Assembly: GCA_017309275.1 (NCBI GenBank)
Contig: JAFKLT010000048.1
Coordinates: 1 to 64,000, forward strand
From: Sphingomonadales bacterium
GTDB lineage: Bacteria; Pseudomonadota; Alphaproteobacteria; Sphingomonadales; Sphingomonadaceae
Direction: 5' to 3'
Length of the DNA: 64,000 bases
Part shown: positions 1-64,000 of the stretch, in pieces
Layout: each line of letters begins with the position of its first letter
Position numbering within the stretch: position 1 is the stretch's first letter
Notes under the pieces: generated by a model
Database searches by the model: none
The model's input: the letters and a program-made list of their open reading frames with translations, nothing else
What the model was told of the DNA's origin: nothing
Program-made: the position numbers and the translations under genes

Positions 1-17
1 TGGATAAGCTCGTTCAT
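1..17 (-). CDS. Start of a gene running off the left edge
   Basis: Only the first codons (Met-Asn-Glu-Leu-Ile) lie in the window. The call rests on an ATG whose complement ends at position 17, preceded on the minus strand by AGGAG with about 7 bases of spacing, which is a good ribosome binding site. Nothing can be said about function. It could be a chance start. Confidence 0.3.
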
Positions 18-312
18 CGTTCGACTCCTAAGTTGAAGGAGTCGCGAGGGTCCGCCTCTGGCAGCCTACGTTCAATCAGGCGCGGCGCTCGCTAGGCCGC
101 TTTACATCGAGGCTAGCACCAATCCGCGCAGCGGTTCGTGCAACGGCCAAGCGGCGCCGCAAGAAACGCAGTTCGTTCGATGACAGCGAAATGCCGTCGC
201 GCTATATCTGGAAAATCGGAGGCGGCGAGCAGCGCAGTTTATAGCGCACCCTTACACAGCGGCATCGAAGCAGCGTTGCGGCTGGGCGAGCAACACGTAT
301 GTATGAGCGCAT
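18..312. other. Left-edge intergenic region, about 295 bases
   Basis: No convincing open reading frame with a ribosome binding site, no RNA gene and no clear hairpin was seen here. It separates the kinase gene that ends at 313 from the gene starting at the left edge. The short frames present lack starts with a ribosome binding site. Confidence 0.4.
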
Positions 313-2820
313 TCAAGCCATGATTTCGCGAATCCGGTGCGCGAGCGCGTCCATCGCAAAAGGCTTGGTAATGAGCGCCATGTTAGGCGCGAGCCTCCCG
401 CTTCCGATGACAGCATTCTCCGCATAGCCCGTGATGAAAAGAATTTTAAGGCTAGGGCAAAGGCTGAGAGCGGCATCGGCTATCTGCCGTCCGTTCATGC
501 CGCCAGGTAGACCTACGTCGGTGATCAGAAGATCGATGGCCTCCTTTGCCTGCAGGACCCGCATCGCGCTCGGCCCGTCGAACGCCTCGAGAACCTGATA
601 GCCCAATTCCTCGGCCACTTCGGCGACGAGCATGCGGATCGTCGGCTCGTCGTCGACGACCAGCACATTGCCGCGTGCCGGCCCGGCGCCATCGATCGAC
701 GTTGGCGCGGGCGGATCGGGATCGACCGTGTCGGGCTCCTCAGCGCTCATGTAGCGCGGAAGATAGATGCACATGGTCGTTCCCATCCCGACCTCGCTGT
801 AGATACGAACCTGTCCCCCCGATTGACGCGCAAATCCGTAAATCATCGACAGGCCGAGGCCTGTTCCTTCGCCAAGCGGCTTGGTCGTAAAGAAGGGATC
901 GAAAGCGCGCGCGGCGACCTCGTCGGTCATGCCCGTCCCGGTGTCGGTCACGCAGAGGGACACATATTGGCCGGGTTCGAGATCGCGCTCCCTTGCGCCG
1001 CGTCCGTCGAGCCATTTGTTGGCCGTCTCGATCGTGATCCGTCCGCCCTCGGGCATCGCGTCGCGCGCGTTGATGCACAGGTTGAGAATGGCGTTCTCGA
1101 GCTGATTGGTGTCCACCAGCGTCGTCCACAATCCCGCCTTTCCTACCGTCTCCACCGTGATCGAGGGGCCCACCGTTCGGCGCACCAATTCCTCGATGTC
1201 GAAGATCAGCCGGTTCACGTCGCACGGCTTGGGATCGAGCGTCTGACGGCGCGAGAAGGCGAGTAGGCGGTGCGTGAGCGCAGCGGCGCGCCGGACCGCG
1301 CCCTGCGCGGCGACCGAATATTTGTCGATCTCTGCGACGCGACCCTGAGCGATGCGGATCTGCATCATTTCGAGCGACCCCGAAATGCCGGTCAGCAGAT
1401 TATTGAAGTCATGCGCGATGCCGCCTGTGAGCTGGCCGACAGCTTCCATTTTCTGAGACTGCCGGAGCGCCTCTTCGGCACGGTCACGCTCTGCTGCGGT
1501 CTCTTTGACCTCTTCGACCAGCCGCATGCGCTCCTGTTGAAGCTGGCGCTCTACCGCTTTGCGCGCCGATACATCGAGCATTGCGCCCACCATCCGGATC
1601 GGCGCGCCATCCTCACCGCGAATGACATAGCCCCTGTCGAGAATGTCGGCGTAGCTGCCGTCCGCACGGCGAAAGCGATATTCGTCGGTCCAGTCGCTCG
1701 CGCCTCCGTCGATCACATGATGGATACTCGCATCGATCCGCGCGCGGTCTTCAGCGTGGATCTGCGCAAGCCACCATTCGCCGGTCGGCACAACGTCGTC
1801 GGGCCTGTGACCGTAAGCGCTTTCGAGAGCGGCATTCCACGTCACATGATTGGTGCGAAAATCCCAGTCCCAGATCGCATCGTTCGTGGCGCGTCCCGCG
1901 AGACGAAGGCGCTCCTCGACCTCGCGCAGCTTGGCGCTGGCCTCGCGGTCGCGCGTAACATCTTGCACGGTGCCGATGAGCCGAACAGGCTCTCGGCCGT
2001 CGAAAAATGCGAGGCCTTGCGCACGAATGTGACGAAGAACCCCGTCTTCGATGCCGACCGTGCGATACTCGACATCGAACCGGTGACTTCCATCGGGATC
2101 GAGAGCCGCGGCGACGGCGCGGTTTGCGCGCTCGCGATCATCAGGGTGAAGGCCGGCGAGAAATGCGCTTTCGTAGCTGACCGGAACTCCCGATGACATC
2201 CCGAAGAGTGCACGGCACCGGTCATCCCAGGATAGACTCATCTCGCGCGGGCGATAATCATAACGACCAAGCTCGGCGGCGCGTGTCGCGAGCTCGAGTT
2301 CTTCGCGACTGGCCTTGAGCGCCGCGTCGCTGCGCGCACGATCGACCGCCTCGCGAATGCGAAGCGCGACATCCTCGACGAGCGCGATTTCGCCCGTCGT
2401 CCATGCGTGCGGCGCGTCCTTTTCGACGTAAAGCACCGATTCCAGCACGCCTTCGCGTGTCATGGGACAGAGAATCTGTGCCGCAATGTCGTGCCGCGAA
2501 TGGTCATCGGATTTGTGTCCTGTCGTGACTACGGTGTCACCTTGGGCGAGCTCGCCGTTCGTCGCCCCCTGCAATCGTGAAACCTCGCCGCTGCGCGACG
2601 CGCCGTCTTTCGTCCATTCAGACGCGATTCTCATGCCGGCCTCGCCGGCGTTCGAAGCGAATCCGCACCGTGCCGCGCCGAGATGGGTGCCGAGCCGCGT
2701 GGCGGCTGCCGCGAGGATCGCCACGGGGTCCGCGAGATCGCGCAGTTCCGTAAGCAGGGCGAGTTGAAATGCCTGACGCTCGAGCAATTCCTCGCGGCTT
2801 AGCTGATCGGATCGTGGCAT
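313..2820 (-). CDS. Hybrid sensor histidine kinase (GAF-PAS-PAS-HisKA-HATPase-REC)
   Basis: Cytoplasmic hybrid histidine kinase of 835 residues with no membrane segment. A GAF-like domain spans about 25-165, two PAS domains about 175-290 and 305-420, then a HisKA dimerisation domain with phospho-acceptor His470 in GIAHDFNNLL, an HATPase_c domain with N and G boxes (NARDAMPEGG, GTGLGLS) and a C-terminal receiver with phosphorylatable Asp in LLITDVGLP and the conserved Lys in ITKPF. The frame is open 17 codons further upstream, but the ATG at 2820 has GGGAG spaced 5 bases away and is preferred. A perfect EcfG-type promoter lies upstream, so the kinase is probably made as part of the general stress response. 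It is divergent from a LOV kinase. The signal it senses cannot be read from sequence. Confidence 0.9.
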   Translation of the reverse strand: MPRSDQLSREELLERQAFQLALLTELRDLADPVAILAAAATRLGTHLGAARCGFASNAGEAGMRIASEWTKDGASRSGEVSRLQGATNGELAQGDTVVTTGHKSDDHSRHDIAAQILCPMTREGVLESVLYVEKDAPHAWTTGEIALVEDVALRIREAVDRARSDAALKASREELELATRAAELGRYDYRPREMSLSWDDRCRALFGMSSGVPVSYESAFLAGLHPDDRERANRAVAAALDPDGSHRFDVEYRTVGIEDGVLRHIRAQGLAFFDGREPVRLIGTVQDVTRDREASAKLREVEERLRLAGRATNDAIWDWDFRTNHVTWNAALESAYGHRPDDVVPTGEWWLAQIHAEDRARIDASIHHVIDGGASDWTDEYRFRRADGSYADILDRGYVIRGEDGAPIRMVGAMLDVSARKAVERQLQQERMRLVEEVKETAAERDRAEEALRQSQKMEAVGQLTGGIAHDFNNLLTGISGSLEMMQIRIAQGRVAEIDKYSVAAQGAVRRAAALTHRLLAFSRRQTLDPKPCDVNRLIFDIEELVRRTVGPSITVETVGKAGLWTTLVDTNQLENAILNLCINARDAMPEGGRITIETANKWLDGRGARERDLEPGQYVSLCVTDTGTGMTDEVAARAFDPFFTTKPLGEGTGLGLSMIYGFARQSGGQVRIYSEVGMGTTMCIYLPRYMSAEEPDTVDPDPPAPTSIDGAGPARGNVLVVDDEPTIRMLVAEVAEELGYQVLEAFDGPSAMRVLQAKEAIDLLITDVGLPGGMNGRQIADAALSLCPSLKILFITGYAENAVIGSGRLAPNMALITKPFAMDALAHRIREIMA

Positions 2821-2885
2821 GCGTCTCCCGTTCGCATGGGACGATCCGCCACCTTGGCCGACCCTTGACAATTTCCCCGCGGATG

Positions 2886-2910
2886 AACGTTATAGGGACG
2901 AGTTCGTTCC
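2886..2910 (-). promoter_or_regulatory. EcfG-type general stress promoter
   Basis: On the minus strand GGAAC (2910-2906) is followed after exactly 16 bases by CGTT (2889-2886), the consensus for the alphaproteobacterial general stress sigma factor EcfG. It would start transcription near 2878, leaving a leader of about 58 bases before the kinase ATG at 2820. Confidence 0.75.
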
Positions 2911-2983
2911 GGTAAGAGCCACGCCACTTTGCAACAAAATCCGCACGGGGGCGTATGGGGTATCACGATGAGCCGCCCGCTAA

Positions 2984-4690
2984 GTGGGCGAAATGGAGGC
3001 TGTTGACCGCGTGACAGATCATGAGGAGCTCGACGCCGGAGCGAGCGGGACCGAACCTTCGGCTGGGGCCACTCTTGGCGATCATCGACGCGAAACCACG
3101 CTGACCCATTCTGGCCTCGACGAGCGAAGCAATATCTTCTTCGCCGCAATCGAGATGACCAGGATGCCGATGATCCTGACCGATCCGAACATTGCCGATA
3201 ATCCGATCGTCTTCGCGAACAAGGCCTTCCTCGATCTGACCGGCTATGAAGAGACCGAGGTTCTCGGGCGGAACTGCCGTTTCCTGCAAGGGCCGCAAAC
3301 CGATCGCGAGCGTGTCGCGGACCTCCGGTCTGCAGTCGCGAACCGCCAGTCGATCGCCCTCGAGATATTGAACTACAAGCGGGATGGGACGCCGTTCTGG
3401 AATGCGGTCTTTATCGGACCGGTTTATGACACTGGCGGCAAGCTTCTGCATTTCTTCGCGAGCCAGCTCGACGTGACGCGCCGGCGAGAGAGCGAACAGG
3501 CGTCTCAGCAGGCTCAGAAAATGGAGGCAATCGGCCAGCTCACCGCGGGGCTCGCGCATGATTTCAACAATCTGCTTCAGGTCGTGAACGGCAACCTCGA
3601 ATTGCTCGGGACCCGGATCGAGGATGAGAAACAACGAAGCTATCTAGCGCGTGCGCGCGGCGCTGCGGAGCGCGGCGCCAAACTCACGGGCCAGCTCCTC
3701 GCGTTTGCGCGCAAGACGAGGCTGACGCCCAGGGCTGTCGATGTGAACGATTGCATCAACGGCTTCGCCGACATGCTTGAGGCTTCGCTCGGCGGCCGCA
3801 TCGAACTGCACCTGTCGCTCCGGCGCGGCCTTCCAAAGGCGGTCGTCGATCCCGAGCAGCTCGAAATGGCGATCCTCAATATTGCGCTAAACGCGCGCGA
3901 CGCCATGCCGGGAGGCGGCGTCCTGACGATTGCAACGGCGAAGGTCCATCTGAACGGCGATGCACCGGCCCGGGGACTCTCTCCGGGTGACTATATCTCG
4001 GTCGAGCTCGTCGACGAGGGCGAAGGCATGGCGCAGCATGTGATCGCGCGGGCGGTGGAGCCGTTTTTCACGACCAAGGCTACCGGGAAGGGGACAGGGC
4101 TGGGCCTTGCGATGGCGAGCGGCTTCGTTCTGCAATCGCGGGGGCGGCTCGAAATCGAGAGCGAGGTCGGCAAGGGCACCACCGTTCGCATTCTTTTCCC
4201 CGTCTCGACATCTGACGAACCCGAATTGTCGGTTGCGGGTCCGAAAAAGTCTTTCGAACGCGGCGAGGCCCATATTCTCCTGGTCGAAGACGATGCCGAA
4301 GTCCGTGCGCTGGCGCGCGAAAATCTCGAAGATGCAGGATATCGGGTGACGGTCGCCGAAAATGGCGACGCAGGGCTCAAGGCATTTGAGCACCTGCTTG
4401 CCACAGACATGGTGGATCTTGTCTTCACCGACTTGGTGATGCCCGGAAACCTGGATGGCATTGCGCTCGCGGAAGCAGTCCGGCGGCTCGCGCCTCAAGT
4501 GCCCGTGTTGATGACCACGGGCTATAACGAGGACTTAGTCGTAGAAGGACCACTTCGCAGCGAGCGTGACGTGCTTGGCAAACCCTATCGCCGGGCCGAC
4601 CTGCTCGATCGCATCGCACAGGCGCTGGCGCACAGGGATGAAAATTCTGCTCGGCGACGCCCGTCTGACTTCGGTGCTGCCGAGGAATGA
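2984..4690 (+). CDS. LOV-domain hybrid histidine kinase (blue-light sensor)
   Basis: Soluble hybrid kinase of up to 568 residues. The N-terminal PAS domain (about 47-165) carries the LOV signature GRNCRFLQ, with Cys98 as the expected flavin-adduct cysteine, so blue light is the likely input. It is followed by HisKA with His192 (GLAHDFNNLL), HATPase_c (NARDAMPGGG, GKGTGLGLA) and a receiver with Asp483 (FTDLVMPG) and Lys in LGKPY. The start is uncertain: GTG 2984 and ATG 2993 lack a clear ribosome binding site, while GTG 3011 has GGAGG about 12 bases upstream. LOV kinases in other alphaproteobacteria feed into adhesion and general stress control (family knowledge). The output partner is not identifiable here, though the divergent kinase is itself behind a stress promoter. 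Confidence 0.93.
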   Translation: MGEMEAVDRVTDHEELDAGASGTEPSAGATLGDHRRETTLTHSGLDERSNIFFAAIEMTRMPMILTDPNIADNPIVFANKAFLDLTGYEETEVLGRNCRFLQGPQTDRERVADLRSAVANRQSIALEILNYKRDGTPFWNAVFIGPVYDTGGKLLHFFASQLDVTRRRESEQASQQAQKMEAIGQLTAGLAHDFNNLLQVVNGNLELLGTRIEDEKQRSYLARARGAAERGAKLTGQLLAFARKTRLTPRAVDVNDCINGFADMLEASLGGRIELHLSLRRGLPKAVVDPEQLEMAILNIALNARDAMPGGGVLTIATAKVHLNGDAPARGLSPGDYISVELVDEGEGMAQHVIARAVEPFFTTKATGKGTGLGLAMASGFVLQSRGRLEIESEVGKGTTVRILFPVSTSDEPELSVAGPKKSFERGEAHILLVEDDAEVRALARENLEDAGYRVTVAENGDAGLKAFEHLLATDMVDLVFTDLVMPGNLDGIALAEAVRRLAPQVPVLMTTGYNEDLVVEGPLRSERDVLGKPYRRADLLDRIAQALAHRDENSARRRPSDFGAAEE

Positions 4691-4695
4691 TCGTT

Positions 4696-4923
4696 TCAAT
4701 CGCCCGATGGGTAAACGGCCTGTTGCACTTCAGAAACCAAGCCCCCGGTCTCGGTCAATGCCTCAACGGCTGACGTTGCGACCTCGCACCCAAGCGCACT
4801 TGCAGTGCCGCACCTGTAAATTGTCCAGACCGCGGGACCGTCGCTGACCATTCTCGCCAACGAAGCCGGAGCTGCAATCTGCCGCAACGGACCTAATGGC
4901 AGCTCCTTGCATTCTGATGCCAT
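4696..4923 (-). CDS. Small hypothetical protein
   Basis: A 75-residue frame beginning MASECKELPL, with protein-like composition but no family I recognise and no signal peptide. AGGAGA lies about 10 bases before the ATG. It starts 42 bases beyond the terminator of small RNA A on the same strand, so the RNA could in principle act as an attenuated leader for it. The start is not certain because the frame is open further upstream through the RNA region. Confidence 0.4.
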   Translation of the reverse strand: MASECKELPLGPLRQIAAPASLARMVSDGPAVWTIYRCGTASALGCEVATSAVEALTETGGLVSEVQQAVYPSGD

Positions 4924-4964
4924 CAGCAGACTGTCTCCTGTCGGCCACAACGAACGATTTGCCG

Positions 4965-5002
4965 AAAAAGAACACCCGCCCGATCGAAATCGGACGGGCG
5001 TT
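4965..5002 (-). terminator. Intrinsic terminator of small RNA A
   Basis: GC-rich hairpin with arms AACGCCCGTCCGAT and ATCGGGCGGGTGTT around a short loop, followed by a C and five T residues on the minus strand. Confidence 0.8.
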
Positions 5003-5074
5003 AGATGAAGAGCTGAGTTTCCTGAAAGGAAGAGCTCTCTTGGGTCGCATGGCGCGCCTAGCTTCGCTGGTAGA
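4965..5074 (-). ncRNA. Candidate small RNA A (paralogue of B at 5851-5960)
   Basis: About 110 nt, read on the minus strand. A TACAAT -10 box sits at 5086-5081, a 30-nt stem-loop at 5038-5009 (outer stem AGAGCU/AGCUCU, inner loop UUCCUUUCAGGAA) and an intrinsic terminator at 5002-4965. Copy B has the same order, spacing and conserved core, with base changes in the outer stem that largely keep pairing, which is strong evidence for a structured RNA. The loop-side stretch UCUUCCUUUCA is exactly complementary to the ribosome binding region of the adjacent AhpD-like gene. It may belong to a known multicopy alphaproteobacterial family such as suhB/mmgR, but I cannot confirm that. Confidence 0.7.
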
Positions 5075-5119
5075 CCTGATATTGTACCGCGACGCCAAAA
5101 AGGGAGCAGCTCTCGCGCC

Positions 5120-5566
5120 TCAGGGCTTGACCGCAACCGGAAGACGGAATGGTGCGCCAAGCCTGTTGAAGGCGTTCATCGCCGCGATCGCGATCGTCAG
5201 GTCCACGAGGTCTTTCGGCTCGAATGCCTCGGCGGCTGCTGAATAGGCCTCGTCGGAAGCGTGGGTCTCGCTGACACGCGTGACTTCCTCCGCCCAGGCC
5301 AAAGCCGCGCGATATTGGTCTGGGAACAGATGCGGGACTTCATGCCACACCGGAAGCAGCGCGATCTTGTCGATCGGCATGGTCTTGAGAAGGTCCCGGG
5401 TATGCAGATCGATGCAGTGAGCGCATCCGTTGATCTGCGAGACGCGGAGGAAGACGAGGTGAATCAGTTCTTTAGGCAGGGCCGTGCTGGTGGTGACATA
5501 ATGGTGCACACCGTAGAGCGCCTTCGCTCCAGCGGGAGCCACTTCGGACCAATTCAACCGGTTCAT
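5120..5566 (-). CDS. AhpD/carboxymuconolactone decarboxylase-family protein
   Basis: 148-residue protein of the alkylhydroperoxidase AhpD-like fold. The redox motif is visible as NGCAHCIDLHTRD (CxxC plus His), and the flanking helices (HLVFLRVSQ, DLTIAIAAMNAFNRL) fit the family. Such proteins reduce peroxides through the CxxC pair, but the natural substrate is unknown. The ATG at 5566 is preceded by GGAAG with a good spacing. The ribosome binding region TGAAAGGAAGA is perfectly complementary to 11 bases of small RNA A, encoded just downstream on the same strand, suggesting post-transcriptional control. Confidence 0.88.
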   Translation of the reverse strand: MNRLNWSEVAPAGAKALYGVHHYVTTSTALPKELIHLVFLRVSQINGCAHCIDLHTRDLLKTMPIDKIALLPVWHEVPHLFPDQYRAALAWAEEVTRVSETHASDEAYSAAAEAFEPKDLVDLTIAIAAMNAFNRLGAPFRLPVAVKP

Positions 5567-5850
5567 CTGATCTTCCTTTCATCCTGAGCCAAAATCGGCG
5601 TCACCATGCCTGACGAGCGGGATTCTTCCGCTGTGACATCCCGCGCAAAAAATGCCGGTGGACCGAATGCTGTCGAATGGGATCGGAAGAAAGGTCCGAG
5701 ATTGATCTAGCGCAGTGTACCGATCAGGCCGCGCCAAGAAACGAGGGGCCACGGCATTGTCGTACCGCTACAGAAAGTCCCCTTATCTGGAATTGGAGTT
5801 GAAAGCCGCCCGACCCAATCGGCCATTCCAATCGCCAACCGGCAAGCGCC

Positions 5851-5888
5851 AAAAAAGACGCCCGCGCGGCCGAAACCGTGCGGGCGTC
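5851..5888 (-). terminator. Intrinsic terminator of small RNA B
   Basis: Strong hairpin GACGCCCGCACGG/CCGCGCGGGCGTC (with one mismatch) followed directly by six T residues on the minus strand. Confidence 0.85.
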
Positions 5889-5960
5889 AGATGAAGATCT
5901 CGGTTTCCTGAAAGGACGAGGTCTCCTGGGTCGCACGGCGCAGATAATGTCGAGGGCCGG
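5851..5960 (-). ncRNA. Candidate small RNA B (paralogue of A at 4965-5074)
   Basis: Second copy of the small RNA, on the same strand about 0.9 kb away. It has TACAAT at 5972-5967, a 30-nt stem-loop at 5924-5895 (arms CUCG/CGAG, the same UCCUUUCAGGA core) and an intrinsic terminator at 5888-5851. The sequence GCGGTACAATA around the -10 box is shared with copy A, as is GCGACCCA upstream of the stem-loop. The stretch GUCCUUUCAG is complementary to the ribosome binding region of the PRC-barrel lipoprotein gene at 36159-36563 over 10 bases, a hypothetical target. Confidence 0.7.
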
Positions 5961-6132
5961 GTAGTTATTGTACCGCTGCGCCAAAAGAGCTGCCTTGGCG
6001 CGCATTGGACGTCGACCACCGGTTGCTTCAGATAGGAACCGTTCGGTAGGCAATCGGCCGCTCATGCGGTTTGTTCAGCCGGTGTTCGGCTGCGCGCCGC
6101 TACGTCCGGTGCCTGATTGAAGGAGACGGGTC

Positions 6133-6507
6133 ATGAAAGAATATATCGCCGCTGCGGTCCTCGCTGCGCTCGCCGTTCCCGCCGGCCCGGCGCTGGCGGA
6201 TCCGCCGCCCTGGGCGCCGGCGCACGGCAAGCGCGCCAAGGATCGTGGCCTCTATGACGGATATGGGCGCTATTACGAGCCTCGCCGCATTTCGCACAAT
6301 GATCGCATTTGGCGGAGCAAGGATGGCCGCTACCACTGCCGCCGCGAGAATGGCACGACCGGATTGATCATTGGCGCCGCCGTCGGTGCGCTCGTCGGGC
6401 GCGAACTCGATGGCGGGCGTGATCGCACGGTCGGCACGATCATCGGCGCGGCCGGCGGCGGGCTGCTCGGGCGGGCTATCGATCGCGGCGAACTGAAATG
6501 CCGCTGA
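6133..6507 (+). CDS. Glycine-zipper (2TM) exported protein
   Basis: 124 residues with an N-terminal signal peptide (MKEYIAAAVLAALAVPAGPALA, cleavage after about 22), a basic Tyr-rich middle and two glycine-zipper helices at about 77-117 (GLIIGAAVGALVG and GTIIGAAGGGLLG). Glycine-zipper 2TM proteins of this type sit in the cell envelope, where the helices can pack in or against the outer membrane. The exact role is unknown. GAAGGAGA lies 7 bases before the ATG. A hairpin terminator follows the stop codon. Confidence 0.85.
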   Translation: MKEYIAAAVLAALAVPAGPALADPPPWAPAHGKRAKDRGLYDGYGRYYEPRRISHNDRIWRSKDGRYHCRRENGTTGLIIGAAVGALVGRELDGGRDRTVGTIIGAAGGGLLGRAIDRGELKCR

Positions 6508-6514
6508 TGTGAAA

Positions 6515-6555
6515 GGACGGCGCGAGAGGGACCAGTCTGCTCGCGCCGTCCCCTT
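6515..6555 (+). terminator. Hairpin after the glycine-zipper gene
   Basis: Inverted repeat GGACGGCGCGAG/CTCGCGCCGTCC with a 13-base loop, followed by CCTTT. It lies between convergent genes and could end either transcript. The T-run is short. Confidence 0.5.
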
Positions 6556-6596
6556 TGACACCGCACGCAGTGGGGGTGCGGGCGGTGGCGAAGAAT

Positions 6597-6878
6597 CTAT
6601 CCGACAGTCTGATGCCGCGGGCGAGGTGCCTTCGTCATGCGCAGACCGGCTATGCCCGCGCGGTCGATAGTGCGGCGCCACGATTCCAGCTCTTCGCCGC
6701 TGAGACGGTATCTTGCGCAGTCGTCGGCCAGCCCGATCAATCCGCCATCGATCGCGGCAAGCAACTCCGCCTTGCGGCGCGCGACCCAATAGCCTGCCGT
6801 CGATGAGGGCAGATCGTCGATTGTCAGCGGCCCCACCGGCCCGGCGACCGATGTCGGCCTTGTCCTAAATTCGAGCAC
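6597..6878 (-). CDS. sciP: SciP-like DUF1153 transcriptional regulator
   Basis: With the GTG start at 6878 (GGAG, 8-base spacing) the protein is 93 residues, the usual size for DUF1153/SciP. The diagnostic core is present: LTIDDLPSSTAGYWVARRKAELLAA, then CARYRLSGEELESWRRTIDRAG, a helix-turn-helix-like helical protein. In Caulobacter SciP binds CtrA and represses CtrA-activated cell-cycle genes (family knowledge). The frame is open to 6971, but the upstream part is not family-like. A CtrA-type TTAA site lies about 70 bases upstream, matching the expected feedback of CtrA on sciP. Confidence 0.85.
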   Translation of the reverse strand: MLEFRTRPTSVAGPVGPLTIDDLPSSTAGYWVARRKAELLAAIDGGLIGLADDCARYRLSGEELESWRRTIDRAGIAGLRMTKAPRPRHQTVG

Positions 6879-6944
6879 TGCGAACTCTCCATTCGCTCGG
6901 CTGCTGCCGTATGAGTGCCCCCCGCGGCAAAAATGCGGTTTCGA

Positions 6945-6961
6945 GGTTAACAAAAGGTTGC
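6945..6961 (-). promoter_or_regulatory. Possible CtrA binding site upstream of sciP
   Basis: On the minus strand GCAA-N7-TTAACC fits the CtrA box TTAA-N7-TTAA with two mismatches in one half. It is placed about 70 bases before the sciP start. Supported by position and half-site only. Confidence 0.4.
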
Positions 6962-7117
6962 GGAGGAGCATTGTATGCGGCCAACCGTTCGTCGATCATG
7001 GGTGGCGACGGGCCAAACTGCGTGTCGAAGGGAGCGCTGCGACCCTCTCAATGATCGCCGCTATTGCCAGGCTGGGCGGAATGCTGCAGCCTCAATGCTG
7101 TAACGGGGGGAAAACAG

Positions 7118-7573
7118 ATGCGAACTGCGAATATGATGGTGGCGTTGGCGCTGATGGCAGTACCGGCGCAGGCTCAGACGGTGCCTGACTTGCCGGCAAA
7201 TCCGGTCAAGGCGATCGATGGCGAATGGTATGGCGTCGACCACAAGATCAAGCTGTCCGTGGCAAATGGCGTGGTAACGATCGTGGAAAACGACACCGCT
7301 GATCCATACCTCAAGAAGATCGCGGCACCTCCTGGAACCGTCATCGCTCGCATCACGGGCGTGGAATCGACCGGACCCAAGTCGGCACGGTTCGTCGGCC
7401 AATGCCTTGAATTGATCGACACCTCGCGGTCGGACACCATAGCTTGTCCTACGCATGCTTTTGTGCAGTCGGCAGCTTACGGCGGCAAGCCAGGCTTGAC
7501 GATCAATTTCTGGACCGCCGCTTTCCTTCGCAAGGGCAATATTCCGGAATATCAATGGCAATATCGCAAGTGA
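7118..7573 (+). CDS. Secreted hypothetical protein (about 150 aa)
   Basis: From the ATG at 7118 (six G residues 7 bases upstream) the protein is 151 residues, with a signal peptide MRTANMMVALALMAVPAQAQ and mature domain starting near TVPDLPANP. Two cysteines (GQCLEL and IACPTH) could form a disulfide in the periplasm. The sequence KAIDGEWYGVDHKIKLSV reads like a small beta-barrel but no family is recognised. An upstream ATG at 7064 is in frame but lacks a ribosome binding site and would mask the signal peptide. Confidence 0.7.
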   Translation: MRTANMMVALALMAVPAQAQTVPDLPANPVKAIDGEWYGVDHKIKLSVANGVVTIVENDTADPYLKKIAAPPGTVIARITGVESTGPKSARFVGQCLELIDTSRSDTIACPTHAFVQSAAYGGKPGLTINFWTAAFLRKGNIPEYQWQYRK

Positions 7574-7784
7574 GCGATGAAAGAAGCGAAGGCCAGTCGC
7601 TGCGCGGCAAACGATAACGCTCACGTCAAATCCGGCCTGATTTTTGCATGGGAGTTCTCGCCGCAAAACAGGCGAACCAGCTTGCTCCGATGAAAGGGTT
7701 CCGATCTTTTTGTTCTGTCGGCCGCGATGCGAGAAGCGGGCGCGGGTGAGGGAACTAGGGCAGTAAAATGATGGAGGATCGGCG

Positions 7785-8909
7785 ATGAGAGTGGATGCGC
7801 CGCGGCCGGGCGGGACAAAGGCTCACCTTGTGAGGCATCAGGCGAAGCGAGGCGCGACCCATTGCCGGCATGTCATCGCCGGGTTCCTCCTCGCGGTCAT
7901 CGGCCCTTCCGCGGCAGTCGGCGCTTCCGTGCCTCCAGCCGTTGACGGCAGCCAGGCCGACAGGGATGCCGCCGCCGCTCGGATCGCAGCGCAAGCGATC
8001 GACGCGGGTCACCCTGCCGAAGCGGCGGGCATCCTCGAAACGCTGGTGGCCCCGCGCCATCATATGCTCGCGATCTTGCCCGCGTGGCATCGCGATCTGG
8101 CACGCGCTTACGTCGCGCTCGGCCTGATCGATGGCGCCGCTGGCCAGTATCGGCTCGCCTTGGCCGTCGCGCCCGACGACGAAGTGGTCGCGCTTGGCGA
8201 CGAGCTTGCGGCGATCCTCGCCAAGGAAGGGAGCGCAGACATCGTGCCGGACACGCTGGGGCCGAACGGCGCCAAATATTTTGACCTTCACTGGGTCGAT
8301 CGCGGCAACGGGACGCTCGATTTCGCGGCCGCCTTCACGCTGCCGCAGGATGATGCCGACGGAGCGGCGTATACGGCGGCGACCTACCGCGCCGACTGCC
8401 TTGCGCTCAAGTCGCAGCTGCTCGGGGGCGCCGCCTTCTCGAGTTCGGGCGCGAAGCTGCGGTCGTTCGGCAAGGGTGAGGCCGCGAAGCCGGCTAACGA
8501 CCTGGCGGACCATAGTCTGAGAATGATCTGCCGTCGCGATCCGGCCCAGCAGGTGAAGCATGTGCCCGCAATCGACGGCCGCACGCTGCTCGCGCGCTAC
8601 CGCGCGCAACGCGCGCAGCGGACCGCTTCGGCGCCATCCGGCGGCGAGAGCGGCGCCCACGAGGCCGCGTGCCGCGCGCATGTGGAAATGTTCGTCGGGC
8701 AGCTCGCCGCCGAGGGACAGGTATCGGGGCCGAGCTGGCAGGTGCGCGACTGGTGGGACATCCGGACGGAGGATTTCTCCGAGGAACGCCGCGCCGCGGC
8801 CACGTCGGCGGTCACGGCGCTCGCTCGCGCCGACCCGGGCGCCGCACGCGCTTTCCAGCAGGCCTGCGTGCAAGAAGCGCTGTCGGGCGGAGCCGTCCCC
8901 GGCATGTAG
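7785..8909 (+). CDS. Exported tetratricopeptide-like protein, partner of the CHAT protein
   Basis: 374 residues with a long basic N-terminus followed by a hydrophobic stretch (HVIAGFLLAVIGPSAAVGASV, about 29-50), suggesting export or anchoring. Residues about 55-150 read as TPR-type helical hairpins (AAARIAAQAIDAGHPAEAAGILETLV, LARAYVALGLIDGAAGQYRLALAV). The C-terminal half has several conserved-looking Cys (YRADCLALK, MICRRDP, EAACRAH, FQQACVQ). No catalytic motif is seen. It lies 172 bases upstream of the CHAT protein on the same strand, so the two probably work together. GGAGGATCGGCG precedes the ATG. Confidence 0.65.
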   Translation: MRVDAPRPGGTKAHLVRHQAKRGATHCRHVIAGFLLAVIGPSAAVGASVPPAVDGSQADRDAAAARIAAQAIDAGHPAEAAGILETLVAPRHHMLAILPAWHRDLARAYVALGLIDGAAGQYRLALAVAPDDEVVALGDELAAILAKEGSADIVPDTLGPNGAKYFDLHWVDRGNGTLDFAAAFTLPQDDADGAAYTAATYRADCLALKSQLLGGAAFSSSGAKLRSFGKGEAAKPANDLADHSLRMICRRDPAQQVKHVPAIDGRTLLARYRAQRAQRTASAPSGGESGAHEAACRAHVEMFVGQLAAEGQVSGPSWQVRDWWDIRTEDFSEERRAAATSAVTALARADPGAARAFQQACVQEALSGGAVPGM

Positions 8910-9081
8910 CCGTCTGCCGCTGCCGGGCTTGCACAAATCGGTTTCACGAGCACTGCGGGTGTTCGAAATAGTGCTTTGGCGCCCGAGGCGGCGATCGCGA
9001 GGCCGGTGAGGCGCAGCGATCTTGCTTGCGTCCTTCGCGCGCCGCGATAGGTCGGTCAGGGGTCGCGCTAGGGCAGGGGGC

Positions 9082-11907
9082 GTGCAATTGATCCGGTACA
9101 AATCATGGTTGCTCTTCGGGGCGCTTGCCTTGGCGGCGCCCGAGGTTTCCGCCAAGCTGTCCGTCGACCCCGTTCCCGCGAGTGCCGAGCTGAACGATGC
9201 GCTCGCCGCCAAACGCTATGACGAGGCGATGACTTTGGCACGCCGCGAGCATGAAGCTTGCGTCGCGGTCAAAGGGTCCGATCCTTGCGTCGGACTGCTC
9301 GCCTTGCAAAGCGATGCGCTGACTGCCTGGGCGGTGGATCATGGTGATTTCGATCGCGACGAAAAGGGCGAAGGTATGGCCCTTCGCACCGCGCGCCTCC
9401 TCCACGCCCAGGTTAACAGGCTAAAGGGCTTCGATGGGCCGATCTTCGCGTCGGCGTTCGGCAACCTCGGTGAAATGCTGTCGCTCTACGGCCGGCCGGT
9501 AGAAGGCGAGCAGTATTTGCGGGACGGGCTGCGATACAACATCGTGCGGGCGATGGAGTTCCAGGGAACCGAGCGGCTCTCCGATGCGGCGCTCCGCACG
9601 TCGCTCCTGCGGCTGACCCGCAACCTTGCGCTGCAGGGCCGCAATGAGGAGGCGCGCGGTTATCTCGCTGCCGCCGACAGCCTGCTCTCGACGTTGGCCA
9701 TGATGGGCTCCCCCGAAGCTAAACGCGCGCTCCCCGATTTTCTGGCAGTTGCGGCGCTGGTGCCGGGCGAAGCGAGCGGTGGCGCTGCGGATTATGTCGA
9801 GGCGGCGGTCGGGTATGAATGGGAACGCGAGCACAACGGTGAGGGATGGGACCCCGATGACTGGGCGGCAGTCCGGGGTCGCCTCGCCCGCGACGAGATC
9901 GCTTTTCTCGCGCGGAGCGGGAACATGGCAAAGGCGGTGGCGCGCTTCGATGCCGAGCCGGACCTGCTCCGCGGCGGGCGAGGCGCGTCGCGTCTCGAAT
10001 TTCTCACCCGGCTCGGCGCTGCGCTCGTCGCTGAGGGGCGCGCTAACGAAGGTGCCCCGATTCTCGCCGAGGCAATGCCGGTCGTCGATACGACTTGGGA
10101 CAGGAGCGACGACCGGCGCATCGATGCGCATGCGGCGCGCGGCGCCGCCATCCTCGCGCTCGATCCAGGGCAGCACGCCGATGCCGCGGCCGAATATCGG
10201 AAGGCTGTCTCAGGCGCGGTGGCGCGGGTCGAGGCGGCCGACACAACCGAGGGGCTTGTTCGCGCCGTCCGGCGCTACCGTCCCGTCTTTGAGGGACTGC
10301 TCGGCGCCCTTCCTCCCGAAGCGGCAAGCTCGCTCACGCGCGGAGAAGCGTTCGAGGCGGCCCAATGGTCGTCGATCGGCGAGACCGCGGCGACACTCGC
10401 CAAGGTTTCGGCACGCACATCGCGCAGCGATGGCCCGGTCGCGGAAAAGGAGCGGTTCCGCGAGGAGGTGCGCGCGAGCGTTGCGTCGCTCAACCGCGAG
10501 ATCGCGCAATGGCTATCGGTTCCCGGCAGCCCCGATACCGATCGCGAGTTGCTAGGAAAATTCTATTTGCGCGACGTTGATGCCGTGATGGACGAGATGT
10601 CGACCGAGGAGATCGCCGCGATCGACCCCGCCTATGATCAGCTCGTCAAGCCTCGGCCGATCGCCGCCGAACGAGTGCAGGCGCTGCTCGACAAGGACGA
10701 AGCCGTTCTTTTCTTCCTTTCTGACGAGCGGGGCACGTCGGTCTTTGTTCTGACGCGCTCGGGATTTACATGGCATCGTTCGCGCCTGACCCGCGATGCC
10801 TTGGCGAAGAGCGTTGAGCGGCTGCGCGGTCAGATCAAGCGCGACCTTCGCGAGCGCTGGGTCGGGAGCGTCGACAATTTCGACGAGCAGCTTGCGCACA
10901 ATCTGTATCAGGAGCTCATTGCGCCCATCGAAACGTCCCTCGGCGGCGCAACACGTCTGATGACCGTGACGCCAGGTCCGCTGAGCAGCCTGCCGTTGAC
11001 CTTGCTCGTCACAGCCGGCGCCGACACGCAGAAGCCGCAATTTCTGATTGATCGTTACGAGATTTCGACGCTGCCGTCGGTTTCAAGCCTTTACTCGTTG
11101 CGTTGCCTGCTTCGGCCTGCGGGTGATCGCCCGGCCGGTTGCGGCCCTGGACCCGGTCGCAATCGTCCGCCATCGCAGACGATCCTGTTCGCTGCGGGCG
11201 ATCCGGCGCTCAAGGGTCATTCAGGCGACGACCGGGGTATCGTGGAATATTCGGAACTGTTCCAGCGTGGCATAGCGGACCCGGCCCGGATCATGGCGAT
11301 GCCTTCGCTTCCAGGCACGCGCCGCGAGATCGAGGGCGTGCGATCGATGTTCGATCCTGGACAGACTGTTGCTCTTACGGGCTCCGCGGCGACCGAGGGA
11401 TCGGTCAAGTCGAATCCCGGGCTGGCCAATGCACGCTATGTCCTTTTTTCGACGCACGGTCTGCTGGCGAGCGAGACGGGGCTCGATGGCGAGCCGGGTC
11501 TCGTCTTCACGCCGCCATTAGCGGGGGCGCAGTCCGACAGGGACGATGGTCTTCTCACCGCCTCGGAAGCCGCGCAACTGAAGCTCGCAGCGGATATCGT
11601 CGTACTGTCGGCGTGCAACACGGCAAGTTCGAACGGCAGCGCCGAAGCGGACGGGCTGTCGGGCTTGGCGCAGTCTTTCTTTTATGCTGGCGCGGGTTCG
11701 CTTCTGGTGTCGCACTGGCCGCTCGACGATGAGGCCGGGGCCGAAATCGTCACGCATCTCTTCGCAGGCATCGAAAAGCATCCCGGCGCTCCGGGGGCTG
11801 CGTTCCGGCAGGCGATACTGGCGCTTCGCGCAAAAGACGATACCTCGTCTCCAGCGGTTTGGGCGCCGCTCGTGTTTGTCGGAACCACCGACCGGGGCGT
11901 GCGGTAG
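9082..11907 (+). CDS. TPR-CHAT protein (caspase-like peptidase, exported)
   Basis: 941 residues from the GTG at 9082; an in-frame ATG at 9022 is possible but would bury the signal peptide IRYKSWLLFGALALAAPEVSA. The N-terminal two thirds are alpha-helical with TPR-like repeats. The C-terminal CHAT domain (about 560-935) has the caspase-type dyad: His792 in FSTHGLL and Cys845 in VVLSACNTASS. CHAT domains are clan CD peptidases often acting on partner proteins (family knowledge). Export to the periplasm makes it unlike the cytoplasmic CHAT effectors of type III-E CRISPR. It follows another exported TPR-like protein, a plausible partner or substrate. Confidence 0.87.
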   Translation: MQLIRYKSWLLFGALALAAPEVSAKLSVDPVPASAELNDALAAKRYDEAMTLARREHEACVAVKGSDPCVGLLALQSDALTAWAVDHGDFDRDEKGEGMALRTARLLHAQVNRLKGFDGPIFASAFGNLGEMLSLYGRPVEGEQYLRDGLRYNIVRAMEFQGTERLSDAALRTSLLRLTRNLALQGRNEEARGYLAAADSLLSTLAMMGSPEAKRALPDFLAVAALVPGEASGGAADYVEAAVGYEWEREHNGEGWDPDDWAAVRGRLARDEIAFLARSGNMAKAVARFDAEPDLLRGGRGASRLEFLTRLGAALVAEGRANEGAPILAEAMPVVDTTWDRSDDRRIDAHAARGAAILALDPGQHADAAAEYRKAVSGAVARVEAADTTEGLVRAVRRYRPVFEGLLGALPPEAASSLTRGEAFEAAQWSSIGETAATLAKVSARTSRSDGPVAEKERFREEVRASVASLNREIAQWLSVPGSPDTDRELLGKFYLRDVDAVMDEMSTEEIAAIDPAYDQLVKPRPIAAERVQALLDKDEAVLFFLSDERGTSVFVLTRSGFTWHRSRLTRDALAKSVERLRGQIKRDLRERWVGSVDNFDEQLAHNLYQELIAPIETSLGGATRLMTVTPGPLSSLPLTLLVTAGADTQKPQFLIDRYEISTLPSVSSLYSLRCLLRPAGDRPAGCGPGPGRNRPPSQTILFAAGDPALKGHSGDDRGIVEYSELFQRGIADPARIMAMPSLPGTRREIEGVRSMFDPGQTVALTGSAATEGSVKSNPGLANARYVLFSTHGLLASETGLDGEPGLVFTPPLAGAQSDRDDGLLTASEAAQLKLAADIVVLSACNTASSNGSAEADGLSGLAQSFFYAGAGSLLVSHWPLDDEAGAEIVTHLFAGIEKHPGAPGAAFRQAILALRAKDDTSSPAVWAPLVFVGTTDRGVR

Positions 11908-12093
11908 CGAGAGTTCGGGTGCTCGCAGTGCGTTATGAGTTCAGGTCGCCCTCCAAACGTCCGCTGAGCGCAAATTTGGTCTTGAATCCGCCCGTCTGCT
12001 ACCGGCCAGGTCAAGCGTCGGCGCTGGCTCGCAGCGAACAGGTGGCTGAATGGGATGGCAAGCGGATGCAACAGTCGGCTGCTCAAGAGCGAG

Positions 12094-12561
12094 TTAGTCT
12101 CGTTCCAGAAAAATAGCCTCCGGTATCTCTTGGGCCGGCCACAGAGCGCCATAACTAATCATATTCATCAGAGCGATCTGGTCTTGGTCGAAATGGAACG
12201 AGTAATAAGCGTGGACCGTGACGAACGGATTGCACTCATTCTCGGGCGTGGCTTCAATCCCTCGTGCGCGCGCGATCACCAGATCGCCCACTGGCGTGGC
12301 TTCCAGCAGTTGGAACGGTTGCGGAGCGGGCCACCGAAAACTGGCCCGTCGCATGCTCTCGGTCGAGCGCTCGATTTCTTCGAACGACCCCGCTTGACCG
12401 ATCTTCTCAAAAAACCTTTCGACGAGTCTCAAACGTTTTTCTTGCGCCTGCCTATCAAATACAGGGTCTGGGCGAGGCGATGATATCTGACAAGACATTG
12501 CCGTTCCCGGCATAAACGTGGCGCACGCCACCGCTGTGATTGCCTTCCGCCTCCCGATCAT
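12094..12561 (-). CDS. Putative lipoprotein, unknown function
   Basis: 155 residues from the ATG at 12561, which has GGGGAG 5 bases upstream; a further ATG at 12579 is in frame. The N-terminus MIGRRKAITAVACATFMPGTAMSC reads as a signal peptide with a lipobox-like GTAMSC. The rest is helical and soluble, with no recognised domain. It stands alone between convergent and divergent neighbours. Confidence 0.55.
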   Translation of the reverse strand: MIGRRKAITAVACATFMPGTAMSCQISSPRPDPVFDRQAQEKRLRLVERFFEKIGQAGSFEEIERSTESMRRASFRWPAPQPFQLLEATPVGDLVIARARGIEATPENECNPFVTVHAYYSFHFDQDQIALMNMISYGALWPAQEIPEAIFLERD

Positions 12562-12807
12562 CGGTCGCTCCCCAAACATATAGTGGAGGATACATACAAA
12601 GCCGGTGTCCGCAATCGGTCGCTTCCGGTCGTGGCTATCCGGCGCGCCGCGGATGTCCGCCTCTCTCGGTCTCCCGCCAAAACCGGACCGTTCTTAAATG
12701 GCCACAAGCGGTTAACGCGCCAAAGAGCGCTTGCTGATTGTCTCTCGTAGCATGTGCGGGCCAAGGCAGCAGGATAGGAGGTCGGACGGCTCGCGCGATC
12801 GACCTGC

Positions 12808-13416
12808 TCAGCCAGGATAAGGTGATTCCCTCAATAGTCGGGCAAGATGCGTGGCATTAGCGGCCACCATTTTGGCGGTCTCGGTTACTTTGCTGGGGCG
12901 ATGCTGAAGATCCTTGAAATCGACTGAACCCATCGCCTCACCGACCCAGTAGCAGGCGGCCACGGCGGGAATCGTCCATCCCACATCGTTCAGCGCCTGA
13001 AAGATTTGCGACGAAGCATTATGCGCGCCGTCTTCATTGCCGACGATCGCGGCAACAGCCACTTTCGAAAAGCTTGGCATCCGCCCCTTGTCGTCGGTCT
13101 CCGACAGGAAGGCATCCATTCGTTCCATCACAAGCTTGGCGACGCTTGATGCTTGACCCATCCAGATCGGTGTGCCGAAGATGAGAATATCGGAGGCGAG
13201 GATCGCCTCGCGAATTTTCGGCCATTCGTCGCCAGCACCCTCGTTCGAGGTGACACCCCATTTGATGCTGTGCGCGGCGATACGGATGGGCTTGCCGACA
13301 CGGACGCCTTCCGCCTCGAAATGTTCGGTAAGCACCGCGAGCATGGCATCGGTCGAGCTCTTGCGGCCACGGGCCGACAGCGAGCAATTGATCGCGGTAG
13401 CGGTAATCGGGGGCAT
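12808..13416 (-). CDS. Flavodoxin-family NAD(P)H-dependent reductase
   Basis: 202 residues of the flavodoxin-like FMN reductase family. It has an N-terminal beta strand and phosphate-binding loop (INCSLSARGRKSSTDAML), the mid-protein LIFGTPIWMGQASSVAKLVMERMD flavin-contact segment, and an AAIVGNEDGAHNASSQIF segment. Proteins of this family reduce quinones or flavins with NAD(P)H in the cytoplasm. The ATG at 13416 is preceded by AAAGGAGA with good spacing. Monocistronic as far as can be seen. Confidence 0.85.
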   Translation of the reverse strand: MPPITATAINCSLSARGRKSSTDAMLAVLTEHFEAEGVRVGKPIRIAAHSIKWGVTSNEGAGDEWPKIREAILASDILIFGTPIWMGQASSVAKLVMERMDAFLSETDDKGRMPSFSKVAVAAIVGNEDGAHNASSQIFQALNDVGWTIPAVAACYWVGEAMGSVDFKDLQHRPSKVTETAKMVAANATHLARLLRESPYPG

Positions 13417-13589
13417 ATCGTCTCCTTTACCCCGCCGGGGTGAAGCGCGCGCCGGTCGCGGTTGGTTCCGATGTCATACTGGCGGCGTACCCGGAATGAC
13501 GATGAGCGTCCGCTCTCGACGCGCCTTGGGCGAGTTCCGACAGGGAATTCATGTTGAAAATATCGGTGCCGCCGAGCGCGGGCAGTAAG

Positions 13590-13613
13590 AAGGGGCCGCC
13601 AAAGCGGCCCCTT
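13590..13613 (-). terminator. Intrinsic terminator after the BON gene
   Basis: Hairpin AAGGGGCCGC/GCGGCCCCTT around a short loop, followed by CTT on the minus strand, 17 bases beyond the BON-domain stop codon. Confidence 0.7.
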
Positions 13614-13630
13614 CCTGTCGGCTTGCCGGG

Positions 13631-14422
13631 TCAATCGAGCTTGGGACTGACGACGCCCGAGCTGTAGCGCAGATTGTTCTGCACATGTTTGACGCCCGTG
13701 ACGTCGTCGGCGACATCTTCGGCGCGGCGCTTCGACCGGCGATCCTCGACCGTGCCGGAGAGCGTGACTTCGCCATCTGCGACGCTGACCTCGATCTCGG
13801 AGGCGTCGATCCAGACATCCTCGGTAAGACGGTCGTTCACGTCCTCGCGGATGCGCTCGTCGGAGCGGATATAGCTTTTGGGACCGCGGCCGCGGTGATC
13901 GAGTTCCCGGCGACGGCGCGCGTCGCGATCGCCGAACCAGGAAAGCACTTCGTCGCCGGCGCGGTCGAGGAAGCCGCGTTCGCCCGGGTCATAATCGGGG
14001 CTGCGCGTCCGCGGATATTGGCCGTAAGGCGAATAGCCCTCGACCGGGAGATAGCCGAACTCGCTCGGCCAGTAGTTACCGCCGCGCGAACGATCCTCGC
14101 CTCGGGCTTCGCCGGCAGCATCGTAATAGGCGTCGCGGCGGGGCGTGCGGTCGTAACGGGGCCAATCGGAGCGCTCAGCGCGGCGGACCGGCCGGCGATA
14201 GTCGCCCGCGCGCTCATCCTCCCAATTATCGCGGCGATATTCCTGCTCGCGATAGGCGCGGCGCGGGCGGCGCTGCTCGCGCTCGTCTTCCTCGATCGCC
14301 ACATAAGCGCGCGACGCATCCTCTGCGCGGCCGCGGTTGTAGCGACCCGGCGATGCGCCGGTGTCGGGGCTGCTGTTGTCGCTATAATCCCAGAGCGGGG
14401 TGCGGTCGTCGAACCTGTCCAT
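13631..14422 (-). CDS. BON-domain stress protein with Arg/Asp-rich N-terminus
   Basis: 263 residues from the ATG at 14422 (GGAG, 7-base spacing). Residues 1-185 are low complexity, rich in Arg, Asp, Tyr and Glu. The C-terminal BON domain (about 190-258) carries the typical IREDVNDRLTEDVWIDASEIEVSVADGEV and VTGVKHVQNNL elements. BON domains bind phospholipid or act at the envelope in osmotic and stress protection, but there is no signal peptide here, so a cytoplasmic or peripheral location is likely. A near-consensus EcfG promoter lies 73-97 bases upstream. The frame is open to 14632, but that extension is not family-like. Confidence 0.85.
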   Translation of the reverse strand: MDRFDDRTPLWDYSDNSSPDTGASPGRYNRGRAEDASRAYVAIEEDEREQRRPRRAYREQEYRRDNWEDERAGDYRRPVRRAERSDWPRYDRTPRRDAYYDAAGEARGEDRSRGGNYWPSEFGYLPVEGYSPYGQYPRTRSPDYDPGERGFLDRAGDEVLSWFGDRDARRRRELDHRGRGPKSYIRSDERIREDVNDRLTEDVWIDASEIEVSVADGEVTLSGTVEDRRSKRRAEDVADDVTGVKHVQNNLRYSSGVVSPKLD

Positions 14423-14494
14423 GATCCATCTCCATTTGTTGAGGGTGGCGGGCAGGTTGCCGGGAAGGGAGGCAACCCCCCGTCCCGCCGAACC

Positions 14495-14519
14495 GACGCA
14501 TGGAGTGGGGGCAAGTTCC
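14495..14519 (-). promoter_or_regulatory. EcfG-type promoter, one mismatch
   Basis: Minus-strand GGAAC (14519-14515), 16-base spacer, CGTC (14498-14495) instead of CGTT. Suitable position, about 65-base leader to the BON gene. Confidence 0.5.
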
Positions 14520-14628
14520 CGATCTGGGCGCAATATGTCGCGCTGCGAAGTCAACGCATCGAAGAATGTGACCCGATCTCTCCAATGGGCGGCAGGCGTC
14601 GCCGGCGATGCCGAATTCTCATGGAGAA

Positions 14629-15552
14629 TCAAATCTGGAAAGGATCATACCCAGTGGGCCGCGGGTGCGCCGGGGCCGTCGAACTTGCCGCTGGGGAACC
14701 GGATCTCTCCAACGCATCTTTCCAAAGCCTTCCCAGCTCGACGTCGATCCAGTCGGCTGCAAAAGGATCGAGGCCAGAGCCGGGATAAAGGCAAAACTCG
14801 CCGAAAAGCGGTTGGCAGTCGATTTCGTAAAAATCGACCCGAACGAAGGCTAGGTTCCCGGCAAGCGTCTCTGCAGCTTGCAGCATCGCCCCGAGGGAGG
14901 ACGGTCTGGAAGGTCGATCGGCGGCAGGCACGAGCTGCCGCCAGTTGCGGTCATGCAATATCCAGCGGTGACGGACACCGCGCCCCAAATGTACCTGGAC
15001 GTGCGTCGCGGCACCGCCGAAGACGTAGATCTTGTAGTCGATGGGGAGAGGACGTGCGCCGCCGAGCAACGGCTCGGCGAAAACGCCACGCGGCACATTG
15101 CGATAAGCCCATTCGTCGAGCCAGCGGCCGTACTCCCGGCGCTGCCACCGGCGCGCGGCTCGCTGGACCTGCTTCCAGCGTTCGCAATCCGGAAACGTCT
15201 CCAGGATTTGATACTGGTTACACCCATGACGCGCTTTGACGATAGATGGGAGGGCGAACGGAATGAAGCGCGGCAGCATCTGGCCCTGCCAGAGCGTCGG
15301 TATGATCCAGTTTGCGCCGAGTTGCTTCGAGGCCAAGCATTTTGCCTCAAGCTTATCCAGCAGCGTCGTTTGCAACGGTGACCGATCATTCAATTTGCGG
15401 AGCTGGACGAGCTCGGTGAAGCGCGTCGGATTGAGCAAGTCGGGCAGGCGTCGATGACGCAAGGCGTAGAGAAAGGCAATCCGGTGCGCGGCTATCGAGG
15501 AGCCGACATTGTCCACTTTCGCCGGGTCTTCCGAGGCGCGCGAGAGTTTCAT
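14629..15552 (-). CDS. TupA-like ATP-grasp enzyme
   Basis: 307-residue protein resembling the ATP-grasp TupA family of polysaccharide or teichuronopeptide amide ligases. Family-like segments are FTELVQLRKLND and LLDKLEAKCLASKQLGANWIIPTLW near the N-terminus, KIYVFGGAATHVQVHLGR in the middle, and the metal/ATP segment FVRVDFYEIDCQPLFGEFCLYPGSG near the C-terminus. The family typically joins an amino acid to a glycan or peptide in surface polymer synthesis. No glycosyltransferases surround it, so its substrate is unknown. The ATG at 15552 is taken as the start, without a strong ribosome binding site. Confidence 0.78.
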   Translation of the reverse strand: MKLSRASEDPAKVDNVGSSIAAHRIAFLYALRHRRLPDLLNPTRFTELVQLRKLNDRSPLQTTLLDKLEAKCLASKQLGANWIIPTLWQGQMLPRFIPFALPSIVKARHGCNQYQILETFPDCERWKQVQRAARRWQRREYGRWLDEWAYRNVPRGVFAEPLLGGARPLPIDYKIYVFGGAATHVQVHLGRGVRHRWILHDRNWRQLVPAADRPSRPSSLGAMLQAAETLAGNLAFVRVDFYEIDCQPLFGEFCLYPGSGLDPFAADWIDVELGRLWKDALERSGSPAASSTAPAHPRPTGYDPFQI

Positions 15553-16390
15553 GCCATGTCGGTCTCACGGCTGAACGACGTGTGGCCGCTATCGCGGAAG
15601 CTCGGCCGATCCAGGTTTATTTCGCGGCAAAGCTGCATGCGGATACGAACGACCCGGCGCAGAAAACGCTCCCGGCAATATCATCGACCGACCTCCGATC
15701 ATCCAGGCAGCGCTCAGGCGCTCGGGTGCGACCAACCGGTGAGGAACGCGTCATCGCGCGCACCGCTGCGGATCGCGTGCAGCATCGCACGTCTCAACCT
15801 CGGATCTTCATGAAAGGGCAAAGGAAGATTGCTACCGGTCAGCCTATTCGAGCGAAGGGGGGAGGGAAAGACCCCGGCGTGACTATGCCGAAACAGAAAA
15901 AATGCTGACCGTGTATCCGATGATTCGATTGCAGCATCCGCTTGCCTCAAACATTAGGCGCGTAACACACTCCGACGGCCAAACTGAGCGATATGTCGTT
16001 GAGCCGGATATGCGCGCCGATATTCGGACAACGTAGGGGAGCGGCCCGGACGACGATTGGATGCGTACGCCGACGGCAATTCGACTGAGACGTGGGATCG
16101 AACAGCCGCGGCGATACGCGAAGCGATGCACATGGCGGCGGCAGACCGACCGATCACCGTCGAAGCCCGTGCGCGGTTGAAATGCAGTTGGCGAAGAAAG
16201 GTTGCAAAGATGGGACGCACGGTCGCCGCCATTCTGGAAAATTGTCGAGGCTGCCCTCGACGCAATCGCGGCCTCAGGCCTCGGTGCGGCCATTACCGAT
16301 AGACGAGGACGGAGAGCCGCGCGCGCGGGCACGGGCGGGAACGACGATAGCCGCGGCGCATTGGTCATAAGACAGCAAAGGAGCTTTCCG
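15553..16390. other. 838-base region without a convincing gene
   Basis: Several overlapping frames of 60-180 codons exist on both strands, but none has a good ribosome binding site, a family resemblance or a consistent codon pattern. One short plus frame (15902-16036, 44 residues) is the only one with ordinary composition and it lacks a Shine-Dalgarno. It may be decayed coding sequence or a rapidly evolving gene. The last 55 bases hold a weak EcfG-like site for the DJ-1 gene. Confidence 0.4.
16338..16362 (+). promoter_or_regulatory. Weak EcfG-like promoter
   Basis: GGAAC, 16-base spacer, CATT. The -10 element departs from CGTT, so this is only a suggestion. It lies 28 bases before the DJ-1/PfpI gene. 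Confidence 0.25.
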
Positions 16391-16951
16391 ATGACCAAGG
16401 ACAATATACTCGCCGGCTGCAGGATCCTGATCATGGCGACAGATGGCTTCGAACAATCCGAGCTTGAAGTGCCACTTCAGCGTCTGGAGGACGCCGGCGC
16501 GGAGGTCGAAATCGCATCGATCGACGATGATGATATTACCGGCTGGGACGAAGACGATTGGGGCGACGAGGTCGAAGTCGATCTCAAGATCGCCGACGTC
16601 GACACCGACCGTTATGACGCGCTCGTCCTGCCGGGCGGCCAGATCAATCCCGACTTGCTGCGGGTCGAGGACAAGGCGATCTCGATCATTCGGGCCTTCG
16701 CAGGTGCTGGCAAGCCGGTTGCCGCGATTTGCCATGCGCCGTGGCTTCTCGTCGAAGCCGGGCTCGCATCCGGCAAGCGGATGACGAGCTACAAGTCGAT
16801 CCGCACCGATGTTGCCAATGCCGGCGCGCAGGTGGTCGATGAGAGCGTCGTGGTCGACGGCAATATCATCACCAGTCGCTGTCCCGACGACCTGCCCGAC
16901 TTTTGCGATGCGATCGTCGCAGCGGTGGCCGACCGCAGGGCGCGGGCGTAG
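16391..16951 (+). CDS. DJ-1/PfpI-family protein (type 1 glutamine amidotransferase fold)
   Basis: 186 residues of the PfpI/YhbO class. The nucleophile elbow is AAICHAPWLL with Cys114 followed by His115, and the family segments ALVLPGGQINPDLLR and ADVDTDRYDALVLPGG are present. Such proteins act as stress-induced deglycases, chaperones or glyoxalases, with substrates debated. AAAGGAG precedes the ATG by 8 bases. An unusual acidic insert (DDDDITGWDEDDWGDEVE, about 45-62) lies before the core. The context of small stress genes fits a protective role. Confidence 0.88.
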   Translation: MTKDNILAGCRILIMATDGFEQSELEVPLQRLEDAGAEVEIASIDDDDITGWDEDDWGDEVEVDLKIADVDTDRYDALVLPGGQINPDLLRVEDKAISIIRAFAGAGKPVAAICHAPWLLVEAGLASGKRMTSYKSIRTDVANAGAQVVDESVVVDGNIITSRCPDDLPDFCDAIVAAVADRRARA

Positions 16952-17043
16952 CTGTGCCGAGCTCAATACGGGACTGTTGAGTTGTGAAAAGGCGATCGCG
17001 TGCGGGCACAGCGATTCTTGCGGTAAGCTGTTGAAAGCGGCGG

Positions 17044-17068
17044 GGAACTCGCTGCTTTATGGCGCGTC
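17044..17068 (+). promoter_or_regulatory. EcfG-type promoter, one mismatch
   Basis: GGAAC, 16-base spacer, CGTC, followed by GTTT. It lies 37 bases before the small Gln/Asn-rich gene and matches the variant seen upstream of the BON gene. Confidence 0.5.
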
Positions 17069-17105
17069 GTTTCCAAGCCTGCCGCCCAGGCAGTTTGGAA
17101 AGGGG

Positions 17106-17279
17106 ATGACCCACATGGGACAGAACAAACAGCAGGGCGGCCAAGCCGATCGCAATCCGAACGAGACCCCGGCCAGCAGGAACAGCAGGATCTGCAGCGT
17201 CGCCAGCCCCGGTCAGGACAATGACCAGGACCAGGGCAACCAGGCCGGCCGCGACGACGAGAATCGTCAGAACCGCTGA
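17106..17279 (+). CDS. Small Gln/Asn-rich hydrophilic protein
   Basis: 57 residues, strongly hydrophilic (MGQNKQQGGQADRNPNETP...QDNDQDQGNQAGRDDENRQN) and likely disordered. Proteins of this composition are common small stress-induced products in sphingomonads, but no biochemical role is known to me. The ATG at 17106 follows GGAAAGGGG; a second ATG at 17115 is equally plausible. An EcfG-like promoter upstream and a strong terminator downstream make it a single-gene unit. Confidence 0.6.
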   Translation: MTHMGQNKQQGGQADRNPNETPASRNSRICSVASPGQDNDQDQGNQAGRDDENRQNR

Positions 17280-17320
17280 CGTCGGAAAGAAGAGTGACGC
17301 CGAGGCGTCCTCTCGGGGCA

Positions 17321-17350
17321 GGGCCGCACTTCGATGCGGCCCGGCCTTTT
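17321..17350 (+). terminator. Intrinsic terminator
   Basis: GGGCCGCA/TGCGGCCC hairpin with a 6-base loop followed by GGCCTTTT. Confidence 0.75.
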
Positions 17351-17447
17351 CTATTCCCCGGCTGCGCCCATTCCAGGTGCAACCTTCCTAGCACTTTGGC
17401 ATTCTCCCTTCATCGATCGCGGACAGCGGAATGGGAAGGAGAGGCCC

Positions 17448-17651
17448 GTGCGAACGATTGAGATATGGCCCGACGAAATCGAGGGCGGCGACACCGAGCG
17501 CGAGGGTGTCTTCTACGCGACTATGCGCTTCATCGACAGGGAAGCTGAAACAGCCGTCGTGATCTATCTGCAACCCGAGATCGAGCGAGGCATGATCGCC
17601 GATCTTTACGGCTGGGCGCAAAGCCGCGGCATGACCGGTCGAACGAACTGA
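17448..17651 (+). CDS. Small hypothetical protein
   Basis: 67 residues from a GTG with an excellent GGAAGGAGAG ribosome binding site: MRTIEIWPDEIEGGDTEREG and on. It is acidic, with beta-strand-like segments (FYATMRFIDREAETAVVIYL), and has no signal peptide or recognised domain. The coding reality rests on the ribosome binding site and composition. Confidence 0.6.
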   Translation: MRTIEIWPDEIEGGDTEREGVFYATMRFIDREAETAVVIYLQPEIERGMIADLYGWAQSRGMTGRTN

Positions 17652-17716
17652 ATTGGAAGCATGGGTTGGCAAGCGGTCGCCCGCCTGGATCGGAGCGCCC
17701 CTTGGCGGCCACCTTT

Positions 17717-17899
17717 TCAATGCGGAGAAGTCGTTCGATGCAAGTCAGTCAGCACGGCGTTCCAGAATGCGATCTCTTCGTCATTGCCCCGGTCGCGCGA
17801 CCATTGCACCTGCCTGGAGACGATGAAGTCGGCCTGTTTGCCATGCCGCAGCTTGATCTCCGACACACAATTTCGAATGTTATGACCTCCGAACGGCAT
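17717..17899 (-). CDS. Small hypothetical protein downstream of groEL
   Basis: 60 residues (MPFGGHNIRNCVSEIKLRHG...), no recognised family. AAGGAG sits 7 bases before the ATG, and the frame lies just beyond the groEL terminator on the same strand, so read-through could express it. Composition looks protein-like. Confidence 0.5.
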   Translation of the reverse strand: MPFGGHNIRNCVSEIKLRHGKQADFIVSRQVQWSRDRGNDEEIAFWNAVLTDLHRTTSPH

Positions 17900-17939
17900 T
17901 GCCGATCTCCTTGATGCTCCGCATAGAAACAGGGCAGGT

Positions 17940-17965
17940 GAGGGCGGCGGTTTCCCGCCGCCCTC
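17940..17965 (-). terminator. Hairpin after groEL
   Basis: Near-perfect inverted repeat GAGGGCGGCGG/CCGCCGCCCTC just beyond the groEL stop. No long T-run follows, so termination may be partial. Confidence 0.55.
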
Positions 17966-17971
17966 GATATG

Positions 17972-19955
<1,984 letters not shown>

Positions 19956-20026
19956 GCATAACCTCCATGTTGCATAACGATATGATAAGCCGGCGCGCCT
20001 GTCCGGGACGCGCGGCGCCGAAGAGC

Positions 20027-20055
20027 TAGGAAGCGGATTTTTTCGCTTCAAGAGG
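20027..20055 (-). promoter_or_regulatory. RpoH (heat-shock sigma) promoter of groES-groEL
   Basis: Minus strand CTCTTGAA with CTTGAA at 20052-20047, 13-base spacer, CTTCCTA at 20033-20027. The same architecture and spacing occur upstream of Hsp20 and, with one more base, DUF465. Leader about 65 bases. Confidence 0.7.
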
Positions 20056-20078
20056 TCCGGCGAATTTTTTTCGGCTCG

Positions 20079-20112
20079 TTCTCGCGAGAAACAAATGCCC
20101 CTTATCAAGGGG
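20079..20112. promoter_or_regulatory. Two short palindromes between groES and the usg operon
   Basis: TTCTCGCGAGAA (20079-20090) and CCCCTTATCAAGGGG (20098-20112) are perfect or near-perfect inverted repeats in the divergent control region. They could be operators. No classical CIRCE element is seen. Confidence 0.3.
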
Positions 20113-20121
20113 CTGACACCT

Positions 20122-20147
20122 CTTGACTCGACTCGCTTCGTTCCCAA
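20122..20147 (+). promoter_or_regulatory. RpoH-like promoter of the usg operon
   Basis: CTTGAC, 13-base spacer, TTCCCAA. Same layout as the groES and Hsp20 promoters but with weaker boxes. Confidence 0.4.
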
Positions 20148-20213
20148 AATTTGTGGCTACGGCACTCTGCCGCACGATGAGAAAGGAAAGGCCAAAAGGA
20201 AGGAGGCACGATC

Positions 20214-20441
20214 ATGTCCGAGCCATTTTCCCGTTTTCTTCACCCCTTCGACGTGGCGCGTCACCCGAGCCTCGAGCCCGAGGTCAAGCGCGCCCTCCTG
20301 GCATCCTGGGCATCGGATCGCTCGGCGGTCCGAAACAAGCCCGCGCTACGCAAGCCGCCCGGCGCGCGCCGCGCTGTGCCGGTCGACGACGTGCTCGCGG
20401 CGCTTAGGTCGCTCGACGGCGGTGAGGCGCGCGCGCCATGA
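20214..20441 (+). CDS. Small hypothetical protein, first gene of usg operon
   Basis: 75 residues (MSEPFSRFLHPFDVARHPSLEPEVKRALLASWASDRSAV...) with an excellent AAGGAGG ribosome binding site. The sequence resembles the small helical protein often encoded directly before usg in alphaproteobacteria, but no function is known to me. Its stop overlaps the usg start by ATGA, so translation is coupled. Confidence 0.75.
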   Translation: MSEPFSRFLHPFDVARHPSLEPEVKRALLASWASDRSAVRNKPALRKPPGARRAVPVDDVLAALRSLDGGEARAP

Positions 20442-20707
20442 CCGATCGGGCGCTGATCGCCCAGCTGGACGGTTATGGGCTGACGACCGCCGAGATCCAT
20501 TATTACCGGCCCGACCATCCCTCATTGCTCCAGCTCTTTGTCTGGCAGGATTATGACCTGCCGCCGGATTTTCCGGTGCTGTTCGATTTTCTGAGCCTGT
20601 GGCGGCGCCAGATCGAAGCCGCGCTCCACTCGGTGCGGATCGCGCATGATGCGCTGGTCGGGCCCGCCGAGTGGCGCGTGGCGGACATCATTCGCGCGAT
20701 TGATTGA
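20438..20707 (+). CDS. usg: Usg family protein
   Basis: 89 residues. The signature GYGLTTAEIHYYRPDHPSLLQLFVWQDYDLPPDFP and a C-terminal LHSVRIAHDALVGPAEWR match the Usg family, named from its position near a biosynthetic gene but without a proven function. It overlaps the previous gene by four bases. The context of heat-shock genes and an RpoH-like promoter suggests a stress role here (inference). Confidence 0.88.
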   Translation: MTDRALIAQLDGYGLTTAEIHYYRPDHPSLLQLFVWQDYDLPPDFPVLFDFLSLWRRQIEAALHSVRIAHDALVGPAEWRVADIIRAID

Positions 20708-20768
20708 CGGAGCGACCTGAGCGTCTCCGGCTGGTTAGCTGTATTTCCACTGCTATTCTTCAGGAAAG

Positions 20769-20795
20769 CGGGGCCGCTGCTGTACAGCGGCCCCG
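20769..20795. terminator. Bidirectional terminator between usg and hsp20
   Basis: CGGGGCCGCTG/CAGCGGCCCCG hairpin with a 5-base loop between convergent genes, flanked by GAAAG on the right and CTTTC (complement of GAAAG) on the left. Confidence 0.65.
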
Positions 20796-20802
20796 AAAGA
20801 TA

Positions 20803-21282
20803 TCAGGCGCTCTCGAGCGCCTTTTCTTTCGACGATCCGATCCGGCGCGGTTCGGCATCGCCGCTGCCGATCTCGATCTTGCGCGGCTTCATCGCCTCGG
20901 GAATGACCCGGTTGAGCTCGATCGTGAGCAGGCCGTCGGTAAAGCTCGCGCTACCGACCTCGATATAGTCGGCGAGCTGGAAGCGCCGTTCGAACGCCCG
21001 GCGCGCGATGCCGCGATGAAGATAGGTGCTCTTCGCATCGTCTTCCGCGGGTTTGCCCGTAACGGCCAGCTGGTTCTGCTGCGCCACGATCTCGATCTCG
21101 TCGGGCTTGAAGCCCGGGACCGCGAGCGTGATGCGGAAGCGGTCGTCGGCCTCGCGCACGATGTCGAAGGCCGGATAGCCGTCGGACGTCTCGCTGCGCT
21201 GCCCCTTCTCGAGCAGGTCGAAGAGATGATCGAAGCCCACCGTCGAGCGGCGGTAGGGGGTAAAGTCAAAGTCGGTTCTCAT
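20803..21282 (-). CDS. Hsp20 small heat-shock protein (IbpA-like)
   Basis: 159 residues of the alpha-crystallin family. The alpha-crystallin domain spans about 40-130 with FRITLAVPGFKPDEIEI and GLLTIELNRVIPEAMKPRKI. It holds unfolding proteins for later refolding. From the ATG at 21282 (AGGAGG, 8 bases) the N-terminus reads MRTDFDFTPYRRSTVGFDHLFDLL, which is family-like; the upstream frame is not. Driven by an RpoH-like promoter nearly identical to that of groES. Confidence 0.96.
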   Translation of the reverse strand: MRTDFDFTPYRRSTVGFDHLFDLLEKGQRSETSDGYPAFDIVREADDRFRITLAVPGFKPDEIEIVAQQNQLAVTGKPAEDDAKSTYLHRGIARRAFERRFQLADYIEVGSASFTDGLLTIELNRVIPEAMKPRKIEIGSGDAEPRRIGSSKEKALESA

Positions 21283-21390
21283 TTCCAAATCCTCCTGATT
21301 GAAGCAATTCGGGCATGAGATGCGCCGGTACACAGAGCCGGCGCTCTCCATGTCCTGCAGACCCGGTCAATCCGGCATCTGGAAGGAAAT

Positions 21391-21419
21391 TAGGAAGCCA
21401 TTTTTCCGGTTTCAAGAGG
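21391..21419 (-). promoter_or_regulatory. RpoH promoter of hsp20
   Basis: CTTGAA (21416-21411), 13-base spacer, CTTCCTA (21397-21391) on the minus strand, preceded by CCT as at groES. Confidence 0.7.
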
Positions 21420-21509
21420 TCGCGCGCGCGAAGATTCTGGATGCGCCATGTTCCGAAAATCCGCAGCGCCAAAGCGCGGAGCCGCAACGCGCGCGGCTCC
21501 GCGATCGGG

Positions 21510-21695
21510 TCAGGCGACGCGACTGTCGCCGGTATCGCGGCTCCATGCCGCGATCTGGTCCTTGATCGCCAGCTTCAGCTTCTTGAGCCGCGCAATCAGG
21601 ACTTCGTCGGGCTGGCGGCGCTGCGCCTCCCGATCGATTTCGGCGTCGAGGCGGGCATGCTCGCGCCGCAGATAATCGATATGTTTGCTGGACAT
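21510..21695 (-). CDS. DUF465 (YdcH-like) small coiled protein
   Basis: 61 residues beginning MSSKHIDYLRREHARLDAEIDREAQRRQPDEVLIARLKKLKLAIKDQI, the full DUF465 helical hairpin. No biochemical function is established for the family. The ATG at 21695 follows GGAGAAGAAG; the ATG four codons earlier has no ribosome binding site. An RpoH-like promoter about 60 bases upstream places it in the heat-shock block. Confidence 0.85.
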   Translation of the reverse strand: MSSKHIDYLRREHARLDAEIDREAQRRQPDEVLIARLKKLKLAIKDQIAAWSRDTGDSRVA

Positions 21696-21751
21696 CTTCT
21701 TCTCCATGCCAAGTTGAGGATGTTGCAGCCCGAGCGGCTGCGGCGTGGATG

Positions 21752-21781
21752 TAGGAAAGCTATGGTCAGGATTTCAAGGGG
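21752..21781 (-). promoter_or_regulatory. RpoH-like promoter of the DUF465 gene
   Basis: CTTGAA (21778-21773), 14-base spacer, TTTCCTA (21758-21752) on the minus strand. One base longer than the groES and hsp20 promoters. Confidence 0.55.
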
Positions 21782-22114
21782 TTGAAGTGTCCGCCTGTGG
21801 GAGACTGTCGGAAGCTGTGAAGAGCATCGCGCGGCGCCCCGCAGGGAAGGCACGACAGCCGGCATTGGGAAGCAAAGATGTAGAGGCGGTCGGCGCGCTA
21901 CAGCTAAATCGTCACAACATGGGTTAGTCGCTGCAACCCGGCCCGGCGACCATTGTTTCGGTAGCATGCCGACTCGCGAGGAACAGGTTTACCCGCTCTT
22001 CCGGCGCGTCGCCGACGCCATTTGCGCTGTCCGCCTTCCTGGCCGCGCCTGGGACTAGGCGCTGCGCCGGAGCCAACGGGCATATGCTTCAGAATGGGAG
22101 TGATGGATGTGACC
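21782..22114. other. Intergenic, no gene seen
   Basis: About 330 bases between the heat-shock promoter of DUF465 and the sugar isomerase. No frame with a ribosome binding site, no hairpin with a T-run, and no EcfG-spaced box (a GGAAC occurs at about 21981 without a partner). Confidence 0.4.
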
Positions 22115-22918
22115 ATGAAAGCACAGAAGCTTGATACGATCAGGGTCGAGAAACCCTGGGGCGTCGATCGGCTTCCTCCGCCCTTCGATGCACGGACTGG
22201 TGGCCGCGTCGGCGAAATCTGGTTTCGTCCGCCCCAATCCAATCCGCTGCTCGTGAAATATATCTTCACGAGCGAGCGCTTGTCGATCCAGGTCCATCCC
22301 GACGACCGGCAGGCGCAGGCGCGCGGACTTTCCGCAGGCAAGGAGGAATGCTGGTACATTCTCGACGCTGAGCCGGACGCGGTGCTCGGAATTGGCACGC
22401 TTCGCGCGCTCGGCGAGCGCGAACTCGCCGATACCGCCCGCTCGGGTGCTATCGAGGCGCTCATGGAGTGGCATCCGGTGCGCGCGAACATGTTCATTCA
22501 TATTCCGCCCGGAACCGTCCATGCGATCGGTGCCGGGGTCACACTCGTCGAAATTCAGCAGAATGTGGATGTTACCTATCGTCTCTACGATTACGGCCGC
22601 CCGCGCGAGCTGCACCTCGCCGATGGGACGGCGGTCGCGATGGCCGCGCCAATGTCACGCGATCTCTGCCGCCAAGTCGATATCGCAGAGAGCGCGTTGT
22701 TGCTCGACAGCCGCCATCTCGTGGTCGCGCACCTGAACGCCAACGACCTTTCGCCGCTTGCCGATGTGAGGGATGGGGCGATGATCGTCCCGCTCAGCGG
22801 CACGGTCGAGGCTGACGGCGTGACCGCGCAGGCGGGCGAGTGCCTGTGGGCCGAGGACGTCGCTACCATCGAGGCCGGAGCCGGCGCGCGTTTTCTGGCG
22901 GGTTGGCACAAGCCTTGA
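22115..22918 (+). CDS. manA: Class I mannose-6-phosphate isomerase
   Basis: 267 residues of the cupin-type phosphomannose isomerase. It interconverts fructose-6-phosphate and mannose-6-phosphate using Zn. Seen: VEKPWGVDRLPPPF, the metal segment LSIQVHPDDRQAQ, EECWYIL, and the second metal/active segment FIHIPPGTVHAIGAGVTLVEIQQNVDVTYRLYDYGR. It lacks the longer insert of the E. coli enzyme, as is common in alphaproteobacteria. Start uncertain between 22094, 22103 and 22115. It works in the same pathway as the guanylyltransferase at 29879 toward GDP-mannose. Confidence 0.9.
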   Translation: MKAQKLDTIRVEKPWGVDRLPPPFDARTGGRVGEIWFRPPQSNPLLVKYIFTSERLSIQVHPDDRQAQARGLSAGKEECWYILDAEPDAVLGIGTLRALGERELADTARSGAIEALMEWHPVRANMFIHIPPGTVHAIGAGVTLVEIQQNVDVTYRLYDYGRPRELHLADGTAVAMAAPMSRDLCRQVDIAESALLLDSRHLVVAHLNANDLSPLADVRDGAMIVPLSGTVEADGVTAQAGECLWAEDVATIEAGAGARFLAGWHKP

Positions 22919-23048
22919 CGCCCTGCGCGACCTTGGCGCGTCTCCGATGGAGGGCGATCCGCCTGCGCCAACTGGCCTGGCACCGTCCTGCCGCCCGAGA
23001 CGCCTAGCGAGGCGCGTCGGCTGCCGCGCGTGTCACAGGGTTGATCGG

Positions 23049-23912
23049 CTATCCGCCCGAGGCTTTCTCTACGGCGCTTCCCATCTCCTCTCCGAGGCGC
23101 ACCGGCCGTTCGGGAAACCAATCGGGGTTGAACGTGATCGCTTGCTTCTCGAACAGCGTCACGATCGTGGAGCCGAGGAGAAAGCGACCCATCTCGTCGC
23201 CCTTGCGCAGCGAGACTTCATCGGGGGCGTAGGACCATGACGATAACTTGCCCGATCGCTTTGCATTCACCACGCCATGCCATGACGTTGCGACGCTGCC
23301 GACGATGGTCGCACCTACGAGTATCATCGCAAAATGGCCGTGAGTGGGGGACTCGAACAGGCATATGACCCGCTCGTTGCGCGCGAAAAGGCCGGGCACC
23401 CCGCGCGCGGTCGTCGGGTTGACGGAAAAGAGCGAGCCCGGGACGTGGATCATGCGTCTGAGCTCCCCGTCGCACGGCATGTGCAGCCGGTGATAATCAT
23501 TGGGCGAAAGATAGAGGTTGGCGAAATTGCCGTCGCGAAACGTCGCGGCGAGGGCAGCGTCGCCGCCCAGTATCGCGGTGGTGGTGAAACGGTGGCCCTT
23601 GGCCTGGACGATGTGATGATCGTCGATGGCGCCGAGCTGGCTGATGGCACCGTCGACCGGACAGATGAAATCGGCCTCCGCCCGCGGGCGAGCGCCGGCT
23701 TTCAGCGGACGCGTGAAGAAGTCGTTGAAGTTTGCATAGCTGCGGATGTCGGGATTTTCCGCTTCGCTCATGTCGACGCCATATTTGGCGACGAACCATT
23801 GGATCAGTCGCGGGGTCAGCCGGCCCGACGATGCGGCAACACGGCCGGCGAATTCGGTCAGCCGCCGCTTCGGCATCGCATGCTGGGCAAGAATTGTCAG
23901 GCGCTCGAACAT
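23049..23912 (-). CDS. psd: Phosphatidylserine decarboxylase
   Basis: 287 residues. Converts phosphatidylserine to phosphatidylethanolamine at the inner membrane using a pyruvoyl group formed by self-cleavage at LGST (246-249, Ser248). The family segments YLSPNDYHRLHMPCDGEL, PVDGAISQLG and FESPTHGHFAMILVGATIVGS are all present, so the enzyme looks complete and of the E. coli type. The PS synthase is not adjacent. GGAT precedes the ATG weakly; an EcfG-like box (CGTC variant) lies about 55 bases upstream. Confidence 0.95.
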   Translation of the reverse strand: MFERLTILAQHAMPKRRLTEFAGRVAASSGRLTPRLIQWFVAKYGVDMSEAENPDIRSYANFNDFFTRPLKAGARPRAEADFICPVDGAISQLGAIDDHHIVQAKGHRFTTTAILGGDAALAATFRDGNFANLYLSPNDYHRLHMPCDGELRRMIHVPGSLFSVNPTTARGVPGLFARNERVICLFESPTHGHFAMILVGATIVGSVATSWHGVVNAKRSGKLSSWSYAPDEVSLRKGDEMGRFLLGSTIVTLFEKQAITFNPDWFPERPVRLGEEMGSAVEKASGG

Positions 23913-23964
23913 GATATCATCCGTTGGTCGATCCTTCGGAGGGAAAGCCGATCGCCTGGGGAGA

Positions 23965-23990
23965 GACGACGGCGCCCGCCTCTTCGTTCC
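23965..23990 (-). promoter_or_regulatory. Possible EcfG-type promoter of psd
   Basis: Minus strand GGAAC (23990-23986), 17-base spacer, CGTC (23968-23965). Same -10 variant as the BON gene. Confidence 0.35.
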
Positions 23991-24072
23991 GGCGGTGATG
24001 CTTTATCCCGATGTCGTGGGGCAAGGGAAGGCGCATGGCCGGGAGCGGAAAATAATCGGGTAGGGCGCGCGC

Positions 24073-24951
24073 TCAGTCTCGCCGGGCCTTTGGCGCCCCT
24101 CCCGCCGAACGGACGAAGCGGTAACTCTTCTGCTCATAGTTCCGCGCGCGCAGGAAGTTGTGGGCGTTGTTGATCATGATGTCGCTCATGATCTCGATCG
24201 TGCCGCATCCGCCCTTGGCGAGAGCCGTTTCGGCGGCGGTCAGGAGCGCCGTCCCGATGCCGCGGCGCCGATGGTCGCCGTCGACCAGCAGCAGGGTGAC
24301 GCGGCCGACAAGGCCGTGCTGCAAGGTCGGAACGACGCCCCAGGCGCAGCATCCGATCAGCCCGTCGGCATCGGCGACGAGAAGCCCGGCCTTCGCTTTG
24401 CCGATCGCCTCAACGTTCGCATCGATCGATATGCGCTTGGGCGGCTCGGCAAGCTGGGCGAGCAGACGGGCGAGAGCTTTTCGGTCCTTGCCCGTCGCGG
24501 GCCGCAGGCTGAGCTCGGGTTCCGGCAGGACTTCGGGTTTGACGATCCTCAGCACCGGCTTGGCTTTCGGCGGCGGCGGCGGATCCTGCCGCCTTCGTGC
24601 AGGCTCGGGTGACGGTGGCGGACTCGTTTTTCCGCGTCGGCGGATAGGCGAATGCTCCTCGATGGGTTCGGCGGCTTTGGGTGCCTTCTTGGCAGGCTTC
24701 GCCGCGGGTTCGCGTTCGGCCGAGAGTTTCCAGCTGTCGGCCGCGCCGCCGCGAAGATAGTGCGCGATGTCGGCGGCGCTTGCCATGAGCCCTTGTTCGC
24801 CGATCCCGAGGAGCGGCTTGCCCGCCGCATCGGTGAGGCCGAACTTCCCATAGTCGCCGACGCCCGGCGTTCGCTTTCGCGACCGGACGAGTTTCATCCC
24901 GCGGTGTTCGGCGATTGCGCGAAGCTCGTCGGCTGTCGGCTCGGTTGTCAT
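24073..24951 (-). CDS. GNAT acetyltransferase with Pro/Lys-rich linker
   Basis: 292 residues. The N-terminal part (1-75) has MTTEPTADELRAIAEHRGMKLVRSRKRTPGVGDYGKFGLTD, reminiscent of a small DNA- or protein-binding region. A Pro/Lys/Arg-rich linker (75-140) follows, then a GNAT domain (about 147-285) with the acetyl-CoA loop LLVDGDHRRRGIGTALL. Substrate unknown. It is divergent from the KTSC gene. Confidence 0.83.
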   Translation of the reverse strand: MTTEPTADELRAIAEHRGMKLVRSRKRTPGVGDYGKFGLTDAAGKPLLGIGEQGLMASAADIAHYLRGGAADSWKLSAEREPAAKPAKKAPKAAEPIEEHSPIRRRGKTSPPPSPEPARRRQDPPPPPKAKPVLRIVKPEVLPEPELSLRPATGKDRKALARLLAQLAEPPKRISIDANVEAIGKAKAGLLVADADGLIGCCAWGVVPTLQHGLVGRVTLLLVDGDHRRRGIGTALLTAAETALAKGGCGTIEIMSDIMINNAHNFLRARNYEQKSYRFVRSAGGAPKARRD

Positions 24952-25074
24952 CGATCAGGGCCGGAGAGGAGAGGCGGGGCGGGTCTGCGGGGAGGGGGCG
25001 CTCGCTCGGACCGGCGGCGCGCGCTTGCCCGCGCCTTGGTGGGAACCTGTGCGGCTGCGACGCGCTCTGCCCAT

Positions 25075-25317
25075 ATGCGCGCGCGCCGCTTCACCCGCTC
25101 GACCATGATCGACCATGTCGCCTATGACGAGGCAGCGTCGGTGCTTTCCATCAGCTTCCGGGGCACCGGCAGATATCTTTATCATGGCGTCCCGCGCGCG
25201 ATCTACGACGGGCTCTGCGCTGCGGAATCGCTCGGCGCCTATTTCAACGCGCATATCAAGGATCATTTCCGGTGCGAGCGCGACCCGGCGCGCCGGCGGT
25301 TCGGTCCCGGTGCCTGA
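25075..25317 (+). CDS. KTSC-domain protein
   Basis: 80 residues nearly filled by a KTSC domain (STMIDHVAYDEAASVLSISFRGTGRYLYHGVPRAIYDGLCAAESLGAYFNAHIKDHF). KTSC proteins are small single-domain proteins or fused to lysyl-tRNA synthetase and are proposed to bind nucleic acid; function unproven. The start at ATG 25075 is a guess; ATG 25105 (MIDHVAY) would also give the core. Neighbour of the NHEJ genes. Confidence 0.8.
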   Translation: MRARRFTRSTMIDHVAYDEAASVLSISFRGTGRYLYHGVPRAIYDGLCAAESLGAYFNAHIKDHFRCERDPARRRFGPGA

Positions 25318-25355
25318 GCGCCCGACTGCGAATGCGGGCATTGTGAAGGCGCGGC

Positions 25356-26240
25356 TCATGCGCGCTTGCGCGCGGCGGTCTTGGTCGGCGCCTTTTTCGT
25401 CGGCGTCTTTTTGGCCGGCGCCTTCTTGGCGCTGGCGGCCTTGGCCTTCCCGCCGCCGTCGCCGATCGATTTCTTGAGCGCCGCCATCAGGTCGACGACG
25501 TTCGATCCGCTCGGCGCCTTCTCGTCCTTCCCGTCGTCGAGATTGAGCGTCTTGCCCTTCTTCTTGCGCTCGATAAGCTCCTTCAGCGCCTCGACATAGC
25601 GATCGTGAAAGTCGCTCGCGTCGAACTTGCCCGTCTTCTTGTCGATCAGCGTCGTCGCGAGGTCGAGCAGGTCTTCGTCGGGATCGCTGTCGGCAATGTC
25701 GCGGAAATAGCTCGCCGCCTTGTTGACCTCGTCGGCATAGCGCAGCGTCTCCATGACGAGACCCCGGCCGCACGCCTTGATGCTGACGACATATTCACGG
25801 CCGCGCATCGCGAGCTGGCCGAGACCGACCTTGCCCGTGCGGCGCAGCGCCTCGCGCAGCACGATGAACGCTTCCTCGGCAAGGTCGTCGGCGGGGACGA
25901 CATAATAGGGCTTCTCGAAATAGATCTCGTCGATATCCTCGGCCTCGACGAACTGGGTGAGCTCGAGCGTCTTCTTGCTTTCGAGCTTGACCCCTTCGAT
26001 CTCCTCGTCGTCGAGCAGCACATATTGGTCCTTGGCATATTGGAATCCCTTGACGATCTCGTCGACGTCGACCGGGCCGACGCCGGGGACGACCTTTTCA
26101 TATTTGATGCGCTTGCCGGTCGGCTCGTGGATCTGGTTGAACGCGATCGTCGCCCCGCTCTTCGTCGCCGAATAGATCTCGACCGGGATCGAAACGAGCG
26201 CCAGGCGGATCTGGCCTTTCCAATAAGGGCGCGCAGCCAT
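25356..26240 (-). CDS. ku: Ku, NHEJ end-binding protein
   Basis: 294 residues. Bacterial Ku dimer that rings DNA double-strand ends and recruits LigD. The core Ku domain spans about 5-200 (PYWKGQIRLALVSIPVEIY, VDVDEIVKGFQYAKDQYVLLDDEEIE, EAFIVLREALRRTGKVGLGQLAMR), followed by a Lys/Ala/Pro-rich tail (about 260-294, repeated AKKAPAKK-like units) that may bind DNA. The ATG at 26240 has AAGGAG 9 bases away and is preferred over the GTG at 26246. It is the last gene downstream of ligD-xth-2H on the same strand, with a 183-base gap. Confidence 0.97.
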   Translation of the reverse strand: MAARPYWKGQIRLALVSIPVEIYSATKSGATIAFNQIHEPTGKRIKYEKVVPGVGPVDVDEIVKGFQYAKDQYVLLDDEEIEGVKLESKKTLELTQFVEAEDIDEIYFEKPYYVVPADDLAEEAFIVLREALRRTGKVGLGQLAMRGREYVVSIKACGRGLVMETLRYADEVNKAASYFRDIADSDPDEDLLDLATTLIDKKTGKFDASDFHDRYVEALKELIERKKKGKTLNLDDGKDEKAPSGSNVVDLMAALKKSIGDGGGKAKAASAKKAPAKKTPTKKAPTKTAARKRA

Positions 26241-26270
26241 CGTCACTCACTCCTTTGCCAATGCTCCTTC

Positions 26271-26295
26271 AATGCGCGCGGTCGCCGAGCGTTCC
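26271..26295 (-). promoter_or_regulatory. Weak EcfG-like promoter of ku
   Basis: GGAAC (26295-26291), 16-base spacer, CATT (26274-26271) on the minus strand. The -10 departs from CGTT as at the DJ-1 gene. Family knowledge: one ku/ligD set of Sinorhizobium meliloti is under general stress control. Confidence 0.3.
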
Positions 26296-26423
26296 GCGCC
26301 GGCGATGGGAAGGGAAGCCCGATCGCCGCAACGGGATCGAAAGCAGGAGCTGCAAATGGCCGGACAGTCGCGAACGCGCGCGCCTGCCGTTTTCGCGGCC
26401 CGCGACTTGCCGATCCGAGCTTC

Positions 26424-26801
26424 TCAGACGGTCCAGCGCGCGGGCGCGAGCGCGATGGCGATCGGAGGATGCACCCGCTGCCATTTCGTTGCGGCGAGCA
26501 CGTCGTTGCTCTCCTTCGCCTCGCGGCCCGGCCCAAGCGACCAGGTGATATGATAATGGCTACCGTCGCCGCGATCGGTGGTGCCGCCGATGCGCACGAC
26601 GAGCGCCTGGACGCCCGCGCCGTCGTCGACTTCGCCGACGATCTCGCCCGCGTGCGCGGCGGGTAGGGGCGTGTCCTCGGCGGTCCCGAAACGGAGCGTC
26701 ACATGATCGGCAACCAGATCCGGATAGCGCGGTTCGAACCGTTCGAGCAGCTGGTCGCGCTCGGCTGGTGGCAGCTTCCAGCCGGCGATGGTGCGCGTCA
26801 T
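26424..26801 (-). CDS. 2H-phosphoesterase-like protein in the NHEJ operon
   Basis: 125 residues, no signal peptide. Two H-x-T motifs stand out, His33-Val-Thr35 (ADHVTLRFG) and His84-Ile-Thr86 (SHYHITWSLG), the hallmark pair of 2H phosphoesterases that act on cyclic or terminal phosphates of nucleic acids. Such resemblance is by motif only. The ATG overlaps the xth stop (ATGA), so it is co-translated with the exonuclease and ligase. The LigD encoded here lacks a phosphoesterase domain, so this protein might supply 3-prime-end cleaning (inference). I cannot exclude an unrelated fold. Confidence 0.6.
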   Translation of the reverse strand: MTRTIAGWKLPPAERDQLLERFEPRYPDLVADHVTLRFGTAEDTPLPAAHAGEIVGEVDDGAGVQALVVRIGGTTDRGDGSHYHITWSLGPGREAKESNDVLAATKWQRVHPPIAIALAPARWTV

Positions 26802-27601
26802 GACGCCTTGCGCTTTCGCTTTGTGGAGCCCGCGCCAAGTTCGATCCAGGCGGGCGCATGGTCGCTCGTCTTGTCGAGCGCCCGCGGGCGGGTGTCGACG
26901 CCGGCTGCCTCGAGCCGCTTCGCCGCGGGCTTGTTCAGCAGCAGATGGTCGATGCGGATGCCGGCATTGCGTTCGAACGAGCGCCGCCAATAAGCCCAGA
27001 AGCTGTAGATGCGCTCCCCGGGATGCAGGTGACGGATCGCATCGGTCCAGCCCTGGTCGAGGATGCGCCGGTAGGCGGCTTTGGCTTCGGGCGCGAAGAG
27101 CGCGTCCTTCATCCAGTTCTCGGGCTTGTACACATCGAGGTCGGTGGGAATGACGTTGAAGTCGCCGCAGATGACGACGGGCGCATCGAGGTCGAAGAGC
27201 GTTGTCAGATGCGCGTCGAGCCGCGCCATCCACTGCATCTTGTAATCGAACTTCGGACCGGGCCAGGGGTTGCCGTTGGGAAGATAGAGGCCGGCGACGA
27301 GGATGCCGCCCACCGCGGCCTCGATATAGCGGCTCTGCTCGTCGCCGGGATCGCCGGGGAGCCCGCGGCGCGTTTCGTGGATTTCGCCGACGCGGCTCAG
27401 CATCGCGACGCCGTTCCAGCGGCTCTGGCCGTGCCAGATCACGTCATAGCCCGCGTCGCGGATCGCCTTCTCGGGGAATTTCTCCTGAGGGGCTTTCAAT
27501 TCCTGCAGGCAAACGATGTCGGGCTCGGCCTGCGCGAGCCAGCCGAGCAGAATGTCGAGGCGGCCGCCGATGCCGTTCACATTATAGGTCGCGATCTTCA
27601 C
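26798..27601 (-). CDS. xth: Exonuclease III / AP endonuclease
   Basis: 267 residues of the Mg-dependent EEP fold. It cuts abasic sites and trims 3-prime ends. Visible are NVNGIGGRLDILLGW, the metal Glu in CLQELKAPQEKFP, the catalytic GDFNVIPTDLDVY, and SDHAPAW at the C-terminus. GTG start at 27601 overlaps the ligD stop (GTGA), giving translational coupling. Encoding it between ligD and a 2H-like gene makes an end-processing module. The frame is open to 27934 but that part lies inside ligD. Confidence 0.95.
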   Translation of the reverse strand: MKIATYNVNGIGGRLDILLGWLAQAEPDIVCLQELKAPQEKFPEKAIRDAGYDVIWHGQSRWNGVAMLSRVGEIHETRRGLPGDPGDEQSRYIEAAVGGILVAGLYLPNGNPWPGPKFDYKMQWMARLDAHLTTLFDLDAPVVICGDFNVIPTDLDVYKPENWMKDALFAPEAKAAYRRILDQGWTDAIRHLHPGERIYSFWAYWRRSFERNAGIRIDHLLLNKPAAKRLEAAGVDTRPRALDKTSDHAPAWIELGAGSTKRKRKAS

Positions 27602-29481
27602 AGGTCGGGCAGCGTCTGGTCGGCGCGGCCCCAGCCTTGCAGCGCCTTGAGGCCGGCGCGCTTCAGAAGCTCCTTCGCGTCGGTGATGCGGAAATGCGAA
27701 GGCTTGTCGATCGTCTCCATTTCCTTCCAGCTGATGGGCGCGGCGACCGGCGCGCCTTCGCGGGCCCGCGCCGAATAGGGCATCACCGCAGTCGCGCCGC
27801 GCTGGTTGCGGAGATAATCGACGAAGATCCGGCCCTTGCGCTGCGCCTTGGGGAGGGCGGCGGTGAAGCGGTCGGAATCCATCTGGGCGACGGCGCGGGC
27901 GAGCCGGTGCGCGAAGTCCTTGACCTCGGGCCATTCGGCGCGCGGCACGAGCGGGGCGATCACATGGACGCCTTTGCCGCCGGTGAGCATCGGGAAGGTC
28001 TCGAGGCCCATCTGCTTCAGGATGTCGCGGAACTGGAAGGCGGCGCTGCGGACCGCCTCGAAATCGAGACCGACGTCGGGATCGAGATCGAAGACGAGCC
28101 GATCGGCCTTCTCGACATCCTCGATGCGCGCGCCCCAGCCATGGAATTCGATCGTGCCCATCTGGACGCAGGTCATCAGGCCCTCGGGCGTGTCCATATA
28201 GAGATAGGGCTGGTTGTCGCCATCCTTCTCCTCGATCGCGACCTGTTTCACCGCATCGCCGAGGCTTCCGGCATCATGTTTCTGGAAGAAGCATTTCTTG
28301 GCGCGGCCCTGCGGACAGCGCACGAGGCTGATCGGGCGCGAACCCGCCCACGGCAGCATGATCGGCGCGACCACGGCATAATATTCTGCAAGCTCGCCCT
28401 TGGTGAGCCCCGCCTCGGGAAAGATGACGCGGTCGGGGTTGCTGATCGGTACTGGCGAGGCGTGCGCCACCTCGGCGACCGCCGCTTCGCTTTCGATCAC
28501 GACCGCTTCGGGCTTCTTGTCCTCACGAAGGCCGAGATAGCTCGGGTGGCGGAGCGTGCCATCGTTCGTCATCTCGGTGAAGGCGATCTCGGCGACGAGC
28601 TTCGGCTCGATCCAGTGCGCGCCGCGCGTCTCGGTGCGGGGCACCTTCACCGTCGGCTCCTTTCGTTCGAGCGGCTTCATCATCGCCTGGAGGCGGAAGA
28701 GCTCCTCGGTATCGAAACCGGTCCCGACCTTGCCCGCGTAGCGCAGCGCGCCCTTCTCATGGACGCCAAGCATCAGCGAGCGGAACGCGCGCGACGTGTC
28801 CGAGGGCGTCCAGCCGACGATGACGAACTCCTGCCGCTTGATGCACTTCGTCTTGAGCCAACTTCCCGCGCGCGCGCCGACATAGCGCGCATCGCCCTTT
28901 TTCGAGATGACCCCTTCGAGACCCGCAGCGCAGAAACTCTCGAGCAATGCCTCGCCGCTGCCCGCGATATGATCCGAGTAGCGGATATGCCTGGAGGCCT
29001 TGGGAAGAATTTTGGCAAGATGCGCCTTGCGGTCGAGGAGGGGGAGGGCGGTCAGATCCTCGCCGTCCAGCGCGAGCAGATCGAAGGCGAAATAGTCGAT
29101 GCTATCGGGCGCGGACTTCAGGGCATTTTGCAGTGACTGGAAGCTTGAGCGGCCTTCAGCATCGAGCACGACCGCTTCACCGTCGATCAGCGCGCTGTCT
29201 ACCTTCAGCTTTGCGGCCTCGGCGAGGAGCGGCGCGAAGCGCTCCGACCAGTCGAGACCGGAGCGCGTATAGGCGCGGGCCTCGTCGCCGCCGACCGCGA
29301 TCAGCAGGCGGTAGCCGTCATATTTCATCTCGTGAACCCAGCCCCTGCCAGCGGGAACGCTGTCGACGAGCGTCGCCAGCTGGACCGGACGAAAGGGCGG
29401 GGGAGCCGCAGCCTTTCGTTCGCCGCGCTTCGAAGAGGGGGCGCGGTCTGCAGGGCTCGGTGCGGCGGTCTTTCTGGCCAT
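27598..29481 (-). CDS. ligD: LigD, ATP-dependent DNA ligase with polymerase domain
   Basis: 627 residues from ATG 29481. Ligase domain first (about 30-315), with the nucleotidyl-acceptor Lys53 in EMKYDGYRLL and motif EGVISKKGDARYVGARAGSWLKTKC. The polymerase/primase domain (about 330-625) has ISNPDRVIFPEAG, the catalytic Asp pair RLVFDLDPDVGLD, and TGGKGVHVIAPL. There is no N-terminal phosphoesterase (PE) domain, unlike many LigD proteins. It seals Ku-bound double-strand breaks. A GGAAC with GGTC 16 bases later lies 9-33 bases upstream, a weak stress-promoter match. Downstream xth is coupled. Confidence 0.96.
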   Translation of the reverse strand: MARKTAAPSPADRAPSSKRGERKAAAPPPFRPVQLATLVDSVPAGRGWVHEMKYDGYRLLIAVGGDEARAYTRSGLDWSERFAPLLAEAAKLKVDSALIDGEAVVLDAEGRSSFQSLQNALKSAPDSIDYFAFDLLALDGEDLTALPLLDRKAHLAKILPKASRHIRYSDHIAGSGEALLESFCAAGLEGVISKKGDARYVGARAGSWLKTKCIKRQEFVIVGWTPSDTSRAFRSLMLGVHEKGALRYAGKVGTGFDTEELFRLQAMMKPLERKEPTVKVPRTETRGAHWIEPKLVAEIAFTEMTNDGTLRHPSYLGLREDKKPEAVVIESEAAVAEVAHASPVPISNPDRVIFPEAGLTKGELAEYYAVVAPIMLPWAGSRPISLVRCPQGRAKKCFFQKHDAGSLGDAVKQVAIEEKDGDNQPYLYMDTPEGLMTCVQMGTIEFHGWGARIEDVEKADRLVFDLDPDVGLDFEAVRSAAFQFRDILKQMGLETFPMLTGGKGVHVIAPLVPRAEWPEVKDFAHRLARAVAQMDSDRFTAALPKAQRKGRIFVDYLRNQRGATAVMPYSARAREGAPVAAPISWKEMETIDKPSHFRITDAKELLKRAGLKALQGWGRADQTLPDL

Positions 29482-29524
29482 GGACTCAAGACCATTTGGC
29501 GCCGCGATCGTTCCCGGTGGCGGG

Positions 29525-29550
29525 GCAACTTGCCCGCCCCGCCATGCGTT
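29525..29550 (+). promoter_or_regulatory. EcfG-like promoter, GCAAC variant
   Basis: GCAAC, 17-base spacer, CGTT, ending 34 bases before the zinc-finger gene. One base off the -35 consensus. Confidence 0.4.
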
Positions 29551-29583
29551 CCCATTTTCGTCCCCGAAACATGGAGCTTCAAC

Positions 29584-29847
29584 ATGGCGAATGGCTGGGC
29601 GCGCGACGGCGCCGTTCAGGAGCAGATCGACGACACGGTGAGCGATGCCGTCAAGGAGGCGCGCCTGCGGCTGCTGTCCGGCAAGGGCGCGGACTATTGC
29701 GACGATTGCGGCGAGCGGATTGCGGAGGCGCGGCGAAAGGCCTTGCCTGCGAGCCGTACCTGCATCGGGTGCCAGACGCTTCGCGACGCCGAAGGCCGTC
29801 CGGCCGGTTTCAACCGCCGGGGAAGCAAGGACAGTCAGCTGCGCTGA
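29584..29847 (+). CDS. DksA/TraR-type C4 zinc-finger protein
   Basis: 87 residues. A coiled segment is followed by a C4 zinc finger CDDCGERIAEARRKALPASRTCIGC, the TraR/DksA C-terminal finger, with no long N-terminal coiled coil. Such short forms are thought to act at RNA polymerase like DksA or TraR, but the key acidic tip residues cannot be checked here. GGAG lies 8 bases before the ATG. Confidence 0.85.
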   Translation: MANGWARDGAVQEQIDDTVSDAVKEARLRLLSGKGADYCDDCGERIAEARRKALPASRTCIGCQTLRDAEGRPAGFNRRGSKDSQLR

Positions 29848-29878
29848 CCCCTTGGGAAAGCGAGCCGCGGCATGGACT

Positions 29879-30910
29879 TCAGGCGCGCGCCTTGGCTGCG
29901 GCGCGGACCTCCTGCGATCGGTTGAGCGCGATAACGAGGATATCGTCGCCGTCGACGATGACGCCGACATTGTCCATGCCGACGAGCGACACGCGTTTTC
30001 CGGGCGCGCGGACGAGGCAATTGTGGCTGTCGTGTGCGAAAAGATCGTCGCTGCAAGCATTACCGGAAGCGTCGGCACCTGCGAGCGCGTGCACCGCCTG
30101 CCAGCTGCCTAGGTCCGACCAGCCCATCGACACGGGGACGACCGCAACGCGGGCGTCTTTCTCCATCACGGCATAATCGATCGAATCAGAGGGCGCCTGT
30201 TCGAACGGCGCGCTTGCCGCGTGCAGGGCATCGCCATCGTGCAGCGCATTGGCGACCGCGGCTTCCGCCGCGCGATATATGGCCGGGCAATGCGTGAGCA
30301 TCGCTTCGCGCATGCGACCGGCCCGGAAGAGGAAGATGCCGGCGTTCCAGCTGTAGCCACCCTCGCGAAGCATCGCTTCGGCATCGGCGAGGGGCGGCTT
30401 CTCGACGAAGCGGGCGACGGCAAATCCCGCGCCGCCGAGCGGCGCGCCGCTGGCGATGTAGCCGAAGCCCGTGTCGGGCCGATCGGGGGCGATGCCGAAT
30501 GTGACCAGCCAGTCGTCGCGCGCCAGATCGGCGGCTTTGGCGATGGCGCCCCGGAATGCGGCTACATCGGCGATGACATGATCGCTCGGCATGACGAGCA
30601 GCAGAACGTCATCGGCCGACGAAGCGACCGCGAGCGCGATGGCGGCAGCGGTGTTGCGCGCCGCGGGCTCGACGATCAGCCGAAGGTCGCGACCCTGGGA
30701 TTGCTCGCGCACCATCGCGACATGCTCGGCGCCGCACACGATGAGCGGCGCCGAAAAGCCGGCTCCGGTTGCCCGATCGAGCGTGCGGGCGAACAGGCTC
30801 TCCTTTCCGATGATGTCGAGAAACTGTTTGGCACGCGCGCCGCGGGAAGCAGGCCAGAGGCGCGTACCCGCGCCGCCGCAAAGAATGACGGGCTGGATCG
30901 TCGCAGACAT
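29879..30910 (-). CDS. manC: Mannose-1-phosphate guanylyltransferase
   Basis: 343 residues. Makes GDP-mannose from mannose-1-phosphate and GTP. N-terminal LCGGAGTRLWPASR signature loop and KQF, VMPSDHVI, the FVEKPPLADAEAM lysine segment and WNAGIFLF, a typical nucleotidyltransferase fold, but without the extra isomerase domain of bifunctional ManC. With the isomerase at 22115 it gives most of the GDP-mannose route. Confidence 0.93.
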   Translation of the reverse strand: MSATIQPVILCGGAGTRLWPASRGARAKQFLDIIGKESLFARTLDRATGAGFSAPLIVCGAEHVAMVREQSQGRDLRLIVEPAARNTAAAIALAVASSADDVLLLVMPSDHVIADVAAFRGAIAKAADLARDDWLVTFGIAPDRPDTGFGYIASGAPLGGAGFAVARFVEKPPLADAEAMLREGGYSWNAGIFLFRAGRMREAMLTHCPAIYRAAEAAVANALHDGDALHAASAPFEQAPSDSIDYAVMEKDARVAVVPVSMGWSDLGSWQAVHALAGADASGNACSDDLFAHDSHNCLVRAPGKRVSLVGMDNVGVIVDGDDILVIALNRSQEVRAAAKARA

Positions 30911-31260
30911 AGGATCAACCTTCTAGGGTCGGGGCGGAGGCGCGCGAGCTCGACCCGATCGACTTTCCGCCGTTTTCGAAATGAGCGACCGGCTGGACCA
31001 TGTCCGAATGAACGCCGCGCAAGCGAGCGAGTTGCCCCTGTTTCTGCGCAGAGGCCCGAAATTCGGGGCGGATTAACGCAGGTTATACCGAATTCTCGCA
31101 TGCGTGATCCGGATTGAGCGCGGTCAGCGTGTCCTGTTGCGCCAGAAAATTGCGAAGTCGGCGATAAGAATGCTTCAACGACGAAGATTGTGGACGCTTG
31201 CCGGTCGGACTTCACTTCCGCCGCATGCAGCCCGCCGGGGCACCGGGGCGTTGAACAGGC
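30911..31260. other. 350-base intergenic region with a repeated motif
   Basis: No gene seen. At about 31070-31092 it carries GGATTAACGCAGGTTATA, nearly the same as GGATTAACACAGGTTATT at 63468-63485. The rest has no hairpin with a T-run. Confidence 0.45.
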
Positions 31261-31485
31261 ATGAACCAGAGCGACACCTTTCTGATGCTGGCCGGGCAAG
31301 AATTGAAATTCCTCTCCGACCTCATCGCGCGGATCGATCAAGGACGTCTTGATCCTGTCGGCCTCGACCGGGAGGCCGCGATCCTCCTCCTGCGCGAGGT
31401 AGCGGCGGAGCGCCGAAGCCTAGTCGATCGCCTGAAATCTTATGAGGGTGAGGGCGGCGCTGCCTGGACCGGAGCGCCCGTATAG
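31261..31485 (+). CDS. Small helical hypothetical protein
   Basis: 74 residues (MNQSDTFLMLAGQELKFLSDLIARIDQG...RRSLVDRLKSYEGEGG), amphipathic helices without a known domain. No strong ribosome binding site; the call rests on codon composition and an open frame in a stretch of stress genes. Confidence 0.45.
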   Translation: MNQSDTFLMLAGQELKFLSDLIARIDQGRLDPVGLDREAAILLLREVAAERRSLVDRLKSYEGEGGAAWTGAPV

Positions 31486-31521
31486 GGGCTCTTTGTCGGT
31501 CCTTGCTAATCTCGTCCGCCG

Positions 31522-31818
31522 CTATCCCTTGGCATTTCGGCGGCGCGTTTCCCAACCCTTTTTCGCGGCCGCCGATCGCTTTTCGCTGCTCTTGCCCGTA
31601 CCGCTTTTGCGGCCACCTTTTCTCGAGGCTTCATGGGTATCGGGCTGGCCACGGCCGGAACCCGACTTGTTGCCGCCGCCCGACTCCTTGTTCACCGTTG
31701 CCCATGCGCGGCTCTCCGCTTCCTTCTTGCCGACGCCGCGCTTCTCATAACTTTCTTCGATATGCTCGGCCTTGCGCTTTTGCTTGTCGGTGTAGCTTGA
31801 TTTGTCCCCACGGGGCAT
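31522..31818 (-). CDS. Small basic stress protein (plasmid-stabilisation-like annotation)
   Basis: 98 residues from the ATG at 31818 (GGGAG, 9-base spacing). Highly basic: MPRGDKSSYTDKQKRKAEHIEESYEKRGVGKKEAESRAWATVNKESGGG, then a KGG-like Lys/Gly/Ser tail. Homologues are often named plasmid stabilisation protein without evidence. Likely disordered and possibly nucleic-acid associated. An EcfG-like promoter of the GGTT type is 32-56 bases upstream. Confidence 0.75.
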   Translation of the reverse strand: MPRGDKSSYTDKQKRKAEHIEESYEKRGVGKKEAESRAWATVNKESGGGNKSGSGRGQPDTHEASRKGGRKSGTGKSSEKRSAAAKKGWETRRRNAKG

Positions 31819-31849
31819 GACAATTCTCCCTATCCGGCCCCCTTTGGTC

Positions 31850-31874
31850 AACCAACGGAACATCTTGGGGTTCC
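31850..31874 (-). promoter_or_regulatory. EcfG-type promoter
   Basis: Minus strand GGAAC (31874-31870), exactly 16 bases, GGTT (31853-31850). GGTT is an accepted variant of the -10 box in this family of promoters. Confidence 0.6.
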
Positions 31875-32008
31875 GCTAACGACGCTAATCGGTGGCATGC
31901 AAGACCTCGCTTCCGGAGACGGACACGAGCGCGCTGGCCGTGTCGGCACCGCGTGACAATCGTTGCGAGCGGCGGCGGCGCCCAGATATGATTGCCGCTC
32001 GGCGCGGT

Positions 32009-32944
32009 CTATCCGTTGACGACCGTTCCGCCGTTCGGGTGGAGCACCTGGCCCGATATGTAGCTGCTGTCGTCGCACGCAAGAAAGAGGAAGCTCGGCG
32101 CGACCTCGTTGGGCTCTCCCGGTCGCTTCATCGGCGTCGTCTCGCCAAAACTTTCGACTTTTTCGGCGGGCGCTCCGCCGCGTGGATTGAGCGGGGTCCA
32201 GATCGGGCCGGGCGCGACCGCATTCACCCTGATCCCCTTCTCGATCAGATTCTCGCTGAGCGAGCGCGTGAAGGCGGTAATGGCGCCCTTGGTCGCACTA
32301 TAGTCGAGCAGACCACCGCTCCCCTGATACATGGTCACGCTCGTGCAATTGATGATCGCCGCGCCTTTCTTGAGATGCGGCAGCGCAGCCTGCACAAGAT
32401 AGAACATGCCGAAGATATTGGTGGCGAAGGTGCGCTGCAGCTGCTCCGGGCTGATGTCGCGAATATCGTCCGCCGGATGCTGTTCGCCCGCATTGTTGAC
32501 GAGAACATCGATGCGCTTCAGCTTGCTCACGACCTTGTCGACGATAGTCCTTCCGGCGCTGGTTTTGCCCACGTCGGCCCTGACGAGGATCGCGGTGCGC
32601 CCTTCGGCGCCTACGAGCGAAGCCGTTTCCTCGGCATCGGCCTTGTTGCTCTTGTAAACGATTGCGATGTCCGCACCTTCGCGGGCGAACAATACGGCTA
32701 CCGCGCGCCCGATCCCGCTGTCGCCGCCGGTCACGATCGCGACCTTGTCCTTGAGCCGGTCGGAACCGGCATAGCGCGGCTCCCATTTCGGCGCGCGGTC
32801 GAGATCGGATTCCCGGTCTTTCGGCGGCGTGCGGATCGTCTTCGTCTCGCCGACCTCCTTCCGCAGTTTCCTTGCCGCCGTCTGTTTTCCGCGCTTCTCG
32901 GACGCGGTTTCTCCGACCTTTCCGGCCTCTGATTTGCGTGCCAT
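32009..32944 (-). CDS. SDR-family oxidoreductase (YghA-like)
   Basis: 311 residues: a basic N-terminal extension (1-40), then a short-chain dehydrogenase. NAD(P) loop TGGDSGIGRAVAVLFAREGADIAI, NNAGEQ and catalytic Ser/Tyr/Lys in CTSVTMYQGSGGLLDYSATKGAI; C-terminal RPGEPNEVAPSFLFLACDDSSYISG. Family members of this size are general stress dehydrogenases with unknown substrate. No EcfG box seen upstream. Confidence 0.9.
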   Translation of the reverse strand: MARKSEAGKVGETASEKRGKQTAARKLRKEVGETKTIRTPPKDRESDLDRAPKWEPRYAGSDRLKDKVAIVTGGDSGIGRAVAVLFAREGADIAIVYKSNKADAEETASLVGAEGRTAILVRADVGKTSAGRTIVDKVVSKLKRIDVLVNNAGEQHPADDIRDISPEQLQRTFATNIFGMFYLVQAALPHLKKGAAIINCTSVTMYQGSGGLLDYSATKGAITAFTRSLSENLIEKGIRVNAVAPGPIWTPLNPRGGAPAEKVESFGETTPMKRPGEPNEVAPSFLFLACDDSSYISGQVLHPNGGTVVNG

Positions 32945-33156
32945 TGCCGACTCCTCCTGTTCTGCCTGTCATCGACAAACCGGCGGGTCCTACACTTGGT
33001 TGCGGAGCACTTGGCTCATGCCGAGCTGCGCTGCGGCCGAGCTGTCCGGTATATTCCATGGGCTGGAAATGCGCGGCCGACTTTCTACCTATGCAGCGTT
33101 GCAATCCTTACCGCCCCGGGGGCGCGCCCTGCGCTGCCGAAGCTGAGAGAAGAAGT

Positions 33157-33822
33157 TTGTCGAAGATCGTGAACGGTGCCAGCCTGCAACCTCGCTCCGG
33201 AGACGCCCCCAAAAACATCGTGCTGCTGCTCCACGGCTTCGGGTCGAGCGGCTCCGACATGATTTCGCTGGCGCCGCAGTGGCAGGAGGCCTTGCCAGAC
33301 ACGCTGTTTCTTGCGCCGCATGCACCGCAGCGATGCTCGATAATGGGCGGGGGCTACCAATGGTGGGGGCTGTCGGGTTTCGCCCCGGCGGCGTTGGCTG
33401 CAGGCGCTGCGTCGGCAGCGCCGGCGATCGACGCGTTCATCGATCGCAAGCTCGCGCAATATGACCTCAGCGAGGCCGATCTCGCCCTTGTGGGTTTCAG
33501 CCAGGGCACGATGATGGCGCTTCAGGTCGGCCTTCGCCGCCCCCGCGCCGTTGCCGCTATCGTCGGCTATTCGGGCATGCTCGCGGGCGCGGCCGATCTT
33601 GCGCATCATGTTCCGTCGAAACCGCCAGTCCTGCTGGTGCACGGCACGGCCGACCCCGTCGTGCCGATCGCGGCGCTGCACATGTCCGAGAGCCAGTTGA
33701 AGCGGCTCGGCGTCGAGGTCGAGACGCATATCTCCTACGGCGTCGCGCACAGCGTCGACCCGGTCGGACTGCGGACCGGCCGCGACTTCGTGACCGGCGC
33801 CTTTGTAAAAAGCTGCGGCTGA
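33157..33822 (+). CDS. Phospholipase/carboxylesterase, alpha/beta hydrolase
   Basis: About 221 residues. The esterase core shows LLLHGFGSSGSDMI, nucleophile Ser in GFSQGTMMALQ, Asp in HGTADPVVPI and His in GVAHSVDP, a full triad. Related proteins deacylate lysophospholipids or thioesters. Start choice is a TTG at 33157 (weak GAGAAG site); the long upstream open frame is not family-like. Confidence 0.87.
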   Translation: MSKIVNGASLQPRSGDAPKNIVLLLHGFGSSGSDMISLAPQWQEALPDTLFLAPHAPQRCSIMGGGYQWWGLSGFAPAALAAGAASAAPAIDAFIDRKLAQYDLSEADLALVGFSQGTMMALQVGLRRPRAVAAIVGYSGMLAGAADLAHHVPSKPPVLLVHGTADPVVPIAALHMSESQLKRLGVEVETHISYGVAHSVDPVGLRTGRDFVTGAFVKSCG

Positions 33823-33928
33823 ACCGCGCAGCTTCGTCACGGCGGCATCGGGCGCACGGGTGTCGGCGAGCGACGCGGGGTGGCCGGGAAGGGAGAGGGG
33901 GGCACCCGCGGTGGGGTGGGAGCCGCGC

Positions 33929-33953
33929 GGAACTGCCGGGTGCAGCGGGCGTT
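33929..33953 (+). promoter_or_regulatory. EcfG-type promoter of the DUF1206 gene
   Basis: Perfect GGAAC-N16-CGTT. Start of transcription is expected near 33960, 27 bases before the ATG at 33987. Confidence 0.8.
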
Positions 33954-33986
33954 GGCCTGATGGGTCAACATTCGGGGACAGGCATT

Positions 33987-34778
33987 ATGAACAAGCTGCG
34001 GCGGCTCGAGACATTTGCGCGGACGGGGTGGTTCGCGCGCGGCGTCGTCTATTGCCTGCTGGCATGGATAGCGCTCACCGGTTCGTCGGCCGACGACGCC
34101 AGTCCGCAAGCCGTGTTCCGCTCGGTCCGCGATATGCCCGCTGGCTCGATCCTTCTTGCTCTTCTCGCGATGGGTCTGGCGCTTTACGGCGCCTATCGCC
34201 TGTACGGGGCGGCGCTCGATAGCGAAAACAAGGGAGGCGGTGCGAAGGGCGTCGCTGTGCGGATAGGCTATGCCGCGAGCGGCATCGCCCATTTCATTCT
34301 CGCCTGGGCGGCGCTTCGCCTTGCCTCCGGCGGCGGCGCCGAAGACGGCCGCGAGAAAGAGGCGGCGGGAATGCTGCTCGAACTGCCGCTTGGCGGCCTG
34401 CTCCTCGGGCTCGTCGGCGCCGCCTTCCTCGCGGCGGCCGTGCAGCAGGCGGTCAAGGCCTGGACCACCGAATTTACAAAGGATCTCGATGCGGCAGCAC
34501 CTGCATGGGCCGTGCCCGTCGGGCGGGCGGGTCTTGCGGCGCGCGCGGTCGTGTTCGCCGTCATCGGCGCCTCGCTCGTGCGCGGCGGCTGGTTCGGCGC
34601 TGCCCGCGAGGTCAAGGGCCTCGGCGACGCGCTCTCGGCGCTCACCGACAATCCGCCGCTCTATCTGCTCGTTGCCGCCGGGCTGTTCCTGTTCGGCGTA
34701 CACAGCTTCGTCGAGGTCCGCTGGCGGCGGCTTCGCGATGAAGACACGATCGCGCGGATCATGGCAGCGCGACGCTGA
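33987..34778 (+). CDS. DUF1206 membrane protein
   Basis: 263 residues with about six membrane segments (for example GVVYCLLAWIAL, ILLALLAMGLALYGAYRLY, LGGLLLGLVGAAFLAAAVQQAV, LLVAAGLFLFGVHSFVEVRWRR). DUF1206 consists of repeated two-helix units; its function is unknown, but it occurs in actinobacterial and proteobacterial stress contexts. A perfect EcfG promoter controls it. ATG 33987 is taken because it follows the promoter by a suitable distance. Confidence 0.85.
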   Translation: MNKLRRLETFARTGWFARGVVYCLLAWIALTGSSADDASPQAVFRSVRDMPAGSILLALLAMGLALYGAYRLYGAALDSENKGGGAKGVAVRIGYAASGIAHFILAWAALRLASGGGAEDGREKEAAGMLLELPLGGLLLGLVGAAFLAAAVQQAVKAWTTEFTKDLDAAAPAWAVPVGRAGLAARAVVFAVIGASLVRGGWFGAAREVKGLGDALSALTDNPPLYLLVAAGLFLFGVHSFVEVRWRRLRDEDTIARIMAARR

Positions 34779-34801
34779 CGATTCCCATTGCGCGGGCCCG
34801 C

Positions 34802-34826
34802 GGAACCCTGTGGGCTTCGCCGCGTT
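34802..34826 (+). promoter_or_regulatory. EcfG-type promoter of the lipoprotein gene
   Basis: Perfect GGAAC-N16-CGTT; expected start near 34833, about 25 bases before the ATG. Confidence 0.8.
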
Positions 34827-34857
34827 AGCAGGGCAGTCATCAACAGGGAGAATCTCG

Positions 34858-35133
34858 ATGAAAAAGCTGTTTGTAACCCTCGCCGCAACCTCGGCCCTCG
34901 CGCTCGGCGCCTGCCAAAGCCCCGCCGCCGACAAGGTCGAGGATCAGGCCGAAGCGAAGGCCGAGGCGATCGACGATCAGGCCGACGCGATGCCCGAAGG
35001 TCCCGCCAAAGAGGCAATGGAGCAGAAGGCCGATGTCGTCGAAGAGCAGGGCGAAGAAAAGGCCAACGCGATGGACGACAATGGCGAGATCGCTCCGTCC
35101 GAAACCGGCGTCGGCGACACCCAGAAGAATTAA
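34858..35133 (+). CDS. Small acidic lipoprotein
   Basis: 91 residues. Signal peptide with lipobox LGAC (Cys at about 19), then a very acidic Glu/Asp/Ala helical stretch (VEDQAEAKAEAIDDQADAMPEGPAKEAMEQKADVVEEQGEEKANAMDD), probably a coil. GGGAG 7 bases upstream. It sits behind a perfect EcfG promoter and a clear terminator, so it is a monocistronic stress-induced envelope protein of unknown role. Confidence 0.85.
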   Translation: MKKLFVTLAATSALALGACQSPAADKVEDQAEAKAEAIDDQADAMPEGPAKEAMEQKADVVEEQGEEKANAMDDNGEIAPSETGVGDTQKN

Positions 35134-35160
35134 GACTGCCTTCCCTAAGGGCAGGGTGAA

Positions 35161-35183
35161 GGGCGCCGGTTCCGGCGCCCTTT
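35161..35183 (+). terminator. Intrinsic terminator
   Basis: GGGCGCC/GGCGCCC hairpin with GGTTCC loop, then TTT. Confidence 0.75.
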
Positions 35184-35264
35184 ATCGTTGCGGTGGCCCG
35201 GCTCAGGCTGCTGGCAGTTGGCGCCGCTGGGATACCGCAAGGGAACGCGGTTCGGCGTCGCTTC

Positions 35265-36131
35265 TCAGCACAGCGTCCGATCGAGAAAGTCCCTGATCAG
35301 CGGGACAACCTCGTCGAGGTTGGTTTCGAGAAGCCAATGGCCGCCGTCTAGCATGTGCAGCTCGGCCGCGGGGAGATCGCGCAAATAGGCGCGCGCAGAC
35401 TTCTCGGGCATATAGAAATCCTGCGGACCCCAGACGATGAGCGTCGGCGGGTGGTGCTCGCGCAGATAGCGTCGATGCGCGCCGAACCAGGAGCGATTGG
35501 CCTTGAGGCCCCCGATAAGGTCGATCGCGATTTCGCGGCGCCGCGGGTTGATCAGTGACCAGTGCAGTTTCCAGAGGTCCGGCGGAATGCGCGGCACGAG
35601 ATCGGGCCGCACGTCGTTCAGAAACTCCTCCCGAAAAACATCCTCGCTGATTGCCTTGCCGATCTCGGCGCGCATCTCGGGTTCGGGAAGCGACCAGCTC
35701 TTCTCTATCTCGGCATATTTGTCGCCCAGCGCATCCTCATAGGGAATGTCCCCATTCTGGATGATCTGCGCGAGGATGCGTTCAGGCCGCATGATCGCGA
35801 GACGTGCGCCGATCGGCGAGCCGAAATCGTGAAGATAGAGCACAAAGCGCTCGACGCCGAGCGCACGCACGAACCCGTCGAGAAGCTGCGCATAGCCGTC
35901 GAAGCTATAGTCGAAATGCTCGGGCGTATCGCTGTAGCCCATGCCCGGATAATCGGGTGCGAGCAGCCGCCACCGATCGCCAAGCCGCGGCATGAGATTG
36001 CGAAACTCGAACGACGAACAGGGATAGCCATGTGGCAGCAGCAGCACCGGAACATCGGGCGGTCCTGCCTCCCTGTAAAAGATATCGACTCCGCCGACAT
36101 CGATCCGCCGATGAAGAGTTTCTCCGTTCAC
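35265..36131 (-). CDS. Alpha/beta hydrolase, epoxide hydrolase or dehalogenase-like
   Basis: 288 residues. The nucleophile is Asp in LYLHDFGSPIGARLA, an oxyanion loop is LPHGYPCSSFEFRN, the acid in WGPQDFYMPE and the His in LDGGHWLLE. The Asp-type nucleophile is characteristic of epoxide hydrolases and haloalkane dehalogenases, which cannot be told apart here. Cap domain in the middle. Substrate unknown. Confidence 0.85.
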   Translation of the reverse strand: MNGETLHRRIDVGGVDIFYREAGPPDVPVLLLPHGYPCSSFEFRNLMPRLGDRWRLLAPDYPGMGYSDTPEHFDYSFDGYAQLLDGFVRALGVERFVLYLHDFGSPIGARLAIMRPERILAQIIQNGDIPYEDALGDKYAEIEKSWSLPEPEMRAEIGKAISEDVFREEFLNDVRPDLVPRIPPDLWKLHWSLINPRRREIAIDLIGGLKANRSWFGAHRRYLREHHPPTLIVWGPQDFYMPEKSARAYLRDLPAAELHMLDGGHWLLETNLDEVVPLIRDFLDRTLC

Positions 36132-36158
36132 AGTCGATGCTCCTCGCGCGTCAAGATA

Positions 36159-36563
36159 TCAAGGGGCTGGCAGTTTCACGTCGGGCAGCGCATCGAGGTC
36201 GGCCTTGGTCATGCGCGTCTGAAGATTGGTGTCGTCGCCGCGTACAATAGGTTTGAGGCCCTGCACCGGTACATGAACATAGCGGTCGGGACCGACGCCA
36301 TCGAGCTCGACGAGGAGACGGTCCACCTTGTCGTCGGCGCCGCGCAACACCTGCGATACGTCTCCAAGATCCTTCCCGTCCGCGCCGACGATATCGGCGT
36401 CGAGCAGTTGTGCCTCGCTGAGCCCGAGCGCCGCAGGGAGGGGGCCGGCGACCGTGGCGCTGGTCTCGGCCGCACGTTCCATCCTGTCCTCGGCAGCTTC
36501 CTGCTTGCTGTCGCAAGCGGCGAGAAAAAGTGCGGCGCCGGCACCGAAGATGAGGATGCGCAT
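36159..36563 (-). CDS. PRC-barrel-like lipoprotein
   Basis: 134 residues from ATG 36563: MRILIFGAGAALFLAAC is a signal peptide with lipobox, followed by a PRC-barrel-type fold (LLDADIVGADGKDLGDVSQVLRGADDKVDRLLVELDGVGPDRYVHVPVQGLK). PRC-barrels bind RNA or proteins; a lipid-anchored form may face the periplasm. AAAGGA is 8 bases before the start. This ribosome binding region is complementary over 10 bases to small RNA B. Confidence 0.8.
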   Translation of the reverse strand: MRILIFGAGAALFLAACDSKQEAAEDRMERAAETSATVAGPLPAALGLSEAQLLDADIVGADGKDLGDVSQVLRGADDKVDRLLVELDGVGPDRYVHVPVQGLKPIVRGDDTNLQTRMTKADLDALPDVKLPAP

Positions 36564-36708
36564 GTCTTGTCCTTTCAGTAGCGGATCGAGCTTCGGTTCG
36601 ACGCGGCGGAACTCGAAATCGTCATGATCTGACCAGAAAACGCCCCGCTGCAAAAGCGGTTGCGATTTTGCCACGTGCGGCTCTTTGGGCGCGGTCTTCA
36701 TCTACGCC

Positions 36709-37191
36709 TCAGCCCGCCTCCGTGACACCCTCGTCGAGCCCGCGCGTCTTCGGTCGCAGCGCCTTGTAGCGCGGAAGGAACGCCATCATCGGCATCCAGC
36801 TCGGCGCCTCGGCGGTGTAAAGGTGGAAAGCTGGCGCAATCTCTTCCGGATCGTCCAGCGTCCCCGCTGCAATATCGATCTCATCGGCCTGGTGGCGCAC
36901 ATGGATCGTTAGCGGCGAGCCGCACGTCCGGCAGAAGCTGCGCGTGCCGAAGCTGGTCGATGCGAAGCGTCCGATATGCTCTTCGCCCGCAAGGATGCGG
37001 TACCGATCGAGATGGACCGTCGTAAAGACCATGCCGCCCGACCCCGAGACATGCTGGCAGACCCGGCAGTGACACCAGCCGCTATCATATGGCTTTTCTT
37101 CGAGGCGGTACCGAACCGCGCCGCAAGCGCAGCCCCCTTCGAGCGCAACCTCTTCGGCGCTTGCATTGTCGCTATCGGAAGCGTTCGGCAT
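36709..37191 (-). CDS. GFA-family (glutathione-dependent formaldehyde-activating-like) protein
   Basis: 160 residues. Zn-binding cysteines are in EGGCACGAVRY, WCHCRVCQH, FCRTCGSPL, matching the GFA/CENP-V fold. The family name does not prove formaldehyde chemistry. Start ATG 37191 has a weak GGCGAG site. Confidence 0.85.
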   Translation of the reverse strand: MPNASDSDNASAEEVALEGGCACGAVRYRLEEKPYDSGWCHCRVCQHVSGSGGMVFTTVHLDRYRILAGEEHIGRFASTSFGTRSFCRTCGSPLTIHVRHQADEIDIAAGTLDDPEEIAPAFHLYTAEAPSWMPMMAFLPRYKALRPKTRGLDEGVTEAG

Positions 37192-37305
37192 GGAGCTCGC
37201 CTTTCTCGCGGCGCGGGTATCGGAGAGGGTAATGGCAGACCGATGGGGTGGTGGCTTCTCTTTGTCCTTCACCGACCGGGAACCGTCGCGGGATGTCTTT
37301 CCTTG

Positions 37306-37737
37306 TCAGAGCTGAACTTCGCCCTCATCCTCCCCGTCCCAATAATGCGCGCGGGTGCCCGAAACCTTGATGAGGACGATCCCCGGCGTCTCGATGCCGT
37401 CCGGCCACCAGCGTTCGAGGCCCTTTGTCCAATGTTCGGCGAACGCGGCCTTGTCGCGGATCAGGGCCGCGTGACCCTCGACGGCGAGGAAGAAGGGCCG
37501 CATGCCGAGCAGGCCCGATTTGCCCTGATAGCTCAGATTGACGTTCGGGTTGGCCGCGATATCGGCGACCATGAGGGACGACTCGTCGGTGAAGAACCAG
37601 GCGTCGCCGTCATAATCGACTTCGCGATTGTTACTCATTGGCCGCGACCCGATGGCGCCGCCCGCCGTTTGCGTGGCGAGCATCGCGAAGTCGATATCCT
37701 TCATCTTCTCGGAAAGCTGTTCGATCGTCATGGTCAT
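37306..37737 (-). CDS. Pyridoxamine-phosphate-oxidase-like general stress protein
   Basis: 143 residues of the split-barrel flavin-binding family (general stress protein 26-like): MLATQTAGGAIGSRPMSN, VDYDGDAWFFTDESSLMVADIAANPNVNLSY, HWTKGLERWWPDG. Likely binds FMN, F420 or heme; not a proven PNP oxidase. ATG at 37737 with AAAGG 9 bases upstream. Confidence 0.88.
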   Translation of the reverse strand: MTMTIEQLSEKMKDIDFAMLATQTAGGAIGSRPMSNNREVDYDGDAWFFTDESSLMVADIAANPNVNLSYQGKSGLLGMRPFFLAVEGHAALIRDKAAFAEHWTKGLERWWPDGIETPGIVLIKVSGTRAHYWDGEDEGEVQL

Positions 37738-37828
37738 GGGTGGAGCCTTTTGTCTGGAGCGTCTGTATCTGCATCAATGCGCCGCGAAGGCGGGAGTTGC
37801 GGAGGGGGGCTGCGCCTCGCGGCTTGGG

Positions 37829-38368
37829 TCAGGGACTGATCGCGGCGGTCCGGCTTTGCCGGCGCGGCGCGCGGATCGGGCGATATTCGCAGGTGATCGC
37901 GAGCTCGCGCCGTGGGGCGGGCACGAGATGGATGTGGAGCCGGGCTTCGGCGGCGACCGCGTCGAGCGCAAAGGCCTGCTCGGCCTCGTACATCTCGTCG
38001 CGGTGCGGCTGCACCCACTGCCGCACCGATGCGAGCGCGCGCGACTTCGCGCGCGCGAGCGTGTCAGCCACAATGAAAAGATTGCGGTGGCGCTCGAGAA
38101 ATTCGCCCCGGACATAGCCGCCTAGATTGACATAATAGAGCCGTTCGGGACCCTCGAAGGGCGCGGTCTTCAAAACGATGTCATAGCCATCGGCGTGATC
38201 GATCTCGGCCCAGCAGTCGATATGGAGGCTGCCCGGCGTGCCCCACCATTGGCGGCGGAGCGCATCATAAGTGTCGGTGATCGTGGGCGCGGCGACGAAG
38301 CGCATGTCGTGCAGCTCGATATTGGCGCCGGCCATCTCGCCGCCGACATAAATGGCGAAGAGCTTCAC
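37829..38368 (-). CDS. DUF1543 protein
   Basis: 179 residues, two DUF1543-type repeats (MKLFAIYVGGEMAGANIELHDMRFV and the ERLYYVNLGGY segment). Function unknown; GTG start at 38368 overlaps the stop of the upstream FAD protein, so the two are co-translated. Confidence 0.8.
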   Translation of the reverse strand: MKLFAIYVGGEMAGANIELHDMRFVAAPTITDTYDALRRQWWGTPGSLHIDCWAEIDHADGYDIVLKTAPFEGPERLYYVNLGGYVRGEFLERHRNLFIVADTLARAKSRALASVRQWVQPHRDEMYEAEQAFALDAVAAEARLHIHLVPAPRRELAITCEYRPIRAPRRQSRTAAISP

Positions 38369-40017
38369 GCAGCCTTCTCCTCGGCATTCGCCTGGCCGAT
38401 CGCGGCTGCAAGCTGTTCTCCGACCACCATGCCCATTTCGTGCGAACTCGTTATCCCCTGGATGAAAGGGTGGCGGCCGAGCAGGAAGGGCAGGCTGAGG
38501 CAGTAGAGGCGGGATTCCGGGATATCGTCTGCAATCGGGTGGAAGGCATCGTCGATCGCGATGCCCCGCGCCTCCGACTTGCCGGCACCAAGCGCTGCAT
38601 CGCGCACGATGCCCTGTTGCCGCAGCGAGGAGAATGGAAAGGCTGCGGCGCCGAGTGGGCGCTGGCCCATCGCCTCGATAAACACCTCAAAATGCCGCTG
38701 CTCGCCGCCCAGGATCAGGGACGCGCCTGCCTCTTCGCCGCTCGTGTCGATGCGGTAATCGTCGCCGATCGCCATGACATCGAGCTTCCCGGCGCGATGG
38801 AGCGCGATCAGCCGCCGGATCGATTTGTGGGGAACGGTGGCATAATCGTCGACGAACACCGGCTTGAAGTGGCGCACGAAGCGGCGGTAGTCCGTACCCT
38901 CCAGATATGGCACGAGTAGCGCGAGCACTTCGTGCATGCGCAGGATCGCGTAGCGCCAGGCGACGGTGTGCCTTGCGGCATAGTCGTGCTGCGCTTCGGC
39001 GAGATTCGCCTCGGCCCACACAAAGGGATCGCTCGCTGCGCGCCGCGCAAAATAGGCCTCGCAGAAGCCCTCGAGGTCGAGGTCCTCCAGGCCGATGTCC
39101 GCTGCGTAAGGGGGATCGGCAGCGGCAAGCTCCGCCTTGAACAGTGCGAAGGCGGCATCGAGCAGCTGGTTTTCTTCGCTCGCGACGAGACGCGTAATCG
39201 CTTCCTCGGTGCAGATGGCGAGCGGCTCATAGGGAAGCGGCGCATAGAAATCGGCTTCGGGGAGCAGACCCTTCCTCGACATCATCGTCATGTGGAATGC
39301 ATCAGTGGCGGATGCCGGACGATAATGAGTCTCGCCGTCCCGGGTTTCGTTAAACGAGCCATGGATGTTGGCGAGCGCGATACAGGCGTCGATGGCCGTG
39401 AGCGAGCTACCCCGAATGCCGATATCGCAGGGCGGTACCGTGGCCAGAGCCGAGGCAGGCCAGGGGCTGAGGAAATAGCCCGGCCGAACCTCGGGCTCGG
39501 AGGGCCATTGGTGGCCCGTCGCGAGGACGACATGATCGAAAGCCTCGTCGGCGAGTTCGCCCGACCTCATGCGAACCTTGAGTATCATCGCGCCGGACGT
39601 GCTGACGACGTCCTCGACGCGGCACCGCGTGCGCAGCTCGAGCTCGATACCGCGCGCCCGCGCCATGTCGATAACGGCGGCGAACTGGTCGCGGAAATAT
39701 TCGCCGAGCGCGACGCGCGGATAGAAGGTCCGTTCGCCGATCGCATCGGGATCGATGCCGAGATCGGCGAGGCGCTCCGGCGGCTGACGTATCAGCCAGT
39801 CGCACAGCGTCTCGGCAAGCGGCGGGATTTCGATGCTGGCGATATTCGCCAGCATGGCGGGGTCGTTCCAGCCGGGCCGATAGGGCGTTCCGCGCCCCGC
39901 GCACGCCTGCGCTTCATACACGGCAAGACGGAAGGGCGAGGGGTCGTGGGAGAGAAGCGCATGCAGCGTGTAGAGCGTGGTCGGGCCGGCTCCGACAAAG
40001 GCTATGCGGGGTGTCAT
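38365..40017 (-). CDS. FAD/NAD(P)-binding protein, ornithine-hydroxylase-like fold
   Basis: 550 residues from ATG 40017. N-terminal Rossmann FAD loop IAFVGAGPTTLYTLHAL, then ADEAFDHVVLATGHQWPSEPEVRPGYFLSPWP and CDIGIRGSSLTAIDACIALANIHGSF (second nucleotide-binding part), C-terminal HPFIQGITSSHEMGMVVG. It matches the FAD-NAD(P)-binding (HpmC-like) family. Substrate unknown. Ends 4 bases over DUF1543. The frame is open to 40152 but that extension has no ribosome binding site. Confidence 0.85.
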   Translation of the reverse strand: MTPRIAFVGAGPTTLYTLHALLSHDPSPFRLAVYEAQACAGRGTPYRPGWNDPAMLANIASIEIPPLAETLCDWLIRQPPERLADLGIDPDAIGERTFYPRVALGEYFRDQFAAVIDMARARGIELELRTRCRVEDVVSTSGAMILKVRMRSGELADEAFDHVVLATGHQWPSEPEVRPGYFLSPWPASALATVPPCDIGIRGSSLTAIDACIALANIHGSFNETRDGETHYRPASATDAFHMTMMSRKGLLPEADFYAPLPYEPLAICTEEAITRLVASEENQLLDAAFALFKAELAAADPPYAADIGLEDLDLEGFCEAYFARRAASDPFVWAEANLAEAQHDYAARHTVAWRYAILRMHEVLALLVPYLEGTDYRRFVRHFKPVFVDDYATVPHKSIRRLIALHRAGKLDVMAIGDDYRIDTSGEEAGASLILGGEQRHFEVFIEAMGQRPLGAAAFPFSSLRQQGIVRDAALGAGKSEARGIAIDDAFHPIADDIPESRLYCLSLPFLLGRHPFIQGITSSHEMGMVVGEQLAAAIGQANAEEKAA

Positions 40018-40111
40018 GTTGCGACAATGCTCCGGGCGCGCAGAAGTTCGGCCGACTTGCTCTGGGTCAATGCGAATTCTCCTCCGCCAGCTGCTTCGGG
40101 ACGCCGGGCAA

Positions 40112-40139
40112 AAAAAAGGGTCCGCATGCGCGGACCCGA
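40112..40139 (-). terminator. Strong intrinsic terminator
   Basis: GGGTCCGC/GCGGACCC hairpin followed by eight T residues on the minus strand, after the small stress gene at 40166-40342. Confidence 0.9.
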
Positions 40140-40165
40140 AGGGGGCCATCAACTTGGCGGGAGGA

Positions 40166-40342
40166 TTAGTTTTCGGTGCCGGGAGTACCCGTCTTCGGCG
40201 GCTTGCCGTCTTCGATGCGGCCTTCGTTGCGAAGGTCGCGGCCTTCCTGCGCCTTGCGCTTGGCCTCGGGGCTGTCGCCGTTTTCGAAGGCTTCTTCCTT
40301 CACATAGCCGGCAGCTTCCTTGATCTGTCCCTTGACGCTCAT
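40166..40342 (-). CDS. CsbD-like small protein
   Basis: 58 residues starting MSVKGQIKEAAGYVKEEAFENG, resembling the CsbD start (stress-induced, unstructured), but shorter and with a GKPPKTGTPGTE tail. GGAGAG is 6 bases before the ATG. A GCAAC with GGTT 17 bases later lies upstream as a weak EcfG-like site. Confidence 0.65.
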   Translation of the reverse strand: MSVKGQIKEAAGYVKEEAFENGDSPEAKRKAQEGRDLRNEGRIEDGKPPKTGTPGTEN

Positions 40343-40553
40343 GATACTCTCCATTGGCTGTGGGTTCTGGTCCGAGAAACCCTTGGACGCGGGCGAAAGT
40401 TGCCTGCGATCGCCCAGATTTATCTTCGCCTCTGTGCGCAACTTTGGCCGCATCGCGGCGTTTCGAAGCGCGCGTGAAAGAAAGAGTGACGACGGCGAGG
40501 CTTGGCCATTGCCCTGACGCCTGCGAACGCCCTTCGGCGATCGTCGCCGAACC

Positions 40554-40578
40554 GCAACTTTTGTACCCTGCACGCGTT
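40554..40578 (+). promoter_or_regulatory. EcfG-like promoter, GCAAC variant
   Basis: GCAAC-N16-CGTT upstream of the DUF3606 operon; one base off consensus. Confidence 0.45.
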
Positions 40579-40606
40579 CGCTCGTCATCATCAACGGGAA
40601 ACGGGC

Positions 40607-40789
40607 GTGATCCACCAACAGTTCGAACTTGACCGCATCGATCGAAGCGCGCCTGACGCGATGCTCGCCTGGGCGCGTATATTGGGCGTCAGCCCGTCCG
40701 AGATATTGATCGCGGTCGCGGCAGTCGGCGATCGCGCCGATGCGGTTCGTACCTATCTCGCGCGGCCGTGGCCGGAGCCCCTCGCTTGA
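40607..40789 (+). CDS. DUF3606 protein
   Basis: 60 residues from GTG 40607. DRIDRSAPDAMLAWARILGVSPSEILIAVAAVGDRADAVRTYL fits the DUF3606 fold. It is the first gene of a three-gene operon, coupled by TTGA overlap. A second DUF3606 protein is at 63080-63265 with similar size. Function unknown. Confidence 0.75.
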   Translation: MIHQQFELDRIDRSAPDAMLAWARILGVSPSEILIAVAAVGDRADAVRTYLARPWPEPLA

Positions 40790-41349
40790 CGGCGGGCCCC
40801 GAGGGGACGGGCGGCGACGCGGCTGCAGCGAACAGCCGTCGCCCGGACGGAATCAGCGAAAAGATGATCTCCGGGCAGCGCTGGCACCGCCACGCGAGCC
40901 CCGTTTCCTTCGTCCTGCTCGCTGCCATCGTCGCCGTCGCGCTATCGGGCCTCGTCGGTGGCCAGCCGAGTCCGCTGCGCGTCGAGGATTTTGGAGCAGC
41001 GCGGCTCGAGGTGAAGACGCCCTCGGTCATTCGCAACGGCGAGTTTTTCGAAACCCGCATTCGTGTCGAGGCGATCCGCGATGTTTCCGATGCGGTGCTT
41101 GCGGTCTCCCCGTCGCTCTGGACCGACATGACGATCAACACGATGCTCCCCGCCGCCGCCGAGGAAAGCTACAAGGACGGCGCCTATCGTTTCTCCTATG
41201 GGGAGCTTCGCGCGGGCGAGACGCTGGTCGTCAAGATCGATGGCCAGATCAACCCGCCGCTCTTCGCAGGAACCAAGGGCGAGATTGCGCTGTTCGACGG
41301 CGAGCAGCGGCTCGGCAGCATGCCGCTAGAGGTCAAGGTCCTGCCCTGA
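40786..41349 (+). CDS. Hypothetical membrane-anchored protein
   Basis: 187 residues from a TTG start (GGAG 8 bases away) overlapping the DUF3606 stop. One membrane helix (about 45-62, FVLLAAIVAVALSGLVGG) then a periplasmic beta-rich domain. No family recognised. It precedes DUF421 in one transcription unit with a one-base overlap, so it may be a partner of that transmembrane protein. Confidence 0.6.
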   Translation: MTAGPEGTGGDAAAANSRRPDGISEKMISGQRWHRHASPVSFVLLAAIVAVALSGLVGGQPSPLRVEDFGAARLEVKTPSVIRNGEFFETRIRVEAIRDVSDAVLAVSPSLWTDMTINTMLPAAAEESYKDGAYRFSYGELRAGETLVVKIDGQINPPLFAGTKGEIALFDGEQRLGSMPLEVKVLP

Positions 41350-41831
41350 TGGATATCGTCCTTCGCGCGAGTGCGATGTTTTTCCTGCTCTATGCGCTCC
41401 TCCGTCTCATGGGAAAACGCGAACTGGGGCAGATGACGCCTTTCGAGCTGGTTCTGCTCGTGGTGATGGGCGACCTCATCCAGCAGGGCGTCACCCATAA
41501 TGATTTCAGCCTGACCGGCGCGTTGCTCGCGATCGTGACGTTCGCCTTCTGGGCGCTCACCCTGAGCTGGACGACCTATCTCTTTCCGCGGCTCAAGAAT
41601 CTGCTCGAAGGCCATCCGCGCGTCGTGGTGAAGCAGGGCGAGATCATCCGCGACAATCTTCACCGCGACCGGCTTACCGCCGACGAGATCGAGTCCGAGA
41701 TGCGGCTCGCGGGCATCGCCCACATTTCCGACGTGGAATGGGCGATCCTCGAGCCGCAGGGCAAGATCAGCTTCATCAAGCGGTCCGAAGGCGCGTCGCG
41801 CCAGCGCGATGCCGACGACGGCGCGGTTTGA
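41349..41831 (+). CDS. DUF421 (YetF-like) membrane protein
   Basis: 160 residues with three membrane helices near the N-terminus (MFFLLYALLRLMGK, LVLLVVMGDLIQQGVT, FAFWALTLSWTTYLF), then a cytoplasmic domain with LIPRLKNLLEG-like and VEWAILEPQGKISFIKR. YetF-type proteins are of unknown biochemistry. ATG overlaps the previous stop by one base. Confidence 0.85.
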   Translation: MDIVLRASAMFFLLYALLRLMGKRELGQMTPFELVLLVVMGDLIQQGVTHNDFSLTGALLAIVTFAFWALTLSWTTYLFPRLKNLLEGHPRVVVKQGEIIRDNLHRDRLTADEIESEMRLAGIAHISDVEWAILEPQGKISFIKRSEGASRQRDADDGAV

Positions 41832-41900
41832 GCGGATCGAGCGCAACTTTCGGGCTCGCCGCGCGCTGAACAGGCGCGGGGCATGACGATGGAGACTGCC

Positions 41901-42401
41901 ATGAAACCGACCGAAGTCGACACCGACGCCACCCATATCCTCGCGGCCGATCACCGTGCCGTCGAAGCCCTGTTCGAGGAATTCGAGAAGGCGAGCGGCA
42001 CCGACCGCAAGGCGAAGATCGCAGACCGGATCTGCACCGAGCTCAAAATCCATGCGCAGATCGAGGAGGAGGTCTTCTATCCGGCGCTCAAGGGAAAGAT
42101 CGACGACGATCTCCTCAAGGAAGCCTATGTCGAGCATGATGGCGCCAAGATCCTGATCAACGATATCGTCGCCTCGGGACCCGACGACGAATTTTTCGAG
42201 GCGAAGGTCACGGTGCTGTCGGAAGAGATCAAGCATCATGTAAAGGAAGAGGAAAAGCAGCACGACAATATGTTCCAGCAGGCGCGTGCCGCCGACGTCG
42301 ACCTCGACGCACTCGGCGAAAGGATGCTTGCCCGGAAAGAGGAGCTGAAGCGTCAGGCCGAGACCGCGGGCCTTCCCCCCGCCGAACTCGCCACGATGTA
42401 G
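41901..42401 (+). CDS. Hemerythrin-domain protein
   Basis: 166 residues from ATG 41901 (GGAG, 6 bases). The His/Glu helices HILAADHRAVEALFEEF, HAQIEEEVFYPAL, HDGAKIL and HHVKEEEKQHDNMF match a hemerythrin HHE four-helix bundle, which binds a diiron centre for O2 or NO sensing, or iron storage. Cytoplasmic. In-frame ATGs at 41883 and 41889 are alternatives. A GCAAC-N16-CGCT site is upstream but too degenerate to list. Confidence 0.88.
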   Translation: MKPTEVDTDATHILAADHRAVEALFEEFEKASGTDRKAKIADRICTELKIHAQIEEEVFYPALKGKIDDDLLKEAYVEHDGAKILINDIVASGPDDEFFEAKVTVLSEEIKHHVKEEEKQHDNMFQQARAADVDLDALGERMLARKEELKRQAETAGLPPAELATM

Positions 42402-42402
42402 G

Positions 42403-42888
42403 GTGAGCGCTGCAACGCTGATCGAACGGCGGACGCGTAAGCTGGCCCGGCATCTGGCCGGAAAGACGCTGCGTTTCGTGACAGCCGAAAGCTGCACCGG
42501 CGGTCAGCTCTCAGCGGTTCTCGCAGCCGATGCCGCACTCGGAGTTCATCTCGAGCGCGGCTTCATCGTCTATTCGGTCGACGCCAAATGCGAGATGCTC
42601 GGCGTCGCCCGAGAAGACGCCGAGCGAGATGGAGCGGTGAATCCCGAGGTCGCCGCCGCGATGGCGACTGGCGCTCTTCGGACAAGCCATGCCGACATTG
42701 CAATTGCGATCACGGGGTTCTGCGGCCCTCGCGAAGGCCGGGAAGAGGTAGGCCTTGTCTACATTGGCGCCGCCGACGCCGACGCCGTGCGGGTCATGGA
42801 TTTTCATTTCGGCGATATCGGGCGCCGCAATGTGCTCGATCAGGCCGTGGCCGCAGCGCTACAGATCATGATCGATGCGGCATCGTGA
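42403..42888 (+). CDS. CinA C-terminal-domain protein (NMN amidase-like)
   Basis: 161 residues. Motifs TAESCTGGQLSAVL, SYS-like YSVDAKCEMLGV and AIAITGFCGPREGREEVGLVYIG define the CinA/PncC domain, which deamidates nicotinamide mononucleotide. The N-terminal CinA domain is absent, as in PncC. GTG start one base after the hemerythrin stop, so likely one operon. Confidence 0.88.
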   Translation: MSAATLIERRTRKLARHLAGKTLRFVTAESCTGGQLSAVLAADAALGVHLERGFIVYSVDAKCEMLGVAREDAERDGAVNPEVAAAMATGALRTSHADIAIAITGFCGPREGREEVGLVYIGAADADAVRVMDFHFGDIGRRNVLDQAVAAALQIMIDAAS

Positions 42889-42956
42889 ACGAGGATCGCG
42901 GGCGCTCCGGCGGGCGGGATCGGAGGCGGGAGCAGAGCCGAGTTTGGCAGCCGTCC

Positions 42957-43172
42957 TTAGCGCGGCGCTTTCCGCTTCAAGGCGCCGGCCTTGTGGGCCG
43001 CCCGCTTGCCTTCGGCCGTTTCGACCAGATATTCGGGGTTCGCCGGCGATGCCGCGACATGATGGCTCTTGATGTCCATTGCTTTCGTCACTTTTCGCAG
43101 GACCTTGCCCTCGGCGCGTCCGCCGTGGCTTTTCCACGTCACCTCGTCGCCCTTCTTGGGTTCGTCTTTCAT
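42957..43172 (-). CDS. DUF2945 (hypervirulence-associated TUDOR) protein
   Basis: 71 residues: KKGDEVTWKSHGGRAEGKVLRKVTKAMDIKSHHVAASPANPEYLVETAEGKRAAHKAGALK, a small SH3-like domain of the DUF2945 family. AAAGGAGA precedes the ATG. Function unknown; commonly in stress clusters. Confidence 0.85.
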   Translation of the reverse strand: MKDEPKKGDEVTWKSHGGRAEGKVLRKVTKAMDIKSHHVAASPANPEYLVETAEGKRAAHKAGALKRKAPR

Positions 43173-43298
43173 GGTCGCTCTCCTTTCCGTAAAACAGTCC
43201 GCCTGCGCGGCAAAGGTTCCTCTCTTGGAGCGGCGAGCAGCAAGTCATCTGGCGCAGGCCCGCTCGTTGCAGTTGCTGGTTAAGGTGGGGAGGCTGCG

Positions 43299-43556
43299 AT
43301 GAATGACGATCATGCCCGCGGACAACGCGACGGTCTGCGGCTTGCCCTGGCCGTCCTTGCCGCTGAAGAGGCGAAATGGGCCGCCCTTTTGGGCGAGAGC
43401 CGATCCTGGCGGACGAACCGCGAACGCGAGGTGCGCCACAAGGCCCTGCAGGTCGCGCAAAGGCGGATACAGACATTGCTGAACCGCGCGACGCCGAAGG
43501 GATCGAATGCACTGGACCGCGAGGTCGCGGCCGCTCTCGAGAAAGCCGGGCTCTGA
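43299..43556 (+). CDS. Small hypothetical helical protein
   Basis: 85 residues rich in Arg, Ala, Leu with a helical look. GGGGAGGCTGCG precedes the ATG. No family recognised. Confidence 0.55.
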   Translation: MNDDHARGQRDGLRLALAVLAAEEAKWAALLGESRSWRTNREREVRHKALQVAQRRIQTLLNRATPKGSNALDREVAAALEKAGL

Positions 43557-43574
43557 CCGCCGGTGCGCGCTCGC

Positions 43575-43928
43575 CTACGTTTGCGCGAGGCCGGATAGCG
43601 CGGCTTCGAGGCTGTCGAGGGTGAAGGGTTTCGCGAGGATCGGCCGGTCGTTCCAGCACGGTCCGGGCTGACCGACGAAACCGCCGGTCGCAACGAGAAA
43701 AGGGATCGATCGCGCCGCAAGAGCCTCTGCGACCGCATCGCACGGCAAGCCCGTTTCAAGATACACATCAACGATCGCTGCATCGAACCCGCCTGCCGCG
43801 ATATGCCCGAGCGCCGTGGCGATATCGCCAGCGTCCCCGACGATGTCGTGCCCCAGCGCGCCCAGCGCATCCTCCAGCATCATGGCGACAAGCGGATCGT
43901 CTTCGACGATCAATATCCTCCTGGACAT
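43575..43928 (-). CDS. Single-domain response regulator (FAT-GUY-like)
   Basis: 117 residues, a receiver only: acidic pocket IVEDDPLVAMM, phospho-acceptor Asp54 in AIVDVYLE, switch Lys in LAKPF. The segment IPFLVATGGFV resembles the FATGUY motif of alphaproteobacterial single-domain regulators that act in the general stress phosphorelay (family knowledge). Divergent from the kinase operon at 44194, so a partner is likely. Confidence 0.85.
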   Translation of the reverse strand: MSRRILIVEDDPLVAMMLEDALGALGHDIVGDAGDIATALGHIAAGGFDAAIVDVYLETGLPCDAVAEALAARSIPFLVATGGFVGQPGPCWNDRPILAKPFTLDSLEAALSGLAQT

Positions 43929-44193
43929 CTCTTCCCCGTTATAATCTGCGAGCCACTTATACCGCGATCATGACCGTTCGACATCCCGCTTCATCCTGGT
44001 GACCTCAATCGCCCAGCCGCCCCCCTACGCCAGCGCTTCGGCGACACTCATCCGAAATCCTATTGATCCAGGTTAATCCCGCGCGGGACTCGGCACGTTC
44101 AGGGCTGGCCGGGTTGGTGAGGCTGCTTGCCACGAAGGGCGCGGCAGTGCATGCACGGCGGAAATTGATCGACCGGGGCCGAGGGGCATTTAC

Positions 44194-45696
44194 ATGGAAT
44201 CGGCCAGGATCTCGTCGCTGGGCCGCGACACGCGGGCGAGCCGCCTGATCATCATTCTCCTCACCATTGGATTTGCCGCGCTCCTCGCTGCGGCATCGAC
44301 AGCATTTTTTGTGCAGCGCCAAAATGAGGCCGACGCGCGCATGGTCGCACACACGCTCGCGGTGGAGGCCAATCTCGGCGCCTTTGCCAGCGCGACAGAA
44401 CGGATGGAGACCGCGCGCCGCGGACTGATCCTTACGCAGAACCCGGCGTTCTCGACGATCATGGACGAGGCCGAGGACCGGTCGCGCGCCCAGCTTGCAT
44501 CGCTCGAGACGCTGATCAGCGACAATCCGAACCAGCGCGGCCGCGCCGAAAGGCTTCGCGGGCATCTCGATGCTTATGGCCGTCATTACCGGGCGACGCT
44601 CGGCCTGCGCGGCACGGACCGCGCAGCACTGATCGCAGACTTCACGAACGACAAGGGGGTGCTCGAAGTGCGGGCCGCGCGCGCGCTCGTCGAGACGATG
44701 CTCGCAAGCGAGCTCGCCCTGCTCAAGAATCGTGAAGCGCGGCAGCAACGCACCCAGTCGCTGTTCACCCTGACGCTGATCGGAACCGGCATTCTCCTGC
44801 TGGTCGTTGCAGCCGCCACGCTGCTCCTCGTTCGCAACAATCTCGTCGAGCTCCGCGCATCGCGCGCGGAACTTCGCCGTCTCAACGAAGGGCTTGAGGA
44901 ACTGGTCGATGCGCGCACGGGCGAACTCAAGCGCGCCAATGCCGAAATCCAGCGCTTCGCCTATATCGTGTCGCACGATCTGCGTTCGCCACTCGTCAAT
45001 GTGATGGGTTTCACGGCCGAACTCGAGACCGCGCGCAAGGCGATCTCGGGCTATCTCGAACAGGGCGATGCGCAGGGCTGGAAGGCGCCCGACGCCGCGA
45101 CGCGGCTCGCGATCGAGGAGGATCTGCCGGAATCGATCGGCTTCATTCGCACCTCCACGCAGAAGATGGACCGGCTGATCAACGCGATCCTCAATCTCTC
45201 GCGCCAGGGTCGCCGCACGCTCGCGCCCGAAACGCTTGCTCTCGGCGACGTCGTGGGCGCGATCGTCGGCAGCCTGCAGCACCGCATCGACGAGACCGGC
45301 ACGACGGTCGAAGTGTCGGACCTGCCGACCGTGATCAATGACCGGGTCGCGGTCGAGCAGATCCTCTCGAATCTCATCGAAAATGCCCTCAAATATTCGC
45401 AGCCGGGGCGGGCGGGGATCATTCGCATAGCCGGGGGCGCCGATCTCGGGCGCGCTTGGGTGGCGGTCGCCGACAATGGTCGCGGCATCGAGCCGCGCGA
45501 TCACGAACGTGTGTTCGACCTCTTCCGAAGGTCGGGCGTCCAGGACCAGCAGGGGGAGGGGATCGGTCTTGCCCACGCCCGCGCGCTTGCCTATCGCCTC
45601 GGCGGTAATATCGAAATCCAGTCCGAACTCGGTGCGGGTTCCACCTTTCGGCTGATCCTGCCCCTCGTGTGGCAAAGCGGAGAAGAAGATGCCTGA
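44194..45696 (+). CDS. CHASE3 sensor histidine kinase
   Basis: 500 residues. Two membrane helices (about 18-40 and 190-213) flank a CHASE3-type extracytoplasmic domain (NEADARMVAHTLAVEANLGAFASATERMETARRGLILT). HisKA follows with His261 in IVSHDLRSPLVNVM, then HATPase_c (NLIENALKYSQPGRAG, DNGRGIEPRDHERVFDLF). Closest in layout to phytochrome-like kinases that signal to Rcp1-type regulators; the next gene is such a regulator. Overlaps it by 8 bases. Confidence 0.93.
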   Translation: MESARISSLGRDTRASRLIIILLTIGFAALLAAASTAFFVQRQNEADARMVAHTLAVEANLGAFASATERMETARRGLILTQNPAFSTIMDEAEDRSRAQLASLETLISDNPNQRGRAERLRGHLDAYGRHYRATLGLRGTDRAALIADFTNDKGVLEVRAARALVETMLASELALLKNREARQQRTQSLFTLTLIGTGILLLVVAAATLLLVRNNLVELRASRAELRRLNEGLEELVDARTGELKRANAEIQRFAYIVSHDLRSPLVNVMGFTAELETARKAISGYLEQGDAQGWKAPDAATRLAIEEDLPESIGFIRTSTQKMDRLINAILNLSRQGRRTLAPETLALGDVVGAIVGSLQHRIDETGTTVEVSDLPTVINDRVAVEQILSNLIENALKYSQPGRAGIIRIAGGADLGRAWVAVADNGRGIEPRDHERVFDLFRRSGVQDQQGEGIGLAHARALAYRLGGNIEIQSELGAGSTFRLILPLVWQSGEEDA

Positions 45697-46135
45697 CCAA
45701 CTGCCCGTAAACATCGTGATGATCGAGGACGACGAGGGGCATGCGCGCCTTATCGAGAAGAACATCCGGCGCGCCGGCATTTCCAACAAGATCCATCATT
45801 TTCTCGACGGCACCTCGGCTCTCGAGTTCCTGTACGATGCGGCGGAGGGCCCGGTGCGCAACGGGCCGGCGCTCGTGCTGCTCGACCTCAATCTGCCCGA
45901 CATGAGCGGGACCGACATTCTCGCCAGGCTGAAGGCCGACAGCAGTCCGCTGCGCCGCACGCCCGTCGTCGTGCTCACGACCACCGACGACAAGATCGAG
46001 ATCCAGCGCTGCTACGACCTCGGCTGCAACGTCTATATCACCAAGCCGGTGAACTATGAGAATTTCGCCGACGCCATTCGCCAGCTCGGTCTCTTCCTCT
46101 CGGTGATCCAGGTCCCCGATCCCGACCCGGCTTGA
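45689..46135 (+). CDS. Rcp1-type response regulator
   Basis: 148 residues, a receiver only: MIEDDEGHARLIEKNIRRAG, Asp66 in VLLDLNLPD, Lys in ITKPVNYENF. Rcp1-like extension before the phospho-site. It accepts phosphate from the kinase encoded upstream. The next gene starts with TTG overlapping its stop. Confidence 0.92.
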   Translation: MPDQLPVNIVMIEDDEGHARLIEKNIRRAGISNKIHHFLDGTSALEFLYDAAEGPVRNGPALVLLDLNLPDMSGTDILARLKADSSPLRRTPVVVLTTTDDKIEIQRCYDLGCNVYITKPVNYENFADAIRQLGLFLSVIQVPDPDPA

Positions 46136-47205
46136 GACCCGCCCTGGCCCACATTCTCTATATCGATGACGACGACGGCATGCGGCGGCTTGCGTCGCGC
46201 GCGCTTGGCCGGAAAGGTTATGAAGTCAGCCTCGCGGCGAGCGGCGGCGAGGGCGTCGACATGGCGAAGGTCACTGCCTTCGATCTCGTTGCCGTCGATC
46301 ACTATATGCCCGGGCAGGACGGTCTTGCCACGCTCGAGGCGCTTCGCGCACTACGCGACTGCCCGCCCGTCGTCTATGTGACGGGCTCCGAGGAGAGCCG
46401 CATCGCCGTGGCGGCGTTGAAGTCGGGTGCCGACGATTATGTGGTAAAGTCGGTCGGCGAGGATTTTTTCGATCTCTTGGCCTCGAGTTTCGAGCAGGTA
46501 CTCGAGCGTGCCCAGCTTCGACGCGCGCGCGCCGAGGTGGAGAGCGAGCTGCGCGCGACCAATGCGCGGCTGGAAGCGCTGCTCAAGGAAGTGAACCACC
46601 GCGTCGCGAACAATCTCCAGATGGTGATGTCTTTCGTCGCCCTCCAGTCCAAGACGATCGCCGATCCCGCCGCCCGCGAGGCGCTGAAGAAGACGCAGCA
46701 ACGGATCGCGACGGTCGCGCAAGTCAACCGGCGCCTCTACACCACCGACGACGTCGAATATGTGGCGATGGACGACTATCTGGGCGGCCTTGCCGAGGAT
46801 CTCTCGGCGACCTGGTCGACGGGCGTCGCCGCGCGGCGTGTCATTGCCGACGTCGAGCGCATGCGTGTGGCCACCGACAAGGCCGTTGCGCTCGGCATGA
46901 TCGCCAACGAATGGGTGAGCAACGCGTGCAAATATGCCTATGGCGACAGCGATGATGGCGAGATTCGGATATCGCTTCGCCGGGCCGACGAGACATTGCT
47001 CGAACTCGCGGTTGTCGACGACGGGGCAGGGATGCCGTCCGACGGAACGGCGCGCGGCACGGGTCTCGGAACGCGCCTCATCGAAGCTTTGGCGCGGACC
47101 CACAAGGCGGCTGTCTCTTACGGCGCGGTTGACCCTTCGCGCGATATGCCGGGCACGAGCGCGCTCATCCGGATCCAGTTGCGACCGGGCGAGCTCAAAG
47201 CCTAG
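46132..47205 (+). CDS. Receiver-HisKA_2 histidine kinase
   Basis: 357 residues. N-terminal receiver (1-125) with Asp56 in DLVAVDHYMP, then a HisKA_2/HWE-type kinase with His156 in LLKEVNHRVANNLQMVMSFV and a HATPase with NEWVSNACKYAYG and GTGLGTRLIEAL. HisKA_2 kinases phosphorylate PhyR-type regulators and control EcfG (family knowledge). A receiver in front lets the Rcp1 pathway modulate it. TTG start overlaps the previous stop. Confidence 0.9.
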   Translation: MRPALAHILYIDDDDGMRRLASRALGRKGYEVSLAASGGEGVDMAKVTAFDLVAVDHYMPGQDGLATLEALRALRDCPPVVYVTGSEESRIAVAALKSGADDYVVKSVGEDFFDLLASSFEQVLERAQLRRARAEVESELRATNARLEALLKEVNHRVANNLQMVMSFVALQSKTIADPAAREALKKTQQRIATVAQVNRRLYTTDDVEYVAMDDYLGGLAEDLSATWSTGVAARRVIADVERMRVATDKAVALGMIANEWVSNACKYAYGDSDDGEIRISLRRADETLLELAVVDDGAGMPSDGTARGTGLGTRLIEALARTHKAAVSYGAVDPSRDMPGTSALIRIQLRPGELKA

Positions 47206-48242
47206 TTTGTGCCGCGCGGCCGCCGTGCGGGTTCGGCCGCCGCTGACGGGCGAGGCTGGACGAGCGCATCGGACTGCTTTTCGGGGCGGATGTAGATCGA
47301 GCTGATATCGCTCGACGCAGCCTTGAGCTCGGCCTCGATCGCCTCGATCAACGTCTCGGCCTCGCCCATGGCGAGACGATCCTCGAAGTCGGCGCTTACG
47401 GCGACGAAGATCGAATTGGGTGCGGTGTGGATCGTGCGCACATGATTGACGGCGGTAATTTCGCGGCGCCGTTCGACGATGGTCCAGATACGCGCGATCA
47501 GTTCGGGGTCCGCAGCCTCGCCGATCAACAGCTCCTTCGCCTCGCGGGCTAGAAGGATCGCGACCGCCGCCAGGATTGCGCCGATCGCCATCGAGGCGAT
47601 GCCGTCGATCCGCGGATCCCCTGTCGCATGGCTCAGCCATATGCCGCCGGCGGCGATGGCGAGGCCGGCGAGCGCGGCGCTGTCTTCGAACAGGACGATG
47701 AAACCTGCGGGATTCTTCGACCGCCGCACCGCCGTCCACCAGCCGAGCCCGCGCCGCCCGGCGTTGAACTCGCGCACCGCGATCGTCCACGACGCACCCT
47801 CGAGCAGGAAGGCGATGGCGAGCACCACATAGTTGATCGTCGGATCGCGAAGCGGCTCGGGATCCCGGTAGTGAATCCAGCCTTCGTAGATGGAAATGCC
47901 GGCTCCGACAGCAAAGATGAGGATTGCGACGACGAACGCCCAGAAATAAAGTTCGCGGCCGTAGCCGAAGGGGTGACGATTGTCGGGCGGCCGCTTTGCC
48001 TTCGCTTGGCCGTAGAGGAGCAGCATCTGATTGCCGCTGTCGACGAGCGAATGGACCCCTTCCGATAGCATCGACGAGGAACCACTGATCGCCGCGGCGA
48101 CAAATTTGGCGACGGCGATGCCGAGATTGGCAAAGAGCGCACCGTAAAGCACGATGTTCGCCCTGATATGATGCGCCCTCGAGCGCGGCTTGCCCGTATC
48201 AGACTGGGCTATCACCGAGCTACTTTCGCCATCGCGGCGCAA
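47202..48242 (-). CDS. Cation diffusion facilitator transporter
   Basis: 346 residues with six membrane helices. Metal site motifs GVHSLVDSGNQMLLLY (HxxxD) and HPFGYGRELYFWAFVVA mark CDF transporters that export Zn, Fe or Mn. The C-terminal domain (about 240-310) is the cytosolic sensor and the tail is disordered. Convergent with the HisKA_2 kinase by 4 bases. Confidence 0.9.
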   Translation of the reverse strand: MRRDGESSSVIAQSDTGKPRSRAHHIRANIVLYGALFANLGIAVAKFVAAAISGSSSMLSEGVHSLVDSGNQMLLLYGQAKAKRPPDNRHPFGYGRELYFWAFVVAILIFAVGAGISIYEGWIHYRDPEPLRDPTINYVVLAIAFLLEGASWTIAVREFNAGRRGLGWWTAVRRSKNPAGFIVLFEDSAALAGLAIAAGGIWLSHATGDPRIDGIASMAIGAILAAVAILLAREAKELLIGEAADPELIARIWTIVERRREITAVNHVRTIHTAPNSIFVAVSADFEDRLAMGEAETLIEAIEAELKAASSDISSIYIRPEKQSDALVQPRPSAAAEPARRPRGTN

Positions 48243-48278
48243 GGGGCCGCGCAGGCTCTCGATATCGATAGACAGGGG

Positions 48279-48521
48279 ATGGGACGCGTCATGGGACAGC
48301 TACGCCCGGCGGGGCGGCACGTTCCCGAGACGCGTCGCTATGTCCCCGCTCCATCAGCGCCGCCCAGCGCGCGTCTAACGCTGACCGCGCGCCGCGGGGG
48401 CGCGAAGGTGCCGGAAGGCGGAAGAAGGTGGGCAGTGCCACTCCTTAGCGCGAACATGGCGGCGTTCTTCGCTTATTTTATCTGGCGCGTGATCCGCTTC
48501 AAGCCGAGCGGCGCCGCTTGA
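48279..48521 (+). CDS. Possible small membrane protein
   Basis: 80 residues with a C-terminal hydrophobic segment (VPLLSANMAAFFAYFIWRVIRF). Start uncertain with AGGGG upstream. It could be a real small membrane protein, or a chance frame. Confidence 0.3.
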   Translation: MGRVMGQLRPAGRHVPETRRYVPAPSAPPSARLTLTARRGGAKVPEGGRRWAVPLLSANMAAFFAYFIWRVIRFKPSGAA

Positions 48522-49868
48522 TCATCTTTTGCTGGCTGCAGCAGCGACCGGTGATCCCATCGCGAGCGCGCGAGGTCCGGTGACGCGCCACACCGTGTTC
48601 GAGAGATCGTCGGCGATCCAGAGCGCGCCGCGCGCCGGGTCCCAGGTGACGCCGACCGGGCGGCCGCGCGCTTTGCCGTCCTTGATGAAGCCGGTCACGA
48701 AATCCTTCGGCTTGCCGGCAGGACGTCCGTTGGCGAAGGGGATGAAGCTGACCTTGTAGCCGGCGAGAGTCTGGCGGTTCCAGCTGCCATGCTCTCCAAC
48801 GAAGGCGCCCGTCTCATAGCCCGGGAGCCCGCCTTCGGTCGCAAAGCTCAGCCCGAGCGGCGCGACGTGCGAACCGAGCGCATAATCGGGAGTGACTGCG
48901 GTCCTGACGAGCTCGGGCTTTTGTGGATGAACGCGCGGGTCGGGATGGCGTCCCCAATAGCTGTAGGGCCAGCCGTAGAAAGCGCCCTCGCGCACCGAGG
49001 TCAGATAATCGGGTACGAGCTCGGCGCCAAGCTCGTCGCGTTCGTTCACCACCGCCCAGAGGGCGTTCGACGATGGCTCGAAGGCGAGGGCGGTCGGGTT
49101 GCGGATGCCCGAGACGAGGATGCGGCTCGCGCCGGTGGCGGCATCGACCTCCCAAATGACGGCGCGATCCTCCTCGATGCTCATTCCCCGCTCGCCGATA
49201 TTGCTGTTCGAGCCGATGCCGACATAAAGCTTCGACCCGTCCGCGCTCGCGGCGAGCGATTTCGTCCAGTGATGATTGACCGCTGCCGGGAGCTTGGTCA
49301 CTTCCTCGCCCTTGCCAGCGATGCGCGTTGCGCCCGGCGTGTACGCGAAGCGCAGCAGCGCACCCTGGTTGGCGACATAAAGGTCGTTCCCGACGAGCGC
49401 GAGGCCATAGGGCGCATCGAGATCCTCGATGAAGCTGGTGCGAAGTTCGGGTTTGCCGTCGCCGTTCGCGTCGCGAAGCAAGGTGATGCGGTCGCCGCCC
49501 TTCACCGAGGATTTTCCAAGGCTCTTGATATAGCCCGCGATCACATCCTTCGGGCGGAGCTTCGGTGCATGGCCGCCCGAACCTTCGGCGACGAGAATGT
49601 CGCCATTGGGGAGGATGAGGATCTGCCGCGGAATCTTGAGGTCGGTGGCGACCGGCACGACCTTGAAACCGGCTGGAACGGTCGGAAGCTCGCCGTTCCA
49701 TCCTGCAGGCTTGGCGATTTTCATCGGTGGGACGAGCGTCTCGTCGATATTCGGCAGGCTCGGGCTGGCGCCCGTCTGGTCGAGTTTTCCATCGCCTTTG
49801 CCGCAGCCGGCGAGCGCGGCCGCTAGCGCCGCCGCAGCGACGAGGCCAAGCGAGGTCTGCCGGTTCAT
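48522..49868 (-). CDS. Sorbosone-dehydrogenase-like beta-propeller lipoprotein
   Basis: 448 residues. Lipobox LAGC at about 22. The rest is a beta-propeller of the L-sorbosone/PQQ-dependent glucose dehydrogenase type (IPRQILILPNGDILVAEGSGG, DAPYGLALVGNDLYVANQGALLRF, VNHHWTKSLAASADGSKLYVGIGS, NPTALAFEPSSNALWAVVNERDELG). It may oxidise sugars in the periplasm, though PQQ genes are not seen here. ATG overlaps the DUF2231 stop (ATGA), an operon. Confidence 0.87.
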   Translation of the reverse strand: MNRQTSLGLVAAAALAAALAGCGKGDGKLDQTGASPSLPNIDETLVPPMKIAKPAGWNGELPTVPAGFKVVPVATDLKIPRQILILPNGDILVAEGSGGHAPKLRPKDVIAGYIKSLGKSSVKGGDRITLLRDANGDGKPELRTSFIEDLDAPYGLALVGNDLYVANQGALLRFAYTPGATRIAGKGEEVTKLPAAVNHHWTKSLAASADGSKLYVGIGSNSNIGERGMSIEEDRAVIWEVDAATGASRILVSGIRNPTALAFEPSSNALWAVVNERDELGAELVPDYLTSVREGAFYGWPYSYWGRHPDPRVHPQKPELVRTAVTPDYALGSHVAPLGLSFATEGGLPGYETGAFVGEHGSWNRQTLAGYKVSFIPFANGRPAGKPKDFVTGFIKDGKARGRPVGVTWDPARGALWIADDLSNTVWRVTGPRALAMGSPVAAAASKR

Positions 49869-50311
49869 GCGCGGGGCTCCTTCGCTGCGTGGAGAAGCCA
49901 GGCGGCGGCAATCGCTGCAACTGTGGATAGGGCCGAGAGGGTCGCGCCGGCCGTGCCGACCGAACTCCAGGCATCCTGGCTATGCTTGAAGGCGTTCACG
50001 AGGCCCGCGATCCACATAACGAGGATCAGCAGAAAATAGGCGGTGGCAGGCCCGCGCTTTGGCTGCTTTCGGCCTCGGACAAATGCTATGGCAGACCACA
50101 GGAGCACCGGAGCCCCGAATATCAGCCCGCCCGTGATCAACCAGGCCGAGAAATTGCTCCACTGCATCTCGGCGCTGTTGAGATAGGTGATGTCGGAAAG
50201 GAGCGCGCTGCTGAACAGGGCGACCGGAAAGGCGAGGAGAATGGCGTGCAGCGGATGGGGCGCGTGTCGGCGATAGGGCGGGTCGGTGAAAGGCGATGGG
50301 GCCGTTGCCAT
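49865..50311 (-). CDS. DUF2231 membrane protein
   Basis: 148 residues with four membrane helices (HPLHAILLAFPVALFSSALLS, FSAWLITGGLIFGAPVLLWSAIAF, AYFLLILVMWIAGLVNAF, AGATLSALSTVAAIAAAWLL). HPLHAILLAFPVA is the DUF2231 hallmark. Start ATG 50311 follows GGAGATCAAT; an earlier ATG at 50323 is possible. It probably partners the sugar dehydrogenase as an electron acceptor or membrane anchor (inference from the operon). Confidence 0.82.
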   Translation of the reverse strand: MATAPSPFTDPPYRRHAPHPLHAILLAFPVALFSSALLSDITYLNSAEMQWSNFSAWLITGGLIFGAPVLLWSAIAFVRGRKQPKRGPATAYFLLILVMWIAGLVNAFKHSQDAWSSVGTAGATLSALSTVAAIAAAWLLHAAKEPRA

Positions 50312-50368
50312 ATTGATCTCCATGCAGGCCCCCGTCTGGATAATGCGCCGACCGCCCAATAGTTTCCC

Positions 50369-50394
50369 GGAACCCGCGCGCCGGGCGCGACGTT
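50369..50394 (+). promoter_or_regulatory. EcfG-type promoter upstream of the oxidase cluster
   Basis: GGAAC-N17-CGTT, 9 bases before the ATG of ctaG at 50404. The predicted start of transcription is about 50401, so the first message would be nearly leaderless. Confidence 0.7.
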
Positions 50395-50403
50395 GGCAAT
50401 TGG

Positions 50404-51117
50404 ATGGATCCGTCCTCGATTCCTTATTGTGGTCCCGCGCCGATCCCGGCTGACTGGATGCTGCGCTGGAATCTCGATCCCGGGCTGCTCGCGGCGCTGG
50501 GCGCCGCGGCGCTGATGGCGTGGCGATGGAAAACGCGCGGTCCCTTCTGGGCCGGGTTCGCGCTGATCGCCCTTCTGTTCGTGTCGCCGCTATGCGCCCT
50601 GTCGTCGGCGCTCTTCTCGGTGCGCGTCGCGCACCATATCATCCTGACCGCGGTTGCGGCTCCGCTGTTTGCGCTCGGCCTGCCGCGGTTTCGGCCGCGC
50701 GGCGGTGCGCCGCTATGGGCGGCCGGGCACATTCTCGCATTCTGGATCTGGCACGCGCCGGCGCCCTATGCTCTCGCGCTGGCGAGTGACGGCGCCTTCT
50801 GGTTGATGCAGCTTTCGTTGCTCGCGACCGCGTTCGGCTTCTGGGCTTCGCTCCGCTCGTCGTCGCCGCCGCTCGCGATCGGCCTGCTGCTTGCCATGAT
50901 GGTGCAGATGGGGCTGCTCGGGGCGCTCATCACCTTCGCGGGCACGCCCCTCTATGCGCCCCATCTCGCGACGACGATGGCCTGGGGGCTGGCGCCGCTC
51001 GAAGATCAGCAACTGGCGGGGCTCATCATGTGGGCTCCTGCCGCGGCTCTTTATCTCGGCGCGGCGCTCTGGACCGGCTGGCGCCTCCTCGGCGAGCCGC
51101 CCCCGGTGGCAGCATGA
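50404..51117 (+). CDS. ctaG: CtaG-type cytochrome oxidase assembly protein
   Basis: 237 residues, about six or seven membrane helices, of the Caa3_CtaG family (LFSVRVAHHIILTAVAAPLFALGLPRF, HILAFWIWHAPAPYALAL, LATTMAWGLAPLEDQQLAGLIMW). It helps insert copper or heme into the oxidase. Start at ATG 50404 is nearly leaderless; ATG 50458 is an alternative. ATGA overlap with the cytochrome b gene. Confidence 0.88.
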   Translation: MDPSSIPYCGPAPIPADWMLRWNLDPGLLAALGAAALMAWRWKTRGPFWAGFALIALLFVSPLCALSSALFSVRVAHHIILTAVAAPLFALGLPRFRPRGGAPLWAAGHILAFWIWHAPAPYALALASDGAFWLMQLSLLATAFGFWASLRSSSPPLAIGLLLAMMVQMGLLGALITFAGTPLYAPHLATTMAWGLAPLEDQQLAGLIMWAPAAALYLGAALWTGWRLLGEPPPVAA

Positions 51118-51776
51118 TCGAGGCGATCCAGGCGTGGGCGGCGCGCTATGCCGCCGACCGCCGCTACTCGCCCGTCGGGCAGCTATTCCACTGGACGATG
51201 GCCGCGCTCATCCTATTCCAGCTCGGCTGGGGCTGGCGCATGAGCCGCATCGACGCGGGTGGCGACAAGTTGGAGGCGTTTCGGGTTCATGCCGAACTCG
51301 GCCTGCTGATGCTCGTGCTTGCTGCGCTGCGTTCGATCTGGCGGATGATCGTGCCGGGTCCCATCAACGATGCCGACCGGCTGGGCTGGCAGACGGTCGC
51401 AGCCTATGTGACGCACATACTCTTTTACGTCTGCTTTTTCGGTCTGCCGCTCTCGGGCTGGGCGATGTGGTCGGTGGTCGGCGGCGAGCCGCTCGAAGTG
51501 GCGGGGCTCCTTCCCTGGCCGCACATGCCCTTCGATAGTCTGGAAAAAGGCATTCAGTGGTGGATTCTCGACTGGGCGGAGGGAATCCATGCGCTCCTGA
51601 TCATTCTCCTCGTCGCGATGATCCCGCTGCACGTTGGCGCGGCTCTGAAACATCATTTCTGGGATCGGCACGACGTGCTGCGGGGGATGTTGCCCGAGCT
51701 TCCGGAGGATGGGGCGGAAAGGACGCCGCATGACGGGACACCGCCGCAAGCTCGGCGACCGAGAGCAGGCGGCTGA
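51114..51776 (+). CDS. Cytochrome b561-like membrane protein
   Basis: 220 residues, four membrane helices with heme His ligands (QLFHWTMAALILFQLGWGWRM, AFRVHAELGLLMLVLAALRSIWR, HILFYVCFFGLPLSGWAM, GIHALLIILLVAMIPLHVGAALKHHFW). The protein is expected to end near the heme b segment RHDVLRGMLP; residues beyond (EDGAERTPHDGTPPQARRPRAGG) are low-complexity and overlap the convergent cytochrome c gene. It may carry electrons between the quinone pool and the c-type cytochrome. Confidence 0.85.
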   Translation: MIEAIQAWAARYAADRRYSPVGQLFHWTMAALILFQLGWGWRMSRIDAGGDKLEAFRVHAELGLLMLVLAALRSIWRMIVPGPINDADRLGWQTVAAYVTHILFYVCFFGLPLSGWAMWSVVGGEPLEVAGLLPWPHMPFDSLEKGIQWWILDWAEGIHALLIILLVAMIPLHVGAALKHHFWDRHDVLRGMLPELPEDGAERTPHDGTPPQARRPRAGG

Positions 51777-52335
51777 CGCGGCGCATCTCGCCTAGCGGGT
51801 CATTGTTGCGCTTCGCTTCGCGCCACGCGCGAAGCTGGCCCGCGACATAGGCGGCGGACTGACCGGCCAGCGGCGGATTGGCGGCATCGCCCACGCCGCC
51901 CACACCGTGGCACGAGGCGCAAGACGGCAATCCCCGCGCGGGATCGCCCTCGTCGTAGAGGCGCGCACCCGCCGGATTGCCGGCTTCGACCGGCCACGCC
52001 GCGGGCTGGATCGCCGCGTAGAATGCCGACACTTTCGATCGGTCGCCGTCGCCGAGTTTGCGGACGATTGCGCGCATCGCGGCATGCTCGCGGCGACCAT
52101 TTGCATAATCGTCGAGCTGCCGATGGAGATAGCCCGCGTCGAGCCCGGCGAGGCGCGGCGCGGCGCGCCCGTCGCCTTCGCCCTGCAGCCCGTGACAGGT
52201 GAAGCAGGCCGCTTCGGCGCCCGCATCGCCGCCGCTCATCGCGATCGTCTCGCCCGTCGCGCGAAAGCGGTCAGTCGGCGCGGGCGCTTGGCATGCGGAT
52301 AGGAGGAACAGGAGGAGGAGGGGGGCTTTGCGCAC
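51601..52335 (-). CDS. Diheme c-type cytochrome (c4-like), lipoprotein
   Basis: 244 residues, GTG start. Lipobox LSAC, then two CxxCH heme sites (CFTCHG about 44-48, CASCHG about 137-141), each followed by a class-I cytochrome fold with Met ligands. It passes electrons in the periplasm. The domain should end about SRHAASFPP, so the last 30 residues (HPPEARATSPAARRADP and on) are an atypical extension overlapping the cytochrome b gene. Transcribed in the opposite direction from the rest of the oxidase cluster. Confidence 0.85.
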   Translation of the reverse strand: MRKAPLLLLFLLSACQAPAPTDRFRATGETIAMSGGDAGAEAACFTCHGLQGEGDGRAAPRLAGLDAGYLHRQLDDYANGRREHAAMRAIVRKLGDGDRSKVSAFYAAIQPAAWPVEAGNPAGARLYDEGDPARGLPSCASCHGVGGVGDAANPPLAGQSAAYVAGQLRAWREAKRNNDPLGEMRRVSRLLSVAELAAVSRHAASFPPHPPEARATSPAARRADPRNDVSEPRQRAAGSSRRGE

Positions 52336-52341
52336 GCTTCG

Positions 52342-52369
52342 GGAACCAATGGCCGCGCGAGGTGGTTCC
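52342..52369. promoter_or_regulatory. Bidirectional EcfG-type promoter
   Basis: Inverted repeat GGGAACC-N16-GGTTCCC. Read on either strand it gives GGAAC-N17-GGTT, the -35 of one promoter overlapping the -10 of the other. It lies between the divergent diheme cytochrome (GTG 52335, nearly leaderless) and the cytochrome c at 52398. Confidence 0.6.
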
Positions 52370-52397
52370 CAAAGCGAAACGAGGACGGTGAACGGCT

Positions 52398-52763
52398 ATG
52401 AAAGGGGGTGCTGCGATTTCGGTCTTGATGCTGCTCGGCGCCTGCGCGCCCGTCCCGGTTGAAACGGCACCCGCCGACCCCGCCGCCGTCGCGCGCGGGC
52501 GCGATGCCGCGGCGCGGCTCGGTTGCGGCGCTTGCCATGCCATGCCCGGCATCACCTGGCCGAAAGGGCGCGTGGGACCGCCGCTCGCGGGCTTCGGCGC
52601 GCGCCCGCTGATCGCGGGCAAACTGCCAAATCGCGCGCCGCTGCTTGCCGCCTTCGTCACCGACGCGCCGGCGATGGCGCCGGGGACCGGGATGCCGGCG
52701 ATACCGATGAAAAGAGCCGAAGCCGATGATATCGCCGCCTGGCTGCTGAGCCTCGATGACTGA
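52398..52763 (+). CDS. Class I cytochrome c lipoprotein
   Basis: 121 residues. Signal peptide and lipobox LLGAC, one heme site CGACH, ligand Met in MPAIPMKRAEADDIAAWL. Periplasmic electron carrier likely feeding the oxidase encoded next. It overlaps coxB by 8 bases. Confidence 0.88.
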   Translation: MKGGAAISVLMLLGACAPVPVETAPADPAAVARGRDAAARLGCGACHAMPGITWPKGRVGPPLAGFGARPLIAGKLPNRAPLLAAFVTDAPAMAPGTGMPAIPMKRAEADDIAAWLLSLDD

Positions 52764-53703
52764 GCGAACGCTGCCTTCGGAAGGCTGGCCGCCCGCCGTG
52801 CTCGATCCTGCCGGCCCCTATTCGGAGCCCGTGACCCTGCTTGCCTGGGTGCTGCTTGCTGGCGGAACCGTGATATTGGCGATCGTGCTTGGCGCACTCT
52901 GGATCGCGCTGCGCGGATCGCCTCGGCTCAAGACCCGGCTCGGCGGCGAGAAGGCGATCTGGATTCTGGGATTTGCCTTTCCCTCGGTCGTGCTCACGGG
53001 TCTGCTCGTGTGGGGCCTGATGCTCACCAGTTCGCTTTCGGCGGCGCGCGTTCCCGAAGGCGCCATGCGCGTCAAGGTCATCGGCGAGATGTGGTGGTGG
53101 CGCGTCCATTATCAGGACGGACAAGGCCGCGAGACGCTGCGCGATGCGAACGAACTCCACATTCCGATAGGACAGCCCGTCCTGCTCGAACTCGAGGCGG
53201 CCGACGTCATCCATAGCTTCTGGGTGCCGCGGCTTGGCGGCAAGATGGACATGATCCCGGGGCGCACCAATCGCTTGCTGATCGAGGCCGATGCGCCGGG
53301 TATCTACAAGGGACAGTGCGCCGAATATTGCGGCGGCCCGCACGCGCTGATGGGGTTTGTGGTGGTGGCCCACACCCCGGCGGACTTTGCGCGGTGGCAG
53401 GCTTCGCGGCTCCCGTCGCAAGGCGCCGGCGGCGAGGGGCTTGCACTTTTTCTCTCGAGCGGCTGCGCCGCCTGTCACACGATCCGCGGCACGCCGGCGC
53501 GTGGACTGGCCGGCCCCGATCTGACGCATGTCGGTTCGCGCAGGACGCTGGGCGCGGGCATATTGCCCAATAATCCGGGGACGATGGCGCGCTGGGTCGC
53601 CGACAGCCAGGCGATCAAGCCCGCGAACCGTATGCCCGCCTATCACCAGTTCAGCGGCGAGGAACTGCAGGCGCTCACCGCCTATCTGGTCACACTCAAA
53701 TGA
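52756..53703 (+). CDS. coxB: Cytochrome c oxidase subunit II with fused cytochrome c
   Basis: 315 residues. Two membrane helices (about 27-50 and 70-92), a CuA domain with CAEYCGGPHALM (binuclear copper) and ADVIHSFWVPRLGGKMD, and a C-terminal cytochrome c with CAACH and MPAYH. It takes electrons from cytochrome c and passes them to the heme-copper centre. Overlaps both neighbours by a few bases. Confidence 0.95.
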   Translation: MTERTLPSEGWPPAVLDPAGPYSEPVTLLAWVLLAGGTVILAIVLGALWIALRGSPRLKTRLGGEKAIWILGFAFPSVVLTGLLVWGLMLTSSLSAARVPEGAMRVKVIGEMWWWRVHYQDGQGRETLRDANELHIPIGQPVLLELEAADVIHSFWVPRLGGKMDMIPGRTNRLLIEADAPGIYKGQCAEYCGGPHALMGFVVVAHTPADFARWQASRLPSQGAGGEGLALFLSSGCAACHTIRGTPARGLAGPDLTHVGSRRTLGAGILPNNPGTMARWVADSQAIKPANRMPAYHQFSGEELQALTAYLVTLK

Positions 53704-56231
53704 GATGGGAAACGGGGTTCGATCCCGCGCTTTACGATCGCTTTCCGACCAGGGACGAGCGGCCGAAGGAAGAGGAGGAAGAACTCCGCCGGATCTGGTG
53801 CAAGCCCAAGGGCTGGGAATATCTGTTCGCGGTCAACAATAATTATATCGGCATCTACTATCTCGGAACCGCTTTCCTCTTCTTCCTGATGGCGGGCGTC
53901 CTCGGTCTGCTCATGCGTGCGCAACTCGCCGCGCCGATGCTCGAGATCCTGCCGCAGGGCACCTATAATCAGGTCTTCACCATGCACGGCACGGTGATGA
54001 TGTTCCTCTTCGCGGTGCCCGCGGTCGAGGCGGCAGGCGTGCTCCTGCTCCCGCAGATGCTCGCGGCGCGCGATCTGCCGTTCCCGCGGCTGTCCGCCTA
54101 TGCCTTCTGGGCCTATGCCGTCGGCGGACTTTGTTTTTTCGCCTCGATCTTCGTCGGGCTCGCGCCCGACGGCGGCTGGTTCATGTATCCGCCGCTGACG
54201 TCCAAGGCCTATTCGCCGGGAATCAACACCGACTTCTGGCTGCTCGGCATCGGCTTCATCGAGATCAGCGCGATCGCGGGGGCGATCGAGATCATCGTCG
54301 GCGTGCTGCGGACGCGCGCGCCGGGCATGCGCCTCGACAGGATGCCGATCTTCGCCTGGGCGATGCTCGTCTTCGCAGTGATGATCGTGATCGCCTTTCC
54401 GAGCATCATTCTCGGCACCTTGCTGCTCGAGATCGAGCGCGCGTTCGGCTGGCCCTTCTTCGACGCGACGCGCGGCGGAGACCCCTTGCTCTGGCAGCAT
54501 CTCTTCTGGTTTTTCGGCCACCCCGAGGTCTATATCATCTTCCTGCCCGCCGCCGGGATGATGAGCATGATCGTCGCGACCGTCGCGGGCGAGAGGCTCG
54601 TCGGCTACCGGCTCATCGTCCTTGCGATGATCGCGACGGGCTTCATCAGTTTCGGCGTGTGGGCGCATCATATGTTCACCACCGGCATGCCGCCGATGAC
54701 GACGGGCTTCTTCTCGGCCGCCTCGATGGCGGTCAACGTGCCGGCGGGCATCCAGGTCTTCTCGTGGATCGCGACGCTCGCAATCGGCAAGCCGAAGTTC
54801 AATGCGCCCGGCCTCTTCGTGATGGGCAGCATCGTTATTTTCGTGACGGGGGGTCTGACGGGTGTGATGGTAGCGATGGTGCCCTTCGACTGGCAGGCGC
54901 ACGATAGCTATTTCATCGTCGCGCACCTCCATTATGTCCTGATCGGCGGCATGGTCTTTCCGCTGTTTGCGGCCTTCTATTACTGGATTCCGATGGTGAG
55001 CAAGCGGGCGCTGTCGGAGCGGCTCGCGAAATGGGTGTTCGGCCTCATGTTCCTCGGCATGAATGTCGCCTTCCTGCCGATGCATCTGGCGGGGCTGCAG
55101 GGCATGCCGCGCCGCGTCTACACCTATCTGCCGGGGCAGGGCTTTGAGCTTCCCAATCTCATCTCGACGGTCGGCGCTTTCATGCTCGGGCTCGGTGTGC
55201 TCCTCTTCCTCGTCGACCTGGCGCGCAATTTCCGGCTCGCGCCGGGCGAGGGCAATGCCGGGAATGTCTATGGCGGCGGCACGCTCGAATGGTTGCCGAG
55301 CGAGCTCTATTCGACGCGCTCGATCCCGGTCGTCACCAGCCGCGAGCCTTTGTGGGACGATCCGGCGCTCGCGCATGAAGTCGAAAAGGGGCGCTATTTC
55401 CTCCCGCGCTCGGCGACTGGCCGTCGCGAGACGATCGTCACCAGCCCGCTGCTCGCCGAGCCCCAATATCTGCAGATCATGCCGGGGCCGTCGCCATGGC
55501 CCTTCGCCGCCGCGATCTTTACTGCGGGCTTCTTCCTCGCGCTGACGGTGCAGGCCTATATGTTCGCATGGGTGAGCGGCGTCCTCGCGGTGATCTCGGT
55601 ACTGCGATGGCTTTGGGAAACCGACCGGCCGGTCGAAATCGAGGGTGTCGACATTGGCGCCGACATCCGCGTCCCGACCTACGTTACCGGGCCGGCGAGC
55701 CATGGCTGGTGGGCGATGGTCATCCTGCTGGTTGTGATGGGCATGATCTTTCTCATGGCGCTGTTCAGCCTTGCCTTCCTGTCCTCGAACCAGCCGGGCT
55801 TCTGGCGGCCGCCGCCGCCCCTCGGCGAGGCGATATCGATCCTGGGGCTCTACGCTGTCGCAATCGGTCTCGCGCTCACGGCACGCGCATGCCTTCGACG
55901 CTCGCCCTTCTGGTCGGTATTCGCGCTTCTTTTGTCCGCGGCGGTTTCGAGTGCGGCGCTTGGCATGGATTACGTGAGTTGGTCGAGTAGCGAACTTGGT
56001 CCCACCGCGAGCGGGCAGGGGGCTGTCGTCTATGCGCTGCTGGCCCTTCAGGCATGCGCAGCGGCGATTGCAATCTTGATGGCGCTTTACTGCGCGGCGC
56101 GTGCTGTGCGGGGCCTTGTCCCGCAGCCTAGGAACAACAGCATCGACCTCACGATGCTCTTTCTCGTCTACACCGCGGCACAGGGGGTGACGGGCGCACT
56201 CGTCTCGCGACTGGTCGGCGCTGGCGGATGA
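53700..56231 (+). CDS. coxA: Cytochrome c oxidase subunits I and III, fused
   Basis: 843 residues. The first 560 are subunit I of an A-type heme-copper oxidase: MHGTVMMF (heme a His), WFFGHPEVYII (CuB His and cross-linked Tyr, proton-pumping Glu), VWAHHMF (two CuB His), IVAHLHYVLIGG (heme ligands). After a linker the last 270 residues are subunit-III-like membrane helices. Twelve plus about seven helices expected. Reduces O2 to water and pumps protons. ATGA overlaps the next gene. Confidence 0.95.
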   Translation: MRWETGFDPALYDRFPTRDERPKEEEEELRRIWCKPKGWEYLFAVNNNYIGIYYLGTAFLFFLMAGVLGLLMRAQLAAPMLEILPQGTYNQVFTMHGTVMMFLFAVPAVEAAGVLLLPQMLAARDLPFPRLSAYAFWAYAVGGLCFFASIFVGLAPDGGWFMYPPLTSKAYSPGINTDFWLLGIGFIEISAIAGAIEIIVGVLRTRAPGMRLDRMPIFAWAMLVFAVMIVIAFPSIILGTLLLEIERAFGWPFFDATRGGDPLLWQHLFWFFGHPEVYIIFLPAAGMMSMIVATVAGERLVGYRLIVLAMIATGFISFGVWAHHMFTTGMPPMTTGFFSAASMAVNVPAGIQVFSWIATLAIGKPKFNAPGLFVMGSIVIFVTGGLTGVMVAMVPFDWQAHDSYFIVAHLHYVLIGGMVFPLFAAFYYWIPMVSKRALSERLAKWVFGLMFLGMNVAFLPMHLAGLQGMPRRVYTYLPGQGFELPNLISTVGAFMLGLGVLLFLVDLARNFRLAPGEGNAGNVYGGGTLEWLPSELYSTRSIPVVTSREPLWDDPALAHEVEKGRYFLPRSATGRRETIVTSPLLAEPQYLQIMPGPSPWPFAAAIFTAGFFLALTVQAYMFAWVSGVLAVISVLRWLWETDRPVEIEGVDIGADIRVPTYVTGPASHGWWAMVILLVVMGMIFLMALFSLAFLSSNQPGFWRPPPPLGEAISILGLYAVAIGLALTARACLRRSPFWSVFALLLSAAVSSAALGMDYVSWSSSELGPTASGQGAVVYALLALQACAAAIAILMALYCAARAVRGLVPQPRNNSIDLTMLFLVYTAAQGVTGALVSRLVGAGG

Positions 56232-56518
56232 AGAGCTGGTTCATCATGATGGGCGGTCTCGTCCTGTGGGCCGTACATTTCTTCCTCCTCTACCTCCTCG
56301 CCGAGTTCGGAGGCAGCGGACCCGGCATACGCCTCGCAGCATCGCTCTTTACCTTGGTTATTCTCGGCGGCGTGGCATGGATGTTCCTAGCGGTGCGGCA
56401 CAAAACGTCCGGCGATCCCTTCGCGCGGTGGCGACGGCGTGCCGCCATGCTGGCGCTGGCGTTCGGCGGGCTCGGAATCGTCTTTCAATATTTGCCCATT
56501 CTGCTCGTTGATCGATAG
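56228..56518 (+). CDS. Small membrane protein at the end of the oxidase cluster
   Basis: 96 residues, three membrane helices (VLWAVHFFLLYLLAEFG, ASLFTLVILGGVAWMFLAV, AAMLALAFGGLGIVFQYLPILLV). It overlaps the CoxA/III stop by four bases and is likely an extra subunit or assembly factor. No named family. Confidence 0.75.
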   Translation: MKSWFIMMGGLVLWAVHFFLLYLLAEFGGSGPGIRLAASLFTLVILGGVAWMFLAVRHKTSGDPFARWRRRAAMLALAFGGLGIVFQYLPILLVDR

Positions 56519-56578
56519 GGCGGCGGGAACGAGGGCCGCGCCGGATCGGGCCGGTGGCCAGATTCGGGAGTAGGATGG

Positions 56579-56962
56579 ATGCAGCTGATCGAGGCTATTG
56601 CGAGGTGCGAGGAAGAGCTGCGGGCCGCGATGCTGGCCGGCGATGTCGAGGCACTGGAGCGGCTGCTTGCGGAGGACATGATCTTCGTCGATCAACAGGG
56701 GGTCAGGCGATCGCGGGAGGGTGATATAGCGGCGCACCGTTCGGGCCTGCTCGACCTGAGTTCACTCGACTTTCGCGGCGACCGCCGCATTTGGTCCCAC
56801 GGTGACGTGGCGAGCGTCGTCGTAACGGCCGATGTCGCGGGAACCTATGCCGGCGCGGCTTTCTTCGGGACTTTTGCCTATCTCCGGCTCTGGAAGCAGC
56901 AGGGCGACTGTTGGCAGATCATTCTCGCTCAATGCACGGCTTGTTCCTCGTCGGAACTGTGA
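56579..56962 (+). CDS. SnoaL/DUF4440-like protein
   Basis: 127 residues of the NTF2-like fold (AMLAGDVEALERLLAEDMIFVDQQGVRRSREGDIAAHRSG, WKQQGDCWQIILAQCTAC). Catalytic residues cannot be assigned. GGAGTAGG precedes the ATG. Confidence 0.8.
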   Translation: MQLIEAIARCEEELRAAMLAGDVEALERLLAEDMIFVDQQGVRRSREGDIAAHRSGLLDLSSLDFRGDRRIWSHGDVASVVVTADVAGTYAGAAFFGTFAYLRLWKQQGDCWQIILAQCTACSSSEL

Positions 56963-57245
56963 TCGAATTCTGCCTCGGGGAGGTTGAGCGCGGCATCTGT
57001 CGAGCGCGCTCTGGCCTCGCAGGCTCGGCCAGGGGTCGCACGGATGTAGGGCCGCGCGTGCACACTTGCCTCGCTTCTTGCCGGTGCGGGCGCGCGCGTT
57101 CACGGCGGGCAAGCCGCGCTGCGCGCGGCTCCGGCCACGGCTCCGCCGCGTCCGACCCGCCGCTCCCGCCCGCACGCCGCCCCGGCTGCGGCTCCGGCAA
57201 GAGTGCGGCTTTCGGCCCTTCGGGCCAGCGTTCTCGCTGCCAAGG

Positions 57246-57404
57246 TCAATCCGGCTTTGCGCGAAGGTTGCGGCGGATCGTTCTCAGCGCATTCTCGAGA
57301 CCTTGCGAGCGATATCCGCCTTCCGGCGTTTCGCGATCGAACAGGGCGCCGTCGTCATCCCGGCCAAGCAAGAATTCAAGCGCTTCGACAAGGTCCTGAT
57401 CCAT
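57246..57404 (-). CDS. Small acidic hypothetical protein
   Basis: 52 residues (MDQDLVEALEFLLGRDDDGALFDRETPEGGYRSQGLENALRTI). GGGAAG lies 8 bases before the ATG; the frame begins 15 bases after the interrupted endonuclease gene ends. No family recognised. Confidence 0.5.
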   Translation of the reverse strand: MDQDLVEALEFLLGRDDDGALFDRETPEGGYRSQGLENALRTIRRNLRAKPD

Positions 57405-57418
57405 GGTTGTTCTTCCCG

Positions 57419-58333
57419 TCACCGCGCCAGCGTCACCGATATGGGACAATGATCGGAGTAATGCTTGGTGCCCGACCCGTAGAGCGTCTCGGCAAAGCTC
57501 TGCATGTCCGCGCCGGCGCGCCGGTCAAGGACGATATGATCGATGAAACTGTCGTAGCGCGGATCGCATTTCGGTCCCGTCCCGGCATCTGCGAGACGGA
57601 GATCGGCGTTCGAGGGCGTGCCATCATCGAGCTCGGACCAGACGCGGTCGGCTGCAAGGCCGAGCCTGCGGTTCCAGTCGCCGAGCAGGGCGAAGCGCAC
57701 AGGCGCCTCGGCAGCCGCATCGACCCACGCCTCTAGCGCGGGGATCTGCTCGGACAGGATCGGGCACGCCTTGGCGGTATCTCCGGCAAAGCAGCCCGAC
57801 TTCAAGTGGATCGAAAGCAGACGGAGCGGCCTCGCGCGCTCAGGTCGGAGCGTGATGTCGACGCCCGAGCGCAGTTGAGGATTGCCGAGCATGAGGCTGG
57901 TCACATCGGGGTGGCGGTCGAACGCAATGGTCTTGCGGATCGCGAATCCGACAGCCTGGCGGATCACGCGCTGCGACTTGTGCTCGCCGCCGCAGGTCCC
58001 GCTGGGCCTACCGGCGCGCTCTTCCATGACGACGGTATAGCGGGCGGGGTCGAACACGCGCTCTGCCGCCGCGACACTCTCCGCTTCCTGAAACGCGATC
58101 AGGTCGGCGTCGAGCCCATCGGCTATCTGCCGCATGGCGGCTTAGTCGGCGTCGGTTCGCGGCTGACATCCGTCGCCGTTATGCTCGGCAAGGAATTCGA
58201 GGTTCCAGCTCGCCAGGGTGAGCGGCCGGTCTTGCAGGACAGAGGGCGAAAAGGGCTGCGAAGCTTGCTCGGCGCCCGCGCAAGCGCTGAGCGAAAGGAG
58301 AGTAGCAGCTATAAAAAGGAGGCGCTGGTTCAT
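57419..58333 (-). pseudogene. Endonuclease/exonuclease/phosphatase-family lipoprotein broken by a nonsense codon
   Basis: Reading from ATG 58333 gives a lipoprotein signal (MNQRLLFIAATLLSLSAC) and LTLASWNLEFLAEHNGDGCQPRTDAD, then an in-frame TAA at 58144-58142, then AAMRQIADGLDADLIAFQEAE and the rest of an EEP-fold nuclease (LLGDWNRRLG, SFIDHIVLDRR, SDHCPISVTL). Homologues usually read a Tyr at that place, so one base change explains the stop. Without readthrough the catalytic half would need a new start (ATG 58135) and would lack the signal peptide and the first Asn of the active site. Confidence 0.75.
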
Positions 58334-58675
58334 CGGGCGCTTCTGGCCGCGACGCGGGGCGCTTTCAACCTCTTCGTTGGTAGCAATATTATCTGGGGAG
58401 AGAACCTCGTCTCCCGGGAACCAGGGGGAGAGACGAGGCACTACAAGAATGCGCACCTACGAGGAACTGTTCCGAATGACGTGTAATATGATATTGATTT
58501 CGATCAAGTTTACCCGAATTTCCGTGCGGTACTCGACTTTCCAACAAGGAGGTTCGTGATCCATTGTTCGGCGCGAGCTGATGTCTGGCTTCGGCGATTC
58601 ATAGGGACTTCGTGATCGCGGGAACAAGGCTGGCTCCCTTGCCGTTGTTAAAGAGCCTATATCGGAGACCGATGC
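58334..58675. other. Intergenic, about 340 bases
   Basis: No gene seen. It includes GGAACTGTTCC, a small palindrome at 58463-58473, and at 58621-58646 the EcfG promoter of the VOC gene. No convincing frame has a ribosome binding site. Confidence 0.45.
58621..58646 (+). promoter_or_regulatory. EcfG-type promoter of the VOC gene
   Basis: GGAAC-N17-CGTT, 29 bases before the ATG at 58676. Confidence 0.75.
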
Positions 58676-59098
58676 ATGCAGCAGCAGATTGCAGTCGTGA
58701 CGCTCGGGATCGCGGATCTCGTCCGGTCCCGCCGCTTCTATAGCGAAGGCTTCGGCTGGACGCCGGTGTTCGCGAACGAGGAAATCGCCTTCTATCAGAT
58801 GAACGGTCTGATCCTCGGCACATGGCTTGAGGCAAAGCTCGCCGAGGACATGACGCGGACCTCGTTGGGAGGCCCGGGGGCCTTCGCGCTCGCCCATAAT
58901 GTCGGGTCGGCGGAAGAGGTCGATGCAGTGATCGCGGCACTGGAGGCTGCAGGCGGGCGGGTGCTCCGGCCAGGCGATGCACCGCCGCATGGCGGCTATC
59001 GGGGCTATGTCGCCGATCCCGACGATCACGCCTGGGAAATCGCTTGGAATCCGGCTTGGCCGATCGACGCCGAAGGCCATGTGACCTTCAGCGCCTGA
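58676..59098 (+). CDS. VOC-superfamily protein (glyoxalase/bleomycin-resistance-like)
   Basis: 140 residues with one VOC unit: IAVVTLGIADLVRSRRFYSEGFGWTPVF, DPDDHAWEIAWNPAW. Metal ligands are not fully clear. Function could be antibiotic binding, glyoxalase or dioxygenase. Behind a perfect EcfG promoter. Confidence 0.85.
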   Translation: MQQQIAVVTLGIADLVRSRRFYSEGFGWTPVFANEEIAFYQMNGLILGTWLEAKLAEDMTRTSLGGPGAFALAHNVGSAEEVDAVIAALEAAGGRVLRPGDAPPHGGYRGYVADPDDHAWEIAWNPAWPIDAEGHVTFSA

Positions 59099-59107
59099 CG
59101 TCGGGTC

Positions 59108-59383
59108 TTAGCCGTTGAGGCGATCCTTGACCGCCTTCGCCGCGCCGAAGCCGAGCTTTTTCGAGGCCGCGATCTGGATGGTCTCACCGGTCGAAGGGTT
59201 GCGGCCCTCGCGGGCTGCGCTTTCCTTGACCTTGAACTTGCCGAAGCCGTTTACCGATACTTCCTCGCCCTTGGCGGCGGCGTCGGCGATCGCGGCGAAC
59301 ACGGCGTCGACAGCCTTCTTGCCGTCGGCCTTGCTGGTTCCGAGCGCGCTAGCAACTGCGTCCGAAAGGTCGGCATGGTTCAT
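59108..59383 (-). CDS. hup: HU-family DNA-binding protein
   Basis: 91 residues; helix pair ADLSDAVASALGTSKADGKKAV and the beta arm VNGFGKFKVKESAAREGRNPSTGETIQIAASKKLGFGAAKAVKD. HU bends and compacts DNA. GGGAGATATTGA precedes the ATG. Confidence 0.95.
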   Translation of the reverse strand: MNHADLSDAVASALGTSKADGKKAVDAVFAAIADAAAKGEEVSVNGFGKFKVKESAAREGRNPSTGETIQIAASKKLGFGAAKAVKDRLNG

Positions 59384-59463
59384 TCAATATCTCCCTTATG
59401 CGGTCGGCCCCTCGCCGACCGGGCGGTCTCTATAGGAGCGAATATTTGCCTTCGCTATCGCGA

Positions 59464-60054
59464 TCAACTCGCGAGGCTGCGGAAGGTGATCGACCAGCGC
59501 GCCGTCTCGATCGGCGCGATGCTATGTTCCCACGCGTGCCGCGCTTCGCCGGTGAAACGATAGATCGAGCGGGGCGCGAGCGGCAGTGCAAAGCGGTCGA
59601 ACTTGTCTCCTCGGCGGCGCCGGAAGCGCATCGCCGCCTCTGCTCCCAGCGAAATGCCGACGACATGCTCGAAGACGGGCCGGTCTTTATGCCAGCCGAT
59701 GCCGGCCCCGGGGCCGTATGAAATCAGCAGCGCCTGCGCGAGGGCGCCCGGCGGAAGTTCTGAAAAACGCTCGGCGCGAGCGGCGATCGGCGCGAGCCAG
59801 TCGGGGATCGGCGCGGCGCGTGCGAAAACCCCCGTCTGGAAATCATAGCTCCATCCGAATGAGCGGGTGAGGCGTTTGCCCTCCCATTGCTGGAATTTGA
59901 AGGCCTCGAGCCCAGCATGTTCGATATGGGCTATGAGCGCCGCTTCCTCGGCTTCCGTGACGAAGGCTTCGGCCGCTTCGAGACCGGGAAGCAGTGCACG
60001 GCCAAACAGATCGGCCTGCGCCGCGGCACTTTTGCTGACAGGGTTGTGTTTCAT
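59464..60054 (-). CDS. AlkB-like 2-oxoglutarate/Fe(II) dioxygenase
   Basis: 196 residues. HxD motif GWHKDRP, second His in WEHSI and 2-OG Arg in RWSITFRSL. Removes alkyl groups from DNA or RNA bases. It is preceded by a DUF6961 gene and a SRAP gene on the same strand, overlapping by ATGA, so a repair operon. Confidence 0.92.
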   Translation of the reverse strand: MKHNPVSKSAAAQADLFGRALLPGLEAAEAFVTEAEEAALIAHIEHAGLEAFKFQQWEGKRLTRSFGWSYDFQTGVFARAAPIPDWLAPIAARAERFSELPPGALAQALLISYGPGAGIGWHKDRPVFEHVVGISLGAEAAMRFRRRRGDKFDRFALPLAPRSIYRFTGEARHAWEHSIAPIETARWSITFRSLAS

Positions 60055-60230
60055 GTCCTTGCGAGTGCGTTCAGCTTCGCCGCGATCGCTTTCCAGCGCT
60101 CGACGCCCGCATTATCCCCCGCGAGCGCGAGCGCACCGATGCGCGCTGCGACGAAGCGCGGTGCGCCCGCTCCATGCTGCTTTTCGACGGCGAGGGCGCA
60201 GGCCCAGAGATGGCGGTCTTCGGTGAGCAT
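60051..60230 (-). CDS. DUF6961 small protein
   Basis: 59 residues (MLTEDRHLWACALAVEKQHGAGAPRFVAARIGALALAGDNAGVERWKAIAAKL), the DUF6961-type helical protein common in sphingomonads. It overlaps the SRAP stop (TGATG) and the AlkB start (ATGA). No function known to me; the operon suggests a link to repair. Confidence 0.8.
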   Translation of the reverse strand: MLTEDRHLWACALAVEKQHGAGAPRFVAARIGALALAGDNAGVERWKAIAAKLNALART

Positions 60231-60904
60231 CAGAGCAGGGTCGGCATATCGGGGAGCGGGGGCGACGTCCTGCCGCGGTTGCTCCAGGGGTCGTTGCTAT
60301 GCTCGGCAACGAGGCGGTCGCCCGGATATTTGCGCACGAGCCCGAATGCTTCGTCGGCGGGCGCGTGCAGCCAAGTCTCATGATCTTCGGGACGGAGGAT
60401 CACCGGCATGCGGTCGTGGATATCGAGCAGTTCCTCGGTCGCGTCCACCATCACGCCGGTATAGGCGTCGCCCCATTCGTCGGTGGGGCGCCATAGTCCC
60501 GCCCAGGCCGCAAGCGGCTGATCGGTGACGCTGACCCAGGTCTTCGTCATTGCGCCTTTTTCGCCGACGGCTTCGGCAAAGGCGGTGAACGGGATCAGGC
60601 AGCGATGCGCCGGCTGGGCAAACCATTGGCTCCACATACCATAAGGATTGAAGAGCTGATCGTCGCGTGCGTTGTTCGTCGGGCTCGGCTTGTTAGGCAG
60701 GCCCGTCTTCTTGCTTTTGGAGTGGCGCGGAAAACCCCAGGTCATCGAGCGCAGGACGCGCTTTCCCTGCTCTTCGCGGACGACCATGCCCGAATAGCCG
60801 GGATACACATCCTCGGCGCTGTTGAACGCCGGTACGGGGAGGTCGACGCCGAAATGCGCCGCAACCTCGGCCGCGCTTTTGCGCTCGGTGTAGAGATTGC
60901 ACAT
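60230..60904 (-). CDS. SRAP-family AP-site shielding protein (YedK-like)
   Basis: 224 residues. Cys2 (MCN) that cross-links to abasic sites, Asn78 in NNARDD, Glu111 in CLIPFTAFAEA and His163 in DIHDRMPVIL form the active set of HMCES/YedK. It covers abasic sites in single-stranded DNA. Overlaps the next genes downstream. Confidence 0.93.
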   Translation of the reverse strand: MCNLYTERKSAAEVAAHFGVDLPVPAFNSAEDVYPGYSGMVVREEQGKRVLRSMTWGFPRHSKSKKTGLPNKPSPTNNARDDQLFNPYGMWSQWFAQPAHRCLIPFTAFAEAVGEKGAMTKTWVSVTDQPLAAWAGLWRPTDEWGDAYTGVMVDATEELLDIHDRMPVILRPEDHETWLHAPADEAFGLVRKYPGDRLVAEHSNDPWSNRGRTSPPLPDMPTLL

Positions 60905-60964
60905 GGACGTCAGTCTATCAGCATCGAGCCGGGAAGGAAGGGCATGGGGGGAAACGGCGCTCTG

Positions 60965-61624
60965 CTAGAGCAGCGCTTGCTGGGGCCGCGCGCTCGGCGG
61001 CAATTTGCCGCTGCGCCAAAGATCGTCGGTATGCTCGGCGACAAAATTTTCTGCGGGCGGTGGCGGACGAAACTGGAAGCCGATGACATCCTTGATCGAG
61101 CCGTGGAGCCAGCGTTCATATTCATGGGGCATGAGGAGGACGGGCATGCGATCGTTGGTGGGATGCACGAGCTCGTTCGCGTCCATCGTCATGCCGGCGT
61201 AAACGGGACCCAATTCGGGGGTGTTCTTGGCGAAGCCCGCCCAGGCCATGATCGGCTGGCCTTCGGCAGAGAACCAACTGCGTGTCTTCTCGCCCGGCGA
61301 GCCGTTGGGGTTCGCGAAGTGCGTCAGCGGAATGAGGCAGCGATAGCGGGGCTCGACGACGAGACCTTCCCACATCGGGTTGGTGAGATCGGCGACGAGG
61401 CCGATGCGGCCCGGCGGATCGCCGCGCAGCCGCATCTCGCGGGTGAGGCGCGGGAAGCCCCAGAGCATCTGGCGAAGGTGCCGCCGGCCGTTCGTTTCGT
61501 GGACGACGAGGCCGGGGAGGGCCTCGATCGTCTCCGAGGGAACGGCGATATCGGTAAAGCCGCCGGCGCCGAAATGATCGGCGACGTCCGAAGCCGTGGC
61601 GGCAAGGGTGTAGAGGCGGCTCAT
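60965..61624 (-). CDS. SRAP paralogue lacking catalytic residues
   Basis: 219 residues. The SRAP fold is clear (LWGFPRLTREM, CLIPLTHFA, MAWAGFA, DRMPVLLMP) but Cys2 is Ser (MSRLYTL), the Glu equivalent of Glu111 is Asn105, and the His equivalent is Asn157 (TNDRMP). It cannot form the covalent DNA link and is a pseudoenzyme candidate. Downstream of 61635-62078 by 10 bases, in a LexA-box operon. Confidence 0.88.
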   Translation of the reverse strand: MSRLYTLAATASDVADHFGAGGFTDIAVPSETIEALPGLVVHETNGRRHLRQMLWGFPRLTREMRLRGDPPGRIGLVADLTNPMWEGLVVEPRYRCLIPLTHFANPNGSPGEKTRSWFSAEGQPIMAWAGFAKNTPELGPVYAGMTMDANELVHPTNDRMPVLLMPHEYERWLHGSIKDVIGFQFRPPPPAENFVAEHTDDLWRSGKLPPSARPQQALL

Positions 61625-61634
61625 CTCTCGGGCT

Positions 61635-62078
61635 TCAGGCGAAAATCTTCGTCCATTTTTGGACTTGTTCCGCAAAGCTCGCCGGCTCGAATCCGAGACC
61701 GATCTCGGTTTCGACGAGCGGGGCGCTGCCGCCGGCGGCGTAGAAGCCGCTGATGTCGCTCTCGCCGAACGGGTCGAATTCCTGCGCCCAGCGATCGAGG
61801 GCGATTGCGCGCGCGTGGAGCGCGGCGCCGCCGTGATCACCGAGTCCCTGCTCGCGCGCGAAGCGCTCAAGCAGACGGCCATGCTCCGCAATGTCGCTGG
61901 GGCTCTTCACCACAAGATGCCGGATCGTCTCGATCGCGCGCGCGAGATGCGCGCCGGTGATATGGACCGCATTGATCGCGGCGAGAAAACCGCCGGGTGC
62001 GAAAAAATCATTGGCGGCAGCATGGCCGCCGATGCGGTCGTCACCTTCGGATCTGTCGAACGGGATTACGTCACCCAT
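61635..62078 (-). CDS. Hypothetical protein in an SOS-box operon
   Basis: 147 residues, no known domain (MGDVIPFDRSEGDDRIGGHAAANDFFAPGGFLAAINAVHITGAHLARAIETIRHLVV...). Helical middle. GAAAG precedes the ATG. It is the first gene behind a perfect alphaproteobacterial LexA box and precedes the SRAP paralogue by 10 bases. Confidence 0.7.
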   Translation of the reverse strand: MGDVIPFDRSEGDDRIGGHAAANDFFAPGGFLAAINAVHITGAHLARAIETIRHLVVKSPSDIAEHGRLLERFAREQGLGDHGGAALHARAIALDRWAQEFDPFGESDISGFYAAGGSAPLVETEIGLGFEPASFAEQVQKWTKIFA

Positions 62079-62114
62079 GGCCGGTCTTTCGTTGCGAGTC
62101 GGTCACGGAACATA

Positions 62115-62129
62115 GAACAAAAATGGAAC
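62115..62129 (-). promoter_or_regulatory. LexA SOS box
   Basis: GAAC-N7-GAAC on the plus strand (GTTC-N7-GTTC on the minus strand), the alphaproteobacterial LexA box. It lies 36 bases before the ATG at 62078. A further GAAC at 62108-62111 extends the repeat. Confidence 0.75.
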
Positions 62130-62153
62130 AAAGGCGAATCCGTGCCGTGCCGA

Positions 62154-62774
62154 TTAGGGGTCGACGTCGGCGGGTTGAGGAACAAGGAAGAGCGTGCGGC
62201 CCTCGACGCGCCAGGCGGCGAGCTGCGACAGGAAATTCATGCCGAGCACATCCGTATTGCCGAGCGCGGGTGAGATCACGACCTTCAGCCGCTGTACCTC
62301 GATGGCGCCGACCGCGAGCGCATCGACCGTTCCGGCCTCGGCCCGCACCGTCCCGTTCGCGGTCTGCATCAGGAGCGGCAGCAGCGTTGCATCGGCCTCG
62401 ACCCCGGCTGCGCGGGCGGTCTCCTGCGATAGCGCGGTCACGGTGGCGCCGCTGTCGACGAGCATCCTTCGCTTGATGCCGTTGATTTCGGCATCGACCC
62501 AGAAATGTCCGTCCCGCCCCATCGGAATGCGCACCTCGCTGCCGACCACCTGCTGTCGATCGAGACCGATCGCAGAGGTGAGACGGCTGAGGTTCGGATC
62601 GAAGGGGGCCTGCTGAAGAATGAGGAAGATCGCGAAGGCGAGAAGCGCGAACCACAAGAGGCCGCGCAGCACGCGGCCGACATAGGGAATTTTGAACAGA
62701 AGGATCAGGACCAGTGCGGCGCCCGCCGCATAGATCGCGAGCTGTTCCCAAGGGAGATCGGTGGTGAGGGGCAT
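62154..62774 (-). CDS. Retropepsin-like aspartic protease (TIGR02281 family)
   Basis: 206 residues. Two membrane helices at the N-terminus (AIYAAGAALVLILLFK and LLWFALLAFAIFLILQ), then a periplasmic retropepsin-like domain with VDSGAT (catalytic Asp) and GNTDVLGMNFLS. Processes an unknown target. On the minus strand its gene ends just before the SOS box. Confidence 0.88.
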   Translation of the reverse strand: MPLTTDLPWEQLAIYAAGAALVLILLFKIPYVGRVLRGLLWFALLAFAIFLILQQAPFDPNLSRLTSAIGLDRQQVVGSEVRIPMGRDGHFWVDAEINGIKRRMLVDSGATVTALSQETARAAGVEADATLLPLLMQTANGTVRAEAGTVDALAVGAIEVQRLKVVISPALGNTDVLGMNFLSQLAAWRVEGRTLFLVPQPADVDP

Positions 62775-62816
62775 CTCAGCCCTGTAGCGCTGGGCTAATG
62801 TCGGGCGGCTGAACGA

Positions 62817-63083
62817 TCAGCTCTCCGAGATTGTCTCGTCGTCGATCGCCGCGGCGATCATGCGTTCCCACACTCCGGCATCTCCGACCGCCAGCATGCG
62901 CCCGCTCGGCTCCCGCATCGTCTTGAGGATGGCGAGCGCCGCGGCCGTGTAATCGGGCCAGAGTACATCGACCGCAGCGGCCGCCGATTCCAGTTCGCCT
63001 TCGCCGTTCCGGCTGAGCTCATGGCCGGCAAGGACCCGGGCAATCCGTTCGACCGGCGCCGTTGCAGCGGCGTCCCAGGTCAT
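62817..63083 (-). CDS. Small hypothetical protein coupled to DUF3606
   Basis: 88 residues (MTWDAAATAPVERIARVLAGHELSRNG...ILKTMREPSGRM), possibly a small helical acyl-carrier-like protein but no family is recognised. Start overlaps the DUF3606 stop (ATGA). Confidence 0.6.
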   Translation of the reverse strand: MTWDAAATAPVERIARVLAGHELSRNGEGELESAAAAVDVLWPDYTAAALAILKTMREPSGRMLAVGDAGVWERMIAAAIDDETISES

Positions 63084-63265
63084 CGGCCGGTGTTCAGGTA
63101 GGCGCGGACCGCGTCTGCGCTGTTGCCAATCGCATCGACAGCCTCGCGTAGTTCATTCTCGCCCACGCCGAGGCTCTCTGTACAGTCGCGGATCTCATGG
63201 TCCTCGGAAAGGCTGATCCGATCGCGATCGGGGGCGCCCGTCAGCTTCTTGTCGTCCGCCATCAT
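63080..63265 (-). CDS. DUF3606 protein
   Basis: 61 residues: RDRISLSEDHEIRDCTESLGVGENELREAVDAIGNSADAVRAYL, a textbook DUF3606. AGGAGATC precedes the ATG. Paralogue of 40607-40789. Coupled to the downstream small gene. Confidence 0.82.
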   Translation of the reverse strand: MMADDKKLTGAPDRDRISLSEDHEIRDCTESLGVGENELREAVDAIGNSADAVRAYLNTGR

Positions 63266-63635
63266 GATCTCCTGCGTAAGGGGCCCGCGAAGCCGGGCCG
63301 CGCGGGAGCTGCGGCCCGGCCCAGAAGGCGCAGAATATCCGCGCCCGTCTGTACCGCGATCCTGTCGGTACCTTGCCTTCGATAGGCCTTTCCCGCCGGT
63401 TCAGCCGAAGGCATCTCAACCTCGAATGACGCACCGATGGCGGCAAGCGTTCCCGAGAAAATTTTTCGGATTAACACAGGTTATTCCGGGGATGCGGAGG
63501 CGCGCTCGGCGCGGAACTTTCTAAACGAGCCAGCGTTACCCGGACATCCACCACGGAGGAATCGGCGCAGCTTTCACCGTCCCCCGCTCACGCGGTCGGG
63601 CGACTGGCGGACTGCGTCCAGACGGGAGATTTATC
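63266..63635. other. Intergenic, about 370 bases, regulatory motifs
   Basis: No gene seen. Holds GGATTAACACAGGTTATT at 63468-63485, the twin of the motif near 31073, and the perfect EcfG promoter at 63513-63537 for the DUF1328 gene. Confidence 0.5.
63513..63537 (+). promoter_or_regulatory. EcfG-type promoter of the DUF1328 gene
   Basis: Perfect GGAAC-N16-CGTT; transcription would begin near 63544, leaving a leader of about 90 bases. Confidence 0.8.
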
Positions 63636-63806
63636 ATGTTCAGATGGGCTATCATCTTTGCCGTCGTCGCGCTCGTCGCGGCGCTTCTCGGCTTCGGCGG
63701 CATCGCCGGCCTTTCGGCCGACTTTGCGAAGATTTTACTCGTGATCGGCGTTGTCCTCTTCATCGTCGCCTTCGTTTTCGGGCGCGGACGCCGCACATTG
63801 CCCTGA
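63636..63806 (+). CDS. DUF1328 small membrane protein
   Basis: 56 residues with two membrane helices ([45 protein letters not shown]), a standard DUF1328/YtjA protein. GGGAGATTTATC precedes the ATG. Family members are small stress-induced membrane proteins of unknown function, consistent with a perfect EcfG promoter. Confidence 0.88.
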
Positions 63807-63849
63807 GTTTCCGGGATGGCCGAAGTTTCCGACTTTGCCATCCTCACGG

Positions 63850-63884
63850 GTGCCGGCGATCACAAACCCCTCGGTCGCCGGCAC
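63850..63884 (+). terminator. Possible terminator after DUF1328
   Basis: Inverted repeat GTGCCGGCGA/TCGCCGGCAC, with no strong T-run. Confidence 0.4.
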
Positions 63885-63912
63885 ACGACTATATCGCCTT
63901 CCTTTTTCGGCC

Positions 63913-64000
63913 GTGTCTGAGCAGCGGCCCGACACAATCCAAGTCACCCCCGACGGCCGCTATTTCGTCATTCGCGGCCGCCTTTGGCGTATGTCGAACC
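63913..64000 (+). CDS. Start of a small conserved protein, cut by the right edge
   Basis: GTG start: VSEQRPDTIQVTPDGRYFVIRGRLWRMSNP. The DGRYFVIRGRLWRMSNP segment resembles a small protein family widespread in alphaproteobacteria. No clear ribosome binding site; partial. Confidence 0.55.
   Translation, partial: MSEQRPDTIQVTPDGRYFVIRGRLWRMSN

Follow-up and report, generated by a model that had tools for sequence, protein, structure and literature searches.

Organization of the Locus

Near the end of the window, by which we mean the whole 64,000-nucleotide stretch of DNA analyzed here (positions 1 to 64,000 of contig JAFKLT010000048.1 from a Sphingomonadales bacterium, assembly GCA_017309275.1), lies a putative reverse-strand operon in which a SRAP paralogue with a degenerate active site, hereafter the dead SRAP, precedes an intact SRAP gene. 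The features are given below in the direction of transcription.

62154..62774 (−): retroviral-type aspartyl protease gene, upstream neighbor (PF13975, 80.6 bits)
62115..62129 (−): LexA-type operator GTTCN7GTTC (GTTCCATTTTTGTTC), an exact match whose position is kept in related loci
61635..62078 (−): leader gene, 147 codons, encoding an orphan protein limited to a Sphingopyxis group
60965..61624 (−): dead SRAP paralogue, 219 aa (PF02586, 46.7 bits, and residue tables)
60230..60904 (−): intact SRAP, 224 aa (PF02586, 102.9 bits, and residues)
60051..60230 (−): DUF6961 family gene, 59 codons (PF22284, 59.7 bits)
59464..60054 (−): AlkB-like 2OG-Fe(II) oxygenase, 196 aa (PF13532, 64.7 bits)

The aspartyl protease gene (62154..62774) sits before the box and was left out of the putative operon. 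A preliminary description of this DNA, made from its letters alone, had placed a perfect LexA box ahead of the 147-residue gene, and indeed an exact match at 62115–62129 (−) lies 36 bp before the ATG of that gene. The dead SRAP starts, on the same strand, after a gap of 10 bp, and is itself separated by 60 bp from the intact SRAP gene, the last base of which is the first base of the DUF6961 gene; the latter is overlapped by the AlkB-like gene by 4 bp. The same description had noted a separate, active-looking SRAP at 60230. This gene is intact (102.9 bits) but it is not separate, since it lies on the same strand 60 bp 3′ of the paralogue, and 60904..60230 thus continues the putative operon. A known defence system was considered and rejected, PADLOC having no match for five proteins encoded in it.

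Loss of the Cross-Linking Site

With 46.7 bits against PF02586 (gathering cutoff 27.1) the paralogue is a SRAP, a family whose Cys is described as invariant and as residue 2 in every case (PMC3765255). In the window's dead SRAP, Ser2, Leu76, Asn105 and Asn157 replace the Cys, Asn, Glu and His of the cross-linking site and Arg159 is kept; in the intact SRAP Cys2, Asn78, Glu111, His163 and Arg165 are all there. The changes of Cys2 to Ser, Glu to Asn and His to Asn that had been called beforehand are all borne out, and a fourth, Asn to Leu, had been overlooked.

One scan of genome contigs gave 38 loci with relatives of the dead SRAP. Dropping sequences with fewer than 180 residues to the first stop (L036, L037, L040 and L042–L046) left 31 dead sequences, the window's included, for comparison with 36 neighbor SRAPs from 35 loci and the window. 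In all 36 neighbors the Cys2, Asn, Glu and His columns read C, N, E and H. The same four columns hold, in the 31 dead sequences, S in 31, L or M in 30 and 1, N, D or Q in 29, 1 and 1, and N in 31, so that all four residues of the cross-linking site are replaced in each of them. The Arg two residues past the His is kept in 31/31 dead and 36/36 intact sequences; through an alignment to 1zn6 this position was equated with the Arg after the His that has been proposed as a DNA contact (PMC3765255). When 15 plasmid and five further genome copies (one of 164 residues) were added and the whole set was filtered at 90% identity, 29 dead and 25 intact SRAPs remained, and these divide by residue as before: the Glu column is Asn in 27/29 dead sequences, and residue 2 is Ser in 28/29 and Ala in one (L054). 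The replacement residues are nearly fixed in the dead clade. Its most constrained stretch, ADLTNP[ML]W, sits at the site of the former catalytic Asn, and segments WGFP, RC.I and R.P are common to dead and intact SRAPs. A check for another residue that might restore catalysis found no obvious substitute. The sole candidate nucleophile, position 132, is Cys in 27/29 dead sequences but Ala in the window protein, and was rejected, restoration by that residue being impossible here. As side observations, the SRAP at L056:1501-2118, which groups as sister of the dead clade (95/83) and is possibly an intermediate, has Cys2 and Glu, with Gln at the His position and, by eye, at the Asn position, and public annotation gives "protein-DNA covalent cross-linking" to the dead SRAPs of L129, L131, L133–L134 and L136–L141.

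Published work on YedK, another SRAP, suggests what to expect of such a protein. Mutation of its active-site Glu, His or Asn reduces cross-linking and leaves DNA binding intact, the former being severely slowed in E105Q, slowed about 10-fold in H160Q and affected modestly in N75A (PMC9436759). The YedK C2A mutant has AP-lyase activity and cuts AP-DNA, and compared to it lyase activity is 25-fold slower in C2A/E105Q and 2.5-fold slower in C2A/H160Q (PMC9436759). Because the Glu, His and Asn mutants keep DNA binding, a dead SRAP that binds DNA without cross-linking it is plausible, and the natural combination of Ser2 with loss of both Glu and His is predicted to result in neither a cross-link nor strand cutting.

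LexA-Type Boxes

The motif GTTCN7GTTC, which we take to be the alphaproteobacterial LexA consensus, occurs three times as an exact match in the window against 1.54 expected, and since three or more are found in 19 of 100 shuffles this number is not significant. Genome-wide there are 126 exact boxes, and the reversed pattern, as a control, occurs 65 times; chance alone produces many exact matches here. Box number alone was rejected as evidence, and only placement and conservation carry weight. Among the 38 related loci, 25 have a sense-strand exact box no more than 560 bp upstream of the dead SRAP (0.6 expected) and 15 have one no more than 120 bp upstream (0.12 expected); the expectations derive from the remainder of the same loci, which are not independent, several being near copies. 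The window's box thus lies at a promoter and is conserved in relatives. There is good support for a pseudo-SRAP that is conserved and belongs to an operon headed by a LexA-type box; damage induction of the pair would follow if LexA acts at this site.

The 147-Residue Leader Protein

Screening against Pfam, NCBIfam, PHROG and PADLOC gave no family match for the 147-residue protein, in keeping with the preliminary description, and no relative was found among the viral contigs or plasmids searched. Its gene is intact in six of the 38 loci (L009–L012, L014 and L033, five of them Sphingopyxis and one, L010, a Sphingomonadaceae isolate) and a remnant in a seventh, L013, the downstream dead SRAP of which is intact and 91% identical to that of the window; the remaining 31 loci gave no tblastn match. 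At L013:4440-5003 most of the gene is replaced by AT-rich sequence, and an exact box is lacking. Just two weak matches (E 6e-5 and 2e-4), both in long frames, came from 148 other family genomes, and both were rejected, the frame at L048 looking by eye like a GlnE-type adenylyltransferase and the match at L049 being read as chance. Comparison of the window with L012 gives dN values of 0.50 for the 147-codon gene, 0.03 for the dead gene and 0.035 for the intact gene, with dS values of 1.33, 0.55 and 0.41, respectively. As dS of the 147-codon gene is higher too, the gene may have been exchanged between lineages. Elsewhere, the box and the dead gene have no gene between them, or are separated by AlkB or by different small genes.

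These data bear on the partnership that had been suggested for the 147-residue protein and the dead SRAP. In the window the two genes share strand and box at a distance of 10 bp, and they stand together intact in 6/38 loci, as a functional unit would; yet a leader that is fast-evolving, gives no tblastn match in 31/38 loci and none in plasmids, and has decayed to a remnant at L013 beside a dead gene that is still 91% identical, makes such a unit very improbable. In 15/38 loci the pseudo-SRAP has a box no more than 120 bp away. Co-occurrence, proposed as a check on the partnership, thus went against it.

Distribution of the Dead SRAP and Selection on Its Gene

The dead-SRAP module is rare and patchy. 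When matches at E 1e-40 are classed by their residues, six of 199 family genomes, among them the genome of the window, carry the window type; among 196 genomes in the order, the residue check left this genome and G235 only, and among 289 genomes in the class, at E 1e-55, this genome only. A phage origin was considered and rejected, as just three phage records match, at 24–32% identity.

Pairwise dN/dS values were calculated by the Nei-Gojobori method. For the dead gene they are 0.05–0.13 between the window and L011, L012, L013, L014 and L033, with zero amino acid changes between the window and L009; 0.02, 0.08, 0.10 and 0.19 in four other Sphingopyxis-group comparisons; and 0.10–0.23 in six pairs among other genera. 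The intact SRAP gives 0.02–0.14 between the window and L009, L011, L012, L013 and L033, and 0.42 against L014, the intact SRAP of which comes from another clade. That the paralogue is a decaying duplicate without function, as its missing catalytic residues and the broken or partial copies at 8/38 loci might suggest, is hardly credible in view of these values (at most 0.13 against the window copy), which show purifying selection, and of replacement residues that are nearly fixed across families.

The Intact SRAP Partner

All 30 intact dead genes among the 38 loci are followed on the same strand by a SRAP with all four residues, at a distance of −8 to 2381 bp and of at most 120 bp in 18/30. Of 15 intact dead plasmid copies examined, 13 (L129 included) have a full-length partner, the exceptions being L137, with a frame-broken partner, and L134, with no partner within the examined stretch. 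In two further genomes the surroundings differ: in G235 the neighbor SRAP, too, carries Asn in place of the His, and the nearest second SRAP match in G027 is 5.4 kb from the dead gene. In the tree the intact partners of the window and of L014 fall in different clades; as their dead genes are 80% identical, the dead gene stayed in position while the partner was exchanged, and the dead/intact pairing thus outlived a change of partner. The constant partner of the dead SRAP is an intact SRAP, often accompanied by ImuA-ImuB-DnaE2 genes.

Mutasome Genes and Plasmids

SRAP genes beside those of ImuA, ImuB and DnaE2 were already reported in 2013 (PMC3765255). We sought mutasome genes by tblastn with ImuA, ImuB and DnaE2 in flanks of up to 5 kb. 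Counted at dead-SRAP loci only, at least one of imuA, imuB and dnaE2 is present in 16 of the 38 genome loci, L033 qualifying solely through a DnaE2 stretch of 50% identity at its edge; none was found in such flanks at the other 22. On plasmids, 34 records match the dead SRAP, some via intact SRAPs, and 18 were examined. L132 and L144 are intact SRAPs and were excluded, L143 is a broken copy and was kept, and imuA, imuB or dnaE2 lies within 5 kb of the dead SRAP in 15 of the resulting 16 loci (again dead-SRAP loci only). Six annotated plasmids have the end of dnaE2 ("error-prone DNA polymerase") 10 bp ahead of the dead SRAP, preceded by imuB in all six, with imuA in five and beyond the examined stretch in one; the intact SRAP comes next in four, is frame-broken in one and absent in one. 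In other plasmids the dead gene and imuA point away from each other and have boxes between them.

The contig of the window (C49) carries these genes as well. Past the window edge, about 4.7 kb upstream of the operon and on the same strand, lies imuA-imuB-dnaE2 (66852-72449 region, about 72.4–66.8 kb); next to imuA is an exact LexA-type box (72435-72449). As a side observation, the genome encodes three DnaE2-like genes (C49, C74 and C25) that are 50–63% identical to a plasmid DnaE2, of which the one on C74 shares its contig with a dead/intact SRAP pair of the second type described below, and it has a further, more distant DnaE2 match (31%).

Other Dead SRAPs

The genome of the window has eight PF02586 SRAP matches and a ninth SRAP-like gene. 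Four of these have all four residues and five are without most of them: the window's dead SRAP and those on C32, C74, C44 and C79. The dead SRAPs on C32 and C74 constitute a second type, which is N-terminally different and has Lys at the His position; each dead gene lies ahead of an intact SRAP gene, and the first gene of the run has a box upstream. The dead SRAP on C44 is a third type, in which Cys2 is kept if the first start is right; its gene is divergent from that of an intact canonical SRAP, with a box between. The lone dead SRAP on C79 has neither an intact SRAP among the called genes of its 3.5 kb locus nor a box.

Strong matches to the second type (>120 bits) come from three of 199 family genomes and comprise four genes, all beside an intact SRAP. 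The third type yields strong matches (>230 bits) in nine of 199 family genomes, 9/9 paired divergently, across a box, with an intact-looking SRAP, and matches of 191–221 bits in two further genomes among 289 in the class, one with a box; an exact box thus lies between the divergent SRAPs in 10 of 11 loci (L089–L097, L119 and L120). In a maximum-likelihood tree of 67 sequences the window type is a single clade (100/99) within a background of intact SRAPs; types 2 and 3 group with each other in a different part of the tree (99/91). Because the tree contains flagged long branches, the cautious conclusion is that dead SRAPs arose at least twice.

Several single loci were also noted. The second type occurs in boxed gene runs at L002:1438-3185 and L003:418-2151, which are composed, in order, of a small gene (DUF6771 in L002), a 109-aa protein with several Cys, a dead SRAP and an intact SRAP. 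At L004 a third-type dead SRAP is likewise divergent from a canonical SRAP. A lone SRAP-like protein at L005:1477-2067 starts MNLYRL and lacks Cys2, with no intact SRAP among the called genes of the locus and no box.

Interpretation

Our preferred reading, to which we give a probability of roughly 45%, is that the dead SRAP is an SOS-induced, removable, noncovalent cap for abasic sites or single strands that works beside the covalent SRAP, probably together with DnaE2-type bypass. Under LexA control two SRAPs of different chemistry would be made together. The dead SRAP keeps the SRAP sequence frame, and with it presumably the detailed fold, as well as the Arg, and has lost the cross-linking-site Cys, Glu, His and Asn. 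As these residues are absent, it would cap AP sites or single-stranded template without a covalent bond, showing neither cross-linking nor AP-lyase activity of the kind that YedK gains by losing Cys2 alone. Such a removable cap might hold AP-site template for the SOS mutasome (ImuA-ImuB-DnaE2), with the covalent SRAP meanwhile shielding sites that are not to be bypassed or cut. Cross-links of HMCES have been modeled as barring nucleases and translesion polymerases from AP sites (PMC9436759).

The constancy of the intact SRAP admits another account, namely that the dead SRAP is a dedicated regulator that pairs or competes with the intact SRAP, limiting or reversing cross-linking, without direct link to a polymerase. 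The intact SRAP is the more constant neighbor, at 30/30 against 16/38 for mutasome genes, and the dead/intact pairs of the two other types carry LexA-type boxes as well. SRAP, however, acts as a monomer, and in the window lineage the intact partner was exchanged for one of another clade, a change that a specific dimer would resist; we consider a dedicated regulator unlikely, if deserving of attention. Counting against our preferred cap are the rarity of the module with its 8/38 broken or partial copies, the 22/38 loci with no mutasome gene in flanks of up to 5 kb, and the exceptions at G235, L134, L137 and C79; moreover, the paralogue could bind protein rather than DNA, its most constrained stretch, ADLTNP[ML]W, being located at the former catalytic Asn.

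The plasmid copies bring to mind a role in plasmid entry or establishment, in which the SRAP pair would shield incoming, abasic-site-bearing single-stranded DNA in conjugation. Twenty of the 34 plasmid records that match the dead SRAP (some of them being intact SRAPs) are typed conjugative, one dead copy is near relaxase and VirB genes and another near Trb genes; but the features that recur are LexA-type boxes and mutasome genes, which fit a damage response better, and we hold this role to be improbable. An own chemistry of the dead SRAP we likewise deem improbable: with Met removed, a free N-terminal Ser might form reversible Schiff bases or oxazolidines with AP aldehydes, rendering the protein a transient cross-linker. 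Residue 2 is indeed always small (Ser in 28 and Ala in one of 29 sequences below 90% identity), and both YedK C2A and C2S gave Schiff bases that were trapped with borohydride (PMC9436759). However, Schiff-base formation in YedK is driven by Glu105, being 10-fold slower in C2A/E105Q (PMC9436759), and at this position 27/29 dead sequences have Asn, with the His lost too.

The noncovalent cap that we prefer has parallels in the SOS response. To the SRAP family (PF02586, with E. coli YedK and human HMCES) the 219-aa window paralogue is tied by its Pfam match, by the shared WGFP, RC.I and R.P segments and by the LexA-type box, and it differs in that all four cross-linking-site residues are replaced. 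Like the dead SRAP, ImuB is an inactive paralogue retained as an SOS component beside an active enzyme, albeit of another protein family and with a proposed clamp-linked role (PMC11791113). SulA and ImuA, inactive RecA paralogues of the SOS response (PMC3765255), are likewise inactive paralogues serving as SOS effectors, but are unrelated to the dead SRAP in protein family and targets. Among the literature matches listed, as judged by titles and abstract openings and with subscription journals thinly covered, none concerns a dead SRAP paralogue or a dead/intact pair, and in PMC3765255, where the word "inactive" occurs five times, the passages found concern RecA- and polymerase-like proteins only.

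A broader proposition, possible but in our view doubtful, is that an SOS-controlled couple of abasic-site binders, one covalent and one noncovalent, has evolved repeatedly in bacteria. The noncovalent member, its whole catalytic site lost by fixed replacement, would be part of mobile mutasome cassettes and would determine whether an AP site on a template is shielded by a cross-link or stays accessible to mutagenic bypass. The SRAPs described so far shield abasic sites covalently and have an absolutely conserved Cys2, and public annotation credits covalent cross-linking to proteins without the residues needed for it. The conserved dead clade, encoded with an intact SRAP behind LexA-type boxes and found near mutagenic polymerase genes on plasmids, suggests a bacterial SRAP function that does not depend on cross-linking, and that a non-cross-linking SRAP may have its own job in damage tolerance. 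The dead SRAP would then be a natural separation-of-function protein, one that is also relevant to HMCES in that it may reveal the effect of binding without cross-linking.
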